Below, piece after piece: positions 1 through 64,000 of a stretch of 64,000 nt of DNA. This DNA comes from Methanosarcina horonobensis HB-1 = JCM 15518. GTDB lineage: Archaea; Halobacteriota; Methanosarcinia; Methanosarcinales; Methanosarcinaceae. How positions within the stretch are numbered: the stretch's first letter is position 1; each line of letters begins with the position of its first letter. The position numbers were made by a program, and so were the translations under genes. Under the pieces are notes generated by a model, which was not told where the DNA came from, did not search any database, and saw only the letters and a list, made by a program, of their open reading frames with translations. The DNA is taken from NCBI RefSeq assembly GCF_000970285.1, contig NZ_CP009516.1, positions 4,691,036-4,755,035 on the forward strand, read 5' to 3'.

Positions 1-955
1 TTACAACCGAAACTTTCCCATTTCTAACCTCAAGGAGAGCTTTTTCATCCATATCGTTCAGGTACCCGGAAGCAAGTTCACGGCTATCCAGAGCATTTAC
101 AGGACAGACGATCACACAGTTCCCGCAGCCCAGACAAGCAGCATCATCCGTTTCCAGGCGGGTGCGGAGCAGGGCTTCAGGGACAGGAACTTCAAGCAGC
201 TTTTTCTCGAGGGGACCCTTTTTCTCCACATCCGGCAGAATTGAAGTTTTTCTGACGTCAATGGCATCCACAGGACATGAAACAGCACATGCCCCGCAGT
301 AAATGCAGGCATCCGGACGGTGACTAATCTTTTCGACTCTTTCTCCAGATTTAGCTTTTTTATTGAAAATAGCATTAGCAGGACAGACTTCCACACAGGT
401 ATGGCAGGTCTGACAGACATTTTCATCCCGTGTCCAGCGTCCTTCAAAGGGCTTTTCCACAGAAATAGCATTTACAGGACAGACTGCCGCACACCAGCCG
501 CAGTGAATGCAGCACTCTGTATCAATGAGGGTCTTTCCGACCAGTTTCAGGCTTCCATCCCCTGAAATCTCCCGGGTTACCTCAATGCAGCCTCTGGGAC
601 AGATGTCCGCGCATAGCCCGCAGTGGACACAGTTTTCATTTACTGTTGTTGGCTTCATAGCCTCGAAAACATAGGATTTGTCATTGAGGGTTTTTCCTTC
701 CTGCCTCAACTCAAGAGCCCCTGTGGGACAGACTCTCGCACAAATCCCGCAGACAATGCAGTTTTCACTTTCTTTCATTTCCAGGAAATCAGCATCCAGG
801 AGCCCTCTAGCTATAGCTCCCACGGCCCCCACTGCCAGGGTACCTTTGGGGCATGCCTGTACGCAGGTCCCGCAGCCAATGCATTTTTCGGGCTTATAGA
901 CCAGCTGCCTGTCTTTTTTTTCGGAAAAGACTGACAATCGCATCTCATCTTGCAT
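1..955 (-). CDS. fwdF: Polyferredoxin subunit of formylmethanofuran dehydrogenase (FwdF type), 3' end outside window
   Basis: Multi-cluster iron-sulfur protein that carries electrons to the Mo/W formylmethanofuran dehydrogenase, first step of CO2 reduction to methane (and the last oxidative step of methylotrophic growth). Seven CxxCxxCxxxCP motifs are visible in the first 318 residues, for example CIGCGTCVQACP, CIVCGICARVCP and CLGCGNCVIVCP. FwdF proteins usually carry eight clusters, so one more motif probably lies beyond the window edge. The reading frame is open at base 1, with no stop. The start ATG at 955 has a GAGGT Shine-Dalgarno about 8 nt upstream. The gene follows fwdE after 18 bp, so the two are cotranscribed. 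The visible part alone could be another polyferredoxin, but the FmdE-family neighbour argues for FwdF. Confidence 0.85.
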   Translation of the reverse strand, partial: MQDEMRLSVFSEKKDRQLVYKPEKCIGCGTCVQACPKGTLAVGAVGAIARGLLDADFLEMKESENCIVCGICARVCPTGALELRQEGKTLNDKSYVFEAMKPTTVNENCVHCGLCADICPRGCIEVTREISGDGSLKLVGKTLIDTECCIHCGWCAAVCPVNAISVEKPFEGRWTRDENVCQTCHTCVEVCPANAIFNKKAKSGERVEKISHRPDACIYCGACAVSCPVDAIDVRKTSILPDVEKKGPLEKKLLEVPVPEALLRTRLETDDAACLGCGNCVIVCPVNALDSRELASGYLNDMDEKALLEVRNGKVSVV

Positions 956-973
956 TTTATTTACCTCTCAACG

Positions 974-1591
974 TTATTCTGTGCATCCGCCGCACAGCAG
1001 CTCATTATCATGTTGAATGAACATTTCACCGCATTTTTTGCAGCACTGTATCCGCTTTTTCTTGCGGACCGGAACTTCCAGGTCCACAGGTTTCCAGGAG
1101 TACACTTTTTCCCCGGCTTCCAGGAGAACGGGCACAACCTCTTCATGAGGGAGCTTTTCAGTGTTCAGGTACCAGGCGTGGAGTTTGGGATAGTCCTTTG
1201 TCTTCTCAGGATCAAGGTAGATCCTGATACCTTTTATGCCGTGCACTTCTTCAGGCGCCTGTTTGTTTATCGTGACCGCCATCTTCCCCAGGTTACTGAT
1301 CTTTAACCCGTTGTTTCCGATGGTAGCTCCGGCAAGAATCTGGAAGGGGTCAGGCATGCAGCTTTTCGTTTCGCAGGTCACGTATATGCGCTCCCCGTCC
1401 CGGACATCGAGCTCTCTTCTTGCAATATTGAGCATCTGAATGCCGATTAATGCCCCGGAGGTCAGGAAGCCGTGAAAGGGGACGACCTTTTCGATCTGTG
1501 AAAGAAGCTCAGGGTCCTTTATCTGCTTCAGGATTGCCTCCATGTTGCGTTTCTCTTGGTCTGAATTTTTATGCAATGTGTACACCGCCAT
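974..1591 (-). CDS. fwdE: FmdE-family protein, formylmethanofuran dehydrogenase subunit E
   Basis: The N-terminal two thirds match the FmdE family (HGFLTSGALIGIQML near the start, then a CETKSCMPD segment). The C-terminus is a small zinc-ribbon-like unit with CCKKCGEMF and LLCGGC pairs. In methanogens this protein is encoded with the formylmethanofuran dehydrogenase subunits; its biochemical role is not settled. An in-frame GTG exists at 1600, but it lies inside a perfect inverted repeat and lacks a Shine-Dalgarno. The ATG at 1591 has GGTGA about 8 nt upstream and is preferred. A shorter form starting at 1543 is possible. It is the first gene of the operon continuing into fwdF. Two ModE-like inverted repeats precede it. 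Confidence 0.85.
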   Translation of the reverse strand: MAVYTLHKNSDQEKRNMEAILKQIKDPELLSQIEKVVPFHGFLTSGALIGIQMLNIARRELDVRDGERIYVTCETKSCMPDPFQILAGATIGNNGLKISNLGKMAVTINKQAPEEVHGIKGIRIYLDPEKTKDYPKLHAWYLNTEKLPHEEVVPVLLEAGEKVYSWKPVDLEVPVRKKKRIQCCKKCGEMFIQHDNELLCGGCTE

Positions 1592-1594
1592 GGG

Positions 1595-1630
1595 TTTCAC
1601 CGTTATGTTTATTTAAACATAACGGTGAAA
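1595..1630. promoter_or_regulatory. Perfect 17-bp inverted repeat over the fwdE start: candidate ModE operator, proximal
   Basis: Arms 1595-1611 and 1614-1630 are perfect reverse complements separated by TT. The core reads GTTATGTT, N6, AACATAAC at 1602-1623. It covers the GGTGA Shine-Dalgarno of fwdE, so it could act as DNA operator, as RNA hairpin, or both. The core resembles the CGTTAT...ATAACG half-sites known for bacterial ModE. Binding is inferred, not shown. Confidence 0.65.
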
Positions 1631-1681
1631 ATATTGAGTACAGACAGGGTGAATTTAAGACAGCCAGGTTATTTGGAGGAA

Positions 1682-1708
1682 TTTATATTATGTAAATTCC
1701 AACATAAC
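1682..1708 (-). promoter_or_regulatory. fwd promoter: TATA-like box overlapped by a second ModE-like inverted repeat
   Basis: On the minus strand a TATA-like AATATAAA lies at about 1682-1690, about 95 bp before the fwdE start. It overlaps ATTATGTA, N6, AACATAAC (1687-1708), which has the same half-site and 6-bp spacer as the repeat at 1602-1623. The two centres are 85 bp apart. The start point of transcription is inferred to be near 1660. Confidence 0.5.
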
Positions 1709-2559
1709 GCAGAAGGATACACTGTATTTATAGGTAACTTTCTAACAGAAACTTATCTCATTTGTAGTATGATTCAGAGGGATTCAGGGGTGAGATTTAA
1801 TGTAGGGGACAGAAACCCTCTTGGCCGGGCATAGAAAAGAAACACCAGCCAGAACTCTACAGCTTCCAGATATGTAAAGCTCAACATATCTATAAAAAAC
1901 GGAAGACAGGTCTTTTGCGCTCAAAATATATAAACAGGTATTTTATAAAATTATCGATCAAAAAGGGATTTTCCTTCAAGAGAAATGTTGTTTCTTAATT
2001 AGTTGAAATTCTAATTGTTCATAATCCAACAGCTTCGTTAACGTCTTCTTCCTTATAGCAGTGCCTTACTCGTAACAATACCTAATTTCTGCGCAAGTAA
2101 TGTTTTGTGCAAGTAGTTTCTTTTTTAAATTTCCTTTTCCAGAACTACTATAGAAGTTTAGCTCTTGATTGGACAAAAATTTGGTGAATTATGGATTCGT
2201 CATTTTTTTTAGATTTATTACGACCTTAATAATATAAACGCTAAATATAAAATTAACTATATATAAAACTGAAAAATAAGTAAACAGATAATATGAAAAA
2301 TCTGGTATCGAATATTCAAAATTAAGTAGCGTCAACCATCCATCATAAATAACAACAACTCTGGATATGAAGGCACTTACGTATAATTCATTCCATTTTT
2401 GATCAGAACATTTAGATAACAAATATAGTTAATTTATTATCATTTTGTAATTAATACAAAATGAATATTCCGAGTTAATATTACTAAAAAAAATAGTTAA
2501 TTATAGTTAGTAACACAAAATAGAAAATTATTAATCATAAAATGAATAAGTACTGGTTG
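1709..2559. other. AT-rich intergenic region between divergent fwd and methyltransferase-ABC operons
   Basis: No convincing gene. A 77-codon minus-strand frame at 2189-2422 contains a hydrophobic stretch, but base composition is as AT-rich as the surrounding spacer and no Shine-Dalgarno precedes it, so it is not called. The promoter of the methyltransferase-ABC operon should lie in the last 150 bp, which are very AT-rich; no single TATA box stands out. Confidence 0.5.
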
Positions 2560-3327
2560 ATGTCTTCTTCAGAACTCCAGATTAAAGAGATGGTAGCCCA
2601 TAAATGGGATCTTGCATCCGAGACTTTTGATACTCACGTCGGACATGGTATCCGGAGTAAAAAAGAAAGAGATGCCTGGAAACGTACTTTCCTGGAGGTT
2701 TTTCCGGAAAAGGGTTTGAAAATCCTTGATGTCGGCTGCGGAACAGGAGAGTTAAGCCTACTGTTTGCTGAGATGGGGCATGAGGTCTCAGGGATCGACA
2801 TTTCCAGACAAATGCTAAAAATAGCAAAAGCGAAGGCTGAAGCCTGTGGAGCTGACATAAACTTTGGGGAGGGAGATGCGGAAAACCCTCCTTTTGATAC
2901 ATCTTCTTTTGACATTGTATTCAGCCGCCACCTCCTCTGGACCCTGCCAGATCCGAAAACAGCCGTGGAGAACTGGAAGAGGATCCTGCGGAAGAATGGG
3001 AAGATTGTGATTATCGACGGGGTGTGGGACAGCAAGTCCCTGGAGTCCAGAGTACGCAGAAATGCGGGTGCCCTTTTGACCCTGCTCCTTGAAAGAAAAG
3101 ACCCCCGAAAAGGACACGCCGGGTATTCCGACGAACTCAAATCCCGGCTCCCTCATGCCGGAGGGGCTCCGCTTGAAAAAGTAAAGGAGTACCTTTCGAG
3201 TACGGGTTTTGAAAAGATCCAGGTTTTTGACCTGAAAGAAGTAAGAGAAGCCCAGAAAGAGAACATGCCGTTAGGCGAACGGATCGTACGCAGTTATCAG
3301 TACTATCTCATCTGCGGCCGGAAGTAA
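2560..3327 (+). CDS. Class I SAM-dependent methyltransferase, first of two paralogues flanking an ABC importer
   Basis: Rossmann-fold methyltransferase. SAM-binding motif I is ILDVGCGTGELSLLFAEMGH, the acidic residue of motif II is in GIDIS, and there is a characteristic FSRHLLWTLPDP segment. About 255 residues. The in-frame ATG at 2542 is possible. The ATG at 2560 is chosen because MSSSELQIKEMVAHKWD then aligns without gaps with the N-terminus of the paralogue at 8625. Neither start has a good Shine-Dalgarno. The gene ends 43 bp before the binding-protein gene and opens the cluster. Substrate unknown: the close link to an importer suggests it methylates the imported compound, a carrier for it, or a product made from it. 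Ubiquinone/menaquinone methyltransferase-like domain labels should not be taken as function here. Confidence 0.85.
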   Translation: MSSSELQIKEMVAHKWDLASETFDTHVGHGIRSKKERDAWKRTFLEVFPEKGLKILDVGCGTGELSLLFAEMGHEVSGIDISRQMLKIAKAKAEACGADINFGEGDAENPPFDTSSFDIVFSRHLLWTLPDPKTAVENWKRILRKNGKIVIIDGVWDSKSLESRVRRNAGALLTLLLERKDPRKGHAGYSDELKSRLPHAGGAPLEKVKEYLSSTGFEKIQVFDLKEVREAQKENMPLGERIVRSYQYYLICGRK

Positions 3328-3370
3328 AATTTATAAAAAACACTTATAAAAAACAGACGGAGGTTCCGAA

Positions 3371-5023
3371 ATGAAAAATAAAAGCTCCCCCCTGCTGATA
3401 TTGTTAATTATCCTGCTGACCTGCGCCATCCTGGTGACTTCCGGGTGCAGCAGTACAAAAGAAAGCGAAGCAAAAGAAGCGATCTCCGGGCTGGAAGTAA
3501 CCTCAGGATCAGAGGCTGCCTCTCAGCCGGAAGGAGGCTCTGAAGCTGACTCTGAAGCTAGCACACTTGTACTTGGAGAGATGTGGGAAATAGACTCTGT
3601 CGATACTATTAATGGAGGTGCCGGCACCCTGATCTGTGAGAAGGCCGCAGTGACAGAAACCCTTGTTGGCGCAAATGAAGACTTCTCCCTGAAACCCGGA
3701 CTTGCAACCTCCTGGGAGCAACTTGATGAAAATACCTGGGAGTTCAGGCTAAGAGATAACGTTGTCTTCCATGATGGGAGCAGGATGACTGCAGAAGAAG
3801 TAAAGTTCACGCTGGAAAAAGTCATTGAAGCAAACTCGAAAGTCGCTTCCATGCTCAAGGTCGATACTATCGAGGCAGTCGACAATTATACCCTCAAAAT
3901 CAAAACCACGGAAATCAACCCAATCCTTCCCGGAATCCTCCATTACCCGGATACTGCCATAATAAGCCCTTCTTCTTTTGACGCAGCCGGAGAGTTCGTA
4001 AAGCCTGTTGGGACAGGGCCGTATAAATTTGAATCTTTTGATGAGCGGACCAGGGTCCTGACAGTCGTTAAAAATGAAAACTGGTGGGGAGGAGAAGTCG
4101 GGCTTGACAGGATGGTCCTTAGAGGGATACCTGATCCGAACACAAGAGCAATGGCAATCGAAAATGGAGAGGTAGACTTTACAGTCGATGTGCCTTACAG
4201 TGAAACGGATAGAATTGACGCTATAGATGGTATTAATGTAGAGAAGTACAGGACTCCAAGGGTTTACAAACTCGATATAAACCTGAAACATGAGCCTCTT
4301 GAAGACGTCAGGGTCAGGCAGGCGATGTCCTATGCCATTGATAGGTATGGAATCGTGGAACATGTACTCTACAACGTAGGAGAAGCTGCTGCAGGTCCCT
4401 TCCTTCCAACAATGGTCTGGGCAAATCAGAGCCTGAGCCCTTACACCAGGGACCTGGAAAAAGCCGATGAACTCCTGACAGCCGCAGGCTGGGTAGACAC
4501 CGACGGGGACGGGATAAGGGATAGAGACGGAAAAACCCTCAAGCTCAACCTGATGACCTATTCCGCAAGACCAGGCCTCCCTCCAATGGCTGAAGCCATG
4601 GCTGCCCAGTTAAAGGAGGCAGGTATAGATGTAGAGACAGAGGTAATGGAAATGGGGTCAATTGATGACAGAAGGGAAAAAGGCAACTGGGACCTTTACC
4701 TTGCCGCTTACAACATTGCAATGGTTCCAGACCCCGAATATATTCTCACAAACTGGTACATAACGGATGGGCCTGACAACGGACCCGGGTACTCCAATCC
4801 GGAAGTAGACGCCCTGATAAAGGAAGCCAGACAGATCACTGACCTGGGAGAGCGTTATAAAAAATTCAATGATGTAGAAGCTATTGTGTATGAAGAACAG
4901 CCAATGATCATTGTGGCTTACTACGGCTGCGCAATTGTAAAGAAGGACTATGTAAAAGGCTATGTTTTCGACCCGACAGCGCACGACTATCGCATAAATG
5001 CAGAGATGTATCTCGAGAAATAA
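3371..5023 (+). CDS. Extracellular solute-binding lipoprotein of a peptide/nickel-type ABC importer (SBP family 5)
   Basis: 550 residues. The N-terminal hydrophobic segment ends in the lipobox VTSGC, so the mature protein is probably lipid-anchored at the outer face of the membrane. A Ser/Glu/Ala-rich linker of about 35 residues follows. The body is a family 5 binding protein (DppA/OppA/NikA): FRLRDNVVFHDGSRMTAEEVKFTLE, VGTGPYKFESFD, VRQAMSYAIDR and YSNPEVDALI are hallmark segments. Shine-Dalgarno GGAGGT precedes the ATG by about 7 nt. The family binds peptides, nickel chelates, opine metallophores or other small molecules, and the ligand cannot be read from sequence. Two methyltransferase genes in the same operon make a chelate or modified metabolite more attractive than plain peptides; that is inference. 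Confidence 0.88.
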   Translation: MKNKSSPLLILLIILLTCAILVTSGCSSTKESEAKEAISGLEVTSGSEAASQPEGGSEADSEASTLVLGEMWEIDSVDTINGGAGTLICEKAAVTETLVGANEDFSLKPGLATSWEQLDENTWEFRLRDNVVFHDGSRMTAEEVKFTLEKVIEANSKVASMLKVDTIEAVDNYTLKIKTTEINPILPGILHYPDTAIISPSSFDAAGEFVKPVGTGPYKFESFDERTRVLTVVKNENWWGGEVGLDRMVLRGIPDPNTRAMAIENGEVDFTVDVPYSETDRIDAIDGINVEKYRTPRVYKLDINLKHEPLEDVRVRQAMSYAIDRYGIVEHVLYNVGEAAAGPFLPTMVWANQSLSPYTRDLEKADELLTAAGWVDTDGDGIRDRDGKTLKLNLMTYSARPGLPPMAEAMAAQLKEAGIDVETEVMEMGSIDDRREKGNWDLYLAAYNIAMVPDPEYILTNWYITDGPDNGPGYSNPEVDALIKEARQITDLGERYKKFNDVEAIVYEEQPMIIVAYYGCAIVKKDYVKGYVFDPTAHDYRINAEMYLEK

Positions 5024-5136
5024 AAAGAAAGGAGGCTCGAAAGGGTACGGGTTCCGGACCTGTACCTGAGTTTCCTTCCACTCAAAGTAAAATGGAAAGA
5101 ATGGGGTTTTGCTCTCTGTTCACATAAGGAGGAAGC

Positions 5137-6078
5137 ATGAAATATTTCTTGAAAAGGGCAGGTTTCATGATACTTACGCTTTTTGCAGCCTGTGCTCTGA
5201 CCTTTTTCCTGATGAACGTGATTCCTGGGGGCACGGCTGAGCTGATCATCAAGCATACCTTCGTGGGGCTGGAGGAGAGCGTAACCGAAGAACAGATTAA
5301 CCAGGTCTCAAGCCGGTACAACCTTGATGACCCTCTTTATCTGCAATTCTTCATGTGGGTAAAAGAAGCCGTATTGAGAGGAGACATTGGAACTTCCTAT
5401 GTCTTTAAGAAACCGGTCCTTTACCTCCTAACTTTGCGTCTGCCGGCAACGGTCCAGCTTGCAGGGGCAAGTATGGGGCTTTCAGTGGTTGCGGGAGTAA
5501 GCCTGGGAATTTATTCTGCCCTCCGGGAAAACCGGATTTCGGACCACGTCCTCAGGGTTATAACGCTTTTTGGAGTTTCGATGCCCGGTTTCTGGGTAGC
5601 CCTGCTCCTTATCCTGGTATTTTCCCTGAAACTGAAACTTGTTCCTGTATCAGGGTACGGGAACCTGGAAAACCTGTTTTTGCCCGCAGCAGCCCTTTCC
5701 CTCCATTCCGCTGCTGCGATTATGAGAGTCACCAGGACAAGCATGCTTGAAACTCTGGGACAGGAGTATATCAGGTTTGCAAAAGCCAAAGGGCTGCCTG
5801 TATGGAAAATCATGAGCCGGCACGCCCTTAAAAATGCCATGCTCCCTGTCATCACGGTGATCGGTTTTCAGATGGGAAGCCTGCTTGGGGGAGCGGTTGT
5901 AATTGAAAAAATCTTTGCCTGGCCGGGAATAGGAAGCCTGCTTGTTGACTCGATTTCTGCCAGGGACCTGCCCATGGTGCAGGGCTGTGTGCTTGCCATT
6001 GTTACGATGTTTCTCCTTGTGCATTTCCTTGTGGATATGCTCTATACGCATCTTGACCCACGGATAAGGTACGGCTGA
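5137..6078 (+). CDS. ABC importer permease, DppB/NikB type
   Basis: 313-residue inner-membrane permease. The DppB-type N-terminus has a first membrane helix followed by an extracytoplasmic loop (VIPGGTAE). The coupling-helix EAA region is near LGQEYIRFAKAKGLPVWKIMSRHALKNAMLPV. The conserved C-terminal segment is EKIFAWPGIGSLLVDSI. Shine-Dalgarno AAGGAGGAAG lies just before the ATG. The 113-bp gap to the binding-protein gene is the largest in the operon. Pairs with the next permease to form the channel. Confidence 0.9.
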   Translation: MKYFLKRAGFMILTLFAACALTFFLMNVIPGGTAELIIKHTFVGLEESVTEEQINQVSSRYNLDDPLYLQFFMWVKEAVLRGDIGTSYVFKKPVLYLLTLRLPATVQLAGASMGLSVVAGVSLGIYSALRENRISDHVLRVITLFGVSMPGFWVALLLILVFSLKLKLVPVSGYGNLENLFLPAAALSLHSAAAIMRVTRTSMLETLGQEYIRFAKAKGLPVWKIMSRHALKNAMLPVITVIGFQMGSLLGGAVVIEKIFAWPGIGSLLVDSISARDLPMVQGCVLAIVTMFLLVHFLVDMLYTHLDPRIRYG

Positions 6079-6082
6079 TATT

Positions 6083-6988
6083 ATGGATAATGCATTTGCT
6101 GATAGGTTAAGAAAAAAAAGCTTTTTGCTGCTGGACGCTTACGGAAGCGAATTTGTAAAAAGAGTATTTCAAAGAAAAGATATGCTTTTTGCACTGGCAG
6201 CACTTCTGGTTTTTATCGGGATTGCCCTTTTTGCTCCCCTGATTTCTCCTTACGACCCCAATGCCATTGACCTGAAGAATAAGAACCTGAGCCCGTCAGG
6301 AGAGCATCTCCTGGGTACTGATTATCTCGGGAGGGACCTTTTTAGCAGGATCTTAATTGGAGCCTGGACTTCTCTTTCCATTGCCTCGGGGGTTGTGCTT
6401 ACTTCCCTGTTTCTGGGAACTGCCGCGGGATGTGCAGCAGGCTATTATGGAGGGTTTGCGGACGAAAGTATCTCAAGGATTATAGACATTTTTCTCTCTT
6501 TTCCTGGCATCATCTTTGCCCTCACCATTATGGGGGTACTTGGGAGCGGGGTTTTCAACCTGATGCTTGCCCTTTCTATTGTCCACTGGGCAAAGTATGC
6601 AAGAATGATGCGGGGACAGGTCCTTTCCGTCAAAAAACAGGAGTTTATCCTTTCCGCCATAACAGGAGGAGCCGGAGATTTTCATATAATCCGCAAACAT
6701 ATCGTGCCCAATACAATCGCTCCTCTTCTCGTACTTGCTACAATCGACTTCGGGCATGTAATCCTCTCAATTGCCACACTGAGTTTTCTCGGAATAGGGC
6801 TGCCTGCCGATGTCCCGGAATGGGGTGCCATGCTTTCCGCAGGAAAGGAGTTTATGAGGACAGCCCCTTACCAGACGGTCTTTCCTGGGCTTGCCATAAC
6901 CGTTATTGTGGTTATTTTCAGCATTCTGGGAGACGGTATGAGAGATATCCTTGACCCGAACCGTGAAGGAGGAGAAATCTATTCATGA
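6083..6988 (+). CDS. ABC importer permease, DppC/NikC type
   Basis: 301 residues. A cytoplasmic N-terminal tail is followed by a first helix, then the DppC hallmark PYDPNAIDLKNKNLSPSGEH and LLGTDYLGRDLFSRIL. Further helices follow. The EAA loop is around LSVKKQEFILSAITGGAGDF, and the C-terminus has GDGMRDILDPN as usual for the family. It starts 4 bp after the DppB-type permease, so the two are translated together. Forms the heterodimeric transmembrane channel. Confidence 0.9.
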   Translation: MDNAFADRLRKKSFLLLDAYGSEFVKRVFQRKDMLFALAALLVFIGIALFAPLISPYDPNAIDLKNKNLSPSGEHLLGTDYLGRDLFSRILIGAWTSLSIASGVVLTSLFLGTAAGCAAGYYGGFADESISRIIDIFLSFPGIIFALTIMGVLGSGVFNLMLALSIVHWAKYARMMRGQVLSVKKQEFILSAITGGAGDFHIIRKHIVPNTIAPLLVLATIDFGHVILSIATLSFLGIGLPADVPEWGAMLSAGKEFMRTAPYQTVFPGLAITVIVVIFSILGDGMRDILDPNREGGEIYS

Positions 6989-7006
6989 AGGAGGGGAAAT
7001 CTATTG
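6964..7006. repeat. Tandem 20-bp duplication that supplies the ribosome-binding site of the next gene
   Basis: The segment GAAGGAGGAGAAATCTATT at the 3' end of the DppC-type gene is repeated with one substitution right after it. The first copy encodes the last residues of the permease. The second contains the GAAGGAGGGG Shine-Dalgarno and the TTG start of the ATPase gene at 7004. Confidence 0.8.
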
Positions 7007-7945
7007 AGCCTGCTTGAAATAAGAGACCTTTCCATAGAATTTCCTTCAGGAGAGAACACGGTAAAAGCCGTTTCTGATGTCTCTTTCGATGTAAGGGAAG
7101 GGGAGGTCTTCGGGATTATAGGAGAAAGCGGGTCAGGGAAATCAGTTATCGGACTTGCCCTGCTCAGGCTCCTGCCTGCAAATGCAACGGTTTCGGGAAC
7201 AGCCTTTTTTCAGGGACAGGACCTTTTTTCCCTTAAACCCTCAGAGCTCCGGAAAATCCGGGGAAAACGGATCTCGCTTATGCCCCAGAATCCGGCTGGC
7301 GCCCTTAACCCTGTCCTGAAAAACGGGCTTCAAATGGAGGAAGTGTTCGAAGGGAACGGGAAGGAAAAAAAGGAAGGAATGAAAAAAGCTCTGAAACTGA
7401 TGAAACAGCTCTTTTTGAAAGATCCAGAAAGACTTTGCGGCCTTTATCCTCACCAGTTATCCGGAGGCATGAGGCAACGGTTGATCGCCTGCATGTCTCT
7501 CTCTTTTGAGCCCGAACTTTTGATTGCGGATGAACCTACAAAAGGGCTGGACCCTGAGGCAAAGACAGGAGCTATCGAGCTTTTCACCAAAATAAAAAAA
7601 GAGTACGGGAAGACAATGCTCCTGATTACTCACGACCTTGACCTGGCTCTTGAAGTCTGCGATCGCATAGCCGTGATGTATGCAGGAGAGATTGTGGAGC
7701 TGGATAAGGCTTCAAAAGTCCTGAGCACACCCCTTCACCCGTATACAAAAGGGCTTGTCCGGGCTCAGCCAAGAAACGGGCTTGTCCCCATGAGCGGACA
7801 GAGCCCAAGCAGGATAAGTCTTCCAGACGGCTGTTTTTTTCATGAGAGGTGCAGGTACTCGGGTATTGAATGCTCCAGAAAACACCCTGAAATGAAAAAC
7901 CATAAAGGAGGCGGAGTAAGGTGCCACTTCCAGTCCTTACAATAA
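7004..7945 (+). CDS. ABC importer ATPase, DppD/NikD type
   Basis: 313-residue nucleotide-binding subunit. Walker A GESGSGKS, Q-loop LMPQNPAGALNP, signature LSGGMRQR, Walker B LLIADEPTKGLD and switch histidine in ITHDL. The C-terminal oligopeptide-transporter extension contains a Cys-bearing CFFHERCRYSGIECSRKHP segment, which in this family can bind a 4Fe-4S cluster or metal. TTG start with strong Shine-Dalgarno 7 nt upstream. Overlaps the next ATPase gene by 25 bp. Confidence 0.9.
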   Translation: MSLLEIRDLSIEFPSGENTVKAVSDVSFDVREGEVFGIIGESGSGKSVIGLALLRLLPANATVSGTAFFQGQDLFSLKPSELRKIRGKRISLMPQNPAGALNPVLKNGLQMEEVFEGNGKEKKEGMKKALKLMKQLFLKDPERLCGLYPHQLSGGMRQRLIACMSLSFEPELLIADEPTKGLDPEAKTGAIELFTKIKKEYGKTMLLITHDLDLALEVCDRIAVMYAGEIVELDKASKVLSTPLHPYTKGLVRAQPRNGLVPMSGQSPSRISLPDGCFFHERCRYSGIECSRKHPEMKNHKGGGVRCHFQSLQ

Positions 7946-8628
7946 ACGGACTGGCAATGAGCTTCGGGGCTTCGGAGGTACTCAAAAACGTCAGTTTTTC
8001 AGTAGCGCCGGGGGAGACCATGGGGCTTTTCGGAAAAAGCGGGTCAGGAAAAACTACAATTGGAAGGTGCATCGTGTGGCTTGAAAAACCTACGGGAGGG
8101 GAAATCCTGGTTCATGGAATGGATATCCTGAGCATGAGAAAAAAGGAGTTTCGGAAACTGCGCCCGAAAATCCAGATGATTTTCCAGCACCCGGAAACCT
8201 CCCTTGATCCTCGCATGAAAGCTTTTGAGAACCTTATAGAGCCATTGAAACTTCATTCCGGGCTCAAAAAAGATGCCCTCCTTAAGCGAGGAGAAGAACT
8301 GGCAAAACTCACAGGATTGCGCCCGGAACACCTTGCCCGCTATCCGGGCCAGCTCAGCGGAGGGGAAATTCAGAGGATAGTGCTTGCCAGGATTATGGCT
8401 TTGTCCCCGGACTTTATCGTTGCTGACGAGCCTACTTCCATGCTTGATGTTTCAGTCCAGGCCCAGATCCTGCATCTTATGCAGAAACTCCAGAGGGAAA
8501 CAGGGGTCTCCTACCTGCTGATTTCCCACGACCTTGAGGTGTTAAGGAAAATTTGCCACAGGATTGCCTATCTTGAAAACGGGACCATTACCTCAATTGA
8601 AAACATAAACAGAGGCATTAGAATATGA
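7921..8628 (+). CDS. ABC importer ATPase, DppF/NikE type
   Basis: 235 residues. Walker A GKSGSGKT, Q-loop MIFQHPETSLDP, signature LSGGEIQR, Walker B FIVADEPTSMLD, switch ISHDL. It is shorter than many DppF proteins because it lacks the C-terminal oligopeptide extension; NikE-type proteins are similarly short. GTG start at 7921 with AAGGAGGCGGA upstream, inside the preceding ATPase gene. Its stop overlaps the start of the second methyltransferase gene (ATGA), which ties the methyltransferase to the transporter. Confidence 0.9.
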   Translation: MPLPVLTINGLAMSFGASEVLKNVSFSVAPGETMGLFGKSGSGKTTIGRCIVWLEKPTGGEILVHGMDILSMRKKEFRKLRPKIQMIFQHPETSLDPRMKAFENLIEPLKLHSGLKKDALLKRGEELAKLTGLRPEHLARYPGQLSGGEIQRIVLARIMALSPDFIVADEPTSMLDVSVQAQILHLMQKLQRETGVSYLLISHDLEVLRKICHRIAYLENGTITSIENINRGIRI

Positions 8629-9386
8629 CCATTCAGGAAAACCAGATCAAACAAAATATTGCTCGCGTATGGGACATCTCGTCCGAGACCTACGACAGCC
8701 ATGAAGGACATGGGATCCAGAGTGAAACCGAAAAGGAAGCCTGGAAAAATGTTTTTAAAAGCCTGCTCCCTCCAGGCAGGCTGAAGGTACTTGACGTCGG
8801 CTGCGGGACCTGCGAAATCGGGTTGCTGTTTGCTGAAATGGGGCACCATGTTACAGGCCTTGACCTTTCGGAAAAGATGCTTGCAAAAGCCAGGGAAAAA
8901 GCTTCCAGAAGAGGATTTGACAGTACTTTCAAAAAAGGGGATGCCGAAGCTCCTCCTTTTGAGGCAGAGACATTCGACATCATTGTCAATCGCCACCTGC
9001 TCTGGACCCTTCCGCACCCCGACACCGCGGTCCGGAACTGGAAAAAGATGCTCAGGGAAGGAGGAAAGCTTATTGTTGTTGATGGAGTCTGGAATGATGG
9101 TTCACTGGAAACAAATGCAAGGAGGCTTGTAAGTGATTGTTGCACCTTACTTGTTGAGAGAAGGAACCCCAGAAAAGGACATTACTCCAGAGAGATAGAC
9201 AGCGAACTTCCCAACCGGCACGGGGTCCCACCTGAAAAGATGCTTGAATATTTCAGGGCTGCCGGATTCAAAAGTATAAAGGATCTGGATCTGAAAGAAA
9301 TCATGGAACTTCAGAAAAAGGAGATGCCTTTCCGGAAGCGGATAGCTTATAATTACAATTATCATTTGATCTGCGGAGAAAAATAA
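8625..9386 (+). CDS. Class I SAM-dependent methyltransferase, second paralogue in the ABC operon
   Basis: 253 residues. Motif I is VLDVGCGTCEIGLLFAEMGH, with Cys in place of the usual Gly after GT, followed by GLDLSEKML and the shared VNRHLLWTLPHPDTAV segment. It is alignable over its whole length with the methyltransferase at 2560, so the two genes arose by duplication and now flank the transporter. ATGA overlap with the upstream ATPase gene indicates translational coupling. Substrate unknown. The conserved DGVWND and RKGHYS regions, shared by both copies, are likely substrate-specific features of the subfamily. Confidence 0.85.
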   Translation: MTIQENQIKQNIARVWDISSETYDSHEGHGIQSETEKEAWKNVFKSLLPPGRLKVLDVGCGTCEIGLLFAEMGHHVTGLDLSEKMLAKAREKASRRGFDSTFKKGDAEAPPFEAETFDIIVNRHLLWTLPHPDTAVRNWKKMLREGGKLIVVDGVWNDGSLETNARRLVSDCCTLLVERRNPRKGHYSREIDSELPNRHGVPPEKMLEYFRAAGFKSIKDLDLKEIMELQKKEMPFRKRIAYNYNYHLICGEK

Positions 9387-9683
9387 ATCTGAAGGGGAGA
9401 GCTCCGTGAAAATAAAAAACGGAATTGAAGGTAAAGAAGTTCATATTTAAATAGGATTTACGCACCTGAATAGGGAATAAAGTAACATTAAATATCAAAG
9501 AATCCGAACTACAATATCTAATACAGATTTCATTTATGCAGATATCGTCTATGACAGATCTTCGTGCTTTATTTTGCTCCCCGGGCGCGTAAATCCTGTC
9601 ATGAAATGAGCTCATTTTGTATTCAAGTTCTTCATTTTATTTCATTGCGGTTTTTCGGTATATTTTGCAGTCAATTTCAATCT

Positions 9684-10064
9684 TCAATGGTTATTTCTCC
9701 ATTGATTATAATTTGTTTCCCATTTCCTGTGATTACTTTCCCATTTGTTGTGCTTGCTGAACCAACTATTATATTTATTTAGCCAGATATTGTAGTTATT
9801 TAACCAGATATCATAATCGTTTCCTTTTTTGTTCTTATCCCACTTCTTTTTCTCTTCCTCCCACTTCTTCCTTTCCTTATCCCAGGTATTCTTCTCATTG
9901 TCCCATGTCTTTTTCTCTGAATCCCATTTTTCCTTTTCCTGGTTCCATTTACCGGCATCATTTGACTCTGCACTTACTGACGCAGCTGTCACTGACATTA
10001 CAAAAAAGATCAGTGTAAACATACACATGATCTTTTTTGTTTTGTCAAATGTTTGTTTCCCCAT
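9684..10064 (-). CDS. Secreted tryptophan-heptad repeat protein, copy 1 (6+6 heptads)
   Basis: 126 residues. The signal peptide (KKIMCMFTLIFFVMSVTAASVSA) is followed by twelve tryptophans. Six lie in an acidic/basic half with units such as WDSEKKT and WEEEKKK. An 11-residue linker with a glycine follows (DKNKKGNDYDI). Six more lie in a second half with units such as WLNNYNI and WETNYNQ. Within each half, Trp occurs exactly every seventh residue. This predicts two long amphipathic helices, each with a Trp stripe, packed as a hairpin. No known family is recognised. Shine-Dalgarno GGGAG precedes the ATG. Paralogues are at 11506 and 12042. Confidence 0.75.
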   Translation of the reverse strand: MGKQTFDKTKKIMCMFTLIFFVMSVTAASVSAESNDAGKWNQEKEKWDSEKKTWDNEKNTWDKERKKWEEEKKKWDKNKKGNDYDIWLNNYNIWLNKYNSWFSKHNKWESNHRKWETNYNQWRNNH

Positions 10065-10930
10065 ACCTTATACTCCCAATTTTTGTTCAGTTTAACACAA
10101 TTTTATACACTTTAAAAGGTTTTCGTTTTGCATCTTTTACATCTATCCACACAGAACCCATGACATGAAGTTCATCAGAAAGTACAAACAAATCTTGTCA
10201 TAAATACTAAGATTCAGATTGTTGTGGTTTCATGCTACTGTTCGTGCTGCTTTTTTTAGATCCCGAACATGAGTCCTGCTTTGTTCAAATGTCTTGCCGA
10301 CTATCCGGCGACGTTGACATTCCTGAAATTATCCGGCTTAAATATAAGAATACTTATAGAAATAGAGGTTTTTAGTTGAATAGATTTATAAAATAAGCTT
10401 CATAATTAATTTAATTCGGATATGGTTCTAAATAACGGGATTAACCCTTATAGGGCCCCTTAAATGCCCCATATTTGGACAGGAAAAATGACAAAGGATT
10501 CAAAAAAGCAAATTTTGAGGTTCAGAATAAGAATTTAAATTCAGTATCAATTGCACATATGAAACAAAAAATCACGCACAACCAAGGTTATAACCTGGAA
10601 TCTTAATTCAACAGGTGATTATTAATTCTGCTGGATTTTTATCCCCCATATATGAGACAGATTAAACAGAAAAGCCCAAAATAATACCAATGAAGCTTTT
10701 TGGGGAAATTTATCCCGGAAATGCTAGTGTTAAAGAGAATTAAATAGCTTGATCAGAAAAAGAATGTTCCTTAAAGAATAGATATTAAATTTAATCCAGA
10801 AATAGACCTGAAAAAGAAAGCATATACTTATATTCAGATTCAGATACGGCATCTCTGTCAGAAACAAACAGAATTTCCGACCAGAATAAAGCCGAAGCTT
10901 CCAATACTTTGAAATGGATGCTTTGAAAAG
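10065..10930. repeat. Non-coding flank duplicated at 12384-13290 (copy A of region X)
   Basis: About 0.85 kb upstream of copy 1 aligns, with many substitutions, to the region upstream of copy 3. Matching landmarks: TGCCGACT...ACATTCCTGAAATT at 10296-10330 and 12658-12690; TTTATAAAATAAGCTT at about 10385 and 12747; GACCTGAAAAAGAAAGCATA at about 10806 and 13164; CAGATTCAGATAC at about 10842 and 13194. Short frames in it are not convincing genes. Confidence 0.7.
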
Positions 10931-11108
10931 AAATGAACAAAAGAGTTTCTCCGATAGCAAAAATGACGCAGACGGCCTACATGTCAAGCAGCGAAATAAA
11001 AGGCGTTAAGTTTCAAATTCCTTGTCCTTGCCATCCATGCGGCAGGCCTGATACACGGCTTTATGAATACAGGAAATTCGTGGCTGTGCCCATTTCATGG
11101 CTTGCTGA

Positions 11109-11288
11109 GGTAGTTATTGCCCGGAAATTTCACCTGATAGTCATCGCTACTACTCTCAACTGCCCGTGACTATGATGACCTCCTCTGGGGAATATTTCAT
11201 CGACTTCTCCCTTCTGAACCCCAATTTCAGACCTGATGAAGATGTGGTTTTCTGGATATTTGACAAACAGCAGGGATGGAGATTTTGA
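11109..11288 (+). pseudogene. Orphan coding fragment, 3' end of an unidentified gene
   Basis: A plus-strand frame reads GSYCPEISPDSHRYY, then through YFIDFSLLNPNFRPDEDV and VFWIFDKQQGWRF to a TGA at 11288. The composition looks protein-like. There is no good start: an in-frame stop sits directly before it, and a protein-like reading upstream (10933-11169) is in another frame. Interpreted as a decayed, frameshifted gene end. Family not recognised. Confidence 0.35.
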
Positions 11289-11377
11289 AGCCCGGTAAAT
11301 AATCCTTAAAAAATAGAGAAGGACCGATTGTTAAAAACCAGATTGAGAAATTGAATAAATTCAATTAGGGATCGATA

Positions 11378-11475
11378 TTATCCATCCGTAAGTTCTACAA
11401 CAACTTTTTGTTCAGAAGGGGCAGAACTCTCCCTCTCTGTCAAGAATTTTCAGGGCAATCCCAGAGCCTTTTTGA
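11378..11475 (-). pseudogene. Truncated, frameshifted 3' end of a pilin gene
   Basis: Minus-strand reading gives KGSGIALKILDREGE and, after a frameshift near 11415, SEQKVVVELTDG followed by a stop. The intact pilin at 13353 ends KAGTEITLKIIDSKG...AEQKAVVKLAD, so the fragment is clearly related. It lies just where a duplicated pilin would be expected next to region X. The 5' part is missing. Confidence 0.6.
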
Positions 11476-11505
11476 TTACAATCAGTTCTTCATCGTACTT
11501 TACAG

Positions 11506-11811
11506 TCAGTTCTCACGGCTATTTTTCCATTTGTTATAATTGGTTTCCCAGACCTTATATTTGCTCAACCACTTATTGTAGTTATATAGCCATTCATTAT
11601 AACCATTGTCAAGGTTCGTATTTTTGCTCCAGTTTTTTTTCTCTTCTTCCCAATTTTTCTTCTCTTCAGCCCACTTAGTTTTCTCTTCATCCCATTTCTT
11701 CGTATTATTTGGCTCTGCATTTACTGGCGCAATTGTTACTGATATTACAAGACAGACTAGAGTGAAAACACACAGAATTCTTTTCGCTCTGCCAAACATT
11801 TGTTTTCCCAT
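11506..11811 (-). CDS. Secreted tryptophan-heptad repeat protein, copy 2 (4+4 heptads)
   Basis: 101 residues, same plan as the proteins at 9684 and 12042. The signal peptide is RILCVFTLVCLVISVTIAPVNA. Four Trp heptads of the charged type follow (WDEEKTK, WAEEKKN, WEEEKKN), then a 12-residue linker containing glycine (SKNTNLDNGYNE), then four Trp heptads of the polar/aromatic type (WLYNYNK, WLSKYKV, WETNYNK). Shortest of the three, with both halves reduced equally. Shine-Dalgarno AGGAG lies upstream of the ATG. Lies between the pilin fragment and copy 3. Function unknown; exported. Confidence 0.72.
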   Translation of the reverse strand: MGKQMFGRAKRILCVFTLVCLVISVTIAPVNAEPNNTKKWDEEKTKWAEEKKNWEEEKKNWSKNTNLDNGYNEWLYNYNKWLSKYKVWETNYNKWKNSREN

Positions 11812-12041
11812 GAATCTTTAATACTCCTGTCTTTGTTCAATTAAATATAATTTGATACAATTTGCAAAGTACATGAAAATAGAGTAGGAGTTACATTCTT
11901 GAACTGAGAAACCAATAGCATGAAACTCAAACAGTTTTGTGACAGATCTGATCTTGCTTTATTTTGTCCCTCAAGAGTAACTCCTATCAGGAAATCAATT
12001 TATTTTACAGCCAGTTATTCAGTTTTTTTGATAGTCAAGTC

Positions 12042-12383
12042 TTACTGGCTATTTTTCCATTCATTGTAATTTGTCTCCCACTTCTTGTGGTTGGCTTCCC
12101 AAATCTTATGTTTGCTTAGCCACTTGTTATAATCGCATAACCAACTCTTATAATCACTGCCAGTTTTATCTTTCTTTTCCCACTTCTTCTTTTCTTCTTC
12201 CCATTTCTTCTTCTCTTTTTCCCACTTAGTTTTTTCTTTGTCCCAGTTTGCCTTTTCTTCATTCCATTTTTTAGCATCATTCGACTGCGCACTTGCTGAC
12301 GCAGCTGTCAATGACATCACGAAAAAGACCAGAGTAAACATACACAGGATCTTTTTCATTCTGTCAAATATTTGTTTTTCCAT
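12042..12383 (-). CDS. Secreted tryptophan-heptad repeat protein, copy 3 (5+5 heptads)
   Basis: 113 residues. The signal peptide is KKILCMFTLVFFVMSLTAASASA. Five charged Trp heptads follow (WNEEKAN, WDKEKTK, WEKEKKK, WEEEKKK, then a fifth Trp), then a 12-residue linker with glycine (EKKDKTGSDYKS), then five polar heptads (WLCDYNK, WLSKHKI, WEANHKK, WETNYNE, final W). One Cys lies in the first unit of the second half. Leader AGGAGTATAAAG before the ATG is shared with the other two copies. Upstream lie region X and an intact pilin gene. Confidence 0.75.
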   Translation of the reverse strand: MEKQIFDRMKKILCMFTLVFFVMSLTAASASAQSNDAKKWNEEKANWDKEKTKWEKEKKKWEEEKKKWEKKDKTGSDYKSWLCDYNKWLSKHKIWEANHKKWETNYNEWKNSQ

Positions 12384-13290
12384 AAGTCTTTATACTCCTA
12401 ACTTTTGTTCGATTTCGAAAGTTTTGATATAACTTAGAATATTATTTCATACAATGCTCCTATTTTTGTTTGATTTAGTGCATTTTGCTACATTTCAAGA
12501 GATTTGTGTCTAATTTTAGCTCGCAGGACTTATGCACGTAAGGTCATAATAAAGCACAGATAAACCCGTAGTAAATATTGGTATTTAGACTGTTATATGT
12601 TTCATGCTAGTGTTTACTCAGTTCAACAGCATAAATCCTGATTTGTTTTAATTATCTTGCCGACTCTCATCGGAAGACATTCCTGAAATTAACCGGCTTA
12701 AATAAAAGAATACTTATAAAAGAAAGAGATTTTAAAGGAATGAATTTATAAAATAAGCTTTATGAGTCACTTAATTATGCATATAGCTTCAAATAAAAGA
12801 ACTAATTCTTATCAAAGCCCTTGCATATTATATTTTGAAAAGGAAAGTGGATACAAGATTTAAACGAATAAATTTTAAGGTTCAGGCTAAAAACTTAAAT
12901 TAAGTATTGGTCTCGTGTGAAGGGTGAAAAATAAAACACGATAAAGATCATAGCCAAAATAGTTTGATTGTATGTGTGATTGATCGATGTTATTGATTTT
13001 TCCCTACAATGTAATTCATACTTAAGAGAAAAGCTCAAAGTAATGTCAACAAAACTTTTTAAGGGATTCCCGTTCCAGAAACGTTAATGTTACAGAAAAT
13101 TAAACAGCTGGATCAGAAAAAAATATCCCTTAAAGAATGGATATGAAATTGAGCCCAAAAAAGACCTGAAAAAGAAAGCATACTGTTATTTTCAGATTCA
13201 GATACAGCATCTCTCTCAGAAACAAACAGAATCTTCGCCAATTATCATTATGTGAACCGGATGGAATAGACCAGAATAAATCTAAGGCGT
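12384..13290. repeat. Non-coding flank, copy B of region X
   Basis: Homologous to 10065-10930 in the same order and orientation; here it separates the intact pilin gene from Trp-heptad copy 3. A minus-strand frame (13130-13414) is alignable with one in copy A (10730-10987) around FCLFL-EM-YLNL-I, but it overlaps the pilin 3' end and has a poor start. It is left uncalled. Confidence 0.65.
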
Positions 13291-13352
13291 CAATGCTTCG
13301 TAACGGGCGCCCGGAAAAGAAGCATGGGTTCCTACCGTCCATAGTTTTTGTG

Positions 13353-14030
13353 TCAATCAGCAAGCTTGACAACAGCCTTTTGTTCAGCAATAACATTCCT
13401 GCCTTTAGAATCAATTATTTTCAGAGTTATTTCAGTACCTGCTTTAAAGCCATAGTTGTCGGAGGTATTATCGTCTCCGTCTACACTAACTTTTACGCTG
13501 GATTTAACGGTTCCTACTGCACTGTCCTGCCCGCAGAGTACAAGCCTTTCTCCCACATCCCATGAACCATCTTCAAGAGTGGCTTTATTATTGATAAGAT
13601 AATATGAAGGATTTTTTCCTCTGCAATTCAAATCCAGGTAGAAAACAGAGAGATTTCCCCTGAGAGTGCCCTGCCCAAAAACAGGCCTGTAGGAGTTTCC
13701 ATACCCTGAGATCTTTATAGAGATGGAATCTAATGAAAGGGAATCTCCTCCATCGTGCATAAGAACGATCCTGTTTTCTTCAAATTTGACCATCTCGGCA
13801 TTTGGCCAAACTCCGTAAATCCCTCCTTCACAGGATTCAAGAGTGATCCTTGCAACAGGAGGCTGAAGGTTTGTTCTGCTTCCAGAGAGATCAATAGTGC
13901 TAACAATTGCACCCACAAATACAAACGTAATTAGCAGAAGGAGAAGGGAACCGATAACAGGAGAGAGACCTTTCGGTTCAGACCTTAAGAAATAAAAGAG
14001 TTTATGTCGTAGATTTCCCAATGCCTTCAT
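13353..14030 (-). CDS. Archaeal type IV pilin-like surface protein
   Basis: 225 residues. The N-terminus has a class III signal motif, SEPKGLSPVIGSLLLLLITFVFVGAIVSTI, typical of archaeal pilins that carry a DUF1628-type N-terminal domain. The cleavage site is expected before the hydrophobic helix that forms the filament core. The C-terminal domain is beta-rich (VVLMHDGGDSLSLDSISIKI-like, then FKAGTEITLKIIDSKG) with two cysteines (CRGKN and LVLCGQD) that could pair. ATG at 14030 is used instead of the adjacent TTG. No clear Shine-Dalgarno. A related decayed 3' end is at 11378-11475. Confidence 0.72.
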   Translation of the reverse strand: MKALGNLRHKLFYFLRSEPKGLSPVIGSLLLLLITFVFVGAIVSTIDLSGSRTNLQPPVARITLESCEGGIYGVWPNAEMVKFEENRIVLMHDGGDSLSLDSISIKISGYGNSYRPVFGQGTLRGNLSVFYLDLNCRGKNPSYYLINNKATLEDGSWDVGERLVLCGQDSAVGTVKSSVKVSVDGDDNTSDNYGFKAGTEITLKIIDSKGRNVIAEQKAVVKLAD

Positions 14031-14145
14031 CAAGAAGATAATACATCAGATTCGAATAAATAATTTACTTCTTGACTAAATATAGTCTTTTTTTTCCAAG
14101 AAGTACATAGAAAAAAAGGAGAATAAAGAAAAAGGTTATCTTAAG

Positions 14146-15009
14146 TTATTTATTTTTCCTACGTCCTTTCTCCTCATATTCTTTTTCGAGTTCAAAGATC
14201 TCTCGAACACTTTCCAATTCTTTTTTACTTCTGGAGTAACGCGAAAGCACCATAGCAACCCCGAAGAGCAGAGCTATAATTGCAGCGAAGAAATACATAG
14301 GTGCAGACTCGGTATAGTATTTAACCTGAATAGCTTCCTCACGATCTCCCATTTTGGAAGAGATCCACAGAAGAGTCTGCCTTCCTTTCTCATCAAAACT
14401 TGTGTCAGAGGGCTCAGGCCTTGCTATTCCGAACACCCTGTTACCTGTGACATAGCCTTCGGGAAGAACTACACGGATGAACTCGGAGTCAGGTCTCATA
14501 AAAGTGAAACTCTGGGTTCCGGGTGTTTCAAGGGTGTATGCAATAAAACCTGTAACAGGTTCTTCAAACTCAAGGTTTACCACCTTCATACTCCGGACAA
14601 TATCCTGCGTTAGAGTATAGTTGATATCCGAAACGTTGCTGTTGTTTGAAAGTCTCACAAAGGTTTCTGAACTCGCCACAGTTTCATTTGCAGGTTCTAC
14701 CAGGAGTACAAAGTTTTTAATAGGATCTTTCTCAGGGCCACCGCCGCCAAGGGAATCAGGAGGGAAAATTTCAAGCTTGCTGCTATTTATGACGATATGT
14801 ACAGCCTGCACTTCTGTTTTATCGCTCATAATATAGTATGTGGTGGTGTTTGCTGGAATTTCATTATCCCATTCATCCAGAAAGACTTCAAATTCATAGC
14901 TGGAAATATTGCCAGGTTCATCCAGAGTGATCTCCTTTTTTTGATCAATACAGCCCGATATGAAGATCACCAGAAGGGCAAGAAGTATAAATACATATTT
15001 TGTTTTCAT
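14146..15009 (-). CDS. Membrane-anchored lipoprotein of unknown function
   Basis: 287 residues. The lipobox FISGC follows a short hydrophobic signal, so the N-terminus is lipid-modified outside the cell. The middle is beta-rich, with several N-x-S/T sequons, a glycine run (GGGGPEKD) and FVRLSNNSNVSDINYTL. A transmembrane helix (MYFFAAIIALLFGVAMVL) and a highly charged cytoplasmic tail with a short coiled-coil-like segment follow. It resembles DUF5803-type archaeal lipoproteins, but I recognise this only loosely. ATG at 15009 is preceded by GTGA. Two anchors at opposite ends suggest a looped extracellular sensor or assembly factor; this is inference. Confidence 0.65.
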   Translation of the reverse strand: MKTKYVFILLALLVIFISGCIDQKKEITLDEPGNISSYEFEVFLDEWDNEIPANTTTYYIMSDKTEVQAVHIVINSSKLEIFPPDSLGGGGPEKDPIKNFVLLVEPANETVASSETFVRLSNNSNVSDINYTLTQDIVRSMKVVNLEFEEPVTGFIAYTLETPGTQSFTFMRPDSEFIRVVLPEGYVTGNRVFGIARPEPSDTSFDEKGRQTLLWISSKMGDREEAIQVKYYTESAPMYFFAAIIALLFGVAMVLSRYSRSKKELESVREIFELEKEYEEKGRRKNK

Positions 15010-15209
15010 TTTCACGGAAGAATTCTCCCTTGGGCTTGAAACGAGCCTTTTTCAGCCTTTAGCCTTTTTCGTAAATTTTCTACTAAGAGCAAAGCTTGCA
15101 GGATCATAACAGGTTAGCCTTTATCCTATGCTCTCTCTTCTTAATAAACAAAACGGATAACCTGTCAGAAAAAACTGAATTGCTCCTCCTTAACACCTTT
15201 GCTGAAGGC

Positions 15210-15467
15210 TCAAGTTTTTGATTCCTTTGAAGAATTCAGATATCTTTCTACCATAGGCCAGTCAATTTTTTTGATATATTTTGCCTGAAGTTTGGAAACA
15301 TAAAGAATATTGCCGCCAACAAGGATTTTCATATCAGAAGATTTGGGAGAGAATTCCCCAAGAGGGAGAAGTACAGGGCCATCTGGAGAAGTGGAAAGCC
15401 TGAAGTCCTGTCCGCTCTTCCTGACGTAAGCCCTGACTTTTTCATCAATTGAAAATGCCGGGATCAT
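15210..15467 (-). CDS. Small conserved-looking protein, function unknown
   Basis: 85 residues, soluble, no signal or membrane segment. The sequence (FSIDEKVRAYVRKSGQDFRL, then PLGEFSPKSSDMKILVGGN) looks like a compact beta domain with a short C-terminal helix. It lies head to head with srp19, with a 179-bp shared upstream region. The coding look and good start context support a real gene. No family recognised. Confidence 0.55.
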   Translation of the reverse strand: MIPAFSIDEKVRAYVRKSGQDFRLSTSPDGPVLLPLGEFSPKSSDMKILVGGNILYVSKLQAKYIKKIDWPMVERYLNSSKESKT

Positions 15468-15646
15468 ATATTCACCATGAAGAAATTATCCGGGAAAGAT
15501 AAATAATTACATGTTAGCAGATCGAGTTAAAGGTTATCAGCTTATAGAAAAACCGGAAATTTCACATTGACAAGAACAATCTCCGACACTGCGGAATCTG
15601 CAGGGCAGTTTTAAATTCCATGAAAACAATTTAGGACAAAGATAGC

Positions 15647-15958
15647 ATGATGATGAAAGATAAGGGAAAACTTGTAATCTGGCCTGCATACATAGACCAG
15701 ACGAAATCCAGAAGCAGTGGAAGGATAATCTCCCGAAAGAATGCGATAAAAGAACCTCACCTGAATGAAATCAAAGAAGCTGCCAGGCAGCTGGGCCTGA
15801 ACCCCGAAGTAGAGCCTGAGAAAGCTTATCCCAAATCATGGTGGGAAGTTAGTGGTAGAGTGCTGGTGGATGATAAAGGCCCAAAATCCGTTATTGCAAA
15901 ACAAATCTCATTATCCATAAAGAAGATGAGAGGACAGGAAACCCCTGCCCGTGCATGA
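15647..15958 (+). CDS. srp19: Signal recognition particle 19 kDa protein
   Basis: 103 residues. SRP19 binds helices 6 and 8 of 7S RNA and prepares it for SRP54 binding in membrane-protein targeting. Characteristic segments: LVIWPAYIDQTKSRSSGRII at the N-terminus, the basic AVKEPHLNEI-like block (here AIKEPHLNEI), and YPKSWWEVSGRVLV. Length is normal for archaeal SRP19. Three consecutive ATG codons open the gene; the first is used. Confidence 0.93.
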   Translation: MMMKDKGKLVIWPAYIDQTKSRSSGRIISRKNAIKEPHLNEIKEAARQLGLNPEVEPEKAYPKSWWEVSGRVLVDDKGPKSVIAKQISLSIKKMRGQETPARA

Positions 15959-16306
15959 ATTAGAAGTTTCTCTGAATGTAAGTTTCTTTGAAGAAAAGAG
16001 GCATTTATAGGGGGCTTTTGAATAGATTTCAGTCCCGAAAGATCTTTTTCTAACCAGCCTCATTTCCCTCAAAGAACTGAACATATTCATTTTAAGGACC
16101 TGTCTTGTGTATGAACCTATTCTATACAATTCTTTGCATAAATCTGTGAAATTCTTGAAGGCAACAAAGTTTCAAATACAAATGCATATATTATATATTA
16201 GATCGGTATTATAATAGTAATTGAATATAATAATGAAACGAGAGACTCTGGTTAAAGGATCTAATCGAAAAACTGTACAGGAAATTAAAAAGAATGTTTA
16301 TATCAT
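15959..16306. other. Intergenic region downstream of srp19
   Basis: No gene seen. The last 120 bp are AT-rich with TATATTATATATT-like runs (about 16188-16200) that could hold the promoter of the small membrane protein at 16307. Confidence 0.4.
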
Positions 16307-16597
16307 TTGAAAACAAAACCTGCAGATATGACAGAAAATAACAAAAAAACGCTGCCCGTTATAAATAACGGACCAGGTAGTTCCCAAAAAGTAATCCAGA
16401 GCTCTTACAAGGAAATAAATCTCGGATGCGGGTGCGGAGCTGCTTCCTGTGAAAACTGTCCAGGAGCCCTTGGAATGAAGGCAGGATCAGACAAAGATGT
16501 GGTTTACAGAAATGTTTTTGTATACCTCATGATTGTGACAGTGATCCTCGTTGCTACCTACGTTGTAAAGGAAGCTTTAACCTCGCTGCTTATTTAA
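16307..16597 (+). CDS. Small Cys-rich tail-anchored membrane protein, unknown function
   Basis: 96 residues from a TTG (the ATG at 16328 would give 89). A polar N-terminal half of about 40 residues leads to a cysteine cluster, LGCGCGAASCENCPGALGM. A single C-terminal transmembrane helix, VFVYLMIVTVILVATYVVKEA, follows. Four cysteines spaced C-x-C-x4-C-x2-C could bind a metal or cluster. C-terminal anchoring would place them in the cytoplasm near the membrane. No family recognised. Confidence 0.6.
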   Translation: MKTKPADMTENNKKTLPVINNGPGSSQKVIQSSYKEINLGCGCGAASCENCPGALGMKAGSDKDVVYRNVFVYLMIVTVILVATYVVKEALTSLLI

Positions 16598-16631
16598 TCT
16601 GAACATAATAAAGCAGCCATACAATTAGTCC

Positions 16632-16955
16632 TTACTTTAATCTTTTATAAGGGTATCTCATTTCCTTTCCACAGTGCTCACAGGATATGACAATAAACCC
16701 TTCTTTCAATCTATAGCGAGCATTATGTCCGGGCATTAGTAAAGCATAGCAGTGTTTGCAAATCCTGCTTTTAATTTCCCTTGGAATGCTCATCCTGTTC
16801 CTCATAGAGATGTTGCGTATGAGCTGCACGTAACGCCTGCTGCGTTCAGGGTTTTCTGGACATTCGCTTTTTGCAAGCTCAAAAAGCCGCCACATACGTT
16901 GGGCTGCGATATTCTGGATAAGGTTTTTCTGCTGTTTCCTGGCTGCTTTAGGCAT
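16632..16955 (-). CDS. rnp4: Ribonuclease P protein component 4 (Rpp21/Rpr2 family)
   Basis: 107 residues. Zinc-ribbon subunit of archaeal RNase P, which trims the 5' leader of pre-tRNAs and pairs with the Rpp29 subunit. The N-terminal helices (MWRLFELAKSE and RSRRYVQLIRNISMRNRM) are typical. Zinc ligands are in ICKHCYALLMPG and ISCEHCGKEMRYPYK. Length is normal for the family. Confidence 0.92.
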   Translation of the reverse strand: MPKAARKQQKNLIQNIAAQRMWRLFELAKSECPENPERSRRYVQLIRNISMRNRMSIPREIKSRICKHCYALLMPGHNARYRLKEGFIVISCEHCGKEMRYPYKRLK

Positions 16956-17068
16956 TGGTAGACCTGTTCCTGGTATTTTTATTGCGAGGTATTTTTGTTA
17001 CCCAATATTTTTATTCCCCGGTATTTCATTCCCGGAAATCCTGCTTCAATCTTTTTAAAAAAGTAAGA

Positions 17069-17743
17069 TCAGGATTTAAGGGTGGAGTTAAGAATAATTA
17101 CTTTAATATTCGGGTTCTTGCTATGCACAAGAGCTTTAAACTTTTCGGGATCTCCGTCGATTCCTTCCGAACCATAGTGCATGGGAATAACAAAGTCCGG
17201 AGAAATAACTGCTGTTGCGCTGGCAGCTTCTTCCTCGTCCATGGTATACGTCCCCCCAACAGGCAGAAGAGCCACATCAGCTTTAATGGAATCCATTTCA
17301 GGGATAAAATCAGAATCTCCTGCATGGTAAATCCTCAGTCCCGCAAGTTCTACGATATACCCAACTCCAAGCCCCCTGAGATGGTAGGGTTTATCAAGGT
17401 TATAGGCTGGCACCACCTCAATACGGGTCCCTTTGATCTCAAGCCCGTCAGCCAGAATATCGCCTTCTGCAACTCTTCTTGCATCTCCTCTGAACTCAAG
17501 GGAACAGCTCTCAGGAATAAGGGTGGTAGTGTCTGATCTCCTGACCTTCCGGATATCCTCAGGACTGCAATGGTCAAGATGTTCATGCGTGATAAGGAGA
17601 ATGTCTGCCTTGTTGTCAAAAGCCGGCTCTTCATCTATCTGATAGGGGTCGATGTAGATTTTTTTGCCGTCCCCTTCAAGCAAAAAACCGGAATGGCCTA
17701 ACCATTGAATACTAATGCCTTCAATTTCCACAGTATTCATCAT
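17069..17743 (-). CDS. Metallo-beta-lactamase-fold hydrolase, UPF0173-like
   Basis: 224 residues. The metal-binding motif is THEHLDHCSPED (HxHxDH). Further ligands are in YHAGDSD and IPMHYGS. The start WLGHSGFLLEGDGKKIYIDP is typical of the UPF0173/YtkL-like group. The substrate is unknown; these proteins are generally predicted Zn or Mn hydrolases. The ATG at 17743 has AGGTG just upstream; an upstream GTG (17749) is possible. Confidence 0.8.
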   Translation of the reverse strand: MMNTVEIEGISIQWLGHSGFLLEGDGKKIYIDPYQIDEEPAFDNKADILLITHEHLDHCSPEDIRKVRRSDTTTLIPESCSLEFRGDARRVAEGDILADGLEIKGTRIEVVPAYNLDKPYHLRGLGVGYIVELAGLRIYHAGDSDFIPEMDSIKADVALLPVGGTYTMDEEEAASATAVISPDFVIPMHYGSEGIDGDPEKFKALVHSKNPNIKVIILNSTLKS

Positions 17744-17876
17744 GTACACCTGCTGAACTCCGCTTCCTCATCAGTAAAAAGAATCCTGTTAGATAACTCT
17801 ATTTTTCAGATTTATTGGATCATATTAATAGTATCCGAAAACACTGATCTTCTTTGAGAGGTAGAGAGCAAGGTTT

Positions 17877-18656
17877 TCACACAGGTTTAAGATCCTTTTT
17901 AACGAAACTTGGTTCAAGCACCCTATCATAGATCATTTTCTGCAAGAAACAAACAACTGGAAGTTTGATTACAACTGCTTCTCTTTTATTTCCTGCACAA
18001 TGGACACCTATTGATTCTTTACCATCCGCCATCATAAAAAATTCTTCATCATACCTGACTCCATCAACTACAATATTGTTTATAAACTCACTAAACTCTT
18101 TTGTAGTTTCCAGGAACTCAAATGGCAGCGATTCGAACTTGTTAATATCATTCACAATTAGGGTTAACCTGCAGGATTTTTCCAGTTTTTTCAGTTCTGC
18201 CTCAAACTCCTGCAAGAGTTCAGGGCTGGATGAGAAAATGATCAGCTCTTCCTTTACACCGCTAAGGATTTCACGAATTCTATTTTTTATTCCCCACTCA
18301 CTCTGGATACACCAGACAGGAGACGTTTTAGGAAGTTCATAACTCAATTCATTAAGCTGATCAAGAGCCTCGATTGCACAGTTAATGAATTCATCTTTTA
18401 TCTTGCCAATCACCTGTTTGGGGTCAACTGCGCGGAAATAAGTCGGAGATCCCTGTCGAATTTCCAGATAGCCTTTTTTTGCCAGCACTTTAAGGACTTC
18501 ATATATCTTGGCTCTTGGCACATTCGTAAGTTCATGGACTTCCCTGGCAGTAGCCTCTCTCAGACTGACAATTCCTACATAGGCTTTTGCTTCATTTTCA
18601 GTTAGCCCTAGTCTCTCCAGATTGCAAATTAACTGAGGATTAATTTGTGAAAACAT
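17877..18656 (-). CDS. TrmB-family transcriptional regulator
   Basis: 259 residues. The N-terminal winged helix of the TrmB family is clear: LGLTENEAKAYVGIVSL, ATAREVHELTNVPRAKIYEVLKVL and KKGYLEIRQGSPTYFRAVDP. A coiled-coil segment and a C-terminal ligand-like domain of about 130 residues follow (IIFSSSPELLQEFE is reminiscent of the phospholipase-D-like effector fold in this family). It is divergent from the RND exporter operon, with about 220 bp between them, and is the likely local regulator of that operon. Effector unknown. Confidence 0.85.
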   Translation of the reverse strand: MFSQINPQLICNLERLGLTENEAKAYVGIVSLREATAREVHELTNVPRAKIYEVLKVLAKKGYLEIRQGSPTYFRAVDPKQVIGKIKDEFINCAIEALDQLNELSYELPKTSPVWCIQSEWGIKNRIREILSGVKEELIIFSSSPELLQEFEAELKKLEKSCRLTLIVNDINKFESLPFEFLETTKEFSEFINNIVVDGVRYDEEFFMMADGKESIGVHCAGNKREAVVIKLPVVCFLQKMIYDRVLEPSFVKKDLKPV

Positions 18657-18879
18657 TTGTTACCCCTAAAGTAACAATAGATTTAAATCTTTTCTACATA
18701 TACATACCACTCAGAGAGCAAACATTAAATAACTATTCATACAGTAAAAAAGAAAAACTGTACTAACAGGGAATAAGTTTTCAATCACAAACCTCCGGTC
18801 CAGAGAGACTTCCAGCTGGAGAGATACACCAAGATCCCTAAACTGTACTTCGTAATAAAAATTATGAGGGGAATTCACT

Positions 18880-21240
18880 ATTAAAAATACTTTTGAAAAA
18901 CTGGGATTTTTTGTTCAGAATAACCGTTTTTCCGTACTCCTGATAGCTTTCCTGTTTATAATCATAGCAATGCAGGGCGCACAGCTAATCGAGATGAAAT
19001 CAGGCACGGAAACCTTTGTTGGAAAAGACTCTCCTCTCTACCAGGACTATGATCACCTTTATCAGAGTATTTTTCAGACACAATCCATCGTGGTAATGGT
19101 AGAGGGCAATGAAGTGAAGAATGCCGACCTGATGGAAGCTGTAGACAGGCTGGAACATCAGTTAAGAGCAACAAATGGAGTAATTGAGACTACAAGCCCT
19201 GCCTCCCTGATCAAAACTGTCAACTATCAGATGACAGGGAGGTATGAACTTCCTGAAACCGATGAAGAAATTAAAGCCATAATAGATGGAAATCCTGATA
19301 TTTTCAGCCAGATTATTCCTGACAATACTCATATGCTGATTTCGGTAGTTATGGCTGGTTCAGCCAGTGATAAAACACAGGAAGATATCCTTACTGCAAC
19401 TGAAGATGCTGTATCGTTTGCTGAATTTCCACCTTCTTATAATATCATTGTTACAGGTGACCCGGCATTTAGCATCTCCATGAACTACGAAATGAACTCC
19501 AGCATGGGTATCCTTTTAGGGCTTTCCGCCATTTTCATGCTTATTGTACTGCTCATTGTGTTCAAACATGTCCGCTGGTGTATTCTTCCTCTACCAGTGG
19601 TTCTTCTAGGCATTGTTTATACTTTTGGAGCTATGGGTTACATTGGAATTTCGATGTCAATGGTTACCATGTCTGCATTCCCAATCCTCATAGGTGTAGG
19701 GATTGACTATGCGATTCAGTTCCATAACAGGCTTGAAGAAGAAATGGTGGATAAAGGGAATAAAAGTAGAGCAGTTATAGAAACCATAAAACATACAGGT
19801 CCTGCTGTTCTTATAGCTCTGGTAATGACAGCACTTGGCTTTTTCTCCCTTTTCACATCTACTGTGCCAATGATTCAGGACTTTGGAAAACTGCTCCTGA
19901 TAGGCATTGCCATGTGTTACCTTGCTTCCATATTTGTAGGGGTTGTAATACTTTCAATATTTGATAGCTACTCAGATAGGAACCCCTTGAACAAAATAAC
20001 AAAAAAGATAAAGCCTTCAAATCCGGAAAAAAAGAAAAAGCCTGAAGGAGAGAGTGAAAGCGACCGTCTAATAGGGAAAGTTCTCCAGAAAACTACCATT
20101 CTGACAATTAAATACGATGTTATCGTGCTGGGAATTGCATGCTTACTCTGTTTTGGCGGCCTCTACCTCGATCAGTCCGTACCTATTCAGACTGATGTTC
20201 AGACTTTTGTACCTCAGGATATGCCTGCCCTTGTGGACCTCAGTCACATGGGAGATGTCATGGGTGGAACCGATGAACTAAATCTGATCATTAAAGTTGA
20301 GGATACAGCCAGCCCGGATGTCCTGAAATGGATTGAACAGTTTTCCGAACATGGGGTGGCATCCAATAGCCATATTTACAGTGCCTCGAGCATTGTAGAT
20401 CTTGTAAAGGAATATAATGGGGGAGTAATTCCTGATACCAGCCAGGAGATAGAGAATATTTATTCCGAAATCCCTGAGGCTCAAAAAGACCGCTATATCT
20501 ATGGGAAAAATATGCTTCTCCTGAATTTCAATATAGGGAATGCGGTTGCAGACATTAAGGTAACAGGAATTAAGGAACTTACAAACATTGTCGAAGAGGA
20601 TATGCAGTGGATGCCAGCTCCACCAGGTACAGCAGTTACTATTACGGGAAACAATGTGGTTTTTATAGAAGTGATTACTGCACTTACCAGCGGAAGAGTG
20701 GCAATGACTTTCCTGGGCCTTGTGCTCGTGCTCATAGGTCTCTTCGTTGTTTACAGAGACTGGGTGAAAGCCCTCGTCCCTGTGATCCCAATGGTTATAG
20801 TTATCGGCTGGTCAGGAGGAGTAATGAGCTTGCTCAACATCAGCTACACTCCTTTAACAGCTACTCTTGGAGCTCTTATTCTGGGAGTCGGATCCGAGTA
20901 TGCTATCCTTATGATGGAACGTTACTTTGAAGAAAAAGATAAAGGGCTGCATCCTATGGAAGCAATCAATATGGCCAGTTCCAAAATAGGAAGCGCAATC
21001 GTCGCTTCAGGAGCTACAACAGTATTCGGGTTTATGGCATTGCTGGCTTCTCCTTTCCCAATGATATCTGACTTTGGGATGGTTACGGTTATTGACATCG
21101 TGCTGGCACTCCTGGCAACCTTTGTGGTCTTCCCACCACTTATGATCTTACTTGATACGTGGCGCGATAAAAGAAAAGGATCCAAGGCAGCAGAAAAACA
21201 GACAGAGATAAAAAAACAAATTCAGGGGGCCGAGATATGA
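18880..21240 (+). CDS. RND/MMPL-superfamily exporter, HAE3-like, apparently with an AUU start
   Basis: Membrane exporter with two similar halves. Each half has one helix, a large external loop and five further helices. The first ATG in frame is at 18970, but it cuts into the obligatory first membrane helix (FSVLLIAFLFIIIAM). The frame is open back to 18868 and contains no ATG, GTG or TTG there. An ATT at 18880 follows GAGGGG by about 8 nt and gives IKNTFEKLGFFVQNNRF, a normal HAE3 N-terminus. The second half shows GALILGVGSEYAILMMERYFEE and the first PILIGVGIDYAIQFHNR, the conserved GxxxDY/EY motifs of TM4. About 786 residues. It overlaps the next gene by ATGA. Substrate unknown; hopanoid, lipid or drug export are family precedents. 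Confidence 0.85.
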   Translation: MKNTFEKLGFFVQNNRFSVLLIAFLFIIIAMQGAQLIEMKSGTETFVGKDSPLYQDYDHLYQSIFQTQSIVVMVEGNEVKNADLMEAVDRLEHQLRATNGVIETTSPASLIKTVNYQMTGRYELPETDEEIKAIIDGNPDIFSQIIPDNTHMLISVVMAGSASDKTQEDILTATEDAVSFAEFPPSYNIIVTGDPAFSISMNYEMNSSMGILLGLSAIFMLIVLLIVFKHVRWCILPLPVVLLGIVYTFGAMGYIGISMSMVTMSAFPILIGVGIDYAIQFHNRLEEEMVDKGNKSRAVIETIKHTGPAVLIALVMTALGFFSLFTSTVPMIQDFGKLLLIGIAMCYLASIFVGVVILSIFDSYSDRNPLNKITKKIKPSNPEKKKKPEGESESDRLIGKVLQKTTILTIKYDVIVLGIACLLCFGGLYLDQSVPIQTDVQTFVPQDMPALVDLSHMGDVMGGTDELNLIIKVEDTASPDVLKWIEQFSEHGVASNSHIYSASSIVDLVKEYNGGVIPDTSQEIENIYSEIPEAQKDRYIYGKNMLLLNFNIGNAVADIKVTGIKELTNIVEEDMQWMPAPPGTAVTITGNNVVFIEVITALTSGRVAMTFLGLVLVLIGLFVVYRDWVKALVPVIPMVIVIGWSGGVMSLLNISYTPLTATLGALILGVGSEYAILMMERYFEEKDKGLHPMEAINMASSKIGSAIVASGATTVFGFMALLASPFPMISDFGMVTVIDIVLALLATFVVFPPLMILLDTWRDKRKGSKAAEKQTEIKKQIQGAEI

Positions 21241-22415
21241 CACGAATGCCCAGAAAATTAAGGCAAAAAATGATTAAGAAAGTTACTTCATTTGCGTTAA
21301 TTCTATTAATTGTATCAGTGACTGCACTTCCAGCCCTCGGGGACGATGATGATGAAACTAATTTCATTGTTCTGGATCAAGGGTCTACTGTAGACTACTA
21401 CAAGAGTTACGGAGAGCCAATTATAAAGGCATCAGTGACAGGAGATCCCGAGTTAACAAGAGGAGAAACAGTAGACTTGAAGGTAAAAATCGCAAACACT
21501 GGAGTAATAGATGGTTTTAAGAGGCTCAATGCAAACCAGAAAAGAATAAACGACTCAACTGAGGAAACAATCGCACTGGCAGAGATGGAAGAAGAAGAAG
21601 AAGCCACAACGGCAAAAGATATCGAGGCTACCCTTCGATCGGAAACCAAATACATCGAAGTCGAATCCACAGCCAATCTCCAGAGTGTAGAAGAACTTGA
21701 AACAGGAGATACAGAAACCCTCAGTTACACCATCAAAATAGATAGTGATACACCTGCCGGAAATTATGAGCTCATCCTGCCTGTAAGTTATCAATACCAA
21801 GCAAATGTCAAAACCGTAACTGCGGATGCAATAAATCTCGGGATTACAGGTGTGGAATATTCAAGAGTGTATGAAACAAAGAATGAAACTCTCAGAATAC
21901 CCATTTCCGTAAAAAGCGGGCCTAAATTCAAAGTAACCAATGTCACTGGAAGCCTTGTACAGGGAGAAAGCAAACTCATTAATGTTACCTATAAAAACAC
22001 AAGAGAAGAAGTAGCAAGAGACGCTTTATCCCGGATAATCGTTATGAGCCCCCTGAGCACTGAGAAGTCTATAGTAAGGCTCGGAGATATAGGTCCTGGA
22101 GAAGAAAAAACTGCCAGTTTTGAAATTTCGGCAGATCAGGAAGCCCTTGCAAAGAACTACGGAATTAACAGCGAAATAAAATATATCGATGAAGACGGAG
22201 AGACCTCATTTTCAGAAAGCATGAAAGTGCATATACCTCTAAAAGCTACAGAGAAAAAATTTAGCATAACAGGAATAGCAATTATACTGATTATCGTTAT
22301 CGCCCTTTACCAAATCGTGAATATGCACCGGAAAAGAAACAAGAATGATGAAAATGCATCAAACGATGAAAATGCACCAAGCGATGAAAATGCATCAGGT
22401 GATGAAAATGAATAA
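21237..22415 (+). CDS. COG1361-type surface protein coupled to the RND exporter
   Basis: 392 residues. It has a signal sequence (FALILLIVSVTALPALG) and beta-sandwich repeats of the NEW3/COG1361 kind: GETVDLKVKIANTGVIDGF, GDTETLSYTIKIDSDTPAGNYEL, GESKLINVTYKNTREEVARDA and GEEKTASFEI. A C-terminal transmembrane helix (FSITGIAIILIIVIALYQIV) and a hydrophilic tail made of DENA-type repeats follow. It starts within the stop of the exporter gene (ATGA), so stoichiometric synthesis is likely. It may act as an extracellular adaptor or substrate-binding partner of the pump; inference. Confidence 0.75.
   Translation: MTRMPRKLRQKMIKKVTSFALILLIVSVTALPALGDDDDETNFIVLDQGSTVDYYKSYGEPIIKASVTGDPELTRGETVDLKVKIANTGVIDGFKRLNANQKRINDSTEETIALAEMEEEEEATTAKDIEATLRSETKYIEVESTANLQSVEELETGDTETLSYTIKIDSDTPAGNYELILPVSYQYQANVKTVTADAINLGITGVEYSRVYETKNETLRIPISVKSGPKFKVTNVTGSLVQGESKLINVTYKNTREEVARDALSRIIVMSPLSTEKSIVRLGDIGPGEEKTASFEISADQEALAKNYGINSEIKYIDEDGETSFSESMKVHIPLKATEKKFSITGIAIILIIVIALYQIVNMHRKRNKNDENASNDENAPSDENASGDENE
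22343..22407 (+). repeat. 18-bp tandem repeat encoding the DENA tail
   Basis: Imperfect 18-bp units of the form GATGAAAATGCATCAAAC run about three and a half times through the 3' end of the preceding gene. They encode N/S-DENA-type repeats in frame. In another frame they read MKMHQ repeatedly, which creates a spurious upstream extension of the next gene. Confidence 0.8.
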
Positions 22416-23469
22416 AAATGGATTATTTGCTACTATTACAACCCTTCTGATCCTCTGCTCTGCAGCCCTGCCAGCACAGGCTGCTTTCCCCAAAAATTTC
22501 GATATTAGTGAGAACTATTACAATGTGTATGGAAGTCCTGACCTTAATGCAACGCTCATTGGAGACAACCAGTATTCCAGAGGAGATACTGTAACCCTTA
22601 ATATTGAAATGATGAATAAAGGAACAATCACAGGCTTTGAGGCTGATAAAGACGTGAGATTTGGGGAATCACTGGATCTGGTGCTCCAGCAGACAGAAAT
22701 GCAGTATGAGTCGCAGGTTACAACAGCAGTAGGCATTCTTGCAACTCTTAAATCCGATGATCCAAATATTAAGGTCAAATCCGGAGCCCAGCAGGCAGGT
22801 ACCCTCAAACAGGGAAAACAGAGCTCAAGTCCTACAAAGTTCACTGTAGAGATTAATAAAAACACTTCTGCAGGTATATATCCTCTGACTCTTGAACTTG
22901 CATACCAGTACCAGAACAATGTTCAGCTTGGGGGAGACGAATATGATACTACTACAGGCATTGTGACAAATAAGGACGTAGGTATCTGGTACGAAAACAA
23001 GACTCAGACTCAAACTATATACATAAAAGTCAAAGAGGAGCCTTACTTTGAAGTTACAAATGTAACGGGTGACCTTTACCCTGATGAAGGTGGAGTGCTC
23101 CGCGTCACATACAAGAATACTGGGGAAGAACCTGCAAAAGATGTAACTGTTAGACTCAGTGCAGCTGACCCCTTCAGTACTACCGACGACCAGGCTTACC
23201 TTGGAACATTGAATCCGGGAGAAGAAGCTGTTGCTGTTTTTGATATGGATGTAGACGAAACTGCAACTCCAAAGCCATACTCTCTAAGCAGTGAGATTCT
23301 CTATGAAGATGCAGACGGGCATGACCAGGTCTCAGATACTGTCAAGATTAATGTAGAGGTTCTGCCTGCCAAAGAAAGCCTTCCAGGATACCAGTTTGGA
23401 ACCGGTATTGTATTCATGGCTCTTGCCGCCTGTTTCGTCATTTTCAGAAAAAAACAGAAGCAGGAATAA
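22408..23469 (+). CDS. COG1361-type surface protein with PGF-like C-terminal anchor
   Basis: 353 residues. It is a paralogue of the protein at 21237, with which it shares the NYYNVYGSPDLNATLIGD region, the Q-Y-Q-x-N motif after AGIYPLTLELA, and GGVLRVTYKNTGEEPAKD. The signal peptide is FATITTLLILCSAALPAQA. The C-terminus PGYQFGTGIVFMALAACFVIFRKK resembles a PGF-CTERM sorting signal (Pro-Gly-aromatic, helix, basic tail), with Tyr in place of Phe. The start ATG at 22408 has AGGTGATGA upstream and overlaps the previous stop. The 63-bp in-frame upstream extension is a repeat artefact. Confidence 0.75.
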   Translation: MNKNGLFATITTLLILCSAALPAQAAFPKNFDISENYYNVYGSPDLNATLIGDNQYSRGDTVTLNIEMMNKGTITGFEADKDVRFGESLDLVLQQTEMQYESQVTTAVGILATLKSDDPNIKVKSGAQQAGTLKQGKQSSSPTKFTVEINKNTSAGIYPLTLELAYQYQNNVQLGGDEYDTTTGIVTNKDVGIWYENKTQTQTIYIKVKEEPYFEVTNVTGDLYPDEGGVLRVTYKNTGEEPAKDVTVRLSAADPFSTTDDQAYLGTLNPGEEAVAVFDMDVDETATPKPYSLSSEILYEDADGHDQVSDTVKINVEVLPAKESLPGYQFGTGIVFMALAACFVIFRKKQKQE

Positions 23470-23503
23470 GTGGAAAGCTGGAAGACTGAGAAGTCAAGCA
23501 AAC

Positions 23504-23546
23504 GTGCCTGTAAATATGACTCTTTCAGGCACACATATCCTTTTTT
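23504..23546 (+). terminator. Candidate terminator of the RND operon
   Basis: Arms GTGCCTG (23504-23510) and CAGGCAC (23526-23532) flank a 15-nt loop and are followed by a TTTTTT run from about 23541. It sits between convergent genes. Confidence 0.5.
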
Positions 23547-23611
23547 GTTGCTTTGTTACAGATCTTAAAATTAAAGATCTCAAAAATATACTGGATCTAA
23601 AAAAGAGATAC

Positions 23612-24199
23612 TCAGTCTGAGAGATCAGACTTTTTTGAACTGGAACTTTCAGACTCTTTCTCACCGACAGCTATTGCGACCATTACTTCAGTGGATTTTA
23701 TGACTGCATAAACCCGGTCTCCGGGTTTGATGTCAAGCTTTTCTACTGCCTCTTCCGTAACTACGGAGGTCAGTACTGAAGGTTCGATCTCAATGGTGAG
23801 CTTCGAGACAAGCCCGCTTTTTTCGACTTCAATTACTTTTCCGGGAAGCTTGTTTCGGGCCGAAAGCTTAAAACTTACGTTTTCCCAGGAGGTTTCGTCC
23901 CCTACGGCTTCATTAATCACCTTTTTATTTGTCTCGTACTCGACCAGCAGTTTTCTTCCGAGCTCGGTCAGGAAAGTGCCCTGCTCCTTTCCCCCACGCA
24001 CAGTAACTACCGCAGGCTCGCCGAGGGCATCGTTCATTTTTTTAAGCATCATCCAGGCATGCTTGTATGAGATTCCGAGTTTCTGGCAGGCTTTCCGAAG
24101 GGAGCGTTCTTCGTCAATCGTTTTCAATAACTCGGCTCTGCCAGCACCCATAACTGTTTTTCCATCTTCGGTAAACCAGAGCTTTGTTTTCGCTTTCAC
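23612..24199 (-). CDS. modE: ModE-type molybdate/tungstate-responsive regulator with one Mop (TOBE) domain
   Basis: 195 residues. The N-terminal winged helix of the ModE/LysR-like type contains GAGRAELLKTIDEERSLRKA, LGISYKHAWMMLKKMND and GGKEQGTFLTELGRKLL. The C-terminal single Mop domain (about residues 112-180) has SARNKLPGKVIEVEKSGLVS, VTSVVTEEAVEKL-like and DRVYAVIKSTEVMVAI segments, which bind molybdate or tungstate. E. coli ModE has two Mop domains; a single copy is common in archaea. Last gene of wtpA-wtpB-wtpC-modE, 13 bp after wtpC. The inverted repeat before wtpA suggests autoregulation, and the matching repeats before fwdE suggest control of the Mo/W enzyme. Confidence 0.88.
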   Translation of the reverse strand: MKAKTKLWFTEDGKTVMGAGRAELLKTIDEERSLRKACQKLGISYKHAWMMLKKMNDALGEPAVVTVRGGKEQGTFLTELGRKLLVEYETNKKVINEAVGDETSWENVSFKLSARNKLPGKVIEVEKSGLVSKLTIEIEPSVLTSVVTEEAVEKLDIKPGDRVYAVIKSTEVMVAIAVGEKESESSSSKKSDLSD

Positions 24200-24212
24200 A
24201 GACTTTCACCTT

Positions 24213-25259
24213 TTAACGGAGAATATGGACAGAACTTGCTTTAAACTGGGCATATACAGGGACTCCCGGAGAGATATTCATATCTTCTGCCGATTGCCGG
24301 GTTATAAGGGCATTCAGGTGGATCCCGCAATCAATCTTTACCCGTACAAGAGCTCCAAGTATCCAGACTTCCGTGACCCTGCCCTGCAGAGAGTTTCTGA
24401 TGCTGGATTGTGCGGAAGTTTTACTTAAAGCTATGTTTTCAGGTCTCAGGAAGGCGTATACTGCATCTCCCACTTCTGCCTCACCTGAAGCATCAAAAAA
24501 TGTCTCTCCGGCTTCTATCTTTAGAAGTCCGCGATCAGCAGAAATAACCCTGCCTTTCAGCACATTCTCAAATCCTACAAAGCTTGCTACCTGACTGTTA
24601 ACCGGTTTTTCGAAGATTTCTTCCGGAGTCCCAACCTGCACAAGTTTTCCATCCATTATAATTGCAATCCTATCAGCCATTATGCGGGCCTCGGTTTGAT
24701 CATGCGTTATATGCAATACAGTAAGCCTTTTATTTTTGTGAAGATCTGAAAGTAGTTCTCTTGCACTTTCCTGCGTTCTGGGATCAAGTGCGCTAAGAGG
24801 CTCGTCCAGAAGTAGAATTTTAGGGTCGGTAACAAGAGCTCTGGCAAGGGCAACTCTCTGCTGTTCACCTCCTGAAAGCGTAAGAGGATAGCGATCAAGA
24901 AGATGAGTGATTTTCAGGTCTCTGGAAACTTCAGAGAGTTTCTCCCTTGACTTTATTTTCTTCATTCGCATTCCAAACTCAATATTCTTTTTCACACTCA
25001 TGTGAGGAAAGAGAGAATAATCCTGGTAGACAAAGGCAAGTTTATGTTTTTCCGGAGGCTGGTAGGTTACCTCTTCACCGTCAATCAATATTCTTCCGGA
25101 ATCAGGAGAATGAAAGCCCGCTATCAGTTCCAAAAGAAGAGTTTTTCCTGCACCCGTAGGTCCAAGGATCACAAAGTATTCCCCTGACTCAATTTTAAGA
25201 CTGAGGCTGTCGAGAGCAAAGTTTTTCCATTTCCGGGAGAGGAATTCAATCTCTATCAT
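24213..25259 (-). CDS. wtpC: Tungstate/molybdate ABC importer, ATPase
   Basis: 348 residues. Walker A GPTGAGKT, Q-loop VYQDYSLFPHMSV, signature LSGGEQQR, Walker B ILLLDEPLSALDP and switch ITHDQTEA. The C-terminal TOBE-like regulatory domain is at about residues 270-345 (LQGRVTEVWILGALVRVKID), as in ModC/WtpC proteins. It overlaps the permease gene by 14 bp. Drives uptake of the oxyanions needed for molybdopterin enzymes such as formylmethanofuran dehydrogenase. Confidence 0.92.
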   Translation of the reverse strand: MIEIEFLSRKWKNFALDSLSLKIESGEYFVILGPTGAGKTLLLELIAGFHSPDSGRILIDGEEVTYQPPEKHKLAFVYQDYSLFPHMSVKKNIEFGMRMKKIKSREKLSEVSRDLKITHLLDRYPLTLSGGEQQRVALARALVTDPKILLLDEPLSALDPRTQESARELLSDLHKNKRLTVLHITHDQTEARIMADRIAIIMDGKLVQVGTPEEIFEKPVNSQVASFVGFENVLKGRVISADRGLLKIEAGETFFDASGEAEVGDAVYAFLRPENIALSKTSAQSSIRNSLQGRVTEVWILGALVRVKIDCGIHLNALITRQSAEDMNISPGVPVYAQFKASSVHILR

Positions 25260-26064
25260 ATATACTCCAGCTTGCGGAGAGAATTCTTATAATAAGAAAT
25301 ATCGAAAGCGTGACCAGTATGAGCAGTACGGCTATGGGTCTGGATGCCGAAAGCCCGTAAGAAATAAAACGGTCATAGATAAGAGTGGGACCTATCATAG
25401 GATAGTAGGCGATAATCACAACCGCTCCGAATTCACTTATAGCTCTGGCCCAGGTCATGACCGAACCTATTAAGAGATGCCTTGCTGAAAGCGGGAGGGT
25501 TATAAAGAAAAATACTTTCCATAGGGGGGCACCCAGAGAACGGGCTGCGTTTTCAAGCCTCGGATCCACACTTTTGAAGCCTTCCCTTGCAGAATTTGCC
25601 AGGTATGGAAGGGATACGAAAAGCATTGCAACTACAATTCCAGGAAGAGCGTCACGGAACTGAATATAGGGCTCAAGAGGACCGCCAATAAGCCCCCTTG
25701 ATCCAAAAACCGTAAGAAGAGCGATTCCTGCAACCGTGTGCGGGACTACAACAGGAACATCAATTATACTCTCAACCAGCCTTTTCCCGGGAAAATCGAA
25801 CCTTGCAAGGATGTAGCCTGCAGGAGCTCCGAGGAACAGAGACAGCAGGGTTGCAAGAAAACCAGCATATAAAGAAAATAATATAGCGGCCATTACCGAG
25901 CGGTTTCCTGCAGCTTTCACCAAACCTGGAAAATCTTCCAGAATTTGGCCGAAAATCATGTTTGAAAGGGTCAGAAAAATAAAAAGAAAGAGAACAAGCA
26001 GTAAGAGGGAAAAGACGAAAGTCAGAGGCTCAATTCTAAGGGTTTTTCGGGTAATGGCTTTCAT
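25246..26064 (-). CDS. wtpB: Tungstate/molybdate ABC importer, permease
   Basis: 272 residues with about six membrane helices. ModB/WtpB hallmarks are SLFLGAPAGYILARFDFPGK, VVPHTVAGIALLTVFGSRG and the coupling region SARSLGAPLWKVFFFITLPLS-like (here NAARSLGAPLWKVFFFITLP). The homodimer forms the channel. Ends overlapping wtpC; 117 bp separate it from wtpA. Confidence 0.92.
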   Translation of the reverse strand: MKAITRKTLRIEPLTFVFSLLLLVLFLFIFLTLSNMIFGQILEDFPGLVKAAGNRSVMAAILFSLYAGFLATLLSLFLGAPAGYILARFDFPGKRLVESIIDVPVVVPHTVAGIALLTVFGSRGLIGGPLEPYIQFRDALPGIVVAMLFVSLPYLANSAREGFKSVDPRLENAARSLGAPLWKVFFFITLPLSARHLLIGSVMTWARAISEFGAVVIIAYYPMIGPTLIYDRFISYGLSASRPIAVLLILVTLSIFLIIRILSASWSIYDRD

Positions 26065-26181
26065 TCTTATACTCTGTTACTGCCGTTTTTGCTTTTAAGT
26101 AATTCCCTGAATCCTTGCTTTCTGTTACTAACCTTTTACCAGGGGTGTTTGATACAGTTTTCTGCAGGGAAAAATTAATCT

Positions 26182-27285
<1,104 letters not shown>

Positions 27286-27326
27286 TTATTTCTATCTTGA
27301 AAATTCACTTTTTGCTTTTTTTAATA

Positions 27327-27358
27327 GTTATGTGGTCTTTAACATAACAGATATAAAT
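27327..27358 (-). promoter_or_regulatory. wtp promoter with ModE-like operator next to the TATA box
   Basis: GTTATGTG, N6, AACATAAC at 27327-27348 has the same half-sites and spacer as the two repeats before fwdE. Directly upstream for minus-strand transcription is ATTTATAT at about 27351-27358, a good archaeal TATA box. The repeat would lie between the TATA box and the inferred start point, so bound protein would block initiation. Confidence 0.65.
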
Positions 27359-27390
27359 CTTTTTAGTAAAACTTTTGAATTTTCACATTA

Positions 27391-27767
27391 AATAAACCGA
27401 AATAAGCAAGAAAGAAGGAACTGAGATTTAAAAAATCGTTTTCCATGTGGAAAGATCGGATCGGATAAAAAGATCGAATTAGGAATCAAAAATTAAAATA
27501 AGGACCTGGATCAAAACAAGAATCCTGAACCAGGTCAGGGAGTTGAAATGAACAAACCCAAGTTAACTTGCACACATTCGTAAAAAGGAGTCCATAAAGC
27601 ACTTGAGGAATAAATAAATAGTAGAATTGAAGTAAATTTTACTTATCTTTAGATTAATAATATGAAAATATATAAAAGCAAAATTCCTGAAAAGCTATGA
27701 TTTCAGGAAAATTTCTATGAAATGATAACAATCATATACATTATTTAATTCTTTTAAAGGTGCCCTT
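27391..27767. other. Intergenic region before the symporter gene
   Basis: No gene seen. It contains AT-rich segments with TATATAAAAG at about 27669-27678, a plausible TATA box about 90 bp before the symporter ATG. A loose inverted pair AGGACCTGGATC...GAACCAGGTC lies near 27502-27537. Confidence 0.4.
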
Positions 27768-29687
27768 ATGGATGGTTATAGTGTCTTTTTGGCGTTACTT
27801 GCAGTCTACATAGCCGGACTTGTGGCTATTGGCTGGTATTTTAATAAAAAACAGAAATCCGTTACCGATTTCTGGCTTGCGGGACGAAGAATCGGGCCCT
27901 CAGCCCTCGGGTTTTCAGCAGCAGCTTCCTGGCTTACGGCCGGAGGAATTCTTGCAGTTATCGGGTACTACATGCTACAGGGAATGGGGTCTGTATGGGC
28001 TTTTGTTGCCCCTAATATCCTGGCTCTCCTTATCATCGCTCTGCTTGTTGGGAAGATCAAGAACCTGCCCGCAATCACGCAGCCCGAACTTCTGGAACAG
28101 CGTTATGGCAGCGCAGTTCGATGGCCGATTGCTCTAATTATTACTGTAGTGATGATTCTTTTTGCCGTAGCAGATGTTACGGGGCTTTCCCTGGTGCTTC
28201 AGGTATTTTACGGGCTTGACCCTCTCTATGCCGCAGCCATTGTTGCAATTGCAGTCTCCCTTTACGTAACCCTGGGAGGTCTATCGGCAGTAGTCTGGAC
28301 GGATGTGGTTCAGTTTGCTTTCCTTTCCATATTCACAATCGCAATGGCTTTTGCCGCAGTAGGGACAGTAGCTGATGGGGGCTTTGGTACTCCTGCAATA
28401 AGCAGTTCCGAGCTCTTCGGAAACGTACCTGATGTTTGGTGGAACCCATTCTCAATCGGCATTCCCATGGTTCTCATTTTTGTCCTGGCAATTGTTCCGG
28501 GCTGGATTACGGAACAGGACCCCTGGCAGAAGGTCTGGGCTGCACGGGATGCAAAATCAGCAAGGCTAGGGATGATCATAGGTTCCCTTATGATCACTGT
28601 AGTTTTCGCGGCATGTGCTGTAATTGCCATAGCCCTCAACAACATTTATCCTGATATAGCAGGAATGGGCTTCCCTGCAGGGATGGCACTGGCAGAGCCT
28701 GCACTTCTTGCTTTTGTTAGTGAACGTTTCGCCTCAGCTCCCCTGCTTATAGCTCTCAGCGCAATCGGACTGGCAGCAGCTTCCATGTCCTGTGCTGACA
28801 CTTTTGCAACATCAGGAGCTTCCTGTATTTCAAGAGACATTTACCAGAGGTACATAAAGCCTGATGCTACAATGAAGGAGATGCTTGTTGTAAACAGAAT
28901 AAGTGTGCTCATCATCGTACTTGCAGCAACAGCGGGTTCATTTGTCATTCCCAATATTATCGACGCGATTCATATTGCAACCTTTATTGCAAGTGCTTCC
29001 TATTTCTTCCCTCTCATGGGAGGTCTTTACTGGAAAAGAGCGACAAAAGAAGGAGCATTTGCAGGAATGGTACTCGGATTTGTTGTCCAGGTAGCTCTTG
29101 TAATTCTGGATCTTGTGAACACCCCCCCTATGGCATCCAGCTACCTTGAAACCATCCACCCGGCTCTCATGAGTCACGGAGTTATTGTGGGGATGGGACT
29201 GAGCGCAATTGCATTCTTTGGAGTCTCCCTGATGACGAAACCCTCAAGCAGGGTTAACCTTGCACCTTTCTTCGAAGAGGAGGCAGAAGAGCTTGCCCGC
29301 TATGAGACACGTGAGATAAGTGAGACAGATCCCTCATACAGTGCCTTCCTCAAAAATATTGACGAGAACGTTGCAGGGGAGCGCACCCACCTCCAGCTTA
29401 ACCTCCGGGCTTCAGGAGCCCTCAGCTGGCACGAACTTGTAGAAAAATTGAAAAGCAGTTCTCCGGCATGGGTTACTCCGACAGGACTTGATTCCGTATA
29501 CAGGTTGACCCATGGGGATATGCTTGCCTGCGTAGCTGTTACAAGAGGAAGCGGTGAGCAGGATATTTGGCTCAAAGCCGAACCAAAACTTGAAACCGTG
29601 GGAAGGCAGAGAAAAGAGCTTTTTACAGCTTATGAAGAGCTGAAAAAAGTGCTTGGTCAGAAAGGAGTTAAACTGGACTTTTACTAA
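27768..29687 (+). CDS. Sodium:solute symporter (SSS family) with a C-terminal cytoplasmic extension
   Basis: 639 residues. About 13 membrane helices cover the first 500 residues. SSS family features: DFWLAGRRIGPSALGFSAAASWLTAGGIL, the TLGGLSAVVWTDVVQFAFL sodium-symporter signature region, and AAASMSCADTFATSGASCISRDIY. The last 130 residues are hydrophilic and form a small alpha/beta-like domain (LVEKLKSSSPAWVTPTGLDS and ELFTAYEELKKVLGQKG) not needed for transport in simpler members. Substrate not determinable (proline, pantothenate and others are known). Monocistronic. Confidence 0.85.
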   Translation: MDGYSVFLALLAVYIAGLVAIGWYFNKKQKSVTDFWLAGRRIGPSALGFSAAASWLTAGGILAVIGYYMLQGMGSVWAFVAPNILALLIIALLVGKIKNLPAITQPELLEQRYGSAVRWPIALIITVVMILFAVADVTGLSLVLQVFYGLDPLYAAAIVAIAVSLYVTLGGLSAVVWTDVVQFAFLSIFTIAMAFAAVGTVADGGFGTPAISSSELFGNVPDVWWNPFSIGIPMVLIFVLAIVPGWITEQDPWQKVWAARDAKSARLGMIIGSLMITVVFAACAVIAIALNNIYPDIAGMGFPAGMALAEPALLAFVSERFASAPLLIALSAIGLAAASMSCADTFATSGASCISRDIYQRYIKPDATMKEMLVVNRISVLIIVLAATAGSFVIPNIIDAIHIATFIASASYFFPLMGGLYWKRATKEGAFAGMVLGFVVQVALVILDLVNTPPMASSYLETIHPALMSHGVIVGMGLSAIAFFGVSLMTKPSSRVNLAPFFEEEAEELARYETREISETDPSYSAFLKNIDENVAGERTHLQLNLRASGALSWHELVEKLKSSSPAWVTPTGLDSVYRLTHGDMLACVAVTRGSGEQDIWLKAEPKLETVGRQRKELFTAYEELKKVLGQKGVKLDFY

Positions 29688-29761
29688 CTGAAATATGAAC
29701 AAATAAGACTGAGGTTCTTGACCGAACCCGGCCTTAATTTCTTTTTTGGAATTTAGCTGTA

Positions 29762-30571
29762 TCAGGAATACAGAGCTTTCTCAACGACTTCTTTTCCAGC
29801 CTGAACATCTTCCAGAGAGAAGACTTCCAGATTGTAAACACCGCTGTAGTCGGAGAGCAGTTTGAGGACTGAGAAATCAACACATCCTTTCCCTGGTGCC
29901 ATATGCTCGTCTCCATCGTATTTTTCGGTCCACTGCCCGCTGTTATCATGCAGATGAATGTGAATAATATGTTTTTGCAGGGTTCGGACAAAGGTCCTGA
30001 GTTTTTCAGGGTTGCCCCCACAGGTAAGATTCGCGTGTCCGATATCAAGCGTAGCCTTAAGATGGTCTGAATTCACAATTTCAATGGTTCTGGAGAGTTC
30101 TTCGGCCTCACAGCAAAAGTTCGAGAGATCTGTTCCTTCTTTGTTTTCAAGCCCCAGTATTACTCCGTAATCCTCAGCCAGAGAGGCAAGGGACCCGAGG
30201 TTGTTGACCATTGAAGCAAAGGACTTTTTTCTATCCAGTCCGATCCTGCCGGGGTGGATCACCACTACATGAGATCCTATCCGGCTTGCAATTGCCATGG
30301 ACTCTTCAAGTAAAGTAAACTCTTTTTTCCCCATGTTTGCAGTATCTACCTGCAGGGCTGCAGGATACCTGAGATCTGCTGCAGAATAGGGAGCATGAAC
30401 TGTGCCTGCAAAACCGTATATCGACATTTCATCAAGGATAGGCTCAAGCTTTTTCGGTTCAAGTGACGAACCATTGTAAATTCCGAGTTTAGGGACATAT
30501 AATTCTATAGACCCTACGTTTTCCTTCAGCTCCTGAAGGGGGCCAGCAAAAGATGAAGCTCCGAAAATCAC
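29762..30571 (-). CDS. Sugar-phosphate isomerase/epimerase-like TIM-barrel protein
   Basis: 269 residues from a GTG start. Xylose-isomerase-like/AP-endonuclease-2 fold with ordered metal-ligand motifs: VHAPYS, VVIHPGRIG, GLENKEG, TLDIGHANL, IHIHLHDNSG and YNLEVFS. These match the usual His/Glu/Asp set for divalent metals. It could be an epimerase, an isomerase or an endonuclease IV-like enzyme; the weak match to Nfo signatures favours the first two. Convergent with the symporter gene, with only 74 bp between. Confidence 0.75.
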   Translation of the reverse strand: MIFGASSFAGPLQELKENVGSIELYVPKLGIYNGSSLEPKKLEPILDEMSIYGFAGTVHAPYSAADLRYPAALQVDTANMGKKEFTLLEESMAIASRIGSHVVVIHPGRIGLDRKKSFASMVNNLGSLASLAEDYGVILGLENKEGTDLSNFCCEAEELSRTIEIVNSDHLKATLDIGHANLTCGGNPEKLRTFVRTLQKHIIHIHLHDNSGQWTEKYDGDEHMAPGKGCVDFSVLKLLSDYSGVYNLEVFSLEDVQAGKEVVEKALYS

Positions 30572-31376
30572 GTACTAAGCAAGGAGACCAGATATAAAGT
30601 TCTTTTGCGGTGCCGTAACAACTATGAAATCGCAAGCTGCAGGAAATTGTGGACTGTAAAAATAAATACATAATTTTATGAAAAACCCCCATCGCCGAAG
30701 GAAAAAGATAAGTTTGAACTTAACCCGGGGCAGAAGGCGTTAAGTTTTCATGAAGATTATAAGATAGCCAACATATTTATATATAATAAATTGTTACCCG
30801 GCCCTCTTTTCAAAAGAATTTGTAAATAGATTCTAAACAAATATATAGTTTTATCCTTATGAACGTATTTTCGCTGGGAAGAAGAACAATGAAAAATAAT
30901 TGGAATCTCATGTGTGAAGAAAAGTGTCCTTTTTATCCCTGAATAAATGGAAGAAATTGGTGTGATCTACATTATATAAAATTTATTAATATAAAAACCA
31001 CATCAGCATAACTGGTTATTATAAAAATAAATATTATATTTTTAAAAATAAATAAAAAAATTCATTACTAATAATCGGAATCTTTATATGATACTGAAGA
31101 AAGTATAATTTATTTGTTTTTATATATATAGGACTTTGTTTATTTTACCCGGTCCAATACATCATATAAAATTGATTGTATATTATATAATCATATAATA
31201 ATATTTTAAAAGCATCGTTATTTCGAAAGGTTTATGAATGATCCTCTCTAATCCAAAATTTAACGCTCGTCCTCATCATTTTTCTTTGCAATGATGTGGC
31301 AGACGATTTTAAAAAAATGTTTAACGTTTTTGAATCCAGCTTATTAACATGTTAATAACATAAAGGAGGAAAATGA
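30572..31376. promoter_or_regulatory. Long AT-rich leader and promoter region of the mtr operon
   Basis: 805 bp without a credible gene. Several TATA-like runs occur (TTTATATATATA near 31118, TATTATATAATCATATAATAATATT near 31180-31205), so the start point cannot be fixed by eye. The final segment has AAAGGAGGA before the mtrE start. The nearest TATA candidates would leave a 5' leader of about 150 nt or more. Confidence 0.5.
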
Positions 31377-32291
31377 ATGGAACCACTCATAGGCATGGGA
31401 GTGCTGGCACTTATTGGCGTAGCTGCAACCATTGCAGGTGCTTCAGAAGACCTAGAATCCGATGTCGGATCCCAGAGTAACCCCAACTCACAGGTCCAGT
31501 TAGCTCCCCAAATGATGTTTCCGCACAGAATATATAACAAAGCGGTATCAGGGGAACCCCCCTCAAACGCATTGATGTGCTCGGTCGGTGCAGCCATCGC
31601 TACAGTATTAATAAGTGAGTTCACTTTGTCTCCGCTCTTTGCACTTGTCTTCGGCGCCCTTATTGCAGCATGTGTCCATGCTACTTTTGCCGTCACATCT
31701 ACAATGGGCAGATGTGCTAGCCAGAGGCGTTTCAAGCAGCCGGTTTATCTGGATATGATCAGAAGCCATACACCTGTAATTATGGGATACTCATTCATAA
31801 CGACTTTCTGTGTCCTTATAGTATCATACCTGATGACCGTTGTTCTCGGACATCCTTTCCCGCTAACCATGCTGGCTTTTATCTGGGGTATCACGGTAGG
31901 CGCAATTGGCTCATCCACAGGTGACGTCCACTACGGTGCAGAGCGTGAATTCCAGCAGTTCGAGTTCGGCTCAGGACTCAACGCTTCAAACTCGGGAAAC
32001 ATTGTCAGATATGCAGAATCCGGACTCAGGAACGGGTACGATAACTCCTGGTTCTGTGCCAAATTCGGAGGTCCTGTTACAGGTATTGCTTTTGGTATGA
32101 CCGTATTCCTTGGTAGCTGGATTACCACTGTTTTTGATCCTGCAAGAGGTCTCTCGCAGGGCTGGTACTCTGTTATCGCAGGTGTCATTATTGTCCTTAT
32201 CTTAATTATCTGGAACTGGAAAATTGAAGTCAAAGCCCGCAGCGATTTCGGACCTTATAAGGAAGACAAAAGCGAGGAGGCTTCAGCATGA
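31377..32291 (+). CDS. mtrE: Methyl-H4SPT:coenzyme M methyltransferase subunit E
   Basis: 304-residue integral membrane subunit of the sodium-pumping MtrA-H complex, which moves a methyl group from tetrahydro(sarcina/methano)pterin via cobamide to coenzyme M. Typical start MEPLIGMGVLALIGVAATIAGASED, with PNSQVQLAPQMMFPHRIYNKA and multiple helices. AAAGGAGGA lies 6 nt before the ATG at 31377; an out-of-frame ATG 4 nt earlier is ignored. First gene of the operon; its stop overlaps mtrD. Confidence 0.96.
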   Translation: MEPLIGMGVLALIGVAATIAGASEDLESDVGSQSNPNSQVQLAPQMMFPHRIYNKAVSGEPPSNALMCSVGAAIATVLISEFTLSPLFALVFGALIAACVHATFAVTSTMGRCASQRRFKQPVYLDMIRSHTPVIMGYSFITTFCVLIVSYLMTVVLGHPFPLTMLAFIWGITVGAIGSSTGDVHYGAEREFQQFEFGSGLNASNSGNIVRYAESGLRNGYDNSWFCAKFGGPVTGIAFGMTVFLGSWITTVFDPARGLSQGWYSVIAGVIIVLILIIWNWKIEVKARSDFGPYKEDKSEEASA

Positions 32292-33037
32292 TTGACGCCC
32301 TCATGGAAAACATCCTGTCGATGGTATACATTATAATTGGTGGCGTCCTGATTTCCTGGAGTGTCCACTTCGTGCCTGTAGGCGGTGCACCTGCAGCTAT
32401 GGCTCAGGCAACCGGTATCGGTACAGGTACCGTGCAGCTGGCAGCCGGAGCAGGCCTGACAGGGCTTGTAAGTGCCGGGTTCATGATGAACGTAACAGAC
32501 AACCTTCCACTGATTCTCGCATCGGGTGCAGTGGGAGCAATGATCATGATTTCCGTAACCATGATTGTCGGAACCTGGGTCTATGTATATGGTGTGGGCT
32601 GTGTACCTTCCTCAGCAAAGGTAAAAACCGACCCAATTACAAAATACAGACAGGACCTGTATGTATCTCAGGGTACTGAGGGACATGGGCTTCCAACAGT
32701 CTCTTTTGTCAGCGGTGTAATCGGTGGCTGTCTTGGTGGAATTGGCGGTGCCCTCGTATATTACGCTCTTATAGAAGTGGGCCTTGCTGTAGGTCTTACT
32801 GCAGGAGCAGCCTCTACTGTTACAGGGAATGAACTTGTAGGAATTGCTGCAATGTTCGCAATAGGGATTTTCTTCGTAAACGCTGTCATTCCTTCCTATA
32901 ACATCGGAGGTACGATCGAAGGTTTCCACGACCCCAAGTGGAAGAAGTGGCCAAAAGCCGTAGTATCTTCCTTTGTCGCAACTATACTCTGTGCCGTCGT
33001 GGCAGTAATCGCAATTTCACAGCTTGGAGTGATCTAA
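32288..33037 (+). CDS. mtrD: Methyl-H4SPT:coenzyme M methyltransferase subunit D
   Basis: 249-residue integral membrane subunit. Hydrophobic throughout, with the conserved loop VPVGGAPAAMAQATGIGTGT and VGCVPSSAKVKTDPITKYRQ. Together with MtrC and MtrE it is thought to form the sodium-conducting part. ATGA overlap with mtrE and Shine-Dalgarno GAGGAGG. Confidence 0.96.
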   Translation: MIDALMENILSMVYIIIGGVLISWSVHFVPVGGAPAAMAQATGIGTGTVQLAAGAGLTGLVSAGFMMNVTDNLPLILASGAVGAMIMISVTMIVGTWVYVYGVGCVPSSAKVKTDPITKYRQDLYVSQGTEGHGLPTVSFVSGVIGGCLGGIGGALVYYALIEVGLAVGLTAGAASTVTGNELVGIAAMFAIGIFFVNAVIPSYNIGGTIEGFHDPKWKKWPKAVVSSFVATILCAVVAVIAISQLGVI

Positions 33038-33038
33038 A

Positions 33039-33842
33039 ATGTCTGCAGGTGGATCAGGAGGAGGAGCCACAGCCGCGTATCCTCCACAAACAATAATGGC
33101 TATAGGCGCAATAGGCGGCCTTGCAGGAATTTACCTGGGTCACTTCATGCCTCCAGCGTTTTCCTTCTTCGGAGGCCTTGGAGCAATCTGCGCCATTGTC
33201 TGGGGTGCTGATGCGGTTCGCCGTGTTGCAAGCTACGGACTTGGTACAGGTGTTCCGTCTATCGGTATGATCTCCCTCGGGATGGGTATAGTCGCTGCCC
33301 TTTTCGGACTTTCAGTAGGAGGCGTAGCAGGGCCCATAGTGTCCTTTATCGCAGCCGCAATTATAGGCGCCGTTATTGGTGTCCTTGCAAACAAGGTAAT
33401 CGGAATGGGAATCCCCATCATGGAACAGGCAATGGTAGAAATCGCAGGTGCAGGTACTCTTGCAATTATCGGACTGAGCGTTGTCATTGCTGGATCCTTC
33501 AATTATGCAGATGTCGTTCAGTACGTCGTAGCCAACGGATACATTGCATTGATCTTTATCATAGGCGGTATGGGAATCCTTCACCCCTTCAATGCAAACC
33601 TTGGACCTGACGAAAAGCAGGACAGGACTCTGTCTGTGGCTGTTGAAAAAGCAGCTATTGCATTAGTCATTACAGGATTTGCATCTTCACTCCATGAAGG
33701 ACTGATGTCAGCCGGATTAAATATCGCCGTAGGGCTTGTTATCTGGGCCTGGGCCTTTATGAAGTACTATGGATTTATCAAGAGAGATGCACATGCGGTT
33801 GTTGGAACCGGGCTGCTGCCAAGTGCGGAGGAATTACAATGA
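33039..33842 (+). CDS. mtrC: Methyl-H4SPT:coenzyme M methyltransferase subunit C
   Basis: 267-residue integral membrane subunit. The N-terminus is glycine-rich ([19 protein letters not shown]), and [21 protein letters not shown] and [18 protein letters not shown] are conserved. It begins 1 bp after the mtrD stop and overlaps mtrB by 4 bp. Confidence 0.96.
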
Positions 33843-34165
33843 GCATGATTCGCATAGCTCCCGAAGTACATCTGGTCATGGACCCGGACACTGCAGTTGT
33901 AGCAGAAGAAAGGTCAGACTCGATTCTCTATTCCATGGACCCCGTCTTTGAGAGGATGGACAAACTGGACGGGATTGCAGATGACCTGCTGAACTCCCTT
34001 GCACCCAGCAAACCGCTCATGAACTCCTGGCCTGGCCGTGAAAACACGTCCTATATGGCAGGAATTTATGGAAACGCTTTCTACGGAATCGTTGTAGGTC
34101 TCGCCTTCAGCGGGCTGCTTGCCCTGATCATATTCATACAGAGACTGATCCAGGGAGGTATGTAA
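33839..34165 (+). CDS. mtrB: Methyl-H4SPT:coenzyme M methyltransferase subunit B
   Basis: 108 residues. A soluble N-terminal part ([20 protein letters not shown]) is followed by a single C-terminal membrane helix ([19 protein letters not shown]). In the known complex MtrB is a small single-helix subunit. ATGA overlap with mtrC. Confidence 0.95.
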
Positions 34166-34166
34166 A

Positions 34167-34889
34167 ATGGTAGACAAAAGAGAACCCGCACCAGGATGGC
34201 CAATCCTTAAAGGAGAGTATGAAGTCGGCGATGTAAAGAGCTGTGTTGCAGTTATAACCTGCGCATCACACCTCCCCGGAAAGCCCGTACTCGATGCAGG
34301 AGCAGCAATTACTGGGTCCTGTAAAACTGAAAATCTGGGTATAGAGAAAGTCGTTGCCCACGTAATTTCAAACCCCAATATCAGGTACCTGGTTGTAACA
34401 GGGGCCGAAGTCAAAGGGCACGTTACAGGCCAGGCAATGCTCAGCATCCATGCAAACGGTGTAAAAGAGCACAGAATTGTAGGTGCAGTGGGCGCTATCC
34501 CGTATGTAGAAAACCTGAACGATGATGCAGTTGCCCGTTTCCAGCAGCAGATCCAGACCGTAAACCTGCTGGACACAGAAGATATGGGGGCAATCACAGC
34601 CAAGGTAAGAGAACTTGTGGCAAAAGACCCGGGAGCCTTTGATGCAGACCCGCTGGTTGTGGAAATCAGCGAGGAAGGAGAAGAAGAAGAAGAGGGCGGC
34701 GTGGTCAGACCGGTTTCAGGTGAGATTGCAGTGCTCCGCAGCAGGCTGAAAGGCATTGAAGCCAGGATGCTTGACATAGGAAACTTGAACAAGTTCCACT
34801 CAGGGGTTCATGCAGGAAAAATTGAAGGTGCCATGATCGGATTGACGGTAACCATATCCCTGCTTGGGTTATTACTGCTCGGGAGGTAA
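34167..34889 (+). CDS. mtrA: Methyl-H4SPT:coenzyme M methyltransferase subunit A (corrinoid carrier)
   Basis: 240 residues. The cytoplasmic cobamide-binding domain starts [18 protein letters not shown] and contains [31 protein letters not shown]-like ([11 protein letters not shown]) and [15 protein letters not shown] segments conserved in MtrA. A C-terminal linker with an acidic run ([10 protein letters not shown]) and one membrane helix ([17 protein letters not shown]) follow. It carries the methyl group between MtrH and coenzyme M. Confidence 0.96.
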
Positions 34890-35113
34890 TGAAAATGGCA
34901 GAAGAATATGGAAAAGGAGTCCCAATGGTGCTCAACCCTCAGATGGGTGCAATTGACGGTACTGTTGAGAGTATTCGGTACAGAGCACAGCTGATCGCGA
35001 GGAACCAGAAGCTGGATTCCGGGGTAATGTCTACCGGATTTATTGGCTTTGCAGCAGGTTTCCTCTTTTCACTGCTGATGGTGGTAGTACTCCCGTTAAT
35101 GGCCGGTCTCTAA
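34889..35113 (+). CDS. mtrF: Methyl-H4SPT:coenzyme M methyltransferase subunit F
   Basis: 74-residue small subunit. The N-terminal soluble part ([29 protein letters not shown]) is related to the C-terminal region of MtrA; one membrane helix follows. Overlaps the mtrA stop by one base. It is a fixed component of the complex in Methanosarcina. Confidence 0.94.
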
Positions 35114-35130
35114 ACTTGAGAGGTGAAACT

Positions 35131-35352
35131 ATGGAAGGAAAAGCACCAGCAGCGTTTGTAGATCCAGCTGAGTTTAACGAAGTAATGAAAAGGCTCGATA
35201 AGATCGATGAAAAGGTTGAGTTTGTCAACAGTGAAGTTGCACAGAGAATCGGAAAGAAGGTAGGAAGAGATATCGGAATTCTGTACGGCGCAGTTGTAGG
35301 ACTGCTTCTCTTCCTGATCTATGTCTCGGTATCATCAATGTTCACAATATAA
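35131..35352 (+). CDS. mtrG: Methyl-H4SPT:coenzyme M methyltransferase subunit G
   Basis: 73 residues from the ATG at 35131, with GAGGTGA about 5 nt upstream (a TTG at 35116 is in frame but less likely). A helical soluble segment (DPAEFNEVMKRLDKIDEKVEF) is followed by a single membrane helix (GILYGAVVGLLLFLIYVSV). Small structural subunit of the complex. Confidence 0.95.
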   Translation: MEGKAPAAFVDPAEFNEVMKRLDKIDEKVEFVNSEVAQRIGKKVGRDIGILYGAVVGLLLFLIYVSVSSMFTI

Positions 35353-35364
35353 TGAGGGATCAAA

Positions 35365-36315
35365 ATGTTCAAGTTTGACAGGAAACAGGAAGTTTACGAA
35401 GTAGGTGGAGTTAAGTTCGGCGGACAGCCGGGCGAATACCCAACCGTGTTAGTCAGTACCATGTTCTATGCAAGGCACAAGATCGTGACCGATGAGGACA
35501 AAGGTCTCTTTGACAAAGCCGCTGCAGAAACTCTGTGGAACACCCAGGTGTCAATGAGCGATGCCACCGGAAACCCCTATGTAAACCAGATCGTGGGCGA
35601 AACCCCAGAAGCAATCAGGCGCTACATCGACTGGTTCGTTGGGATTGATGACAGGACCCCCTTCCTGATCGACTCCTCAGCCGGAGAAGTGCGTGCAGAA
35701 GCAGCCCGGTACTGTACTGAAATAGGAGTTGCAAACAGGGCAATCCACAACTCCATCAATGCAAGTATTGAACAGGCAGAAATGGACGTACTCGCAGAGA
35801 GCGATGTGGAAGCCGCAATTGTCCTGGCCTTTAACGCAACCGATCCAACCGTAAAAGGAAAACTTGACATCCTTGAAGTCGGTGGTTCCGGGCAGACTAA
35901 AGGTATGCTCCAGGTCGCCAAGGAATGTGGAATCAAGATTCCCCTTATCGACGTTGCTGCAATGCCCCTTGGCGCAGGTTCTGGCGCAACAATCCGCTCA
36001 GTTCCAACAATCAAAGGAAAGCTAGGCCTTCCTGTAGGCGGTGGATACCACAACATGGCCTCGGCCTGGGACTGGCTCCGGAAATTCAAAAAGACCCAAC
36101 CAGACCCAAAAGCAATCTATATGCCTACAGACATTGGTACCAACCTGGTAGCACAGATTGCAGGTTCTGACTTCCTTCTCTATGGCCCTATCGAGAACGT
36201 CAACCAGATTTTCCCGGCTGTTGCAATGGTCGACATCATGCTTGGAGAAACTGCAAAGGAACTTGGCGTCGAGATCGCAGATGCGGACAACCACCCTGTG
36301 ACCAAACTGACATAA
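35365..36315 (+). CDS. mtrH: Methyl-H4SPT:coenzyme M methyltransferase subunit H
   Basis: 316-residue soluble subunit that transfers the methyl group from methyl-tetrahydrosarcinapterin to the cobamide on MtrA. TIM-barrel methyltransferase related to MetH/pterin methyltransferases. Typical segments: FDRKQEVYEVGGVKFGGQPG, TPFLIDSSAGEVRAEAARY, NAPFNATD-like LAFNATDPTVKG and LPVGGGYHNM. Last gene of the operon, followed by a strong terminator. Confidence 0.96.
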   Translation: MFKFDRKQEVYEVGGVKFGGQPGEYPTVLVSTMFYARHKIVTDEDKGLFDKAAAETLWNTQVSMSDATGNPYVNQIVGETPEAIRRYIDWFVGIDDRTPFLIDSSAGEVRAEAARYCTEIGVANRAIHNSINASIEQAEMDVLAESDVEAAIVLAFNATDPTVKGKLDILEVGGSGQTKGMLQVAKECGIKIPLIDVAAMPLGAGSGATIRSVPTIKGKLGLPVGGGYHNMASAWDWLRKFKKTQPDPKAIYMPTDIGTNLVAQIAGSDFLLYGPIENVNQIFPAVAMVDIMLGETAKELGVEIADADNHPVTKLT

Positions 36316-36350
36316 GCTCAAAACTTATTAAAAAGACCGCAAGGTCGACA

Positions 36351-36380
36351 AGCAAAGAGAATTTTCTCTTTGCTTTTTCT
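36351..36380 (+). terminator. Terminator of the mtr operon
   Basis: Perfect 11-bp arms AGCAAAGAGAA (36351-36361) and TTCTCTTTGCT (36364-36374) around a 2-base centre, followed by a T-rich stretch. It lies 35 bp after the mtrH stop. Confidence 0.75.
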
Positions 36381-37479
36381 ATTTTTGTATCCGTTAATTC
36401 TGCATTTGTTTTAAACTATTTTTAACTCTTCCGGGTCCCTCGGTATAGATGACCATTAGCTTATGATGACCATTAGCTTATGCCAGCTTCAAGATTTGTG
36501 TTTTTCTGTCACACTTTAAAAGTTAAAGGATAATTGCATTAGAGCCAGGAAATTAAATCAGAGAAAGACGAAGAAATAAATGAAATTAAAAGTGAAAAGC
36601 TAGAAAAAATCTGGCAAAGAGCGGTTTCGTATAAAATTTACAGAGAAAAAATTACAAAGAAAAAAATTAGCTTAAGAAAATAGTCCTCAAGATTATTGAC
36701 TGGAAGGAAGTACCTAGCAGACAAGGAAGTATTAACGAGCCTGCCAGGTACGATGAATCCACTCCCAACTCGCTTTATGGGGAACAACTGTTACCCTGGA
36801 TCAGGTAAGGAATGTAAGGACCTGAAAGAGCATTTACATAGAACCCCCGCTCGATCAGGAGCTGTACAAATCTGCTTTCCGACTTACCGTTTGTCAGAGG
36901 GTTATAACCAAAGTCTTCCGTAACTAGAGGACAACAATGACAGACAAACTGTGAGCAGGAAATCAGCAATCTGATTCACAGGGAATTTGAGCCCCATCAC
37001 ATTCTAATTTATTTGATTTACATCTCGTACACTGTCTTACATATATATATAAAGAATTGTGAACCGATATTATCTATTTTTGACACATTGCCACTTCTCC
37101 ACTTCAGTACATAGAAGTAAAGTTCTACCAGATACGAGCAGAAGATTAATGAAGAGAAAAACGTGGATTAAAGAAAGAAAACAGAAATGATAAGCAGGGA
37201 ATATTATGTGAAACTGCAAATTAATTGGCTCCTGAAGAATAATATAAATTGACAAAAATTCTCAAAAAATGGCACTAAACAGAAAGATTTAATATTCGGT
37301 AGCACTTACCAATATATAAACTACTGATGAAGATTTTTAGATGTTAGAATTGTACATCATATCCTTAAACGAATTTCTAAGCTTTGAGCTAGAAGAGATA
37401 AAAAACCATCGATATCAGGGGTACAGACTATGGATCGGAGCATAAAAGACCAGAAAACCAGAACATCTTGGGTGAAGAT
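36381..37479. other. Intergenic region after mtr
   Basis: About 1.1 kb of AT-rich spacer. Apart from the decayed coding stretch at 36678-36927, no gene is seen. A TATATATATAAAG run near 37039-37051 may be a promoter, but it lies 430 bp before the next gene; TATATAAAC near 37312 is closer. Confidence 0.4.
36678..36927 (+). pseudogene. Decayed coding remnant, possibly transposase-derived
   Basis: Two out-of-phase readings look protein-like: KIIDWKEVPSRQGSINEPAR (36678 onward) and, further on, EPPLDQELYKSAFRLTVCQR (within 36829-36927). The second has the flavour of the C-terminal YK-x-R-x-x-x-x-R-V region of DDE transposases. Stops and frame changes separate them. Identification is tentative. 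Confidence 0.3.
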
Positions 37480-38610
37480 ATGCTGATCAGAAAAAACATA
37501 TCCCTTGATGATAAGTACCTTAAAAAATTGCAGCCCTTTCTTGATGCCAATGATGGTAATCTTAGCGCTGCAGTCAGGGATACAATTGAAATTGCAGATA
37601 CAGCCCTTACATATCATAAAAGCATTGATGAAGCAATTAAATTTTTAAAAGAAACCCCTGTAAAAGAAGAATTGAGTGACACGATTAAAAGCGGGGAAAA
37701 CACAATTATAAATAAAACAATGCTCGAGTGGCTTTTCAGGTATACAAAAGGAAGGCTCACCGATGAAGATCTGGTTAATGAGCTCATCAATCCTTTTGAG
37801 ATTAGCAATATGAAAGAGCTGGAGGACTACCTGAACCGGATCTCCAGAAATTATCAATGGACAATCAGAACTTCAATCAAGTGTGAGGATATATACAATC
37901 CTGAATCTGCGCTTTTACTCCTTTCCAATTCTACCATAAACAGTAGGGAGTTTTTTGCCCAGCTTATAGCTCATTTTCTGGCAAGATGGAAACAGCTGGA
38001 TGTTGAACACATTTTCAGGCGTGCGAATTCAACCCAGATTTCATTCAAAAAGAACCTTTCAGTCTCTCTTAATGAAACCATGCCAGGAATTCGAAAACAC
38101 TTTGGTTATCTTGACATTGTATGCAGAGAACTTGACGACAATACAGAGTTCTGGACACAGCTAATGTATACATACAATGTTGAAAGGTACAACCTTGTGA
38201 CCCTGCACAGGAATCAGTTTGAAACCTTTGCAGCCGGAGATGTTCCTAACCCGACAAAAATCCTGGAACGCCTATGCAAACAATCGGTAAATGAGATGTC
38301 TCTTCCAGATTTACTGGTCTATTTCAGGAAGATGTACCTGGCTACTCAGCTGGTAAAGAATATAGAAATTTGTCTTGAACCAGGAAAAGAATCAGTAACT
38401 ATTTTTCATGATTTCAAAAATGAAAAAGTTATTAACAGCCTTGTAGAATACTTTTCGAATATATTCAGAGAAAACGGCACGCCTTTTATAACCTCTTCAT
38501 ACTCGAGTATGATCGTGTTCAGGTTCTATAAGGAACACGAACCTGAAGACAGCTCAGACTTATATGAAGTGGAAGAATTCACAGAATCAGATTTTATTTC
38601 GAAAGAATAA
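37480..38610 (+). CDS. Protein of unknown function with an N-terminal ribbon-helix-helix-like motif
   Basis: About 376 residues. The first 35 residues, RKNISLDDKYLKKLQPFLDA plus NLSAAVRDTIEIA, fit the strand-helix-helix pattern of CopG/Arc DNA-binding domains. The remaining 340 residues are mixed alpha/beta with no recognised domain and no membrane segments. The C-terminus is acidic (YEVEEFTESDF). An RHH head on a long unknown domain suggests a transcription factor with its own sensory or oligomerisation module. ATG at 37480 has GGTGA 4 nt upstream; TTG at 37468 is possible. Monocistronic. Confidence 0.7.
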   Translation: MLIRKNISLDDKYLKKLQPFLDANDGNLSAAVRDTIEIADTALTYHKSIDEAIKFLKETPVKEELSDTIKSGENTIINKTMLEWLFRYTKGRLTDEDLVNELINPFEISNMKELEDYLNRISRNYQWTIRTSIKCEDIYNPESALLLLSNSTINSREFFAQLIAHFLARWKQLDVEHIFRRANSTQISFKKNLSVSLNETMPGIRKHFGYLDIVCRELDDNTEFWTQLMYTYNVERYNLVTLHRNQFETFAAGDVPNPTKILERLCKQSVNEMSLPDLLVYFRKMYLATQLVKNIEICLEPGKESVTIFHDFKNEKVINSLVEYFSNIFRENGTPFITSSYSSMIVFRFYKEHEPEDSSDLYEVEEFTESDFISKE

Positions 38611-38704
38611 TTTCCTGGGAAATTTCTGATAAATTCCTGAAAAAGCTGCGCCCACTCAAAAAGACGAGAAAAATAAAGAAAAAGAAGGTTAAACTTTCAT
38701 CAGT

Positions 38705-40207
38705 TTAACCTTTTGCAACTCCAAGAGGGATAACTCTTGCGACCTTACGGGCAATACCAAGTTCATGCACAACATTTACCACCTCACTGCTGGATTTGTA
38801 CACCCCGGGAGCTTCTTCGGCAATCACGGAAGGATGAGTTGCTCTTACAGTGATTCCATGAGCTTCAAGGTTCTCTTTTACGCTCTGCCCGTGGAACTCT
38901 TTCTTTGCATGGGCTCTGCTCATAACCCTCCCTGCCCCATGACAGGCACTACCGAAAGAAACATCCATAGCCTCTTTTGCACCACAGAGTATGAAAGAGG
39001 GAGTTCCCATACTTCCGGGAATTAAAACCGGCTGTCCCACATCCCTGTATGCAAAAGGAACTTCCGGATGTCCTGCAGGAAAAGCTCTTGTTGCCCCTTT
39101 TCTGTGTACGTAGACCTCTTTTTTCCTGCCGTCAATGTTGTGTTCCTCCAGTTTTGCCACATTGTGGGCAACATCATACAGGAGGCTCATTCCCATGTCT
39201 TCAGCATCCCTGTCAAAGATTTTTTCAAAAGATTCCCTTGTCCAGTGAGTGATCATCTGCCTGTTTGCCCAGGCGTAGTTTGCAGCACAGAGCATAGCTT
39301 TGAAATAGTCCTGTGCTTCCTTTGACTGAGCCGGAGCACAGGCAAGCTGCTTGTCCGGAAGCTCAATCCCGTACTTCTTCACAGCCTGAGAAAGCTCTTT
39401 TAGATGATCCGTACAGATCTGGTGCCCTGCCCCCCTTGACCCGCAGTGAACCATTACCGTAACCTGGCCTTCTTCAAGCCCGAAGGTTGAAGCCATTTCC
39501 CAATCATAAATCTCATCCACATACTGAACTTCAAGGAAATGATTACCGCTCCCGAGAGTTCCTAACTGGGGCTTTCCCCTGTTCCTGGCTTTAGCACTCA
39601 CATAAGCGGGGTCTGCTCCTTCCAGGTAGCCATTCCCTTCACAGTGTTCCACATCTGCCTCCACACCATATCCTGCATCCACTGCCCATTTTGCACCCTC
39701 AAGAAATGCACTGTCCAGCTCTTTGTCAGAGGCTTTGAACCGGCTTTTTGAGCCGACACCTGCAGGCACGTTATTAAATAGCTCGTCAGTCAACCTCTTT
39801 ATGTGAGGAACAACATCTTCTTTTTGAAGGTTTGTGCGAATAAGCCTTACTCCGCAATTAATATCAAAACCCACTCCTCCGGGACTGATAATTCCTTCTT
39901 CTGCATCAAAAGCCGCAACCCCCCCTATAGCAAATCCATAGCCCAGATGGGCATCAGGCATTGCCATGGAATATTTCTGAATGCCGGGAAGTGTTGCCAC
40001 GTTTGCGATCTGATCAATTGTCCCGGGTTCAATACCTTCAAGCAGATTTTCGGATACAAACAGGCGCCCTGGAACTCTCATGCCAGGAATATGCCCTTTT
40101 GGAATTTCCCAATTATTATCGGAGATCTTCCGGACCAGGCTTTTGATATCTCTCTGTACGCTTTCAGTACCTGATTCCTCAATAGCGGTATCTTCACTTT
40201 CTACCAT
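38705..40207 (-). CDS. rtcB: tRNA-splicing ligase RtcB
   Basis: 500 residues. GTP- and Mn-dependent 3'-phosphate RNA ligase that joins tRNA exons after splicing-endonuclease cleavage. Conserved features: [70 protein letters not shown] and [14 protein letters not shown], with the guanylylated histidine expected in the [13 protein letters not shown] region. No intein interrupts it, unlike some archaeal copies. Start chosen at 40207 with GGGAG about 9 nt upstream. Archease is encoded 243 bp upstream in the same direction. Confidence 0.95.
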
Positions 40208-40450
40208 GATTGATACTCCCTGCTCCTTTACATAGTACAAATGTAATTTTGAATATTAGAATTCTGATATCAATATAATTCTGAAATTATTTATTTACTT
40301 TATGTTTTCTTGATAATCTACAAGCTACTCTGATACACTGTAAAATGCTGTTTGAGACTGTATAAAAGACGAGATACTACAGTCATACATGACAGCCATA
40401 CATAAAAACGATGTATAGAATTAACCAGAACCCTCAAAAGCTCCAGACCT

Positions 40451-40891
40451 TTAGATATCAACAACAACCTGAGCTTTCCAGCCCTCGGCAGTTTTCTCGA
40501 GTTCCAGCTGGTTATATGTGACAGCCTTAATTTCAGTTTCAAATGGATGGCTTTCAGGATAATACTCTTCACCTGAAGCCAGAGCTTTTATTGAGTACTC
40601 CCCGTTCTCTTCCTTGATTTCCTTCACCTGAAACTTCCAGAAGACAATCTCATCAACCTCAAAAAGATATAAAAGCTCAGAAAGCCAGTCCACGAGCAGA
40701 GATTCCATATCAGGCGATATAAGAGAAACTTCTCTTGCCGTCTCTCCCGAAACTTTCCCGGTATCAATTATAACATTAAACATGGCAAGAGCTGCATTTT
40801 CAAATACCTCTTCCAGGGTATCTCCATAAGCCAGGAACTTTATATCTGCGGTATGTTCCAGATACTCGTACTTTTTTCCTTGAGACGGCAT
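40451..40891 (-). CDS. Archease, RtcB activating factor
   Basis: 146 residues. Archease helps RtcB reach its guanylylated state and allows multiple turnovers. Conserved start YEYLEHTADIKFLAYGDTLEEVFENAALAMF, central DMESLLVDWLSELLYLFE and C-terminal EIKAVTYNQLELEK are diagnostic; Asp in HTAD and DWLSE residues form the metal site. Immediately upstream of rtcB, a classic pairing. Confidence 0.94.
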   Translation of the reverse strand: MPSQGKKYEYLEHTADIKFLAYGDTLEEVFENAALAMFNVIIDTGKVSGETAREVSLISPDMESLLVDWLSELLYLFEVDEIVFWKFQVKEIKEENGEYSIKALASGEEYYPESHPFETEIKAVTYNQLELEKTAEGWKAQVVVDI

Positions 40892-41027
40892 AGTCAGGTA
40901 TTGGATTTTGTCTTACATTAACCTATCCGCTTCAGAAACCTGTTTTAAGGCATTAAAAACGTTTAAAAGGAGTTTAATATGAATCCGGAGAATTTTTTAA
41001 ATTCAAATCAACAAATAATGAAAAATG

Positions 41028-41639
41028 TCAATCCAGCCTGTTCCAGATATAGAAAATTCTTTGAACTGCCGTAATATGGCTTGTCACAGCAATCAGGATG
41101 ACAGCCCAGCCCAGAATGGAAAAACCTGCTATCGAAGCAGGGTAAACTGAGTTGGCGAAAGCAGCAATAATTATCACTACAAGACGGTCAGCCCTTCCCA
41201 TAATTCCACCGTAATATCTTCCGAGATTAAGTGCCTGAGCCTGAGTCCCGAGGTAGCTAGTAAGAAGGACGCCTACAATTGCCGCAACTCCGATCTGCCA
41301 GGACGCGTAGCCTGCAAAAAAAATGCTGCAGATGATAAAAATATCCGAATAGCGGTCAATTACATGGTCGAGAAAATCACCTCTCGGTGTTGCTCTGTTG
41401 GATTTGCGTGCAATTACCCCATCAAGAGCATCGAAAAGAGAGTTAAACACCACCAGTATGCCTGCGAGCAGGGTGAGCTCCTTATATTCAGGAGAATAAT
41501 AAAAACTGAGCCCGGCAAAGAAGGCACAGATAAGGGAAATGATTGAAACCGTATCAGGTGAGACCTCATATCTTATAAAGAAGTCTGCGAGAGGGTCAAT
41601 TACTCTCGTAGCAACGGGTCTCAGGGCATTAAACGTCAT
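41028..41639 (-). CDS. CDP-alcohol phosphotransferase, archaetidylinositol-phosphate synthase type
   Basis: 203-residue membrane enzyme. The CDP-alcohol phosphotransferase signature runs from FDALDGVIARKSNRATPRGD to FLDHVIDRYSD (D-x2-D-G-x2-A-R-x8-G-x3-D-x3-D). Six or so helices follow. The length and the TNRATPRGDFLDH context fit archaeal enzymes that make archaetidylinositol phosphate from CDP-archaeol and inositol-1-phosphate. Other polar head groups are possible. Overlaps no neighbour. Confidence 0.85.
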   Translation of the reverse strand: MTFNALRPVATRVIDPLADFFIRYEVSPDTVSIISLICAFFAGLSFYYSPEYKELTLLAGILVVFNSLFDALDGVIARKSNRATPRGDFLDHVIDRYSDIFIICSIFFAGYASWQIGVAAIVGVLLTSYLGTQAQALNLGRYYGGIMGRADRLVVIIIAAFANSVYPASIAGFSILGWAVILIAVTSHITAVQRIFYIWNRLD

Positions 41640-41849
41640 GGTACTCTGGAATCTTCCTTTTTATATTTTCGTTATAAAAGACAGGCCTGAAAGAATGGCA
41701 GCTTATCCTGCTTATTATACCGAATGGAATTTACTTATTTATATTATTTCTTTGATTACCTGTCTTTTGATATTTATACTTAAGGCTGCATTGCTTGATA
41801 ATCAGTGTACTCTATAGATAATACTTACTTTCTCATTTTGTCACTTCTT

Positions 41850-42440
41850 TCACTTTTTCACGGCTGCTAGCTCATACAGGTATTTTACTCTGCAGGAGTG
41901 CTCAAGCTGCGTGGTCACAATATAAGCTTCTTCAAGAGTTCTTCCGATGGCAAAAGTTCCGTGACTGAATACTACAGCTCCCCTGTGTCCTGAAAGCGAA
42001 TTTGCAAGGTTTTCAGCAAGCTCTCTACTCCCTATCCCGCCCCCTACAACCGGAATGTTCCCAAGAAAATACTGCCCCTCACTATCCACAGGAACAATTA
42101 CCTTACCTGGACCGGCAAGCAGTGATTCCACTACTACATACGGGCAATGAGCGTGAATTATTGCAAGGGCAGAGGTCTTCCTGTATATCTCCCTGTGCAC
42201 CACAGTCTCGGAAGATGCAATTATATCCAGGGATGAGGTATCCTGAATATCCACCTCAACAACATTATCGCCGGTAATCTCGTCAAGAGCAGTCCCGCTC
42301 CGGGTAATAAGCATCCTGCCCCCGGCCCTGGCGCTGATATTCCCGAAATTTGATTCCACAAGCCCGTATTCCACCAGCTTGCGCCCGTATTTTGCCATTT
42401 CCTGCCACATCTTAAGCGAGATATAGAGGAAGACTGCCAT
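41850..42440 (-). CDS. Class II aldolase (fuculose-phosphate aldolase/adducin family)
   Basis: 196 residues. Zn-dependent aldolase fold with SNFGNISARAGGRMLITRSG, the zinc histidines in IIHAHCPYVV, and VVFSHGTFAIGRTLEEAYIVT. The catalytic acid is expected near SSETVVHREIY. Archaeal relatives act on fuculose-1-phosphate-like substrates, lactaldehyde plus DHAP, or in 5'-deoxyribose/methylthioribulose salvage; sequence alone does not decide. Start uncertain: ATG 42440 or 42410, neither with a clear Shine-Dalgarno. Confidence 0.82.
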   Translation of the reverse strand: MAVFLYISLKMWQEMAKYGRKLVEYGLVESNFGNISARAGGRMLITRSGTALDEITGDNVVEVDIQDTSSLDIIASSETVVHREIYRKTSALAIIHAHCPYVVVESLLAGPGKVIVPVDSEGQYFLGNIPVVGGGIGSRELAENLANSLSGHRGAVVFSHGTFAIGRTLEEAYIVTTQLEHSCRVKYLYELAAVKK

Positions 42441-42591
42441 AAGGCTTGTGCACTGCCAGAACTACCAAAAACTAAAAAAAGAACTGGGGCCATCAGTGAC
42501 AATAACTTTATAGATGTCCGGAAAAAGGATCCTGCCATAAAGTTTATCTGTGAGTATTGTATTTAGATAAGTCTGCAATCAGCTTCATTGT

Positions 42592-42665
42592 GCCTCGTTG
42601 GCTCAGCCCGGTAGAGCGAGTGACTTGTAATCACTAGGTCGCGTGTTCGAATCACGCACGAGGCT
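42592..42665 (+). tRNA. tRNA-Thr (anticodon UGU)
   Basis: Cloverleaf by eye: acceptor GCCTCGT pairs with ACGAGGC (42658-42664) plus discriminator T. D arm GCTCAGCCCGGTAGAGC. Anticodon arm GTGA-CTTGTAA-TCAC with anticodon TGT. T arm GCGTG-TTCGAAT-CACGC. CCA is not encoded. No intron. Confidence 0.95.
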
Positions 42666-42686
42666 TTGTATTTTTCGTTATATAAT

Positions 42687-42870
42687 CGTGTTCGAATCCC
42701 ACTTTTTCATAGGAAAAAGTGATGCAGTGAGTGTGGGAATATACAAGTTTAGTCTTCAAAAAGGGCTGGAATCACTAAATTCTGCACCTATTTCTGATGT
42801 AAATAAGAAGTCGATCTTAAATTTCGTGGATCGCTGTTTTACTGAGAGATTCCATCAACATATGTTTTAA
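42687..42870 (+). pseudogene. Tyrosine-recombinase (integrase) N-terminal remnant with tRNA T-loop repeat
   Basis: CGTGTTCGAATC of the tRNA-Thr T arm (42642-42653) recurs at 42687-42698. Right after it a plus-strand frame reads VGIYKFSLQKGLESLNSAP, then ISDVNKKSILNFVDRCFTER, and stops. The ISxxNKKxIxxFVDxCxxE pattern is the SAM-like core-binding start of archaeal phage-type integrases. No catalytic domain follows. This looks like a scar of an element that once integrated at the tRNA gene. Confidence 0.5.
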
Positions 42871-42978
42871 AAGACAAATGCTTAAAAAAAGTAGGAGAGG
42901 ACTTCCCCTATTCTTACAATATTAGCTCTCAAAAGACATGGTTATTATAAAACCATGTTTATTGAGTTCTAGATAGCT

Positions 42979-43269
42979 TTATTTTTTAACTTTCAGACCT
43001 GCCTGGTAGCCTCTTGGGAAGCAGTCACTATAACCTTTTTCATAGCCTTTTTCATAGTCTCCTTTATAAGCTGGTTTCTTTATATATGTTTGAGTGTAGG
43101 TCTTCTTGCTGTCTTCCTTGCCTTCTTTAAATCCGTCTTTAAAGCCATCTCTGCAGCCATCTCTGTAACCCTGTCTATACTCTTTTTGGTCTGCGCTTAC
43201 CGTTGCAACTGTCAATGATGCTACAAAGCAGACTAAGACCAGAATAACCAAAGTCTTTTTCAGGCTCAT
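42979..43269 (-). CDS. Small secreted protein with GY/DG tetrad repeats
   Basis: 96 residues. The signal peptide is KKTLVILVLVCFVASLTVATVSA. The mature part has four-residue periodic glycines: YRQGYRDGCRDGFKDGFKEG in the first half and YEKGYEKGYSDCFPRGYQAG in the second, separated by a Lys/Tyr-rich linker. Two cysteines. The signal peptide closely resembles those of the Trp-heptad proteins at 9684-12383 (V-x-S-L-T-x-A-x-x-S-A), although the repeat is different. GTGA lies about 5 nt before the ATG. Function unknown; a surface or matrix role is only a guess. Confidence 0.7.
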   Translation of the reverse strand: MSLKKTLVILVLVCFVASLTVATVSADQKEYRQGYRDGCRDGFKDGFKEGKEDSKKTYTQTYIKKPAYKGDYEKGYEKGYSDCFPRGYQAGLKVKK

Positions 43270-44006
43270 TTGTTCACTTCCCCAATCTTTTCCAATTTAA
43301 TCAAGTTTATGATGTTGATTTTTCAATCCCCTGAGTGCTGGCAGATTCATTCACTTGACCAATGAATCTTCCACTTGCATTTATGTACTGAAATTTGCTA
43401 GCGAAGAGATTTCAGATATACGCAATAGAGCATTATTACCCATATAATATAATAATAGCAGAAATATAAATACTGAAATATATTAAAATTAATCATAAGC
43501 TATAATTGTCCAAATTTAGGATTTAAGCTCATCCATTCCTGATTAAGCAATAAATTCATGATATATGGTCTACATAAAATCATCATAAATAATTATAACA
43601 TACATTAAAAGGTAATGTTTCAGATTAGATACTCAGCGTTAAATTATACTTTGAGAAGTATGTTACAAGTCATGAAAAGCATGCTTATAAAAAGAACTTA
43701 CTTTTTGGGTGGATAATATGTAAACCTTTATTTTTGTCATAGATGATAAAAATACTTCTTGAGAGTAGTAGATTCCAGGCTCAAATGAATCGTCCCTAAT
43801 TGATTTTTAAATTGAGAAAAAAGAGAGTTTTTAATGTTAACCTGATTTATGAATAGATTATTATATAAAGAATTATATTTAGGGTTTGACGAAAAGTTTT
43901 TGGAAGTCAAAAACTCGCGGTCTCAAAATAGAATTCTGTAATATCTTATCGCAACTAATACCGAGAGGCTATTTGCCCAAAACTTCGTATATATATAATA
44001 AAAGAA
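43270..44006. other. AT-rich spacer
   Basis: No credible gene. A 70-codon frame from 43886 overlaps the next gene out of frame and looks non-coding. High AT content and proximity to the integrase remnant suggest old insertion DNA. Confidence 0.4.
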
Positions 44007-45098
44007 GTGAAATACATGTTCTGGAGCAAAGACAATATTGTCGAAAGGTTGAGCAAAATACCTCGAACGCTGGAGGATATCTCAATAGAAATCTTTGAAG
44101 GCGTACCCTCAACAAATGATTTCTTACACAAGGTAAGTTTTTCAAGGGAAGATTGCACAGATACCCCATATTCCTGTAGAAATCTGCAAAGGAACATAAA
44201 CATAGAACAGGAACTTATGTATCCTTATATGGATGGATCTTTGTCTAACGAATTTGCTATTCACTCTAGCCAATACCGGTTTATGCTGCCTTATGAAATT
44301 CTCGGTCACAACATAAGGAAAGAGTATAGAGTCTTTCACCCAGAAGAGATGAAAACAAGATTTCCAATGGCTTATAAACGGCTTATAGAGATCAAATATA
44401 AGTTCAGGACAGATGGGGAAGAACTCGATTCAGCTGAGTGTTACCGCCTGAATAATGAGAGCTTTCTTCAGTACATTAATACACCTAAAATTATCGTTAC
44501 TGACCACTACCGTCTGCAGGCTTCGTATGATTCAGCCGGAGACCATGTATTTGCAGATGGAATTGGAGTAGTCCTCGGGGACTCTACACTCTACCATTAT
44601 GTGACAGCGGTACTTAACTCCTCTATATCAAGGGTTTTTCCAGAGATCTGGAACCGTGAAAAAGTGCGAAATACCAACAATTTATACCCGAAGATGCTTA
44701 AGAGGTTTCCGATTACATTTCCTAAAAATGAACTCACAGAGACTTTAATAAATACAACAACTCGTTACCTGATTTATCTCAACAGTCAAAAACATACAGC
44801 AAACGTTTACTCCTTACCAGATTACCAGAGACTAATTGAGTTTTATAAAAGAATCTCAGATCTTTTGATCCTGGACACATATATTACAGATGATCTTGAT
44901 CCGAGATTCATTGAAATCCTTACCGAAAACATTGTCTCAGCGGAAGATGAATTCGAATACAGTAACGATATGAGCCTTTTAATTGCACTGCAGGAAATAA
45001 AGAAGAATATCCTGGAAAATTCTGATTTCCGGAAATGTAAGTTCACCAATGAGTTTACAAATATTCTTGCTACCTTGAAAAACAACGGAGTCTGGTAA
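44007..45098 (+). CDS. Orphan TaqI/Eco57I-like specificity-domain protein, possibly the 3' part of a restriction-modification gene
   Basis: 363 residues from a GTG (ATG at 44016). The middle region resembles the DNA-recognition end of single-chain type II restriction-methyltransferases: KIIVTDHYRLQASYDSAGDH, then the VAVLNSS-like YHYVTAVLNSSISRVFPEIW and NNLYPKMLKRFPITFPKNE. The methyltransferase motifs (FxGxG and NPPY) and nuclease residues are absent, and no frame upstream supplies them. It is either a domesticated recognition protein or a truncated gene. The AT-rich, integrase-scarred surroundings support acquisition by transfer. Confidence 0.6.
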   Translation: MKYMFWSKDNIVERLSKIPRTLEDISIEIFEGVPSTNDFLHKVSFSREDCTDTPYSCRNLQRNINIEQELMYPYMDGSLSNEFAIHSSQYRFMLPYEILGHNIRKEYRVFHPEEMKTRFPMAYKRLIEIKYKFRTDGEELDSAECYRLNNESFLQYINTPKIIVTDHYRLQASYDSAGDHVFADGIGVVLGDSTLYHYVTAVLNSSISRVFPEIWNREKVRNTNNLYPKMLKRFPITFPKNELTETLINTTTRYLIYLNSQKHTANVYSLPDYQRLIEFYKRISDLLILDTYITDDLDPRFIEILTENIVSAEDEFEYSNDMSLLIALQEIKKNILENSDFRKCKFTNEFTNILATLKNNGVW

Positions 45099-45209
45099 AA
45101 AAGTTCAGGTGACTCAAATAGAGGGCGAAGCAGCTTTAGCTTCAGAGTTGCATATTACCCTCTTACGAGTTACGATAATCCTTATTATTTAACTAAAGAC
45201 AACCTTGAG

Positions 45210-46457
45210 TTATTCGTTGCCTTCAAGGTAATCTCTCATAATCTTTATAGCACAGTATTCGCCGCACATGGAGCAAGGGCCTGTTCTGGGACACATATCC
45301 TTTGGTCTGTCAGAATCAAGGGCGAGCTCCATCTGTCCTTCCCAGTCAAAGCGGGCACGTTTTTGGGCAAGCAGCAAATCCTTGTTGCTCATCCCATATT
45401 TAATGGAATCTCCTATATGGGCAGCTATCTTGAAAGCAACCAGCCCTTCCCTTACCTGCTCTGGACTTGGAAGTGAAAGGTGCTCTGCGGGCGTAATGTA
45501 ACACAGGTAGTCCGCCCCTGCCCCGCTTGCCATGCTGGCCCCTACTGCACCTGCAATATGATCATAGCCAACGGCAATATCCGTGGGCAGTGGTCCTGCA
45601 ACAAATAGAGGGAAATTTGATTTTGACTTATACAGCTTAACGTGGGCAGGAATATCTGCTGCCTGTATGTGCCCGCCCATGCCTTCTATTATAACCTGTA
45701 CACCCTCCTCATTGGCCTTATTCGCAAGCTTGACATTGGTATCAACTTCCATCATCTGGGCACCGTCTCTCAGATCGTGAATGCAGCCACTTCGCATAGT
45801 GTTTCCCAGGGAAAGAACTACATCCTTCTTCCTGAGAATATCAACTATCTCGTCAAAATACTCTATAAAAGGATTCTCACAACCGTTTGTAAGCATGTAA
45901 ACACTGGTAAGGGAACCTCCTTTTGATACCATCCCCATTACCCTGCCCATTCCTTTCAATTTTTTAAGAGTTTCTTTATCCACACAATGCAGCACTACAG
46001 AACTCACACCTTCATCCACATGAGCCTTGATATACGAAAGAATATCATCAGCAGTAACCTCCTTCATCCCGCATTCCATGGTGGTCTGATAGATCGGAAC
46101 CGTGGTAATAGGGAGCTTGCTGTTTTCCAATACACGTTCACGTATGGTTCTGATATCCCCACCCATGGAAAGGTCGGTAATAGTGTCCGCTCCGTATTTA
46201 TCTGCGATTTTTACCTTTTCTATTTCAGCATCCACATTAATTTTTGCAGTAGAGGTTCCCAGGTTAACATTTACTTTGGTGCTGGCACCTTTACCTATGG
46301 CTACAGGAGGACAACCTTTCCTTGTCATTATAACAAGACTTCCTTCAGCCACTCGGGAAAGCAGTATATCCTCATCAATATTTTCTATCTCTATGATCTG
46401 TTTCATTTCAGGAGTAAGCCTCCTGCTGCGTGCATAATCAATCTGTGTGTGTCTCAT
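45210..46457 (-). CDS. thiC: Phosphomethylpyrimidine synthase (HMP-P synthase)
   Basis: 415 residues. Radical-SAM enzyme that turns aminoimidazole ribotide into the pyrimidine of thiamine. Diagnostic stretches: TDLSMGGDIRTIRERVLENS, VPIYQTTMECGMKEVTADD, TNGCENPFIEYFDEI, VSLSLGNTMRSGC-like (VLSLGNTMRSGCIHD) and the C-terminal cluster motif CSMCGEYC. Length fits the short archaeal form lacking the bacterial N-terminal domain. ATG at 46457 is used; a GTG 12 nt upstream is possible. No TPP riboswitch is seen upstream. Confidence 0.94.
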   Translation of the reverse strand: MRHTQIDYARSRRLTPEMKQIIEIENIDEDILLSRVAEGSLVIMTRKGCPPVAIGKGASTKVNVNLGTSTAKINVDAEIEKVKIADKYGADTITDLSMGGDIRTIRERVLENSKLPITTVPIYQTTMECGMKEVTADDILSYIKAHVDEGVSSVVLHCVDKETLKKLKGMGRVMGMVSKGGSLTSVYMLTNGCENPFIEYFDEIVDILRKKDVVLSLGNTMRSGCIHDLRDGAQMMEVDTNVKLANKANEEGVQVIIEGMGGHIQAADIPAHVKLYKSKSNFPLFVAGPLPTDIAVGYDHIAGAVGASMASGAGADYLCYITPAEHLSLPSPEQVREGLVAFKIAAHIGDSIKYGMSNKDLLLAQKRARFDWEGQMELALDSDRPKDMCPRTGPCSMCGEYCAIKIMRDYLEGNE

Positions 46458-46469
46458 AGGGGATTTCAC

Positions 46470-47294
46470 TCTCTATTTTTCCACCATAGAAAGGCAGGTT
46501 ATTAATTCAACTGCGCGAATTTATTATTATATTTATTGAACATATAATATTGAAATGTTTCCTTTGTTATTTAAGTCATAGGTTGACAAAATGCATTTAC
46601 AAAATGCATTTAGATTCATTGAGACATAATTTAGATTGAGATAGCAGTACTGTTAAAAAGCGCTGAATAGAGAAGGAATTATTTCGATTCCAGAATAGTG
46701 AGCGAACCAAGGGTCAGCAAAGGACTCAGCAGCACCATAAGTTGTAAAAAAGAAACGCAAGAGGCTTTAAAAAGCAACGTTTGTTATATGTGTATTTTTG
46801 ATATAACCTGTGGTCTGAATTTTTAACATAATCTGATTTTATTAACATGATTTATCTAAAACTCGAGAAACCTGAATTTAATTACTTACATGAAGAAGCC
46901 AAGAGTTACAGATGTATTTTGTAAATTTTATATACATTGACAGATATTAATATGTTGTACCACCTCCCATACAACATATATTATTAATAACTGTAACAAA
47001 CTCAAATATAAAGGGCTCTGAGGCCTTCAATAATAAATACCTTCCCCTATATTATACGGAAGAGAAAATCTGCCATGTTGAAAAGGAAGTATGCAGAGAA
47101 AAAAATTTGAAAACTTAGGGAAGTAAAAAGACTAACTTTTTCCATTTAATCTCAGGATCTAAAAAAATAGCAGGCATTGAAGCCAATTTTCTGCTATCAA
47201 AATTCTTCTTGACATTATACCAGACCTTTGTTTGTACAGACCAGAGAGCAAACCTAAAAAATAAATATTTGTCTCTCAAACCGGAGAAAAATAA
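46470..47294. other. Intergenic region between thiC and the sensor kinase
   Basis: No gene seen. Both flanking genes are divergent, so two promoters should lie here. Repetitive AT-rich segments are present; nothing resembling a riboswitch or a folded RNA stands out by eye. Confidence 0.4.
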
Positions 47295-49781
47295 ATGAAA
47301 GAAAGTGTTAGAAATTCCGGTATAGATGTTATTGGAGATATACCCTGGGGAACGCATTTCTGTCAGTTTTACAAGACAAAAGAAGATTTGATAGATATAC
47401 TTGTCCCTTATTTTAAAGCAGGGCTGGAAAATAACGAGCTTTGCGTGTGGATCACGTCACAGCCTCTGGAAATAGAAGAGGCAAAAGAAGCCATGAAAAG
47501 GGCTGTTCCTGATATTGATGTTTATCTAAAGAAAGAGCAAATCGAAATCATCCCTTACACTCACGGGTATCTGAAGGAAGGTATTTTCGATCCGGATAGA
47601 GTCGTAAATAGCTGGGTTGAAAAAATCAACCATGCTCTGGCAAAAGGCTATGATGGACTGAGGGCTGTAGGGGACAATCGCTGGCTGGAAAAAGAAGGCT
47701 GGAATGGGTTTGTTGATTATGAGAACAAAGTGGATGCTATTATCGACAAACATCACGTAATAGGTCTATGCCCGTATTATCTTGATATATGCAACACAGC
47801 CGAGATTATTGATGTAGTCTCCAATCATCAATTTGCTTTGATCAAAAGGGAAGGAAAATGGGAGCGAATAGAAAATTCCGGAAGGAAGAGGGCAGAAGAG
47901 GTAGCTGTTCAAGCCGCAAAAGACTGGGAACAAACCTTTGATGCCGTGCCGGATCTGATAGCTGTAATTGATGGTGGATACAGGATAGTCCGTGCTAACA
48001 GAGCTATGGCAGCAAAATTGGGGAAGAGGCCAGAAGAATGTATAGGGTTGACCTGCTATCGCGCTGTACACGGGACTGCAGAACCTCCCCTTTTTTGCCC
48101 ACAAAGGCAGTTGCTTAAGGACGGGCTCGAACATGCCGTAGAGGCTCAGGAAGATGTTCTGGGCGGCAGCTTCTTGATAAGTGTCTCGCCGCTATATGAC
48201 CCTGGAGGGAAGCTTATAAGGAGTGTTCATGTTGCCCATGACATTACAGAGCAAAAAAAGGTAGAAGTAGCTCTTAAAAAAGCACATGGCAGCCTGGAAG
48301 AAAGAGTTAAAGAACGCACAGTTGAACTTGAAGAAGCCTACAAGGCATTGATGGAAAATGAAAGAAGGCTATCTGAAGCCCAAAAAATGGCTCATATAGG
48401 AAACTGGGATTGGGAAATAGGAAGCAATAAATCTTACTGGTCTGATGAAATGTATAGTATTTTCGGGCTTGATCTTGAGGAGTCTGGCTTACCTTATGAT
48501 GAAGTGTTAAATTATATACACCCTGAAGACCGGAAATATTTAGATAACGTTATTAAAAGAGCTTTAAACGGAGAGCTTTACAGTATTGACTACAGAATAA
48601 CCCGTGCTGATGGAGAAGAGCGCGTAGTTCATTTGCAGGGTGAAGTTATCTTTGATAAGAAAAATACGCCTGTAAGGCTGAGAGGGACACTTCAGGACAT
48701 TACTGAACGCAAAGAGACTGAAAGAGCACTTGAACTAAGTAGAGAAAGGTATCGTTCTTTTATACACAATTTTAAAGGGATTGCTTTTCAGGCAGACAGA
48801 GATTTGAACCTGGAATACATGAAAGGAAACGTAAAAGAGATTACAGGGTATGGTGAAGAAGAACTCATATCTGAAAAACTATGGAGAAAACTTATAGTGC
48901 CTGAGGACCTGCCTCTGTTTCTTAAAAAAGAGAGAGAAGCTAAAGGTTCTCCTTCCGCATGTGATGGAGAACTTGACTACAGAATAAGATGCAGAGACGG
49001 TGAAATAAAGTGGGTTCATGAAGTTTATCAAAAAATCCCGGGTATGGATGGAAAATCCATGACATATCAGGGCGCGATATATGATATTACCGAGAGAAAA
49101 GAAACTGAAGAAGCCCTGAAAAAAGCTGAAGAAGCCCGAAAAAAAGAGATTCACCACAGGATCAAAAATAATCTGCAGGTAATCTCCTCTTTACTGGATC
49201 TACAGGCTGAAAAGTTCAGTGAGAAAGAAGAAGTTAAGATATCGGAGATTCTCGAAGCTTTCAGAGAAAGCCAGAACCGGGTGCTTTCAACCTCACTCAT
49301 TCATGAAGAGCTTTATAAGGGAAAAGGAATCGACACCCTGGACTTTTCAGCATATCTTCGGAAACTGGCGGAAAACCTTTTCCAGACTTATATTCTTGGG
49401 AACGAAAACATTCACCTGCATATGGACCTGGAAGAAAATGCCTTCTTTAATATGGATACTGCTGTTCCGCTAGGAATAATTGTTAACGAACTCATATCCA
49501 ACTCCCTCAAACATGCATTTACTGAAGGAAAGGGAGAAATTCAGATCAAGCTTTACAGGGAAGAAGAGGAAAATGAAACGGAGAGGTCCCGTTTCGTTAT
49601 GACAGTTTCAGATAACGGAAAAGGGATTTCTAAAGACATAGAACTGGAAGATCTTGATACCCTTGGGCTGCAACTGGTGAGCATTCTCATTGACCAGCTG
49701 GATGGAAATATCGAACTTAAAAGAGACCAGGGAACGGAATTTCGAATAACATTTGATATAGTACAGGACTGCTTGCGTTGA
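47295..49781 (+). CDS. MEDS-PAS-PAS-PAS sensor histidine kinase
   Basis: 828 residues, soluble. Residues about 15-185 form a MEDS (methanogen/methylotroph DcmR sensory) domain: PWGTHFCQFYKTKEDLIDIL, NELCVWITSQ, RAVGDNRWLE and LCPYYLDICNTAEIIDVVSNH. Three PAS/PAC units and a coiled coil follow (AVPDLIAVIDGGYRIVRANR; SYWSDEMYSIFGLD; FKGIAFQADRDLNLEYM). The HisKA_2 phosphoacceptor IHHRIKNNLQ is near residue 620, then a HATPase domain with IVNELISNSLKHAF, VSDNGKGI and GLQLVSILI. GGAG precedes the ATG. No response regulator is adjacent. Likely senses C1-related small molecules or redox state; inference from the domain's history. Confidence 0.88.
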   Translation: MKESVRNSGIDVIGDIPWGTHFCQFYKTKEDLIDILVPYFKAGLENNELCVWITSQPLEIEEAKEAMKRAVPDIDVYLKKEQIEIIPYTHGYLKEGIFDPDRVVNSWVEKINHALAKGYDGLRAVGDNRWLEKEGWNGFVDYENKVDAIIDKHHVIGLCPYYLDICNTAEIIDVVSNHQFALIKREGKWERIENSGRKRAEEVAVQAAKDWEQTFDAVPDLIAVIDGGYRIVRANRAMAAKLGKRPEECIGLTCYRAVHGTAEPPLFCPQRQLLKDGLEHAVEAQEDVLGGSFLISVSPLYDPGGKLIRSVHVAHDITEQKKVEVALKKAHGSLEERVKERTVELEEAYKALMENERRLSEAQKMAHIGNWDWEIGSNKSYWSDEMYSIFGLDLEESGLPYDEVLNYIHPEDRKYLDNVIKRALNGELYSIDYRITRADGEERVVHLQGEVIFDKKNTPVRLRGTLQDITERKETERALELSRERYRSFIHNFKGIAFQADRDLNLEYMKGNVKEITGYGEEELISEKLWRKLIVPEDLPLFLKKEREAKGSPSACDGELDYRIRCRDGEIKWVHEVYQKIPGMDGKSMTYQGAIYDITERKETEEALKKAEEARKKEIHHRIKNNLQVISSLLDLQAEKFSEKEEVKISEILEAFRESQNRVLSTSLIHEELYKGKGIDTLDFSAYLRKLAENLFQTYILGNENIHLHMDLEENAFFNMDTAVPLGIIVNELISNSLKHAFTEGKGEIQIKLYREEEENETERSRFVMTVSDNGKGISKDIELEDLDTLGLQLVSILIDQLDGNIELKRDQGTEFRITFDIVQDCLR

Positions 49782-50123
49782 AAAGAGAGTTGTATCAGCA
49801 TAAGATTTATGGTGCAGTTGTGGGTAATGAAACAACTACCTCCACATAACCTCCTTTTATGTATACAGCTTTAAAAAATATAAGATAATACTTTTAAAAT
49901 ATAAAATAACGAATCGCTACTTTACTTCACTTTGATATATCTTCTCTTCTTCATATATTTACTCTTCATTATAATACTATATGCCACATTTTTTCTTAGT
50001 TTTTCGTTGACTTAACAATAATTTTTTTCCAGCTTTTGTGAAGCTTTTAGTCATAACAGTTTTGTATTAAAGTTAATAAAGTTAATCTTATCACCAGAAT
50101 TTCAGCATCAGCAATATCCGGTT
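49782..50123. other. Convergent intergenic spacer
   Basis: 342 bp between convergent genes, AT-rich with TTTT runs. No gene or clear hairpin terminator recognised. Confidence 0.4.
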
Positions 50124-51044
50124 TTACACCTGTGTTTCTAGTGACATAATATGGATACTGCCAGAATCTGACCATGCTACGACATTGCCGGACACAACTG
50201 GTGTCTGTGCACTGTTACCAGAAGACAACTGTTTGCTCTTTTCGGTAGTTATATTGTACACATATACGTCACCGGAATCTGTACTACCGAGGTCATTGTG
50301 TTTTAAATACACAATCCTGTCTCCATCTATATCAATCGAACCACCGGTATCGTAACCAGTCATATCGTCACCGGTTGTGACTTCAATCTGTTGATTGGCA
50401 GCAATATCATACATGCGAATATTACCCAGTCTGGTGTAGAAATCTGACCATATGACTTTATCGTCACAGATATGAGAGGCTAAGTTATCTCCATACTGGC
50501 TGACATCTACTGCCTGTTTAGTGGTAATATTATACACATAAATTTGAGGGGTATCTTCAGCTGAGCCAGACTCGTATGATATCATATCATCGTAAATGTC
50601 AGGACTGTTTCCGTCTGCTATTCTGGTCTGTGTAGATGTAGATATGTCCCGCATGTAGACACCGGAGTTTGCACTCCACACGATTCTGTTGCCGTAAATT
50701 GCAGGGACGCTGTAGCTATCTACATCTTCTGTGACGTCAGACCTTGCCCCAGTCTTGAGATCGTATACAGCAAGTTTCGGCACTCCGGTACTCTCATCAT
50801 ACCACACCAGCTTATTACCGGAAATAGCCGGATGAAACGCTACAGAAGAATTAATAATGACATCTTCTTTGGTGGTCAGATTATAAACATGAATATTCCC
50901 GTTATTTGTCCACACCACGTTACTGGCATCGATAGTAGGCTCAGATCCGCTGCCGATTTTTGTAAATTGCGTGGTTGAAGCCACTGTCGATACCAAGACC
51001 AGGAATATAAAAATCGATGAAATTAAAAGTAATTTACCTTTCAT
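50124..51044 (-). CDS. Secreted TolB-like beta-propeller protein
   Basis: 306 residues. The signal peptide is LLLISSIFIFLVLVSTVAS. Repeating blades carry the patterns ISGNKLVWYDESTG, IYGNRIVWSANSGVYMRDI, ICDDKVIWSDF, IDGDRIVYLKHND and VSGNVVAWSDSG, each followed by an IYVYNITTK-like strand. Six or seven such units are visible, as in Methanosarcina surface-layer-associated proteins. No PKD domain or C-terminal anchor is present, unlike longer relatives, so it may be released or bound to other surface proteins. An 18-bp tandem repeat lies 40 bp upstream. Confidence 0.8.
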   Translation of the reverse strand: MKGKLLLISSIFIFLVLVSTVASTTQFTKIGSGSEPTIDASNVVWTNNGNIHVYNLTTKEDVIINSSVAFHPAISGNKLVWYDESTGVPKLAVYDLKTGARSDVTEDVDSYSVPAIYGNRIVWSANSGVYMRDISTSTQTRIADGNSPDIYDDMISYESGSAEDTPQIYVYNITTKQAVDVSQYGDNLASHICDDKVIWSDFYTRLGNIRMYDIAANQQIEVTTGDDMTGYDTGGSIDIDGDRIVYLKHNDLGSTDSGDVYVYNITTEKSKQLSSGNSAQTPVVSGNVVAWSDSGSIHIMSLETQV

Positions 51045-51083
51045 TTTTCTTCCCCACTATATGTCGCTTATAAAACTCAAGTG

Positions 51084-51155
51084 TTCTCTAATCTTAGAGT
51101 CTTCTCTAATTCTGGAGTTTTCTCTAATTCTGGAGTTTTCTCTAATTCTGGAGTT
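51084..51155. repeat. Four 18-bp tandem repeats upstream of the propeller gene
   Basis: Units TTCTCTAATTCTGGAGTT at 51102-51119, 51120-51137 and 51138-51155 are identical; the first unit (51084-51101) is degenerate. They begin 40 bp before the start codon, in the leader or promoter of the propeller gene. Confidence 0.9.
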
Positions 51156-52751
51156 ATAACACGTGGACTTATGTTTGTTTTAATATCTGTACAATTAAAT
51201 GTTTAATTTACCTATGGATTTATTTTTATCATATTAATAAAATTGGTTATTAATATAGTTATAAAAGTAAATTACTCCTGATCTGGATCGAATTACCATG
51301 CTCATTCTGAAACCCTGAAAAATTTGGAGTAATAGAGAATATACCTGTAGAAAGGAAAATGGGTCCACAGCCTGGACCCAGATAATTTAACAGCATGAGC
51401 CCAGCTTTTGAGAATAAGAGTCATCAAAATCTACAGGTTAAGCAAAGGTTTAAACCCCCATCTCTGGATATTAGAGGTATTAGTTCAGAAATTTGAGGGC
51501 ACGCAGTTTTCTCGAGAGAGCAGACTGATGCTCAAAGGAGAAACTAATAGCAGAGGACGAGTTGCCCCATTTCAGCGCACTCAGACATAGAAATAAATTT
51601 AATTTTGATTTAACGACATCTTTCTAAACTTAGTAGGCTTTCTCAGAAGCCAATCTGAGAAAACATTTGTTTTAGCAATTTATCCAGAAGGCTAATTCCT
51701 ATCACAATTAACTGGCGTTCTATTTATCTATCAAGTATCTTCATTCGAATTTTGGCAAATGAAGTCAGTTTGATGAGCTCTAAGTATTTATTTATAATTA
51801 ATTTTTAAGGGACACAACTAATCAAAAAAATTCTTATTAAGGTTTTGATTTATTCTGTGTAAAATATATAAAATTTAATGAAAGAAAGTGAAAAAGGAGA
51901 TAAAAATACCATTTCTGGATTCAAGTTTTCTGATTTTTTCGAGCGTCATGTCTACTAAATGCGTTTTTAACTTATTCAGCACATTTCAGGATCCTCGAAT
52001 AACTATATTTTATTTTCCTTTTGGTTTATTTTTAATCTACATTAGCAAATTTAGTTACATTATTGATATTTTGAAATATGGGTTTAACTCCTTACGGCTG
52101 GACTCATAATTCTTAATATACGATTTCTATAGCCTTACTAACCAGTCCGATTAAAAGTCTGAAAAAGGCCGAAACGACCCAGCACTATATAAATTACATT
52201 GGAAAAATACCAAAAATACTTTATAATAGGACTGCGTAGACCTTGAATGCTAAATTAGAAAATCCAATATCAGGTGGATTGTTTCTTCTGAAAAGCATTT
52301 CTGAAGAAGAATTGACCCGGTTAAGGACTGTGATCAGTTAAACAGGAGGTATTGACCAGAAGAGTAATATCCCATGGTCAGTAGCAATTTTAAATGGTAG
52401 AAGTCAAAACTTCTGATTTCCGGCCACTTCCAGTGCCTGATCCCTATAAGGCAGTTGGAGAGTGGAGACTCTGTGTGCAACGTGTCCGCCCCACATAAAT
52501 CGCAGAGAACCGTATTGGATAGGTTCAAAAATATTACGCAGACGTAATATAGGTTTTTGAATAACAGCACCGAACCGACCTGATTAGAGTATCTAACCCA
52601 ATCTAATTAGATATGTCGGAAAAGAGGTATTACGAGTCCGTAATATGGAATTTTGAGAAATATTTGGGGAAAAACATAAAAAACATAGAATTACCCTTGA
52701 AATTTTGATTTACTTAAGTCCCTATAAAAAATCCAACCCAAAGGTGATACG
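51156..52751. other. Long AT-rich spacer between divergent surface-protein genes
   Basis: About 1.6 kb. Frames of 60-78 codons (51408-51590, 51888-52109, 52334-52570 minus) lack start signals or composition support and are not called. The 51888 frame would encode a hydrophobic peptide. Two related inverted repeats at 52531-52646 are the main structure. Parts of 52300-52560 are GC-richer than the rest and may be relic DNA. Confidence 0.4.
52531..52646. promoter_or_regulatory. Two copies of TATTACG-N4-CGTAATA upstream of the beta-helix gene
   Basis: ATATTACG, CAGA, CGTAATAT occupies 52531-52550. TATTACG, AGTC, CGTAATA occupies 52629-52646. The arms are identical and the spacers differ, as expected for a dimeric protein's binding sites rather than copied DNA. 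A further small palindrome, ATCTAATTAGAT, lies between them near 52601. The second copy ends about 105 bp before the gene. Confidence 0.5.
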
Positions 52752-53648
52752 ATGCTAAAAAGACAGCTAGGAACCCTATTCCTGGTAACATGCCTTATTT
52801 TAACGACCGTACCTACAGTATTAGGCGGCGAGAACACACAGGTCATAACTGTTGCTGGAGATGGAAGTGGAGATTACAACTGTGATGGAATAGACGATCA
52901 TGTCCAGATTAACCAGGCACTTGCAGATGCGGCAAAGAACCCGGGCACAACCGTCCAGCTTAAAGGCCCGTTCACATATGACATCGGGGATTCTCTTCTG
53001 ATCGGCAGTGACACGACTCTTGCCGGAGATTCCGGTGTAACAATTAAGCTTGCCAAAGGACTACCTCTCTGGGGCAGCCGTGAGAGCAGTATTGCAGAAA
53101 AGAAAGCTATGCTTATGATCAGAGGCAGTTCTGCAAGCAATGTTAAAATAGAAAACTTAACTGTTGATGGTAGTCAGAGTGACTATTATCCTGATATCAG
53201 GCTCGGAACTTCCAGTTATAACATGGCAACCATAATAAATGTTAACGGATTAACAATTCAGAACGTTACATTCCAGAACGGATGTAATGATGCCATGCTT
53301 ATTTCGAAATCCAGCAACGTAATGATAGATACAGTAACTGTAAACAAATGCGGACATGATTGCGTATATGCCTATCACGTAGACGGCATTACAGTTAAGA
53401 ATTCTACATTCATTAACCGAACTAATTCATCCGTTCGATTCGACTCCGTTACCGATGGAGCCATGCAAAACAATGAATGTACTACATCCGGCGGCGGATA
53501 TGCAGGTCTGGAGTTACAGGGAACTCTTAAAAACATAGAAGCTTCTGGAAACTATTTCCATGACCTGGATGCACCTGCAGTAGTACATTTAAACACAAAA
53601 GAAACCAATGTAAACATCCACGATAACAGAATTGAAAACTGTGGATAA
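52752..53648 (+). CDS. Secreted right-handed beta-helix (pectate-lyase-like) protein
   Basis: 298 residues. The signal peptide is LGTLFLVTCLILTTVPTVLG. The body starts VITVAGDGSGDYNCDGIDDH and continues VQINQALADAAKNPGTTVQL, the entry of Pectate_lyase_3-like helices. Parallel beta-helix rungs follow (IENLTVDGSQ, GLTIQNVTFQNGCND, GITVKNSTFINRTNSS and NIEASGNYFHDL). Related Methanosarcina surface proteins, including disaggregatase-type ones, are often much longer, so this copy may be truncated: it ends abruptly after one more rung (NVNIHDNRIENCG). Possible role in binding or cleaving cell-wall polysaccharide (methanochondroitin); inference. Confidence 0.78.
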   Translation: MLKRQLGTLFLVTCLILTTVPTVLGGENTQVITVAGDGSGDYNCDGIDDHVQINQALADAAKNPGTTVQLKGPFTYDIGDSLLIGSDTTLAGDSGVTIKLAKGLPLWGSRESSIAEKKAMLMIRGSSASNVKIENLTVDGSQSDYYPDIRLGTSSYNMATIINVNGLTIQNVTFQNGCNDAMLISKSSNVMIDTVTVNKCGHDCVYAYHVDGITVKNSTFINRTNSSVRFDSVTDGAMQNNECTTSGGGYAGLELQGTLKNIEASGNYFHDLDAPAVVHLNTKETNVNIHDNRIENCG

Positions 53649-53731
53649 AGAACTTTATTAGTTGGAAACTCTCAGTTCATTCTGAGAGCCAATTCAATTT
53701 ATTTCAACTATATAAGGTTGGGAATTAAACA

Positions 53732-53756
53732 GTTGCCTGCAAAGCAAGCAACTTTT
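53732..53756 (+). terminator. Candidate terminator between convergent genes
   Basis: GTTGCCTGC (53732-53740), AAA, GCAAGCAAC (53744-53752) forms a 9-bp stem with one mismatch, followed by TTTT. A second hairpin, CTCTCAG/CTGAGAG (53669-53688), lies just upstream without a T run. Confidence 0.5.
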
Positions 53757-53837
53757 AAGTTTCCAAATTCATTAAACTAAGGAACAATTCGGCTTTTCTG
53801 GAATTAATCAAACAACTTCTCTCGTAGTTCTTCTGTT

Positions 53838-54785
53838 TTAGACCATGTAAGATCTATTCAGCGCATCAATTCCATCGTACAGTTCTCTCAATGCTATGCT
53901 GAGTCTGCGAACTTCAACCTGCCACACCCTTTTACTGATCTGTCTGTCCCCTCCGGCTTTGACGGCTGCTATCCATGCATACTTCCGGGCTAGTTTTGAG
54001 TTGCGTAAAGGAGAATGAAAAACCTGCCCTGTTTTCTGGTTACTGTACTTTTCATTAATAAGGAACTCGTAGATTTCCTCAACCCTTTCGAGCATTTTCT
54101 GCTCGCTTTCAGAACCTGATGCCCCAAAAACGACAAGATTCCATAGACGGAACTTTACCTCACTCATTTCGGAAACAAGCTTTTTGGAATTTGCAATATC
54201 CAGCATTTCCCTGAACTCACGAAAAATATCCGTGTTCCCGGAAGGTGAAGGTAAAGTATTTCCAAGTGAAATCATAACGTGTATGCACTCATGAAAAAGG
54301 ATTCTGGCTATAAGGAACTCGACTCTCTCCTGAATGTTCCAGAATCTGGTTACAAGGAATTCGTCCCATAGCTGGTACGGATTAACCAGAATCAGAGATC
54401 TGTAAACTATTTTCTTCTCCTTCTCTGAAACCGAACGTTTCGGGTAAAGAGCCATCCCCTGCATTTTCCCGAAAAACTGAACCCTGACTGCCAGATCCCA
54501 GCAGCATTCCCACTCTCCGTCTCTTACACACTTAACTCTGCAATATTCACCGTCAAAATGAACGTTTTCAAGCAGGCGGTACATATCCTTGCTGTGTGTT
54601 TTGATAATTGATTTCACCCTGGATTCCCGATAGATACTGAGGTCAAGGTAAGGAAAGCACGGAATAGAAGTGAAAGAGGAACAGGGTGCAGACGGGTTCA
54701 GGTCATAGAATCCCTGAAACCAGGAACCTGAATTGTCCTGTGATATATTTTCTTTTTGTTCAACTGGTCGGGTTTTTTTACTCAT
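53838..54785 (-). CDS. Predicted zinc metallopeptidase-like protein (HExxH), unknown family
   Basis: 315 residues. The motif FHECIHVMISLGN contains HExxH (HECIH) in a hydrophobic helix context typical of gluzincin-type active sites. The third ligand is not obvious; candidates are the downstream EFREMLD and EMSE segments. The N-terminal 60 residues are low-complexity. The C-terminal 50 residues are basic (LARKYAWIAAVKAGGDRQ and KRVWQVEVRRLS). No signal or membrane segment, so cytoplasmic. GGAGGG about 8 nt before the ATG at 54785 decides the start over an upstream in-frame ATG at 54824. Confidence 0.65.
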   Translation of the reverse strand: MSKKTRPVEQKENISQDNSGSWFQGFYDLNPSAPCSSFTSIPCFPYLDLSIYRESRVKSIIKTHSKDMYRLLENVHFDGEYCRVKCVRDGEWECCWDLAVRVQFFGKMQGMALYPKRSVSEKEKKIVYRSLILVNPYQLWDEFLVTRFWNIQERVEFLIARILFHECIHVMISLGNTLPSPSGNTDIFREFREMLDIANSKKLVSEMSEVKFRLWNLVVFGASGSESEQKMLERVEEIYEFLINEKYSNQKTGQVFHSPLRNSKLARKYAWIAAVKAGGDRQISKRVWQVEVRRLSIALRELYDGIDALNRSYMV

Positions 54786-54923
54786 ACCATCTTCCCTCCA
54801 ACATACCCTATAGGATATTATCACTTAGGTTATATAAAAATTGATCAACAGGAAATATAAGTGAAAACAGGCGATGAAACTGAAGTAAGGCGTATCCTGC
54901 TGAAAGGAGGGAAGAAACCCTGA

Positions 54924-55658
54924 TTAAATTCTTCCGCCGTTACTTCCGCAAACAGGGCAATTGTTCAGCTTCGAAAGTGAAATTTCGCTGAAGCTTCCGG
55001 AAAGCCCGTTCCAGAACAAAAGTCTCCCCTCAAGAAGCTTTCCTTTACCGGTCAGGAACTTAACTACCTCACTTGCCTGAATGGAGCCGATAACACCCGG
55101 AGTTGCCCCGAGAATCGGGAAGACCTCTTTTCTTGAAATTCGCGGGAAAATGCAATAAAAACAAGGGGTTTTTCCGGGAATTATTGTTGTGACCTGCCCA
55201 TCGTAGCCGGTAACCGCTCCATGAATTAAAGGAATATTCCTCTTAACTGAAAGCCTGTTAAGAATATGCCTTGCTTCGAGATTATCCAGAGCATCAACTA
55301 TGATATCACATTCAGGGACCAGAGAATCAACATTTGATTCGGTAAGCATCTCTTTAATCGTTTCAACCTCAATTAAAGGGTTCATTGAAAGAAGCTTTTC
55401 CTTTGCGGATTCAACCTTTACCCTCCCAATGTCCTTTTCGTGGTGGAGAAACTGCCTGTTCAGGTTTGTAGGGTCTACAGTATCAAAATCTGCAAGGATT
55501 ATTTTCCCTATCCCTGCAATTGCAAGGTATGTTGATACTGGAGACCCGAGCCCTCCGGCACCGGCGACAAATACCCTTGCAGCTTTTAACTTCTCCTGTC
55601 CTTCCTCTCCAAAAAGAAGAATCTGACGACTATACTTTTCTCGTTCCATGTTATTCAT
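54924..55658 (-). CDS. ThiF/MoeB/HesA-family E1-like adenylyltransferase
   Basis: 244 residues. Activates the C-terminus of a ubiquitin-like sulfur carrier (MoaD, ThiS or SAMP type) with ATP. The nucleotide-binding motif is VFVAGAGGLGSPVSTYLAIAG. ADFDTVDPTNLNRQFLH carries the conserved D and R-Q-F. Zinc cysteines are in PCFYC and CPVCG. Whether it serves molybdopterin, thiamine or SAMP chemistry is not decided by sequence; archaea often use one such E1 for several carriers. Confidence 0.88.
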   Translation of the reverse strand: MNNMEREKYSRQILLFGEEGQEKLKAARVFVAGAGGLGSPVSTYLAIAGIGKIILADFDTVDPTNLNRQFLHHEKDIGRVKVESAKEKLLSMNPLIEVETIKEMLTESNVDSLVPECDIIVDALDNLEARHILNRLSVKRNIPLIHGAVTGYDGQVTTIIPGKTPCFYCIFPRISRKEVFPILGATPGVIGSIQASEVVKFLTGKGKLLEGRLLFWNGLSGSFSEISLSKLNNCPVCGSNGGRI

Positions 55659-56281
55659 GTGAATGCCTTCCGGAATGTAGATTAACAGGAATATTGATTT
55701 CTTAAAAGTATTGATTCATACGATATGGTATTTAGAAAACTTATTTTAAAGCTGATTTTTAATACTGGTTTTTGAAGTTAATGTTTAAGAGCTATATTGG
55801 GCTGTATTGAAAGCTGGTTTTGAGATTAATTTCTGATGATTACTCAGGAAACTGGTATTCAGGAACGCTAAATCTGACGTGTAGGACTACATGTTGTGAG
55901 TTCGACATTACTGTATTTCATAGAAATTCATAGAAATTATTCCTTTTCTCGGTAAATAGATTTCTTTATGCATAATGTCTTCGGAGAAGAGGAATAAAAA
56001 CAGGTATCAAAAAAGACATAAAAAGGTACAGGAGAAAGTATATCTATGAGAACCAGCATAGCCAGGGAAAGAAGCGTTTAAAAGCTTGGAAGGCAGAAAA
56101 TTTTTTTTTGGAAAAATTAATTAAGGCAAGACCCATAAAAATGGTTACATCATTTTTTTAACACGACTGGAACCGGGTAAGGCTGCTCATTTTGATTAAG
56201 ACCTTTATAAGAGGTTGCGAGTGAGATGCTGAAATGCACATGAGACGCTGGAAAATAGAAAATGTATAAAGGTATGAATTT
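55659..56281. other. Intergenic region before the RavA-like gene
   Basis: No gene seen. AT-rich, with a poly-T tract near 56101-56110 and a TTTATAA run near 56210 that could be the promoter of the AAA ATPase gene. Confidence 0.4.
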
Positions 56282-57793
56282 ATGAAAGTTCTGGATTTAA
56301 AAAATACTATTCTCAATATCAAAAGGGAATTCTCTGGCTACTTTAAGGAGCGAGACGCCGAAATTAACGGTTCTCTTCTGGCGCTACTTTCAGGAGAACA
56401 CATACTTTTGCTGGGCCCTCCGGGCACTGCAAAGACCCTGCTTGCAAGCAAAATCTGCGAAACCATCGAGGGAGGAAATTTTTTCCATTATCTTCTTACT
56501 CGTTTTTCCACTCCAGAAGAAGTATTCGGACCTCTTTCTTTAAAGGCACTTGAAAAGGACGAATTCAGCAGGAGAGTAGAAGGTTACCTGCCAACTGCAC
56601 ACATAGCCCTCCTTGACGAGATTTTCAAGGCGAACAGCTCTATCTTAAACAGCCTTCTGACCGTCCTGAACGAGAGAAAATATCATAACGGCAAGGAAGT
56701 TATGGATGTCCCTCTCTTTTCCGTTTTCGGGGCTTCCAATGAACTGCCTGAAGAAGATGAAAGCCTTGAAGCCCTTTACGACAGATTCCTCTTCAGGTAC
56801 AGTGTGGACTATATCCAGCACGAAGAAAATCTTGAAGCCCTCATTTTCGAAAATACGGAAGATTTCCTGCCTTCAACAAAACTTTCGGTTGAAAATATAA
56901 GAGAAATCCAGAAAAAAGCAAGGGAAATGCCTGTAGACCCTGAAGTCCGGACAATTATTCGAGAATTGAGAAGAGAGCTTAAAAACTCGAATATCTTCGT
57001 TTCGGACAGACGCTGGAAGAAGATTATAAACGTGCTCAGAGTAGCTTCAGCTGTAAACGGGCACACAAGCGTAAACAGGATGACTGTTGTTCTGCTGCAG
57101 CATATGCTCTGGGATCTGCCGGAACAGAAAGAAACTATCAGGAAACTTATCCTTGACAGGGTTGTTTCAGGAGGCACTGATACCGGAAAGCTAAAGCAGA
57201 ATGTGCTTGACCTTAGAAACTCTGTTTACATTTGCCTGCAACAGGAACTTCCGAATACCGTGTCCTGCAATAAGTGCTTTGAAGAGGAGAAAAAGGCTAC
57301 CGGAGGCATGAAGAGCTCCAGGTTTACCGGGATGAAAGCCCCGAAGAGCCTCACTTTCAATAATGCGCTTGATCTATTAAAACACCATATGGAATTTCCA
57401 ACTCATACCTATAGTCTCGGGCTTGACTACGGCAATAGTAACGGTTCGTTGAGCTTCGAAGCCATGGCAGAGCAGTTCCGCCGCAGGTATGGATTTGAGT
57501 TTAAGTTGAGCCTGGACTACGGAGATAAAAAACTCTACGAAAAAGAGTACGAAAACCTCGAGGAAAGGTTGAACTACTTCAGAAAACAGGTGCAGGAAGA
57601 AGAAAAAGCTCTTGAGGAAACCCTCAGGGAAAATATCTGGATTTCAGGACAGGACAGCAAAGAAATTCTGATGAAATACCACTCCAAAAATACGGACATT
57701 TACGAGATCGCAAGCCATCTAAATGAAATCCGGACCTTACTGGAAAAACCGAAGATATTCGATGTGGAAATCGAAAAAGCAGAAGTTGCCTGA
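56282..57793 (+). CDS. MoxR-family AAA ATPase, RavA-like
   Basis: 503 residues, close to the 498 of E. coli RavA. Walker A GPPGTAKT, Walker B IALLDEIFKAN, sensor region VFGASNELPEEDESLEALYDR, and the RavA hallmark LTRFSTPEEVFGPLSLKALE. A long C-terminal region with coiled-coil-like stretches (YFRKQVQEEEKALEETL) takes the place of the RavA discoidin-like insertion. MoxR ATPases act with VWA proteins to insert metals or remodel complexes; the next gene encodes the VWA partner. Confidence 0.88.
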   Translation: MKVLDLKNTILNIKREFSGYFKERDAEINGSLLALLSGEHILLLGPPGTAKTLLASKICETIEGGNFFHYLLTRFSTPEEVFGPLSLKALEKDEFSRRVEGYLPTAHIALLDEIFKANSSILNSLLTVLNERKYHNGKEVMDVPLFSVFGASNELPEEDESLEALYDRFLFRYSVDYIQHEENLEALIFENTEDFLPSTKLSVENIREIQKKAREMPVDPEVRTIIRELRRELKNSNIFVSDRRWKKIINVLRVASAVNGHTSVNRMTVVLLQHMLWDLPEQKETIRKLILDRVVSGGTDTGKLKQNVLDLRNSVYICLQQELPNTVSCNKCFEEEKKATGGMKSSRFTGMKAPKSLTFNNALDLLKHHMEFPTHTYSLGLDYGNSNGSLSFEAMAEQFRRRYGFEFKLSLDYGDKKLYEKEYENLEERLNYFRKQVQEEEKALEETLRENIWISGQDSKEILMKYHSKNTDIYEIASHLNEIRTLLEKPKIFDVEIEKAEVA

Positions 57794-57838
57794 GCCTGAA
57801 AAACTCTGGAAGACGGAAAAAGGAAGGAAACAAAGAAT

Positions 57839-59569
57839 ATGCAGAATCTGAGAAGCTCGAAAAAAGGTTTCGAGAATTTATCCGAATCAGATAGGACATC
57901 TTTTGATAGGAACTTTAATCCTTCTACTATACTGAATACTGAACTGAGGGAATTTCTGGCAACTCCCCGAAAAGTTCCTCACAGACTAAGGGAAGAAATT
58001 ACAGAAGTTCTCATTTATGAACTTCTTTCAGGAAAAGACTACGAAGTAAAGGATGAAAAATGTTTTATGGAAAAATTTGGGGTTTTTTATCCGATGTTTC
58101 TTAGTATGAGAAATCAGCGGGTCTGGGAAGAAATAAAAATCCTCGCAGGAACAAACCGCATGGCAGGGGTTTTTATCCTGAGAACCCTGCTCGAAGAGCT
58201 TTTTACACTCTTTGAAGATTATGAAAAAATAGAGAAAGATCTCTTTAAAAAATCCCAGAAAGGACTGGAAAGAGTTTTAAAAGCCCTGAAAGAGCTGATC
58301 AATGAAACCCAGGCTTTGTGGGAAAGAAACAGACTGGAAAGGACTGAAAGCCTGAGAAATTACGAGTGGCAGGAAAACTCGAACGAACTTTGCGAAAGAA
58401 AGAGAGCAGAAGAGGACAACCAGAGTAGCCAGGGAAATTTCCTTAAAAGATCGTGGGATCGGGTAGAAAACTATCAGGGGCAGGGATCTGAAGACCTGGC
58501 AGCATCGGAAAGACTTGCCTCAATGACCAGGGAATTCATGTTCAGCGAAAAAGCTGGAGAGGCTGTTGATTCAGTCATTGAAGAAAAGATAGTTATAAAA
58601 CTTGAGGAGCTTATCCCCCTCCTTGAAGACCACCTTGAAATGCTTGAGATCCTGTCCATGCTTTTTCCGGGAAGAGCATGGGATCATTCTTTACAGGCCC
58701 TGCACAGGGAATATTTCGAAAACCTCGAAAAATATGCTGCTCTTTTCAGAAAGAGTTCTGACCTGCATGAGATCCTTGAGCAGGTAGGCAGGATTGAGCT
58801 TGAGTATGGCTCAAAAAAACTGCGATTATCACCACACAGCAAAAGCGAAGTGCACACAATCACCTTTTCAGGCGATATCCAGACCCTGCTTCCGATAGAA
58901 ACCGTAAAGCTCAAAAATCCCATACTGAAGCGCAAGTTCTATGCTGACATGATCGAAGAAAAACTCCTTACATACCAGCTGAGAGGGGAAAACTGGAACT
59001 CGGACATTGAAGGAAAAAAAAGGAAGGGACCTGTTGTCGCCCTTGTAGACACTTCTGCTTCCATGCGGGGAACTCCTGAGCTTCTTGCAAAAGCCGTGGT
59101 TCTGGCAGTTGCAAGGAGGATGTTAAGAGAAAGCAGGGATGTAAAAGTAATTCTTTTTTCATCAAAATGGCAGACCGTTGAGATTGAACTTACGGATAAG
59201 AAACGTATGGGAAAGGAGTTTCTGGAATTTCTCAAGTATACCTTTGGAGGAGGTACAGATTTCAACACAGCACTCCGGGCAGGGCTAAAAGCGGTAAAAG
59301 GCGAAAAAGCCTTCCAGGGAGCAGACCTCCTTTTTCTTACGGACGGGAGCTCAGAACTATCAGAGAGACCTCTTATCCGCGAATGGAATGAAATAAAAGC
59401 AGAAAGAAAAGCCCGCATCTTTTCCCTGATAATAGGAAACTATGATGCCGGAGGGCTGGACCAGGTCTCAGACCATACCTATATTATCCATGATTCAGGA
59501 AACTGGCAGATCGAGGAGAGCCCTGCAAGGTTTATAAAAGCGGTCAGCAGACCTGCGAGGATGTTTTAA
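57839..59569 (+). CDS. VWA-domain protein, ViaA/CoxE-like partner of the RavA-like ATPase
   Basis: 576 residues. A helical N-terminal region of about 380 residues is followed by a von Willebrand A domain with an intact MIDAS: DTSASMRG (DxSxS), the Thr in FGGGTDFNTAL, and the Asp in FLTDGS. ViaA-like segments RMLRESRDVKVILFSS and LEFLKYTFGGGTD support the pairing with RavA. It follows the ATPase gene after 45 bp, with AAGGAAGG upstream of the ATG. Likely adaptor that directs the ATPase to its target; the target is unknown here. Confidence 0.85.
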   Translation: MQNLRSSKKGFENLSESDRTSFDRNFNPSTILNTELREFLATPRKVPHRLREEITEVLIYELLSGKDYEVKDEKCFMEKFGVFYPMFLSMRNQRVWEEIKILAGTNRMAGVFILRTLLEELFTLFEDYEKIEKDLFKKSQKGLERVLKALKELINETQALWERNRLERTESLRNYEWQENSNELCERKRAEEDNQSSQGNFLKRSWDRVENYQGQGSEDLAASERLASMTREFMFSEKAGEAVDSVIEEKIVIKLEELIPLLEDHLEMLEILSMLFPGRAWDHSLQALHREYFENLEKYAALFRKSSDLHEILEQVGRIELEYGSKKLRLSPHSKSEVHTITFSGDIQTLLPIETVKLKNPILKRKFYADMIEEKLLTYQLRGENWNSDIEGKKRKGPVVALVDTSASMRGTPELLAKAVVLAVARRMLRESRDVKVILFSSKWQTVEIELTDKKRMGKEFLEFLKYTFGGGTDFNTALRAGLKAVKGEKAFQGADLLFLTDGSSELSERPLIREWNEIKAERKARIFSLIIGNYDAGGLDQVSDHTYIIHDSGNWQIEESPARFIKAVSRPARMF

Positions 59570-59585
59570 CGGAGCATGGATGGGC

Positions 59586-60317
59586 TTAATGCCTACGCTT
59601 AAGACGCCTGCTCACCTCGTCTATGAACTCTTCCAGATCTTTCCTGCCTGGCGCCTGATGCCTGTAAATATTTGACAGAACAACAAATGCCGCTCTTCTT
59701 CCTCTGGTGGAGTTTCTGAGTAACCCGATCTCGATCACTGTTAGCAGGACCTCAGAAATCATCTTGCGGTCCCTGGGACTTAGATTACTCCACCTATTAT
59801 TGAGTGTTTTCGAAGAGACTTTTACTGACTCTCTGCCTTCGGAAGCTATTGCCGAGGCCTTTGAAGAAACGGTTTTCGAGATTTTTAGAATCCTATCCTT
59901 TCCACAGCAAGCGGTTCTGGAAAATGTCCTGAAAGCTCTTCCTGGAATCTCCTTTATCCGAACTTTCTCGTAAGTAGAGGTATCTTCCCAGTAATTTCCC
60001 GAATATCCACCTTCGGAAGTTCTACTTTCAAGAGTTTTGCGAATCTCTTCAAATATTTCAGTGATTTCCTCTTTAGATCTCGTTCTAAGGTATTCTTGGA
60101 GATTTTCCAGCAGTTCAAAGTCCAGTTCGGCAGAATAGGCTTTTTCAGAGGCAGGATCTTCGCTAATCTCGACAAAATCAGCATCGATTATAGGACAGGA
60201 TCCTATGAGAGAATCGCGTAGTGAATCCCTCCCTGACCCCGAGCTTTTCCTGAACTTGCAGTTCGGGCTTGAAAATCTCCCGAATATATCCTGTTTATTT
60301 TTAAGCAAGAAAATCAC
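59586..60317 (-). CDS. Uncharacterised basic helical protein, convergent with the RavA/ViaA-like pair
   Basis: 243 residues from a GTG; no clear Shine-Dalgarno and few alternative starts. The N-terminal third is Ser/Arg-rich and low-complexity. The middle has an acidic helix (LLENLQEYLRTRSKEEITEI). The C-terminal part is strongly basic and helical (LSPRDRKMISEVLLTVIEIG, RGRRAAFVVLSNIYRHQAP and EEFIDEVSRRLKRRH). No domain recognised. The stop lies 16 bp from that of the VWA gene. Its 3' proximity does not prove a link to the ATPase system. Confidence 0.5.
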   Translation of the reverse strand: MIFLLKNKQDIFGRFSSPNCKFRKSSGSGRDSLRDSLIGSCPIIDADFVEISEDPASEKAYSAELDFELLENLQEYLRTRSKEEITEIFEEIRKTLESRTSEGGYSGNYWEDTSTYEKVRIKEIPGRAFRTFSRTACCGKDRILKISKTVSSKASAIASEGRESVKVSSKTLNNRWSNLSPRDRKMISEVLLTVIEIGLLRNSTRGRRAAFVVLSNIYRHQAPGRKDLEEFIDEVSRRLKRRH

Positions 60318-60667
60318 ATCAGTAGTGTTGAAACGAAAAAGGCTTTACTGGATTTCTACCTGGATATTCGTAACCTGAGTAAGCTCTGTATCAGTTTTCT
60401 CATATAAGGTTCGCAATTACATAAACAGATTTCATCCTTGGATTTAATATTTTTTTCTATTAAATTTCTATCAGGTCCGGACCAGTCCTGTTGGGGTATT
60501 GTAAATTTAGTTGTGAGATTGAGTGAGGAGAGTAACGAAAAATAAGAAAAATAAGAAAAAAGCAACTACCACCTCTGTTTTCTAAAAATAACTGCAGATT
60601 GATTCGTAGTTTAAGGAATTCTTTTATAAGTCCCATGCCTTAGTGAGTATTAGGCGAGGTGAAAAGC
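60318..60667. other. Intergenic region before the COG1470-type gene
   Basis: No gene seen. CTTTTATAAG near 60621-60630 is a plausible TATA box about 40 bp before the start codon of the following gene. Confidence 0.45.
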
Positions 60668-62053
60668 ATGAGTATACTTGACATAAAAACATTAAAAATA
60701 ATCATATGCGGGCTCTTTATTGTATCCATACTCTCTATTGCCTGTGCAGGGGCAGGGGCTGGTAAGGTTGTGCCTGCAGAAGTTGAAGTGGTTGAAGCGA
60801 AAGTTGTAGCCAGTTCTATTGCTGAAGTCAGTTCTATTGCTGGATCTGGAATGGATGCTGGATATTCTTATCCCGAGTTTGAGAAAATCAGTGTGGATCC
60901 ATCCTATCAGTACCTTGAACTGAAGCCTGGAGATAGTAAAAATTTTACCGTGACTGTTAAAAACAACGATAATAAAACTATTGAATTAAATCCAAGACTT
61001 TTGATCATCCCTTATACAGAAAAATTCATAGATGAAAGCTGGGTCAGTATAAGTCCCTCGGAAAAGAGCCTTGAGCCAGGAGAAAAAGAGGAGTTCCAAG
61101 TAGAGGTAAATCTCCCTGAGAATGCAGATCTAGGGAACTATGCCGTACTCATAGCCTTTACAGACAAAGTGCCTGAAGGAGATGTGGCAGGCTATTATCC
61201 GAAATTCCCGGGAACTATGCAGCTGAACCTGCAGGTATGGATTCCCCCGACAGTTCAGATCCTTACACCTTATGTTAACGACCTTGTAGAAGCCGGAGAG
61301 ACCTACACCTATGAGATAAAGCTGAGGAATACGGGCAGTAAGGATGTTTCAATCTCCCCTGAATTTACGGAAGGAGGCGACGTCATATATTACGACAGCG
61401 TTTCCCCCTATGGAGGAGCAGCATACGCCTTCGAAAATGACGCAATAAGTATCGAAGCTCCTGAAGAAGTAAAAGCAGGGCAGACAGCAGTCGTGAAAAT
61501 GACACTTAAAGTTCCGGCTGATGCAAAAGGGAGTTACAGCGGGAATCTCGACCTAAATATCGATGATCCGGGGATCAGAGAATACGAAGGAAAAATTTAC
61601 CTGAATTTCCGTATTCTTCCGATTCCAGAAGAGCCTTATGAAACGACCTTTAAAACCACAGATAGTGGAAACATCAGCATAGAGGTCAGAGCCTATCAAT
61701 ATGGATACAGCCTGTACACCGCAGGAGGAAACCGGGATCTTGCTCCTTCTTTTGAGGTGAACCTGATAGATCCCTCAGGAAAGAAAATTACCCCTGATCT
61801 CGTAAGCAAAAAATATAGCGGCTCGGTAAACATAATAGGTGATACATACCCACAGCCATACCCTGCATACGTATCCGCAAGAGTTGCAGGTGGCATGGAA
61901 ACCTACAACCAGGGAAGCTACCAGGGTGGAACCACAACCTTTGTAGAGACCTATACGGTTCCCGGGGCTGCAGGAGACTGGAAGCTCTCAATTCTTCCCA
62001 GGAACACAGAAAACTTTGAATATTCTATCACAATCGAGGCTATTGAAAAATAA
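60668..62053 (+). CDS. COG1470/COG1361-type surface protein
   Basis: 461 residues. A signal-like N-terminal helix (IIICGLFIVSILSIACAGAG) is followed by a Val/Ala/Glu linker and by NEW3-like beta-sandwich domains: YLELKPGDSKNFTVTVKNND, LEPGEKEEFQVEVNLPENAD, VEAGETYTYEIKLRNTGSKD and VKAGQTAVVKMTLKVPADAK. The last 140 residues form a different beta domain rich in Tyr and Gly (GGMETYNQGSYQGGTTTF). No C-terminal anchor is seen. ATG at 60668 has GAGGTGA 5 nt upstream and is favoured over the GTG at 60659. Likely cell-envelope associated; ligand unknown. Confidence 0.75.
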   Translation: MSILDIKTLKIIICGLFIVSILSIACAGAGAGKVVPAEVEVVEAKVVASSIAEVSSIAGSGMDAGYSYPEFEKISVDPSYQYLELKPGDSKNFTVTVKNNDNKTIELNPRLLIIPYTEKFIDESWVSISPSEKSLEPGEKEEFQVEVNLPENADLGNYAVLIAFTDKVPEGDVAGYYPKFPGTMQLNLQVWIPPTVQILTPYVNDLVEAGETYTYEIKLRNTGSKDVSISPEFTEGGDVIYYDSVSPYGGAAYAFENDAISIEAPEEVKAGQTAVVKMTLKVPADAKGSYSGNLDLNIDDPGIREYEGKIYLNFRILPIPEEPYETTFKTTDSGNISIEVRAYQYGYSLYTAGGNRDLAPSFEVNLIDPSGKKITPDLVSKKYSGSVNIIGDTYPQPYPAYVSARVAGGMETYNQGSYQGGTTTFVETYTVPGAAGDWKLSILPRNTENFEYSITIEAIEK

Positions 62054-62119
62054 ATAACTCCCCCGGTTTGATGACAGTTAAGCTTTAACAACCCTTTTTC
62101 TTTTTTCTTTAATCAGGAA

Positions 62120-62150
62120 CCTGGGCTTTCAGCCCGGGATTTTTTATTTT
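62120..62150 (+). terminator. Terminator after the COG1470-type gene
   Basis: CCTGGGCT, TTC, AGCCCGGG (62120-62138) forms an 8-bp stem with one G-U pair, followed by a run of T residues. Confidence 0.65.
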
Positions 62151-62651
62151 ATACCCAAAACCAGGTTTACTGATTAATTGTTTTTTCAATTCTTGAGTCA
62201 GAAAAGAAATTCTTCAATCTTCTCTCCACAATTCGGGCGAAGCGGAATTCTGGCGAGGTGAAACTTATAACAGAATAGGTCCTAACTGGAGAAGTATAAA
62301 TATATGAAGGTACAGCCTGAGCCTGTAGCTATAATTAAATGCTTGAGGAGCTGGTAGAGCTTAGTTATCTCGATTAACTGGGCCCAGGGTTTAAAAACGC
62401 AGATCATATCCTGTTAAGTATTGAATATACATCTCACATAAGGAAAACAAAACAAAGACGAAATAAATCAAGCATGTTTCCCGAAAACGTGAAGATAATA
62501 AGCCCGAAGGAATAAAATACTCTAAGGATAAGATGGGGCTCTCACAGGATAAAGAAAAGTAAGATTATAACATAAAAAGCAACTCACAAAAAATAACTCA
62601 TAATAAGTTCATCATTTTAATTTCATATTTCTGCTGGAGGTAAAAAGTACA
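62151..62651. other. Intergenic region before aconitase
   Basis: No gene called. A D-arm-like and anticodon-arm-like stretch at 62341-62379 does not complete a tRNA. The Shine-Dalgarno GGAGGT of the aconitase gene is at 62637-62642. Confidence 0.4.
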
Positions 62652-64000
62652 ATGAGAGAAGGTCCGGACCCCTTTGGGGTAAGAGACAGCATCGAAACAA
62701 CCGCCGGAAAAGCTACGATTTACAGATTGAGTAAACTGGAAGAAAAGGGCTTTGAAGGGATTTCCCTGCTCCCCTACTCTATAAGGATCCTGCTGGAATC
62801 CCTGCTCCGGCATGCGGATACTGAAAAGCACCTGATAGCTGCAGAAGACTTGGAAGCCCTTGCCCGGTGGAGCCCTGATAATATAAGCGAAAGGGACATC
62901 CCGTTTATTCCATCAAGGGTAATCATGCAGGACTTCACAGGTGTTCCTGCGGTAGTTGACCTAGCAGCCCTCCGCTCGGCAATGGAGCGCCTTGGAGGAG
63001 ACCCTGCTAAAATCAACCCTGTAATCCCTGCTGACCTGGTTATCGACCACTCGGTTCAGGTTGACTCCTACGGCACGGCATATGCACTTGAGGAGAATGA
63101 GAAAAAAGAGTTTGAACGCAACAGGGAACGTTATACAGTTCTCCGCTGGGCACAGAAAGCCTTTGATAATTTCAGGGTCGTGCCTCCGGGAAGAGGAATT
63201 ATCCATCAGGTTAATCTTGAATACCTGACTCCACTTGTGCACCTGAAAGAAAAAGAAGGAGAGTTGTTTGCTTTCCCTGATACGCTTGTCGGGACTGACT
63301 CTCATACCACAATGATCAACGGGATAGGAGTGCTCGGCTGGGGAGTAGGCGGTATAGAAGCCGAAGCCGTAATGCTCGGGCAGCCTTACTATATGCCTGT
63401 TCCTGAGGTTGTCGGTTTCAAGCTCTACGGGAAGCTGGAACCCGGAGTTACTGCAACTGACCTTGTCCTCACGATCACGAAAATGCTAAGAAAGCATGGA
63501 GTGGTAGGCAAGTTTGTCGAGTTCTACGGACCAGGCCTGAACTCCCTCAGCCTTCCGGACAGGGCAACGATTTCAAACATGGCTCCTGAATACGGAGCAA
63601 CTCTCGGGATTTTCCCTCCTGACATGGAGACTCTGGACTACCTGAAGAGGACAGGCAGGAGTGATGAGCAGGTTGACCTTGTGAAGAAATACCTGGAAGC
63701 ACAGGGTCTTCTTTATTCTGTCAACAAACCCGAGCCTGTCTTCAGCAGTAACCTCGAACTTGATATGGGCACTGTAAAGCCCTGCCTTGCAGGTCCCAGA
63801 CGCCCGCAGGACCAGCTCTTCCTGAATGAGGTCTCTGAAAACTTCTGTGAAACAATGAGGCAGACCTTTATAAGAAAGAAAGAAGAAGGAATTGAACTTG
63901 CCAGAGACCCTGCTTACCTGCGCTGGATTGGAGAAGGAGGAGCACCTGTAGAAAAATCCGAAGCCTCGGAAGAGGTAGGGGTAGAAAAGATTGACTCCAC
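62652..64000 (+). CDS. acn: Aconitate hydratase, AcnA/IRP type, 3' end outside window
   Basis: 449 residues are visible and the frame is open to the window end. It converts citrate to isocitrate in the partial oxidative TCA branch that supplies 2-oxoglutarate in Methanosarcina. AcnA/IRP-type segments: [62 protein letters not shown] and [17 protein letters not shown]. The first cluster Cys is expected beyond the window (CTNTS motif not reached). GGAGGT precedes the ATG by about 9 nt. Confidence 0.93.

Follow-up and report, generated by a model that had tools for sequence, protein, structure and literature searches.

The analysed DNA (hereafter the window) is a 64,000-nucleotide stretch of the Methanosarcina horonobensis HB-1 genome. 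It contains a formylmethanofuran dehydrogenase operon that opens with fmdE and also comprises F, A, D-type and B genes (C was not identified). The original prediction named this operon fwd, but its gene content fits the Mo-type fmd1 operon, fmdE1F1A1C1D1B1, which is called molybdenum-type in PMC2838876. According to that paper, transcript levels on methanol exceed those on acetate 14-fold for fmd1 and 15-fold for fwd1; in 2010 it described the control of fmd1 and fwd1 by Mo or W as still under study; the start-site mapping given there does not include fmdE. The true start codon of fmdE is probably the ATG at 1591-1589 or the GTG at 1585-1583. Adjoining the fmd promoter, inspection by eye identified a peptide/nickel-type ABC transporter operon between two similar methyltransferase-like genes (window 2542-9386). 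Three related minus-strand genes (9684-10064, 11506-11811 and 12042-12383) encode small secreted-looking proteins with Trp/Lys/Glu-rich repeats, again as judged by eye.

A ModE homologue is encoded in the same window, as had been anticipated, where it forms the last gene of a wtpABC operon (see table). Its arrangement of an N-terminal winged helix followed by a Mop domain is that of E. coli ModE (1o7l, 1b9m), but the two tandem Mop domains of the E. coli protein were not found, the window's protein having one Mop/TOBE domain. The Mop domain model (TIGR00638) scores 63.8 bits, above its cut-off of 55, and the ModE helix-turn-helix model (TIGR00637) matches with an E-value of 2.9e-17 and 62.5 bits, against a curated cut-off of 98.5. 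In the predicted structure the winged helix is confident (residue 21-80 blocks at 87 or above) and the rest poor, with a mean pLDDT of 64.7. The best PDB fold matches found by Foldseek are the same E. coli ModE structures (E ~1e-10), with a whole-chain TM-score to E. coli ModE of only ~0.44, and A. tumefaciens ModE (2ijl) matches too. No second full-length ModE was seen in the genome among the matches listed: of three further matches, the single one listed is confined to the Mop domain, and the remaining two scored lower than the rows listed.

The ModBC transporter of M. acetivorans is controlled by oxyanion binding. The WtpC protein encoded beside modE is the counterpart of the ModC subunit in the ModBC structure (PDB 3d31); that structure concerns the transporter itself, whereas the present case concerns the control of genes.

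Features of the fmd and wtpABC-modE operons in the window (operators, Shine-Dalgarno-like sequence and TATA boxes are predicted; coordinates refer to the window)
Feature	Position	Strand	Description
fmdE, first gene of the Mo-type formylmethanofuran dehydrogenase operon	974..1600	-	Pfam FmdE 1.6e-32
Shine-Dalgarno-like GGTGA of fmdE	1597..1601	-	predicted from sequence
Operator 1	1601..1624	.	CGTTATGTTTATTTAAACATAACG; adjoins the Shine-Dalgarno-like GGTGA of fmdE; within the 17+17 palindrome
Operator 2	1686..1709	.	CGTTATGTTGGAATTTACATAATA on the minus strand; centre near the predicted transcription start
Conserved TATA box CTATAAATA	1725..1733	-	TATAAA begins 23 bp before operator 2; start site predicted
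Operator 3	1868..1891	.	AGATATGTTGAGCTTTACATATCT on the minus strand; ~135 bp upstream of the TATA box
modE	23612..24199	-	ModE-type winged helix and one Mop/TOBE domain (residues 111-175)
wtpC/modC ATPase	24213..25259	-	counterpart of M. acetivorans ModC of PDB 3d31, E 1e-185
wtpB/modB permease	25246..26064	-	NCBIfam WtpB 1.3e-88, under the curated cut-off
wtpA, tungstate/molybdate-binding protein	26182..27285	-	NCBIfam WtpA 7.2e-146
wtpA operator	27326..27349	.	TGTTATGTTAAAGACCACATAACT on the minus strand
wtpA TATA-like box	27350..27359	-	immediately upstream of the wtpA operator

Inverted repeats upstream of fmdE

Direct reading of the window sequence places two inverted repeats before fmdE, GTTATGTTTATTTAAACATAAC at 1602-1623 and ATTATGTAAATTCCAACATAAC at 1687-1708, exactly where the original prediction put them and with their centres 85 bp apart. 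The perfect 17+17 palindrome described around the first repeat is also present (1595-1630, with a 2-bp spacer). It is the longest in the window, where the runner-up has arms of 12 bp, and 12 is also the longest arm obtained in 30 dinucleotide shuffles of the window. A window scan for TTATGT-N8-ACATAA with at most two mismatches returned 14 matches against 3.4 expected, a number reached in none of 100 shuffles. Motif scanning of the window also revealed two previously unlisted copies, one further upstream of fmdE (1868-1891) and one before wtpA (27326-27349). We refer to the three copies before fmdE as operators 1 to 3.

The placement of the repeats relative to promoter elements differs in part from what had been proposed. 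The first repeat was said to cover the Shine-Dalgarno sequence of fmdE; the extended palindrome does span GGTGA (1601-1597), but the conserved 24-bp core (1601-1624) shares one base with it. The second repeat had also been placed over the TATA box; this was dropped, as the conserved CTATAAATA (minus strand, 1733-1725) sits upstream of operator 2, at a distance of 23 bp and without overlap.

To describe conservation within the genus we used 27 of 30 fmdE loci returned for Methanosarcina, leaving out a broken gene (L100) and two distant FmdE-domain paralogues (L101, L102). The fmdE copies that lie outside this set include G027:C527, G004 at 2910122, G029 at 3463906, G028 at 948488 and fragments in G013 and G003, among others. 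Operator 1, defined by at least 14 of the 16 specified bases of CGTTATGT-N8-ACATAACG, starts 23-26 bp ahead of one and the same codon in 22 of the 27 loci and was not found at that threshold in the other five. Seventeen loci have operator 2 with no more than one core mismatch, and 18 have a counterpart of operator 3. The distance from TATAAA to operator 2, which is scorable only for loci with an exact TATAAA (the remaining loci gave no value), is 23 bp in 10 of the 27 loci and 26 bp in one; the script scored G003 and G005 on the first of two TATAAA boxes (35 and 37) and paired G002 and G021 with another site. Two of the ten loci with the 23-bp distance (G012 and G025b) have a leader that is ~120 bp longer.

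Of the 17 loci that have both operator 1 and operator 2, 15 space them 79-88 bp apart and the other two 202 or 207 bp apart. A search of other genera, covering the 500 bp upstream of fmdE and allowing at most one core mismatch, added three close fmdE loci of a sister genus (g7) in which this spacing is 118 bp. Operator 2 thus moves together with the promoter, and operator 1 stays with the start codon. The loop of eight helical turns that had been suggested from the 85-bp spacing is unsupported because the spacing varies between loci, and we rejected a loop of fixed helical phase. The 17+17 arms are likewise not a conserved feature, their full length being restricted to the window's genome among the 27 loci compared.

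Similar sites at other promoters and in other genomes

The operator before wtpA is conserved at its own promoter. Among 14 long matches to wtpA with at least 77% identity (a broken copy in G028 and weaker importer proteins were excluded), all 14 loci carry a counterpart, nine with zero and five with one core mismatch. In each of them it lies immediately behind a TATA-like box, a position that would block transcription start, and in several it touches the likely start codon. The arrangement at fwdD is different: in 16 of 17 loci (at least 82% identity) an operator lies 300-750 bp before the gene and immediately upstream, rather than downstream, of a conserved TATA-like box, and in the seventeenth locus it is degenerate. 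This upstream position suggests that ModE could also activate. The 300-750 nt between the operator/TATA module and fwdD contain a conserved block, TTTTTAAAAACAGGGAAAGC, and the stretch is a candidate long leader or small gene.

Across the 5.02-Mb genome, the exact motif TATGT-N8-ACATA occurs 14 times, against four occurrences of the reversed pattern. When TTATGT-N8-ACATAA is allowed two mismatches there is no genome-wide excess (404 versus 429 for the control), so only near-exact sites carry signal. The genome scan with a list of downstream genes that had been proposed as a check bears out the link to metal genes for half of the exact sites: seven of the 14 precede Mo/W genes, three of them before fmdE and one each before wtpA, modA-like, molA-like (we take H. 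influenzae HI_1472 to be MolA) and fwdD genes. The modA-like gene belongs to a second importer and has its site 49 bp upstream (contig position 4678080), the molA-like gene, which encodes a binding protein related to HI_1472 (PDB 3psa, E 2e-26), has its site 52 bp upstream, and the fwdD site lies 637 bp before its gene. Four further exact sites are within or behind coding genes, about the number predicted by the control, and the last three are intergenic sites with no known Mo/W link (2244958, 3797019 and 4147628).

Summed over 30 genomes of the genus, TATGT-N8-ACATA occurs 338 times against 205 for the control, and in seven of the 30 the exact motif is no commoner than the control. In G001, a genus member with a 5.75-Mb genome, 15 of 24 sites, 23 of which were retrieved with their surroundings, precede fmdE, fwdD, modABC, FecCD-/binding-protein-type importer, anf, vnf or nifH genes; four of the other nine are inside genes.

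Several gene neighbourhoods with such sites are described here in their own right. At contig 112500-121000, genes for a binding protein, methyltransferase-like and radical-SAM-like proteins, a FecCD-like permease and an ATPase lie behind a ModE-type operator; this row is a candidate Mo/W importer of a second type, its relation to HI_1472 coming from a search with the binding protein. The intergenic site at 2244958-2244975 is a perfect CGTTATGT-N8-ACATAACG, flanked on one side by a gene that by eye resembles a peptidyl-prolyl isomerase gene and on the other by one for a TrmB-type regulator (Pfam); it is kept at the equivalent place in G001 and perhaps belongs to a small RNA or an unannotated gene. 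An operator-like site at 4147628-4147645 lies ~36 bp ahead of a URO-D/MtaA-type gene that is oriented divergently to the fwd operon, and it has a counterpart at the G001 homologue. The anf and vnf nitrogenase promoters of G001 carry several ModE-type operators together with GGAA-N6-TTCC palindromes, which are presumably like NrpR sites.

A strict 24-mer, CGTTATGTT-N6-AACATAACG, was scanned over 84,980 species genomes and returned 74 stretches, which by record title are 29 archaeal and 45 bacterial. The archaeal records come from Methanosarcina, Methanococcoides, Methanolobus, other Methanosarcinaceae/Methanosarcinales, Methanoperedens, Archaeoglobales and uncultured archaea. In 25 of these 29 the next downstream gene (at most 257 bp away) is modA, wtpA or fmdE, and the ten fmdE cases are all from Methanosarcina. 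Ten of the 45 bacterial stretches have a ModA, WtpA or ModE match within 3 kb. The strict motif is found in 58 of 110 ModE-bearing genomes (best E < 1e-30) versus 3 of 39 others, a difference that is significant overall (Fisher p 2e-7) but confounded with family, so that we place no weight on it; the reversed control motif is found in 3 of 149 genomes. Outside its own family, the strict motif is no commoner in genomes with ModE (4 of 36) than in those without (3 of 38).

The same scan placed the strict 24-mer at the start of a large gene in two Mucilaginibacter records (L217 and L233); in L217 this gene weakly matches a TonB-receptor model, below the cut-off, and it perhaps encodes a ModE-controlled outer-membrane molybdate receptor. 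Two Methanosarcinales records (L223 and L234) have the 24-mer 60 bp before a gene for a protein of 353-355 amino acids, with no Pfam match for the L234 protein, and a deltaproteobacterium (L282) has it 31 bp before the gene for an FmdE-domain protein.

Seven g5 and three g3 genomes have a close fmdE as well as a ModE match, which in two of the g3 genomes contains an in-frame stop; in none of the ten was an operator found within 500 bp upstream of fmdE when up to one core mismatch was allowed. This distribution makes ModE-type control of fmd look like a later recruitment, in Methanosarcina and the sister genus.

A predicted ModE regulon and competing explanations

Taken on its own, the identity of the repeats as ModE operators is a reading that we hold with high confidence. 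We take CGTTATATTGTCGCCTACATAACG, upstream of E. coli modA, to be a ModE operator. When the repeats are compared with this upstream region of E. coli K-12 (NC_000913.3), the CGTTAT-N12-ATAACG frame is present as a 24-bp palindrome. The proposed match to ModE half-sites thus holds for the frame, but the inner half-site differs, being GTT/AAC in the window's sites and ATT/TAC in the E. coli modA operator. The E. coli operator is likewise a 24-bp palindrome, and the oxyanion importer gene behind it starts ~20 bp away. The sites described above also lie at promoters of Mo/W importer genes (all 14 wtpA loci, and the 25 archaeal records with modA, wtpA or fmdE downstream). Unlike E. coli modA, the fmd locus has three copies before a central catabolic operon, in an archaeon with TATA-box promoters.

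Systems of this kind are already known. Studholme and Pau are said to have described ModE elements in Archaea in 2003, as the title of their paper indicates. The modABC genes of Methanosarcinales are stated to be under ModE control in PMC9765008, which cites the 2003 paper and a preprint. Leaving that 2003 paper aside, the parts of the literature covered by our search do not describe ModE control of fmd. Possible novelties are that a central methanogenesis operon has three operators, one of them tied to the start site and one to the ribosome site, and that the layout at fwd contrasts with this.

We consider it likely, on balance, that the sites are operators of the ModE encoded at 23612-24199 and that metal-loaded ModE represses fmd. 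The analysis itself shows the sites, how they are conserved and placed relative to conserved TATA-like boxes, their association with Mo/W genes and the existence of a ModE homologue; that ModE binds them, which metal is its ligand, where transcription starts and that the control is repression and not activation are inferred. ModE would sense molybdate and/or tungstate through its Mop domain, and its dimer would bind the 24-bp palindromes. Under metal sufficiency it would hold down wtpABC-modE, the other Mo/W importers, fmd1 and, where present, the alternative nitrogenases. At fmd1, operator 2 coincides with the predicted transcription start, 23 bp behind the TATA box, and a dimer bound there would keep transcription from starting. 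Operator 1, next to the ribosome-binding site where the leader ends, may provide a second block (a roadblock) or raise local ModE occupancy, and operator 3, further upstream, may contribute extra occupancy.

An opposite sign of control, with ModE bound to the same operators and activating fmd1 when Mo is present from operator 3 as the activating site, appears unlikely to us. It would suit the location of operator 3 upstream of the TATA box, where 18 of the 27 loci have a counterpart, and E. coli ModE is annotated as a dual regulator. Molybdate moreover induces the Mo isoenzyme in Methanobacterium wolfei and M. thermoautotrophicum (cited in PMC2838876), and on that basis one would not at first expect Mo to repress a Mo-type operon. 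Operator 2 nevertheless keeps a fixed position relative to the TATA box, which it follows, and operator 1 relative to the start codon, which it precedes; such positions fit blocking better than activation. A digester metaproteome also speaks for repression: Methanosarcinaceae Fmd protein went up when Co, Mo, Ni, Mn and W fell and the iron supply was cut (PMC5859356), as derepression would predict. The account given there does not name the isoenzyme, and its authors favour a switch of pathway as the explanation.

Two further explanations dispense with ModE. The palindrome at 1595-1630 could form an RNA hairpin that hides the ribosome-binding site, as its perfect 17+17 arms span GGTGA in the window's genome and two variants are changed on both sides of the innermost pair of the 24-mer (11-14). 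The comparative evidence makes this very improbable. The full arms occur in one of the 27 loci, and across 13 distinct variants of operator 1 none of the pairs from 1-24 to 10-15 has a two-sided change that preserves pairing; pair 2-23 is broken in five variants and pair 11-14 forms in only six. The same motif also occurs in other operons, at their promoters and ahead of their TATA-like boxes, and no Rfam family was found here at gathering thresholds, a tRNA being the sole Rfam match in the window. Another regulator of Mo/W genes could instead bind the sites, for example a Tfx-type activator. Tfx is an archaeal regulator linked to fmd in Methanothermobacter, which recommends this idea. It is scarcely credible in this organism, however, since a search for the TFX_C domain (PF14601) found no Tfx homologue in the genome while returning matches in 2 of 14 control genomes. 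The motif, moreover, agrees with the E. coli ModE operator, and the importer operon that bears it also encodes ModE.

Repression of fmd1 by metal-loaded ModE remains our preferred reading. A broader scheme, which we put forward only tentatively and regard as doubtful, is that the ModE-oxyanion complex sets the choice between Mo and W isoenzymes at the C1 end of methanogenesis by acting with opposite signs, repressing Mo-type fmd1 and activating W-type fwd1. The two-level block of fmd1, exerted from the operators at the start site and next to the ribosome site, would act on initiation and on elongation or translation, and activation of fwd1 would proceed from the operator directly upstream of its TATA-like box. 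This wiring would have arisen in Methanosarcina and the sister genus after their split from other ModE-bearing methanogens.

The conserved operators offer a testable answer to the question, raised in 2010, of whether molybdate or tungstate controls fmd and fwd, the two main formylmethanofuran dehydrogenase operons of Methanosarcina (PMC2838876). If ModE acts at these sites as proposed, metal uptake, alternative nitrogenases and the C1 end of methanogenesis would be joined in one predicted regulon. Trace-metal supply in digesters and sediments would then be linked directly to transcription of a central enzyme of the methane pathway.

Follow-up and report, generated by a model that had tools for sequence, protein, structure and literature searches.

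The window (the whole 64,000 nt stretch of Methanosarcina horonobensis DNA analysed here) carries three genes on the minus strand, P0001, P0002 and P0003, which together with their upstream sequences are listed in Table 1. The original prediction had described each as a signal peptide followed by an arm of W-x6 repeats, a short linker and a second W-x6 arm, with 6/6, 4/4 and 5/5 Trp before and after the linker. All three ORFs were confirmed, and the counts are borne out by the Trp positions: 40, 47, 54, 61, 68, 75 and 87, 94, 101, 108, 115, 122 in P0001; 40, 47, 54, 61 and 74, 81, 88, 95 in P0002; and 40, 47, 54, 61, 68 and 81, 88, 95, 102, 109 in P0003. The arms are separated by 11 residues in P0001 and by 12 in the other two proteins. 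The numbers of W-x6-W pairs (10, 6 and 8, respectively) were never reached when each mature chain was shuffled 20,000 times, the maxima being 6, 5 and 5, and the heptad spacing of Trp is far beyond chance. Read directly from the sequence, the signal peptides have AxA-type ends (ASVSA/ES, APVNA/EP and ASASA/QS).

Table 1. Features of the Trp-heptad genes and their upstream regions (window coordinates).
Feature	Coordinates	Strand	Evidence or remarks
P0001, Trp-heptad hairpin protein (predicted), 126 aa, 6/6 Trp	9684..10064	minus	ORF and AlphaFold2 model
P0001 signal peptide, aa 1-32, end ASVSA	9969..10064	minus	sequence, conserved in alignment
P0001 arm one, W40-W75, charged heptads	9840..9947	minus	
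P0001 linker, DKNKKGNDYDI	9807..9839	minus	helix break at 78-83 in model
P0001 arm two, W87-W122, Tyr/His at +4 of each Trp	9699..9806	minus	
P0002, Trp-heptad hairpin protein (predicted), 101 aa, 4/4 Trp	11506..11811	minus	arm one 11629-11694, arm two 11527-11592
P0003, Trp-heptad hairpin protein (predicted), 113 aa, 5/5 Trp	12042..12383	minus	arm one 12180-12266, arm two 12057-12143
41-bp promoter-like element upstream of P0001	10315..10355	minus	AAGTATTCTTATATTTAAGCCGGATAATTTCAGGAATGTCA
41-bp element upstream of P0003	12675..12715	minus	two mismatches
Non-coding block upstream of P0001	10066..10880	minus	conserved between species
Duplicate upstream block before P0003	12384..13232	minus	~69% identical

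P0001 and P0003 are constrained, working genes, since synonymous changes exceed amino-acid changes relative to their nearest homologues. The whole-gene dN/dS was 0.20 for P0001 (against its homologue in G001) and 0.13 for P0003 (against G009), and 0.11-0.13 for the mature parts of the two proteins. A fresh tandem duplication was considered as the source of the equal halves and rejected for the window genes; same-index heptads of different homologues are mostly more alike than the heptads within one protein. Near-identical adjacent repeat units are present in the G001 homologue. Rfam returned three weak matches over the locus (miRNA or alphaproteobacterial sRNA models), which lie over coding DNA, are far below the cut-offs and were also discarded.

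A profile search of 112 genomes found relatives in 30 of the 31 Methanosarcina and in none of the 81 other Methanosarcinaceae. Among the weakest matches in these 30 genomes are some that rest mainly on the common signal peptide, and the true count of hairpin carriers is therefore somewhat below 30. In a phylum-wide sample, matches in other genera were only borderline and lay mostly within the signal peptide. Pfam, NCBIfam and PHROGs contained no fitting model, their weak sub-cut-off matches, which fell on the signal peptide and the charged arm, being taken as chance. A sequence search of the PDB gave no match, the viral contigs searched held no relative, and the literature search found no paper describing the proteins. 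As judged from these searches, the family is undescribed, as had been supposed at the outset, and confined to the genus Methanosarcina.

Members of the family were found in three genomic settings. At locus A1, the setting of the window genes, the order is a pilin-domain gene, the hairpin gene or genes, a methyltransferase gene and a peptide ABC transporter, and this locus is wholly or partly present in nine other genomes. The hairpin gene occurs there in three copies in the window genome and as a single, Trp-type copy in G001, and is Leu-type or mixed in G002, G003, G005, G014, G020, G026, G028 and G030. At locus A2, it adjoins genes for a lipoprotein-like protein, an ArsR-like HTH protein and a secreted 'NITEENFT' protein, and at locus B a DUF7343 winged-helix gene, whose product looks membrane-anchored, and a gene for a small secreted GY-repeat protein. 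The Leu-heptad orthologues (e.g., L060, L065) share with the window proteins their locus, signal peptide, a similar linker and the arm-two Tyr, but have Leu/Ile as the arm-one core and Trp/Phe/Cys/Leu as the arm-two core. Two further proteins were seen among the sequences examined. In one hairpin homologue (L062, G011:C15:13999-14571), the signal peptide and the Trp heptads are separated by a long Gly-Asn repeat (GAGNVGAGN...). A 216 aa secreted protein (L007, G000:C1:1148415) begins with a similar signal peptide and continues in dense Trp/Asp/Asn/Cys repeats.

A chain of heptads is readily folded back on itself by structure predictors, and the AlphaFold2 models are of single chains; the alignment behind the P0001 model was shallow, with 16 homologues, all of one genus. 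For P0001 (mean pLDDT 81, pTM 0.61), the model places a helix at 3-25 in the signal region, a low-pLDDT stretch at 28-33, and two helices at 35-77 and 84-125 whose pLDDT is mostly above 90. The two long helices are joined by a short turn and packed antiparallel, giving in the prediction the secreted two-helix antiparallel hairpin that had been proposed from the sequence. In the model of a homologue with nine arm-one Trp, the helices span 39-98 and 105-146, and pLDDT drops at both ends and in the start of arm one, which has no opposing arm. Foldseek against the PDB gave no significant fold match (best E 2.5), only generic helical hairpins, and nothing can be concluded from the lack of better ones. 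The P0001 model superposes on solved antiparallel hairpins, the best geometric fit being the p85 inter-SH2 coiled coil, with Z of 7.8-8.6 and 2.1-2.7 Å over 94-96 residues, a Z level that unrelated helical pairs also reach; p85 is intracellular and has no sequence relation to the family. On the strength of the models, we regard an antiparallel hairpin as the very probable fold of the family.

The heptad pattern of the Trp-type members points to how the two helices would pack. In arm one, position d is W in 94%, g is E in 93% and a is K in 68%; in arm two, d is W in 99% and a is Y in 64% or H in 32%. Position d is thus hydrophobic in both arms, while a is Tyr/His in arm two and Lys/Gln in arm one. 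The Lys/Gln at arm-one a would give a stable two-helix coil a polar seam, and is a point against a hairpin coil. With Trp at d, Tyr/His at arm-two a and Lys at arm-one a, canonical antiparallel packing would have Trp facing Tyr/His and Lys, and so favours Trp(d) lying beside Tyr/His(a') over Trp lying on Trp. By the predicted helix ends, the n-th Trp of arm one and that of arm two lie at almost the same height (residue sums of 162 vs 161 for the loop midpoint). At the orthologous locus in other species, identified by its pilin-domain and methyltransferase neighbours, the arm-one Trp positions carry Leu, Ile, Met or Phe, which is consistent with a core position and speaks against a function for which Trp itself is required. 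The Trp residues therefore look like core residues in an antiparallel coiled coil and not like a special Trp-Trp ladder.

The original prediction had taken the equality of the halves as a design rule, with length selected as a unit. The three nearest homologues have 6/6, 5/5 and 5/5 Trp, but the counts among homologues also include 6/5 (in five species), 7/6, 6/4, 5/2, 6/2 and 9/2, and 8 of the 14 Trp-type members of the closest subfamily (A) are unequal or uneven. The proposed check, a correlation of the two counts across homologues, divided the family. In subfamily A, the lengths of the two arms go together (r = 0.85, n = 22). Phylogenetic contrasts, which are rough since the repeat-rich alignment also supplied their tree, gave r = 0.12 when every member was included and 0.94 once a single tandem pair from G002 was left out. 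In this pair, one copy has an extra arm-one heptad with arm two unchanged and the other carries a C-terminal tail. Subfamily B, the large sister group, ranges widely, and its arm lengths are uncorrelated or negatively related, which is the independent variation that had been named in advance as evidence against matched halves. Equality is thus a feature of the nearest clade and not a rule, and the co-variation in subfamily A, hinging as it does on the G002 pair, makes a hairpin-length constraint on the arms plausible but loose.

Our preferred explanation, which taken as a whole we consider rather likely, is that P0001, P0002 and P0003 are paralogues within a family, specific to Methanosarcina, of small exported proteins that form antiparallel two-helix coiled coils, with an aromatic seam, loosely matched arms and a structural role at the envelope or cell surface. 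The family itself, its export signal and heptad pattern, the Leu/Trp exchange, the hairpin prediction and the common upstream element are results of the computations; self-association, the surface role and the regulation are the parts that we infer. Once the signal peptide is cleaved, the charged arm one (Trp at d, Lys at a, Glu at g) would turn back through the short glycine turn onto arm two, in which Trp occupies d and Tyr/His occupies a, and the two would form a rod with a seam of aromatic side chains. The arms would change in length by whole heptads and would tend to match, loosely, because a longer helix needs a packing partner. Exposed stretches of the aromatic seam and, in unequal members, the unpaired arm segments probably associate rods with each other or with envelope components. 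The outcome would be a structural protein of the surface or matrix, made within a small co-regulated secreted set.

Self-association could instead be the primary arrangement, with arms of different chains bundled in an intermolecular coiled coil and the linker serving as a joint and not as a turn. The single core residue of each arm-one heptad leaves room for other partners, and a designed Trp-rich coiled coil, the Trp-zipper of Liu et al. (2004), is a pentamer, as cited in PMC3483151. Like the hairpin family, this design is an alpha-helical coiled coil with Trp in the heptad core, but there Trp occupies both a and d, whereas the Methanosarcina proteins are natural, have Trp at d only and are predicted to pair within the chain. 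The conserved linker of 11-12 residues, the confident intrachain prediction and the rough match of arm lengths in subfamily A make the intermolecular arrangement unlikely.

It is also rather improbable that the aromatic and basic side chains are there to bind polysaccharide, either an acidic methanochondroitin capsule or S-layer glycans, with the helices as a scaffold. Exposed aromatics commonly stack on sugars, and the mature chains are net positive in most family members. Methanosarcina is able to make a negatively charged capsule (PMC12369344), a possible ligand for such chains. However, the Trp residues occupy one regular core phase and are exchanged for Leu at the orthologous locus, which would not be expected of sugar stacking. 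Least probable of the three is a hairpin in which every arm-one Trp packs on an arm-two Trp, the pairing itself being functional and length selected as a unit: the equal counts in the window and its nearest homologues, the subfamily A correlations (0.85, and 0.94 without the one pair) and the level Trp positions speak for it, but the unequal members of subfamily A, the wide range in subfamily B, the contrast correlation of 0.12 and the Leu, Ile, Met and Phe substitutions in arm one speak against it.

Among known proteins, the Fusobacterium adhesin FadA (PDB 3ETX, 3ETZ) offers the nearest analogy to the preferred reading of an exported rod. It is a small exported protein of similar size whose mature chain is an antiparallel hairpin with a short loop, and the family, by prediction and by its signal peptide sequences, likewise consists of exported helical hairpins of ~110 residues. 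In FadA filaments, the hairpins are linked head to tail via leucine side chains (PMC13432900). FadA is, however, bacterial, has no sequence relation to the family and depends on a leucine chain whose leucines the Trp-type members do not have. It was among the top Foldseek rows, but at E 3-5 and an rmsd above 6 Å, which is not significant, and its profile was not among the Pfam matches up to E 1, a range in which the HMMER filters drop most weak matches. By analogy, we tentatively suggest that the family forms exported structural rods of the envelope, possibly self-assembling like FadA though unrelated to it. A more specific version, in which end-to-end stacking of the hairpins builds extracellular filaments and the Trp/Tyr seam along them, with one aromatic every ~5 Å, serves cohesion or the movement of charge along the surface, is highly improbable.

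Upstream of P0001 and P0003 lie ~0.8 kb blocks that were duplicated along with the gene and that evolve more slowly than synonymous sites: the distance between the P0001 block and that of G001 is 0.31, vs a dS of 0.68 for the whole gene. In a consensus RNA structure of the leader, only 4 of 60 pairs were changed on both sides and the covariation term was unfavourable, giving no evidence for a structured leader. Each block contains a 41-bp element with a consensus of roughly AAGTAnnnTTATATTTAAnCCnGnnAATTTnAGnAnTGTCA. P0002 has no element of its own and may be transcribed by read-through from P0003. The element is found ~110-370 bp before the start codon in most of the A1 and B genes tested, while the A2 versions are weaker or differently placed. 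There are ~5-7 sites in the window genome (seven at ≤3 mismatches, against none for the reversed pattern), including G000:C1:2133631, 3065188, 4577848 and 2136880, and in 81 family genomes the reversed pattern gave no match at ≤2 mismatches. Its TATA-like centre suggests that the element is a promoter in which an operator or the start region is conserved.

Besides hairpin proteins, the genes downstream of the element encode the NITEENFT family, GY proteins and further small proteins that are secreted; at a few distant sites, the gene that follows is unrelated. Genes for HTH_20 (ArsR-like) and DUF7343 proteins adjoin some of the sites. From this arrangement, the hairpin, GY and NITEENFT genes look like a small, undescribed regulon of secreted proteins. 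The NITEENFT proteins (L202:6796-7767, i.e., G000:C1:3065295-3066266, and L201, L203 and L214) are secreted, ~260-320 aa long and probably helical, had no match above cut-off in Pfam or NCBIfam, and are found under the 41-bp element outside Methanosarcina as well, including in another genus of Methanosarcinaceae. The GY-repeat protein (L014:6479-6817 and homologues) is ~110 aa long, adjoins locus B in most Methanosarcina and gave only a sub-threshold match, to Yae1_N.

To our knowledge, Trp-cored coiled coils are otherwise mainly known from design work. The family would represent a natural, genus-wide example, and the Leu-to-Trp core swaps at one orthologous locus form a series for studying how well a coiled coil tolerates an aromatic core. 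If the filament version were true, it would place a continuous aromatic path on a methanogen that performs extracellular electron transfer. The shared promoter-like element links the family to a few other secreted proteins, and may provide a handle on surface remodelling in Methanosarcina.
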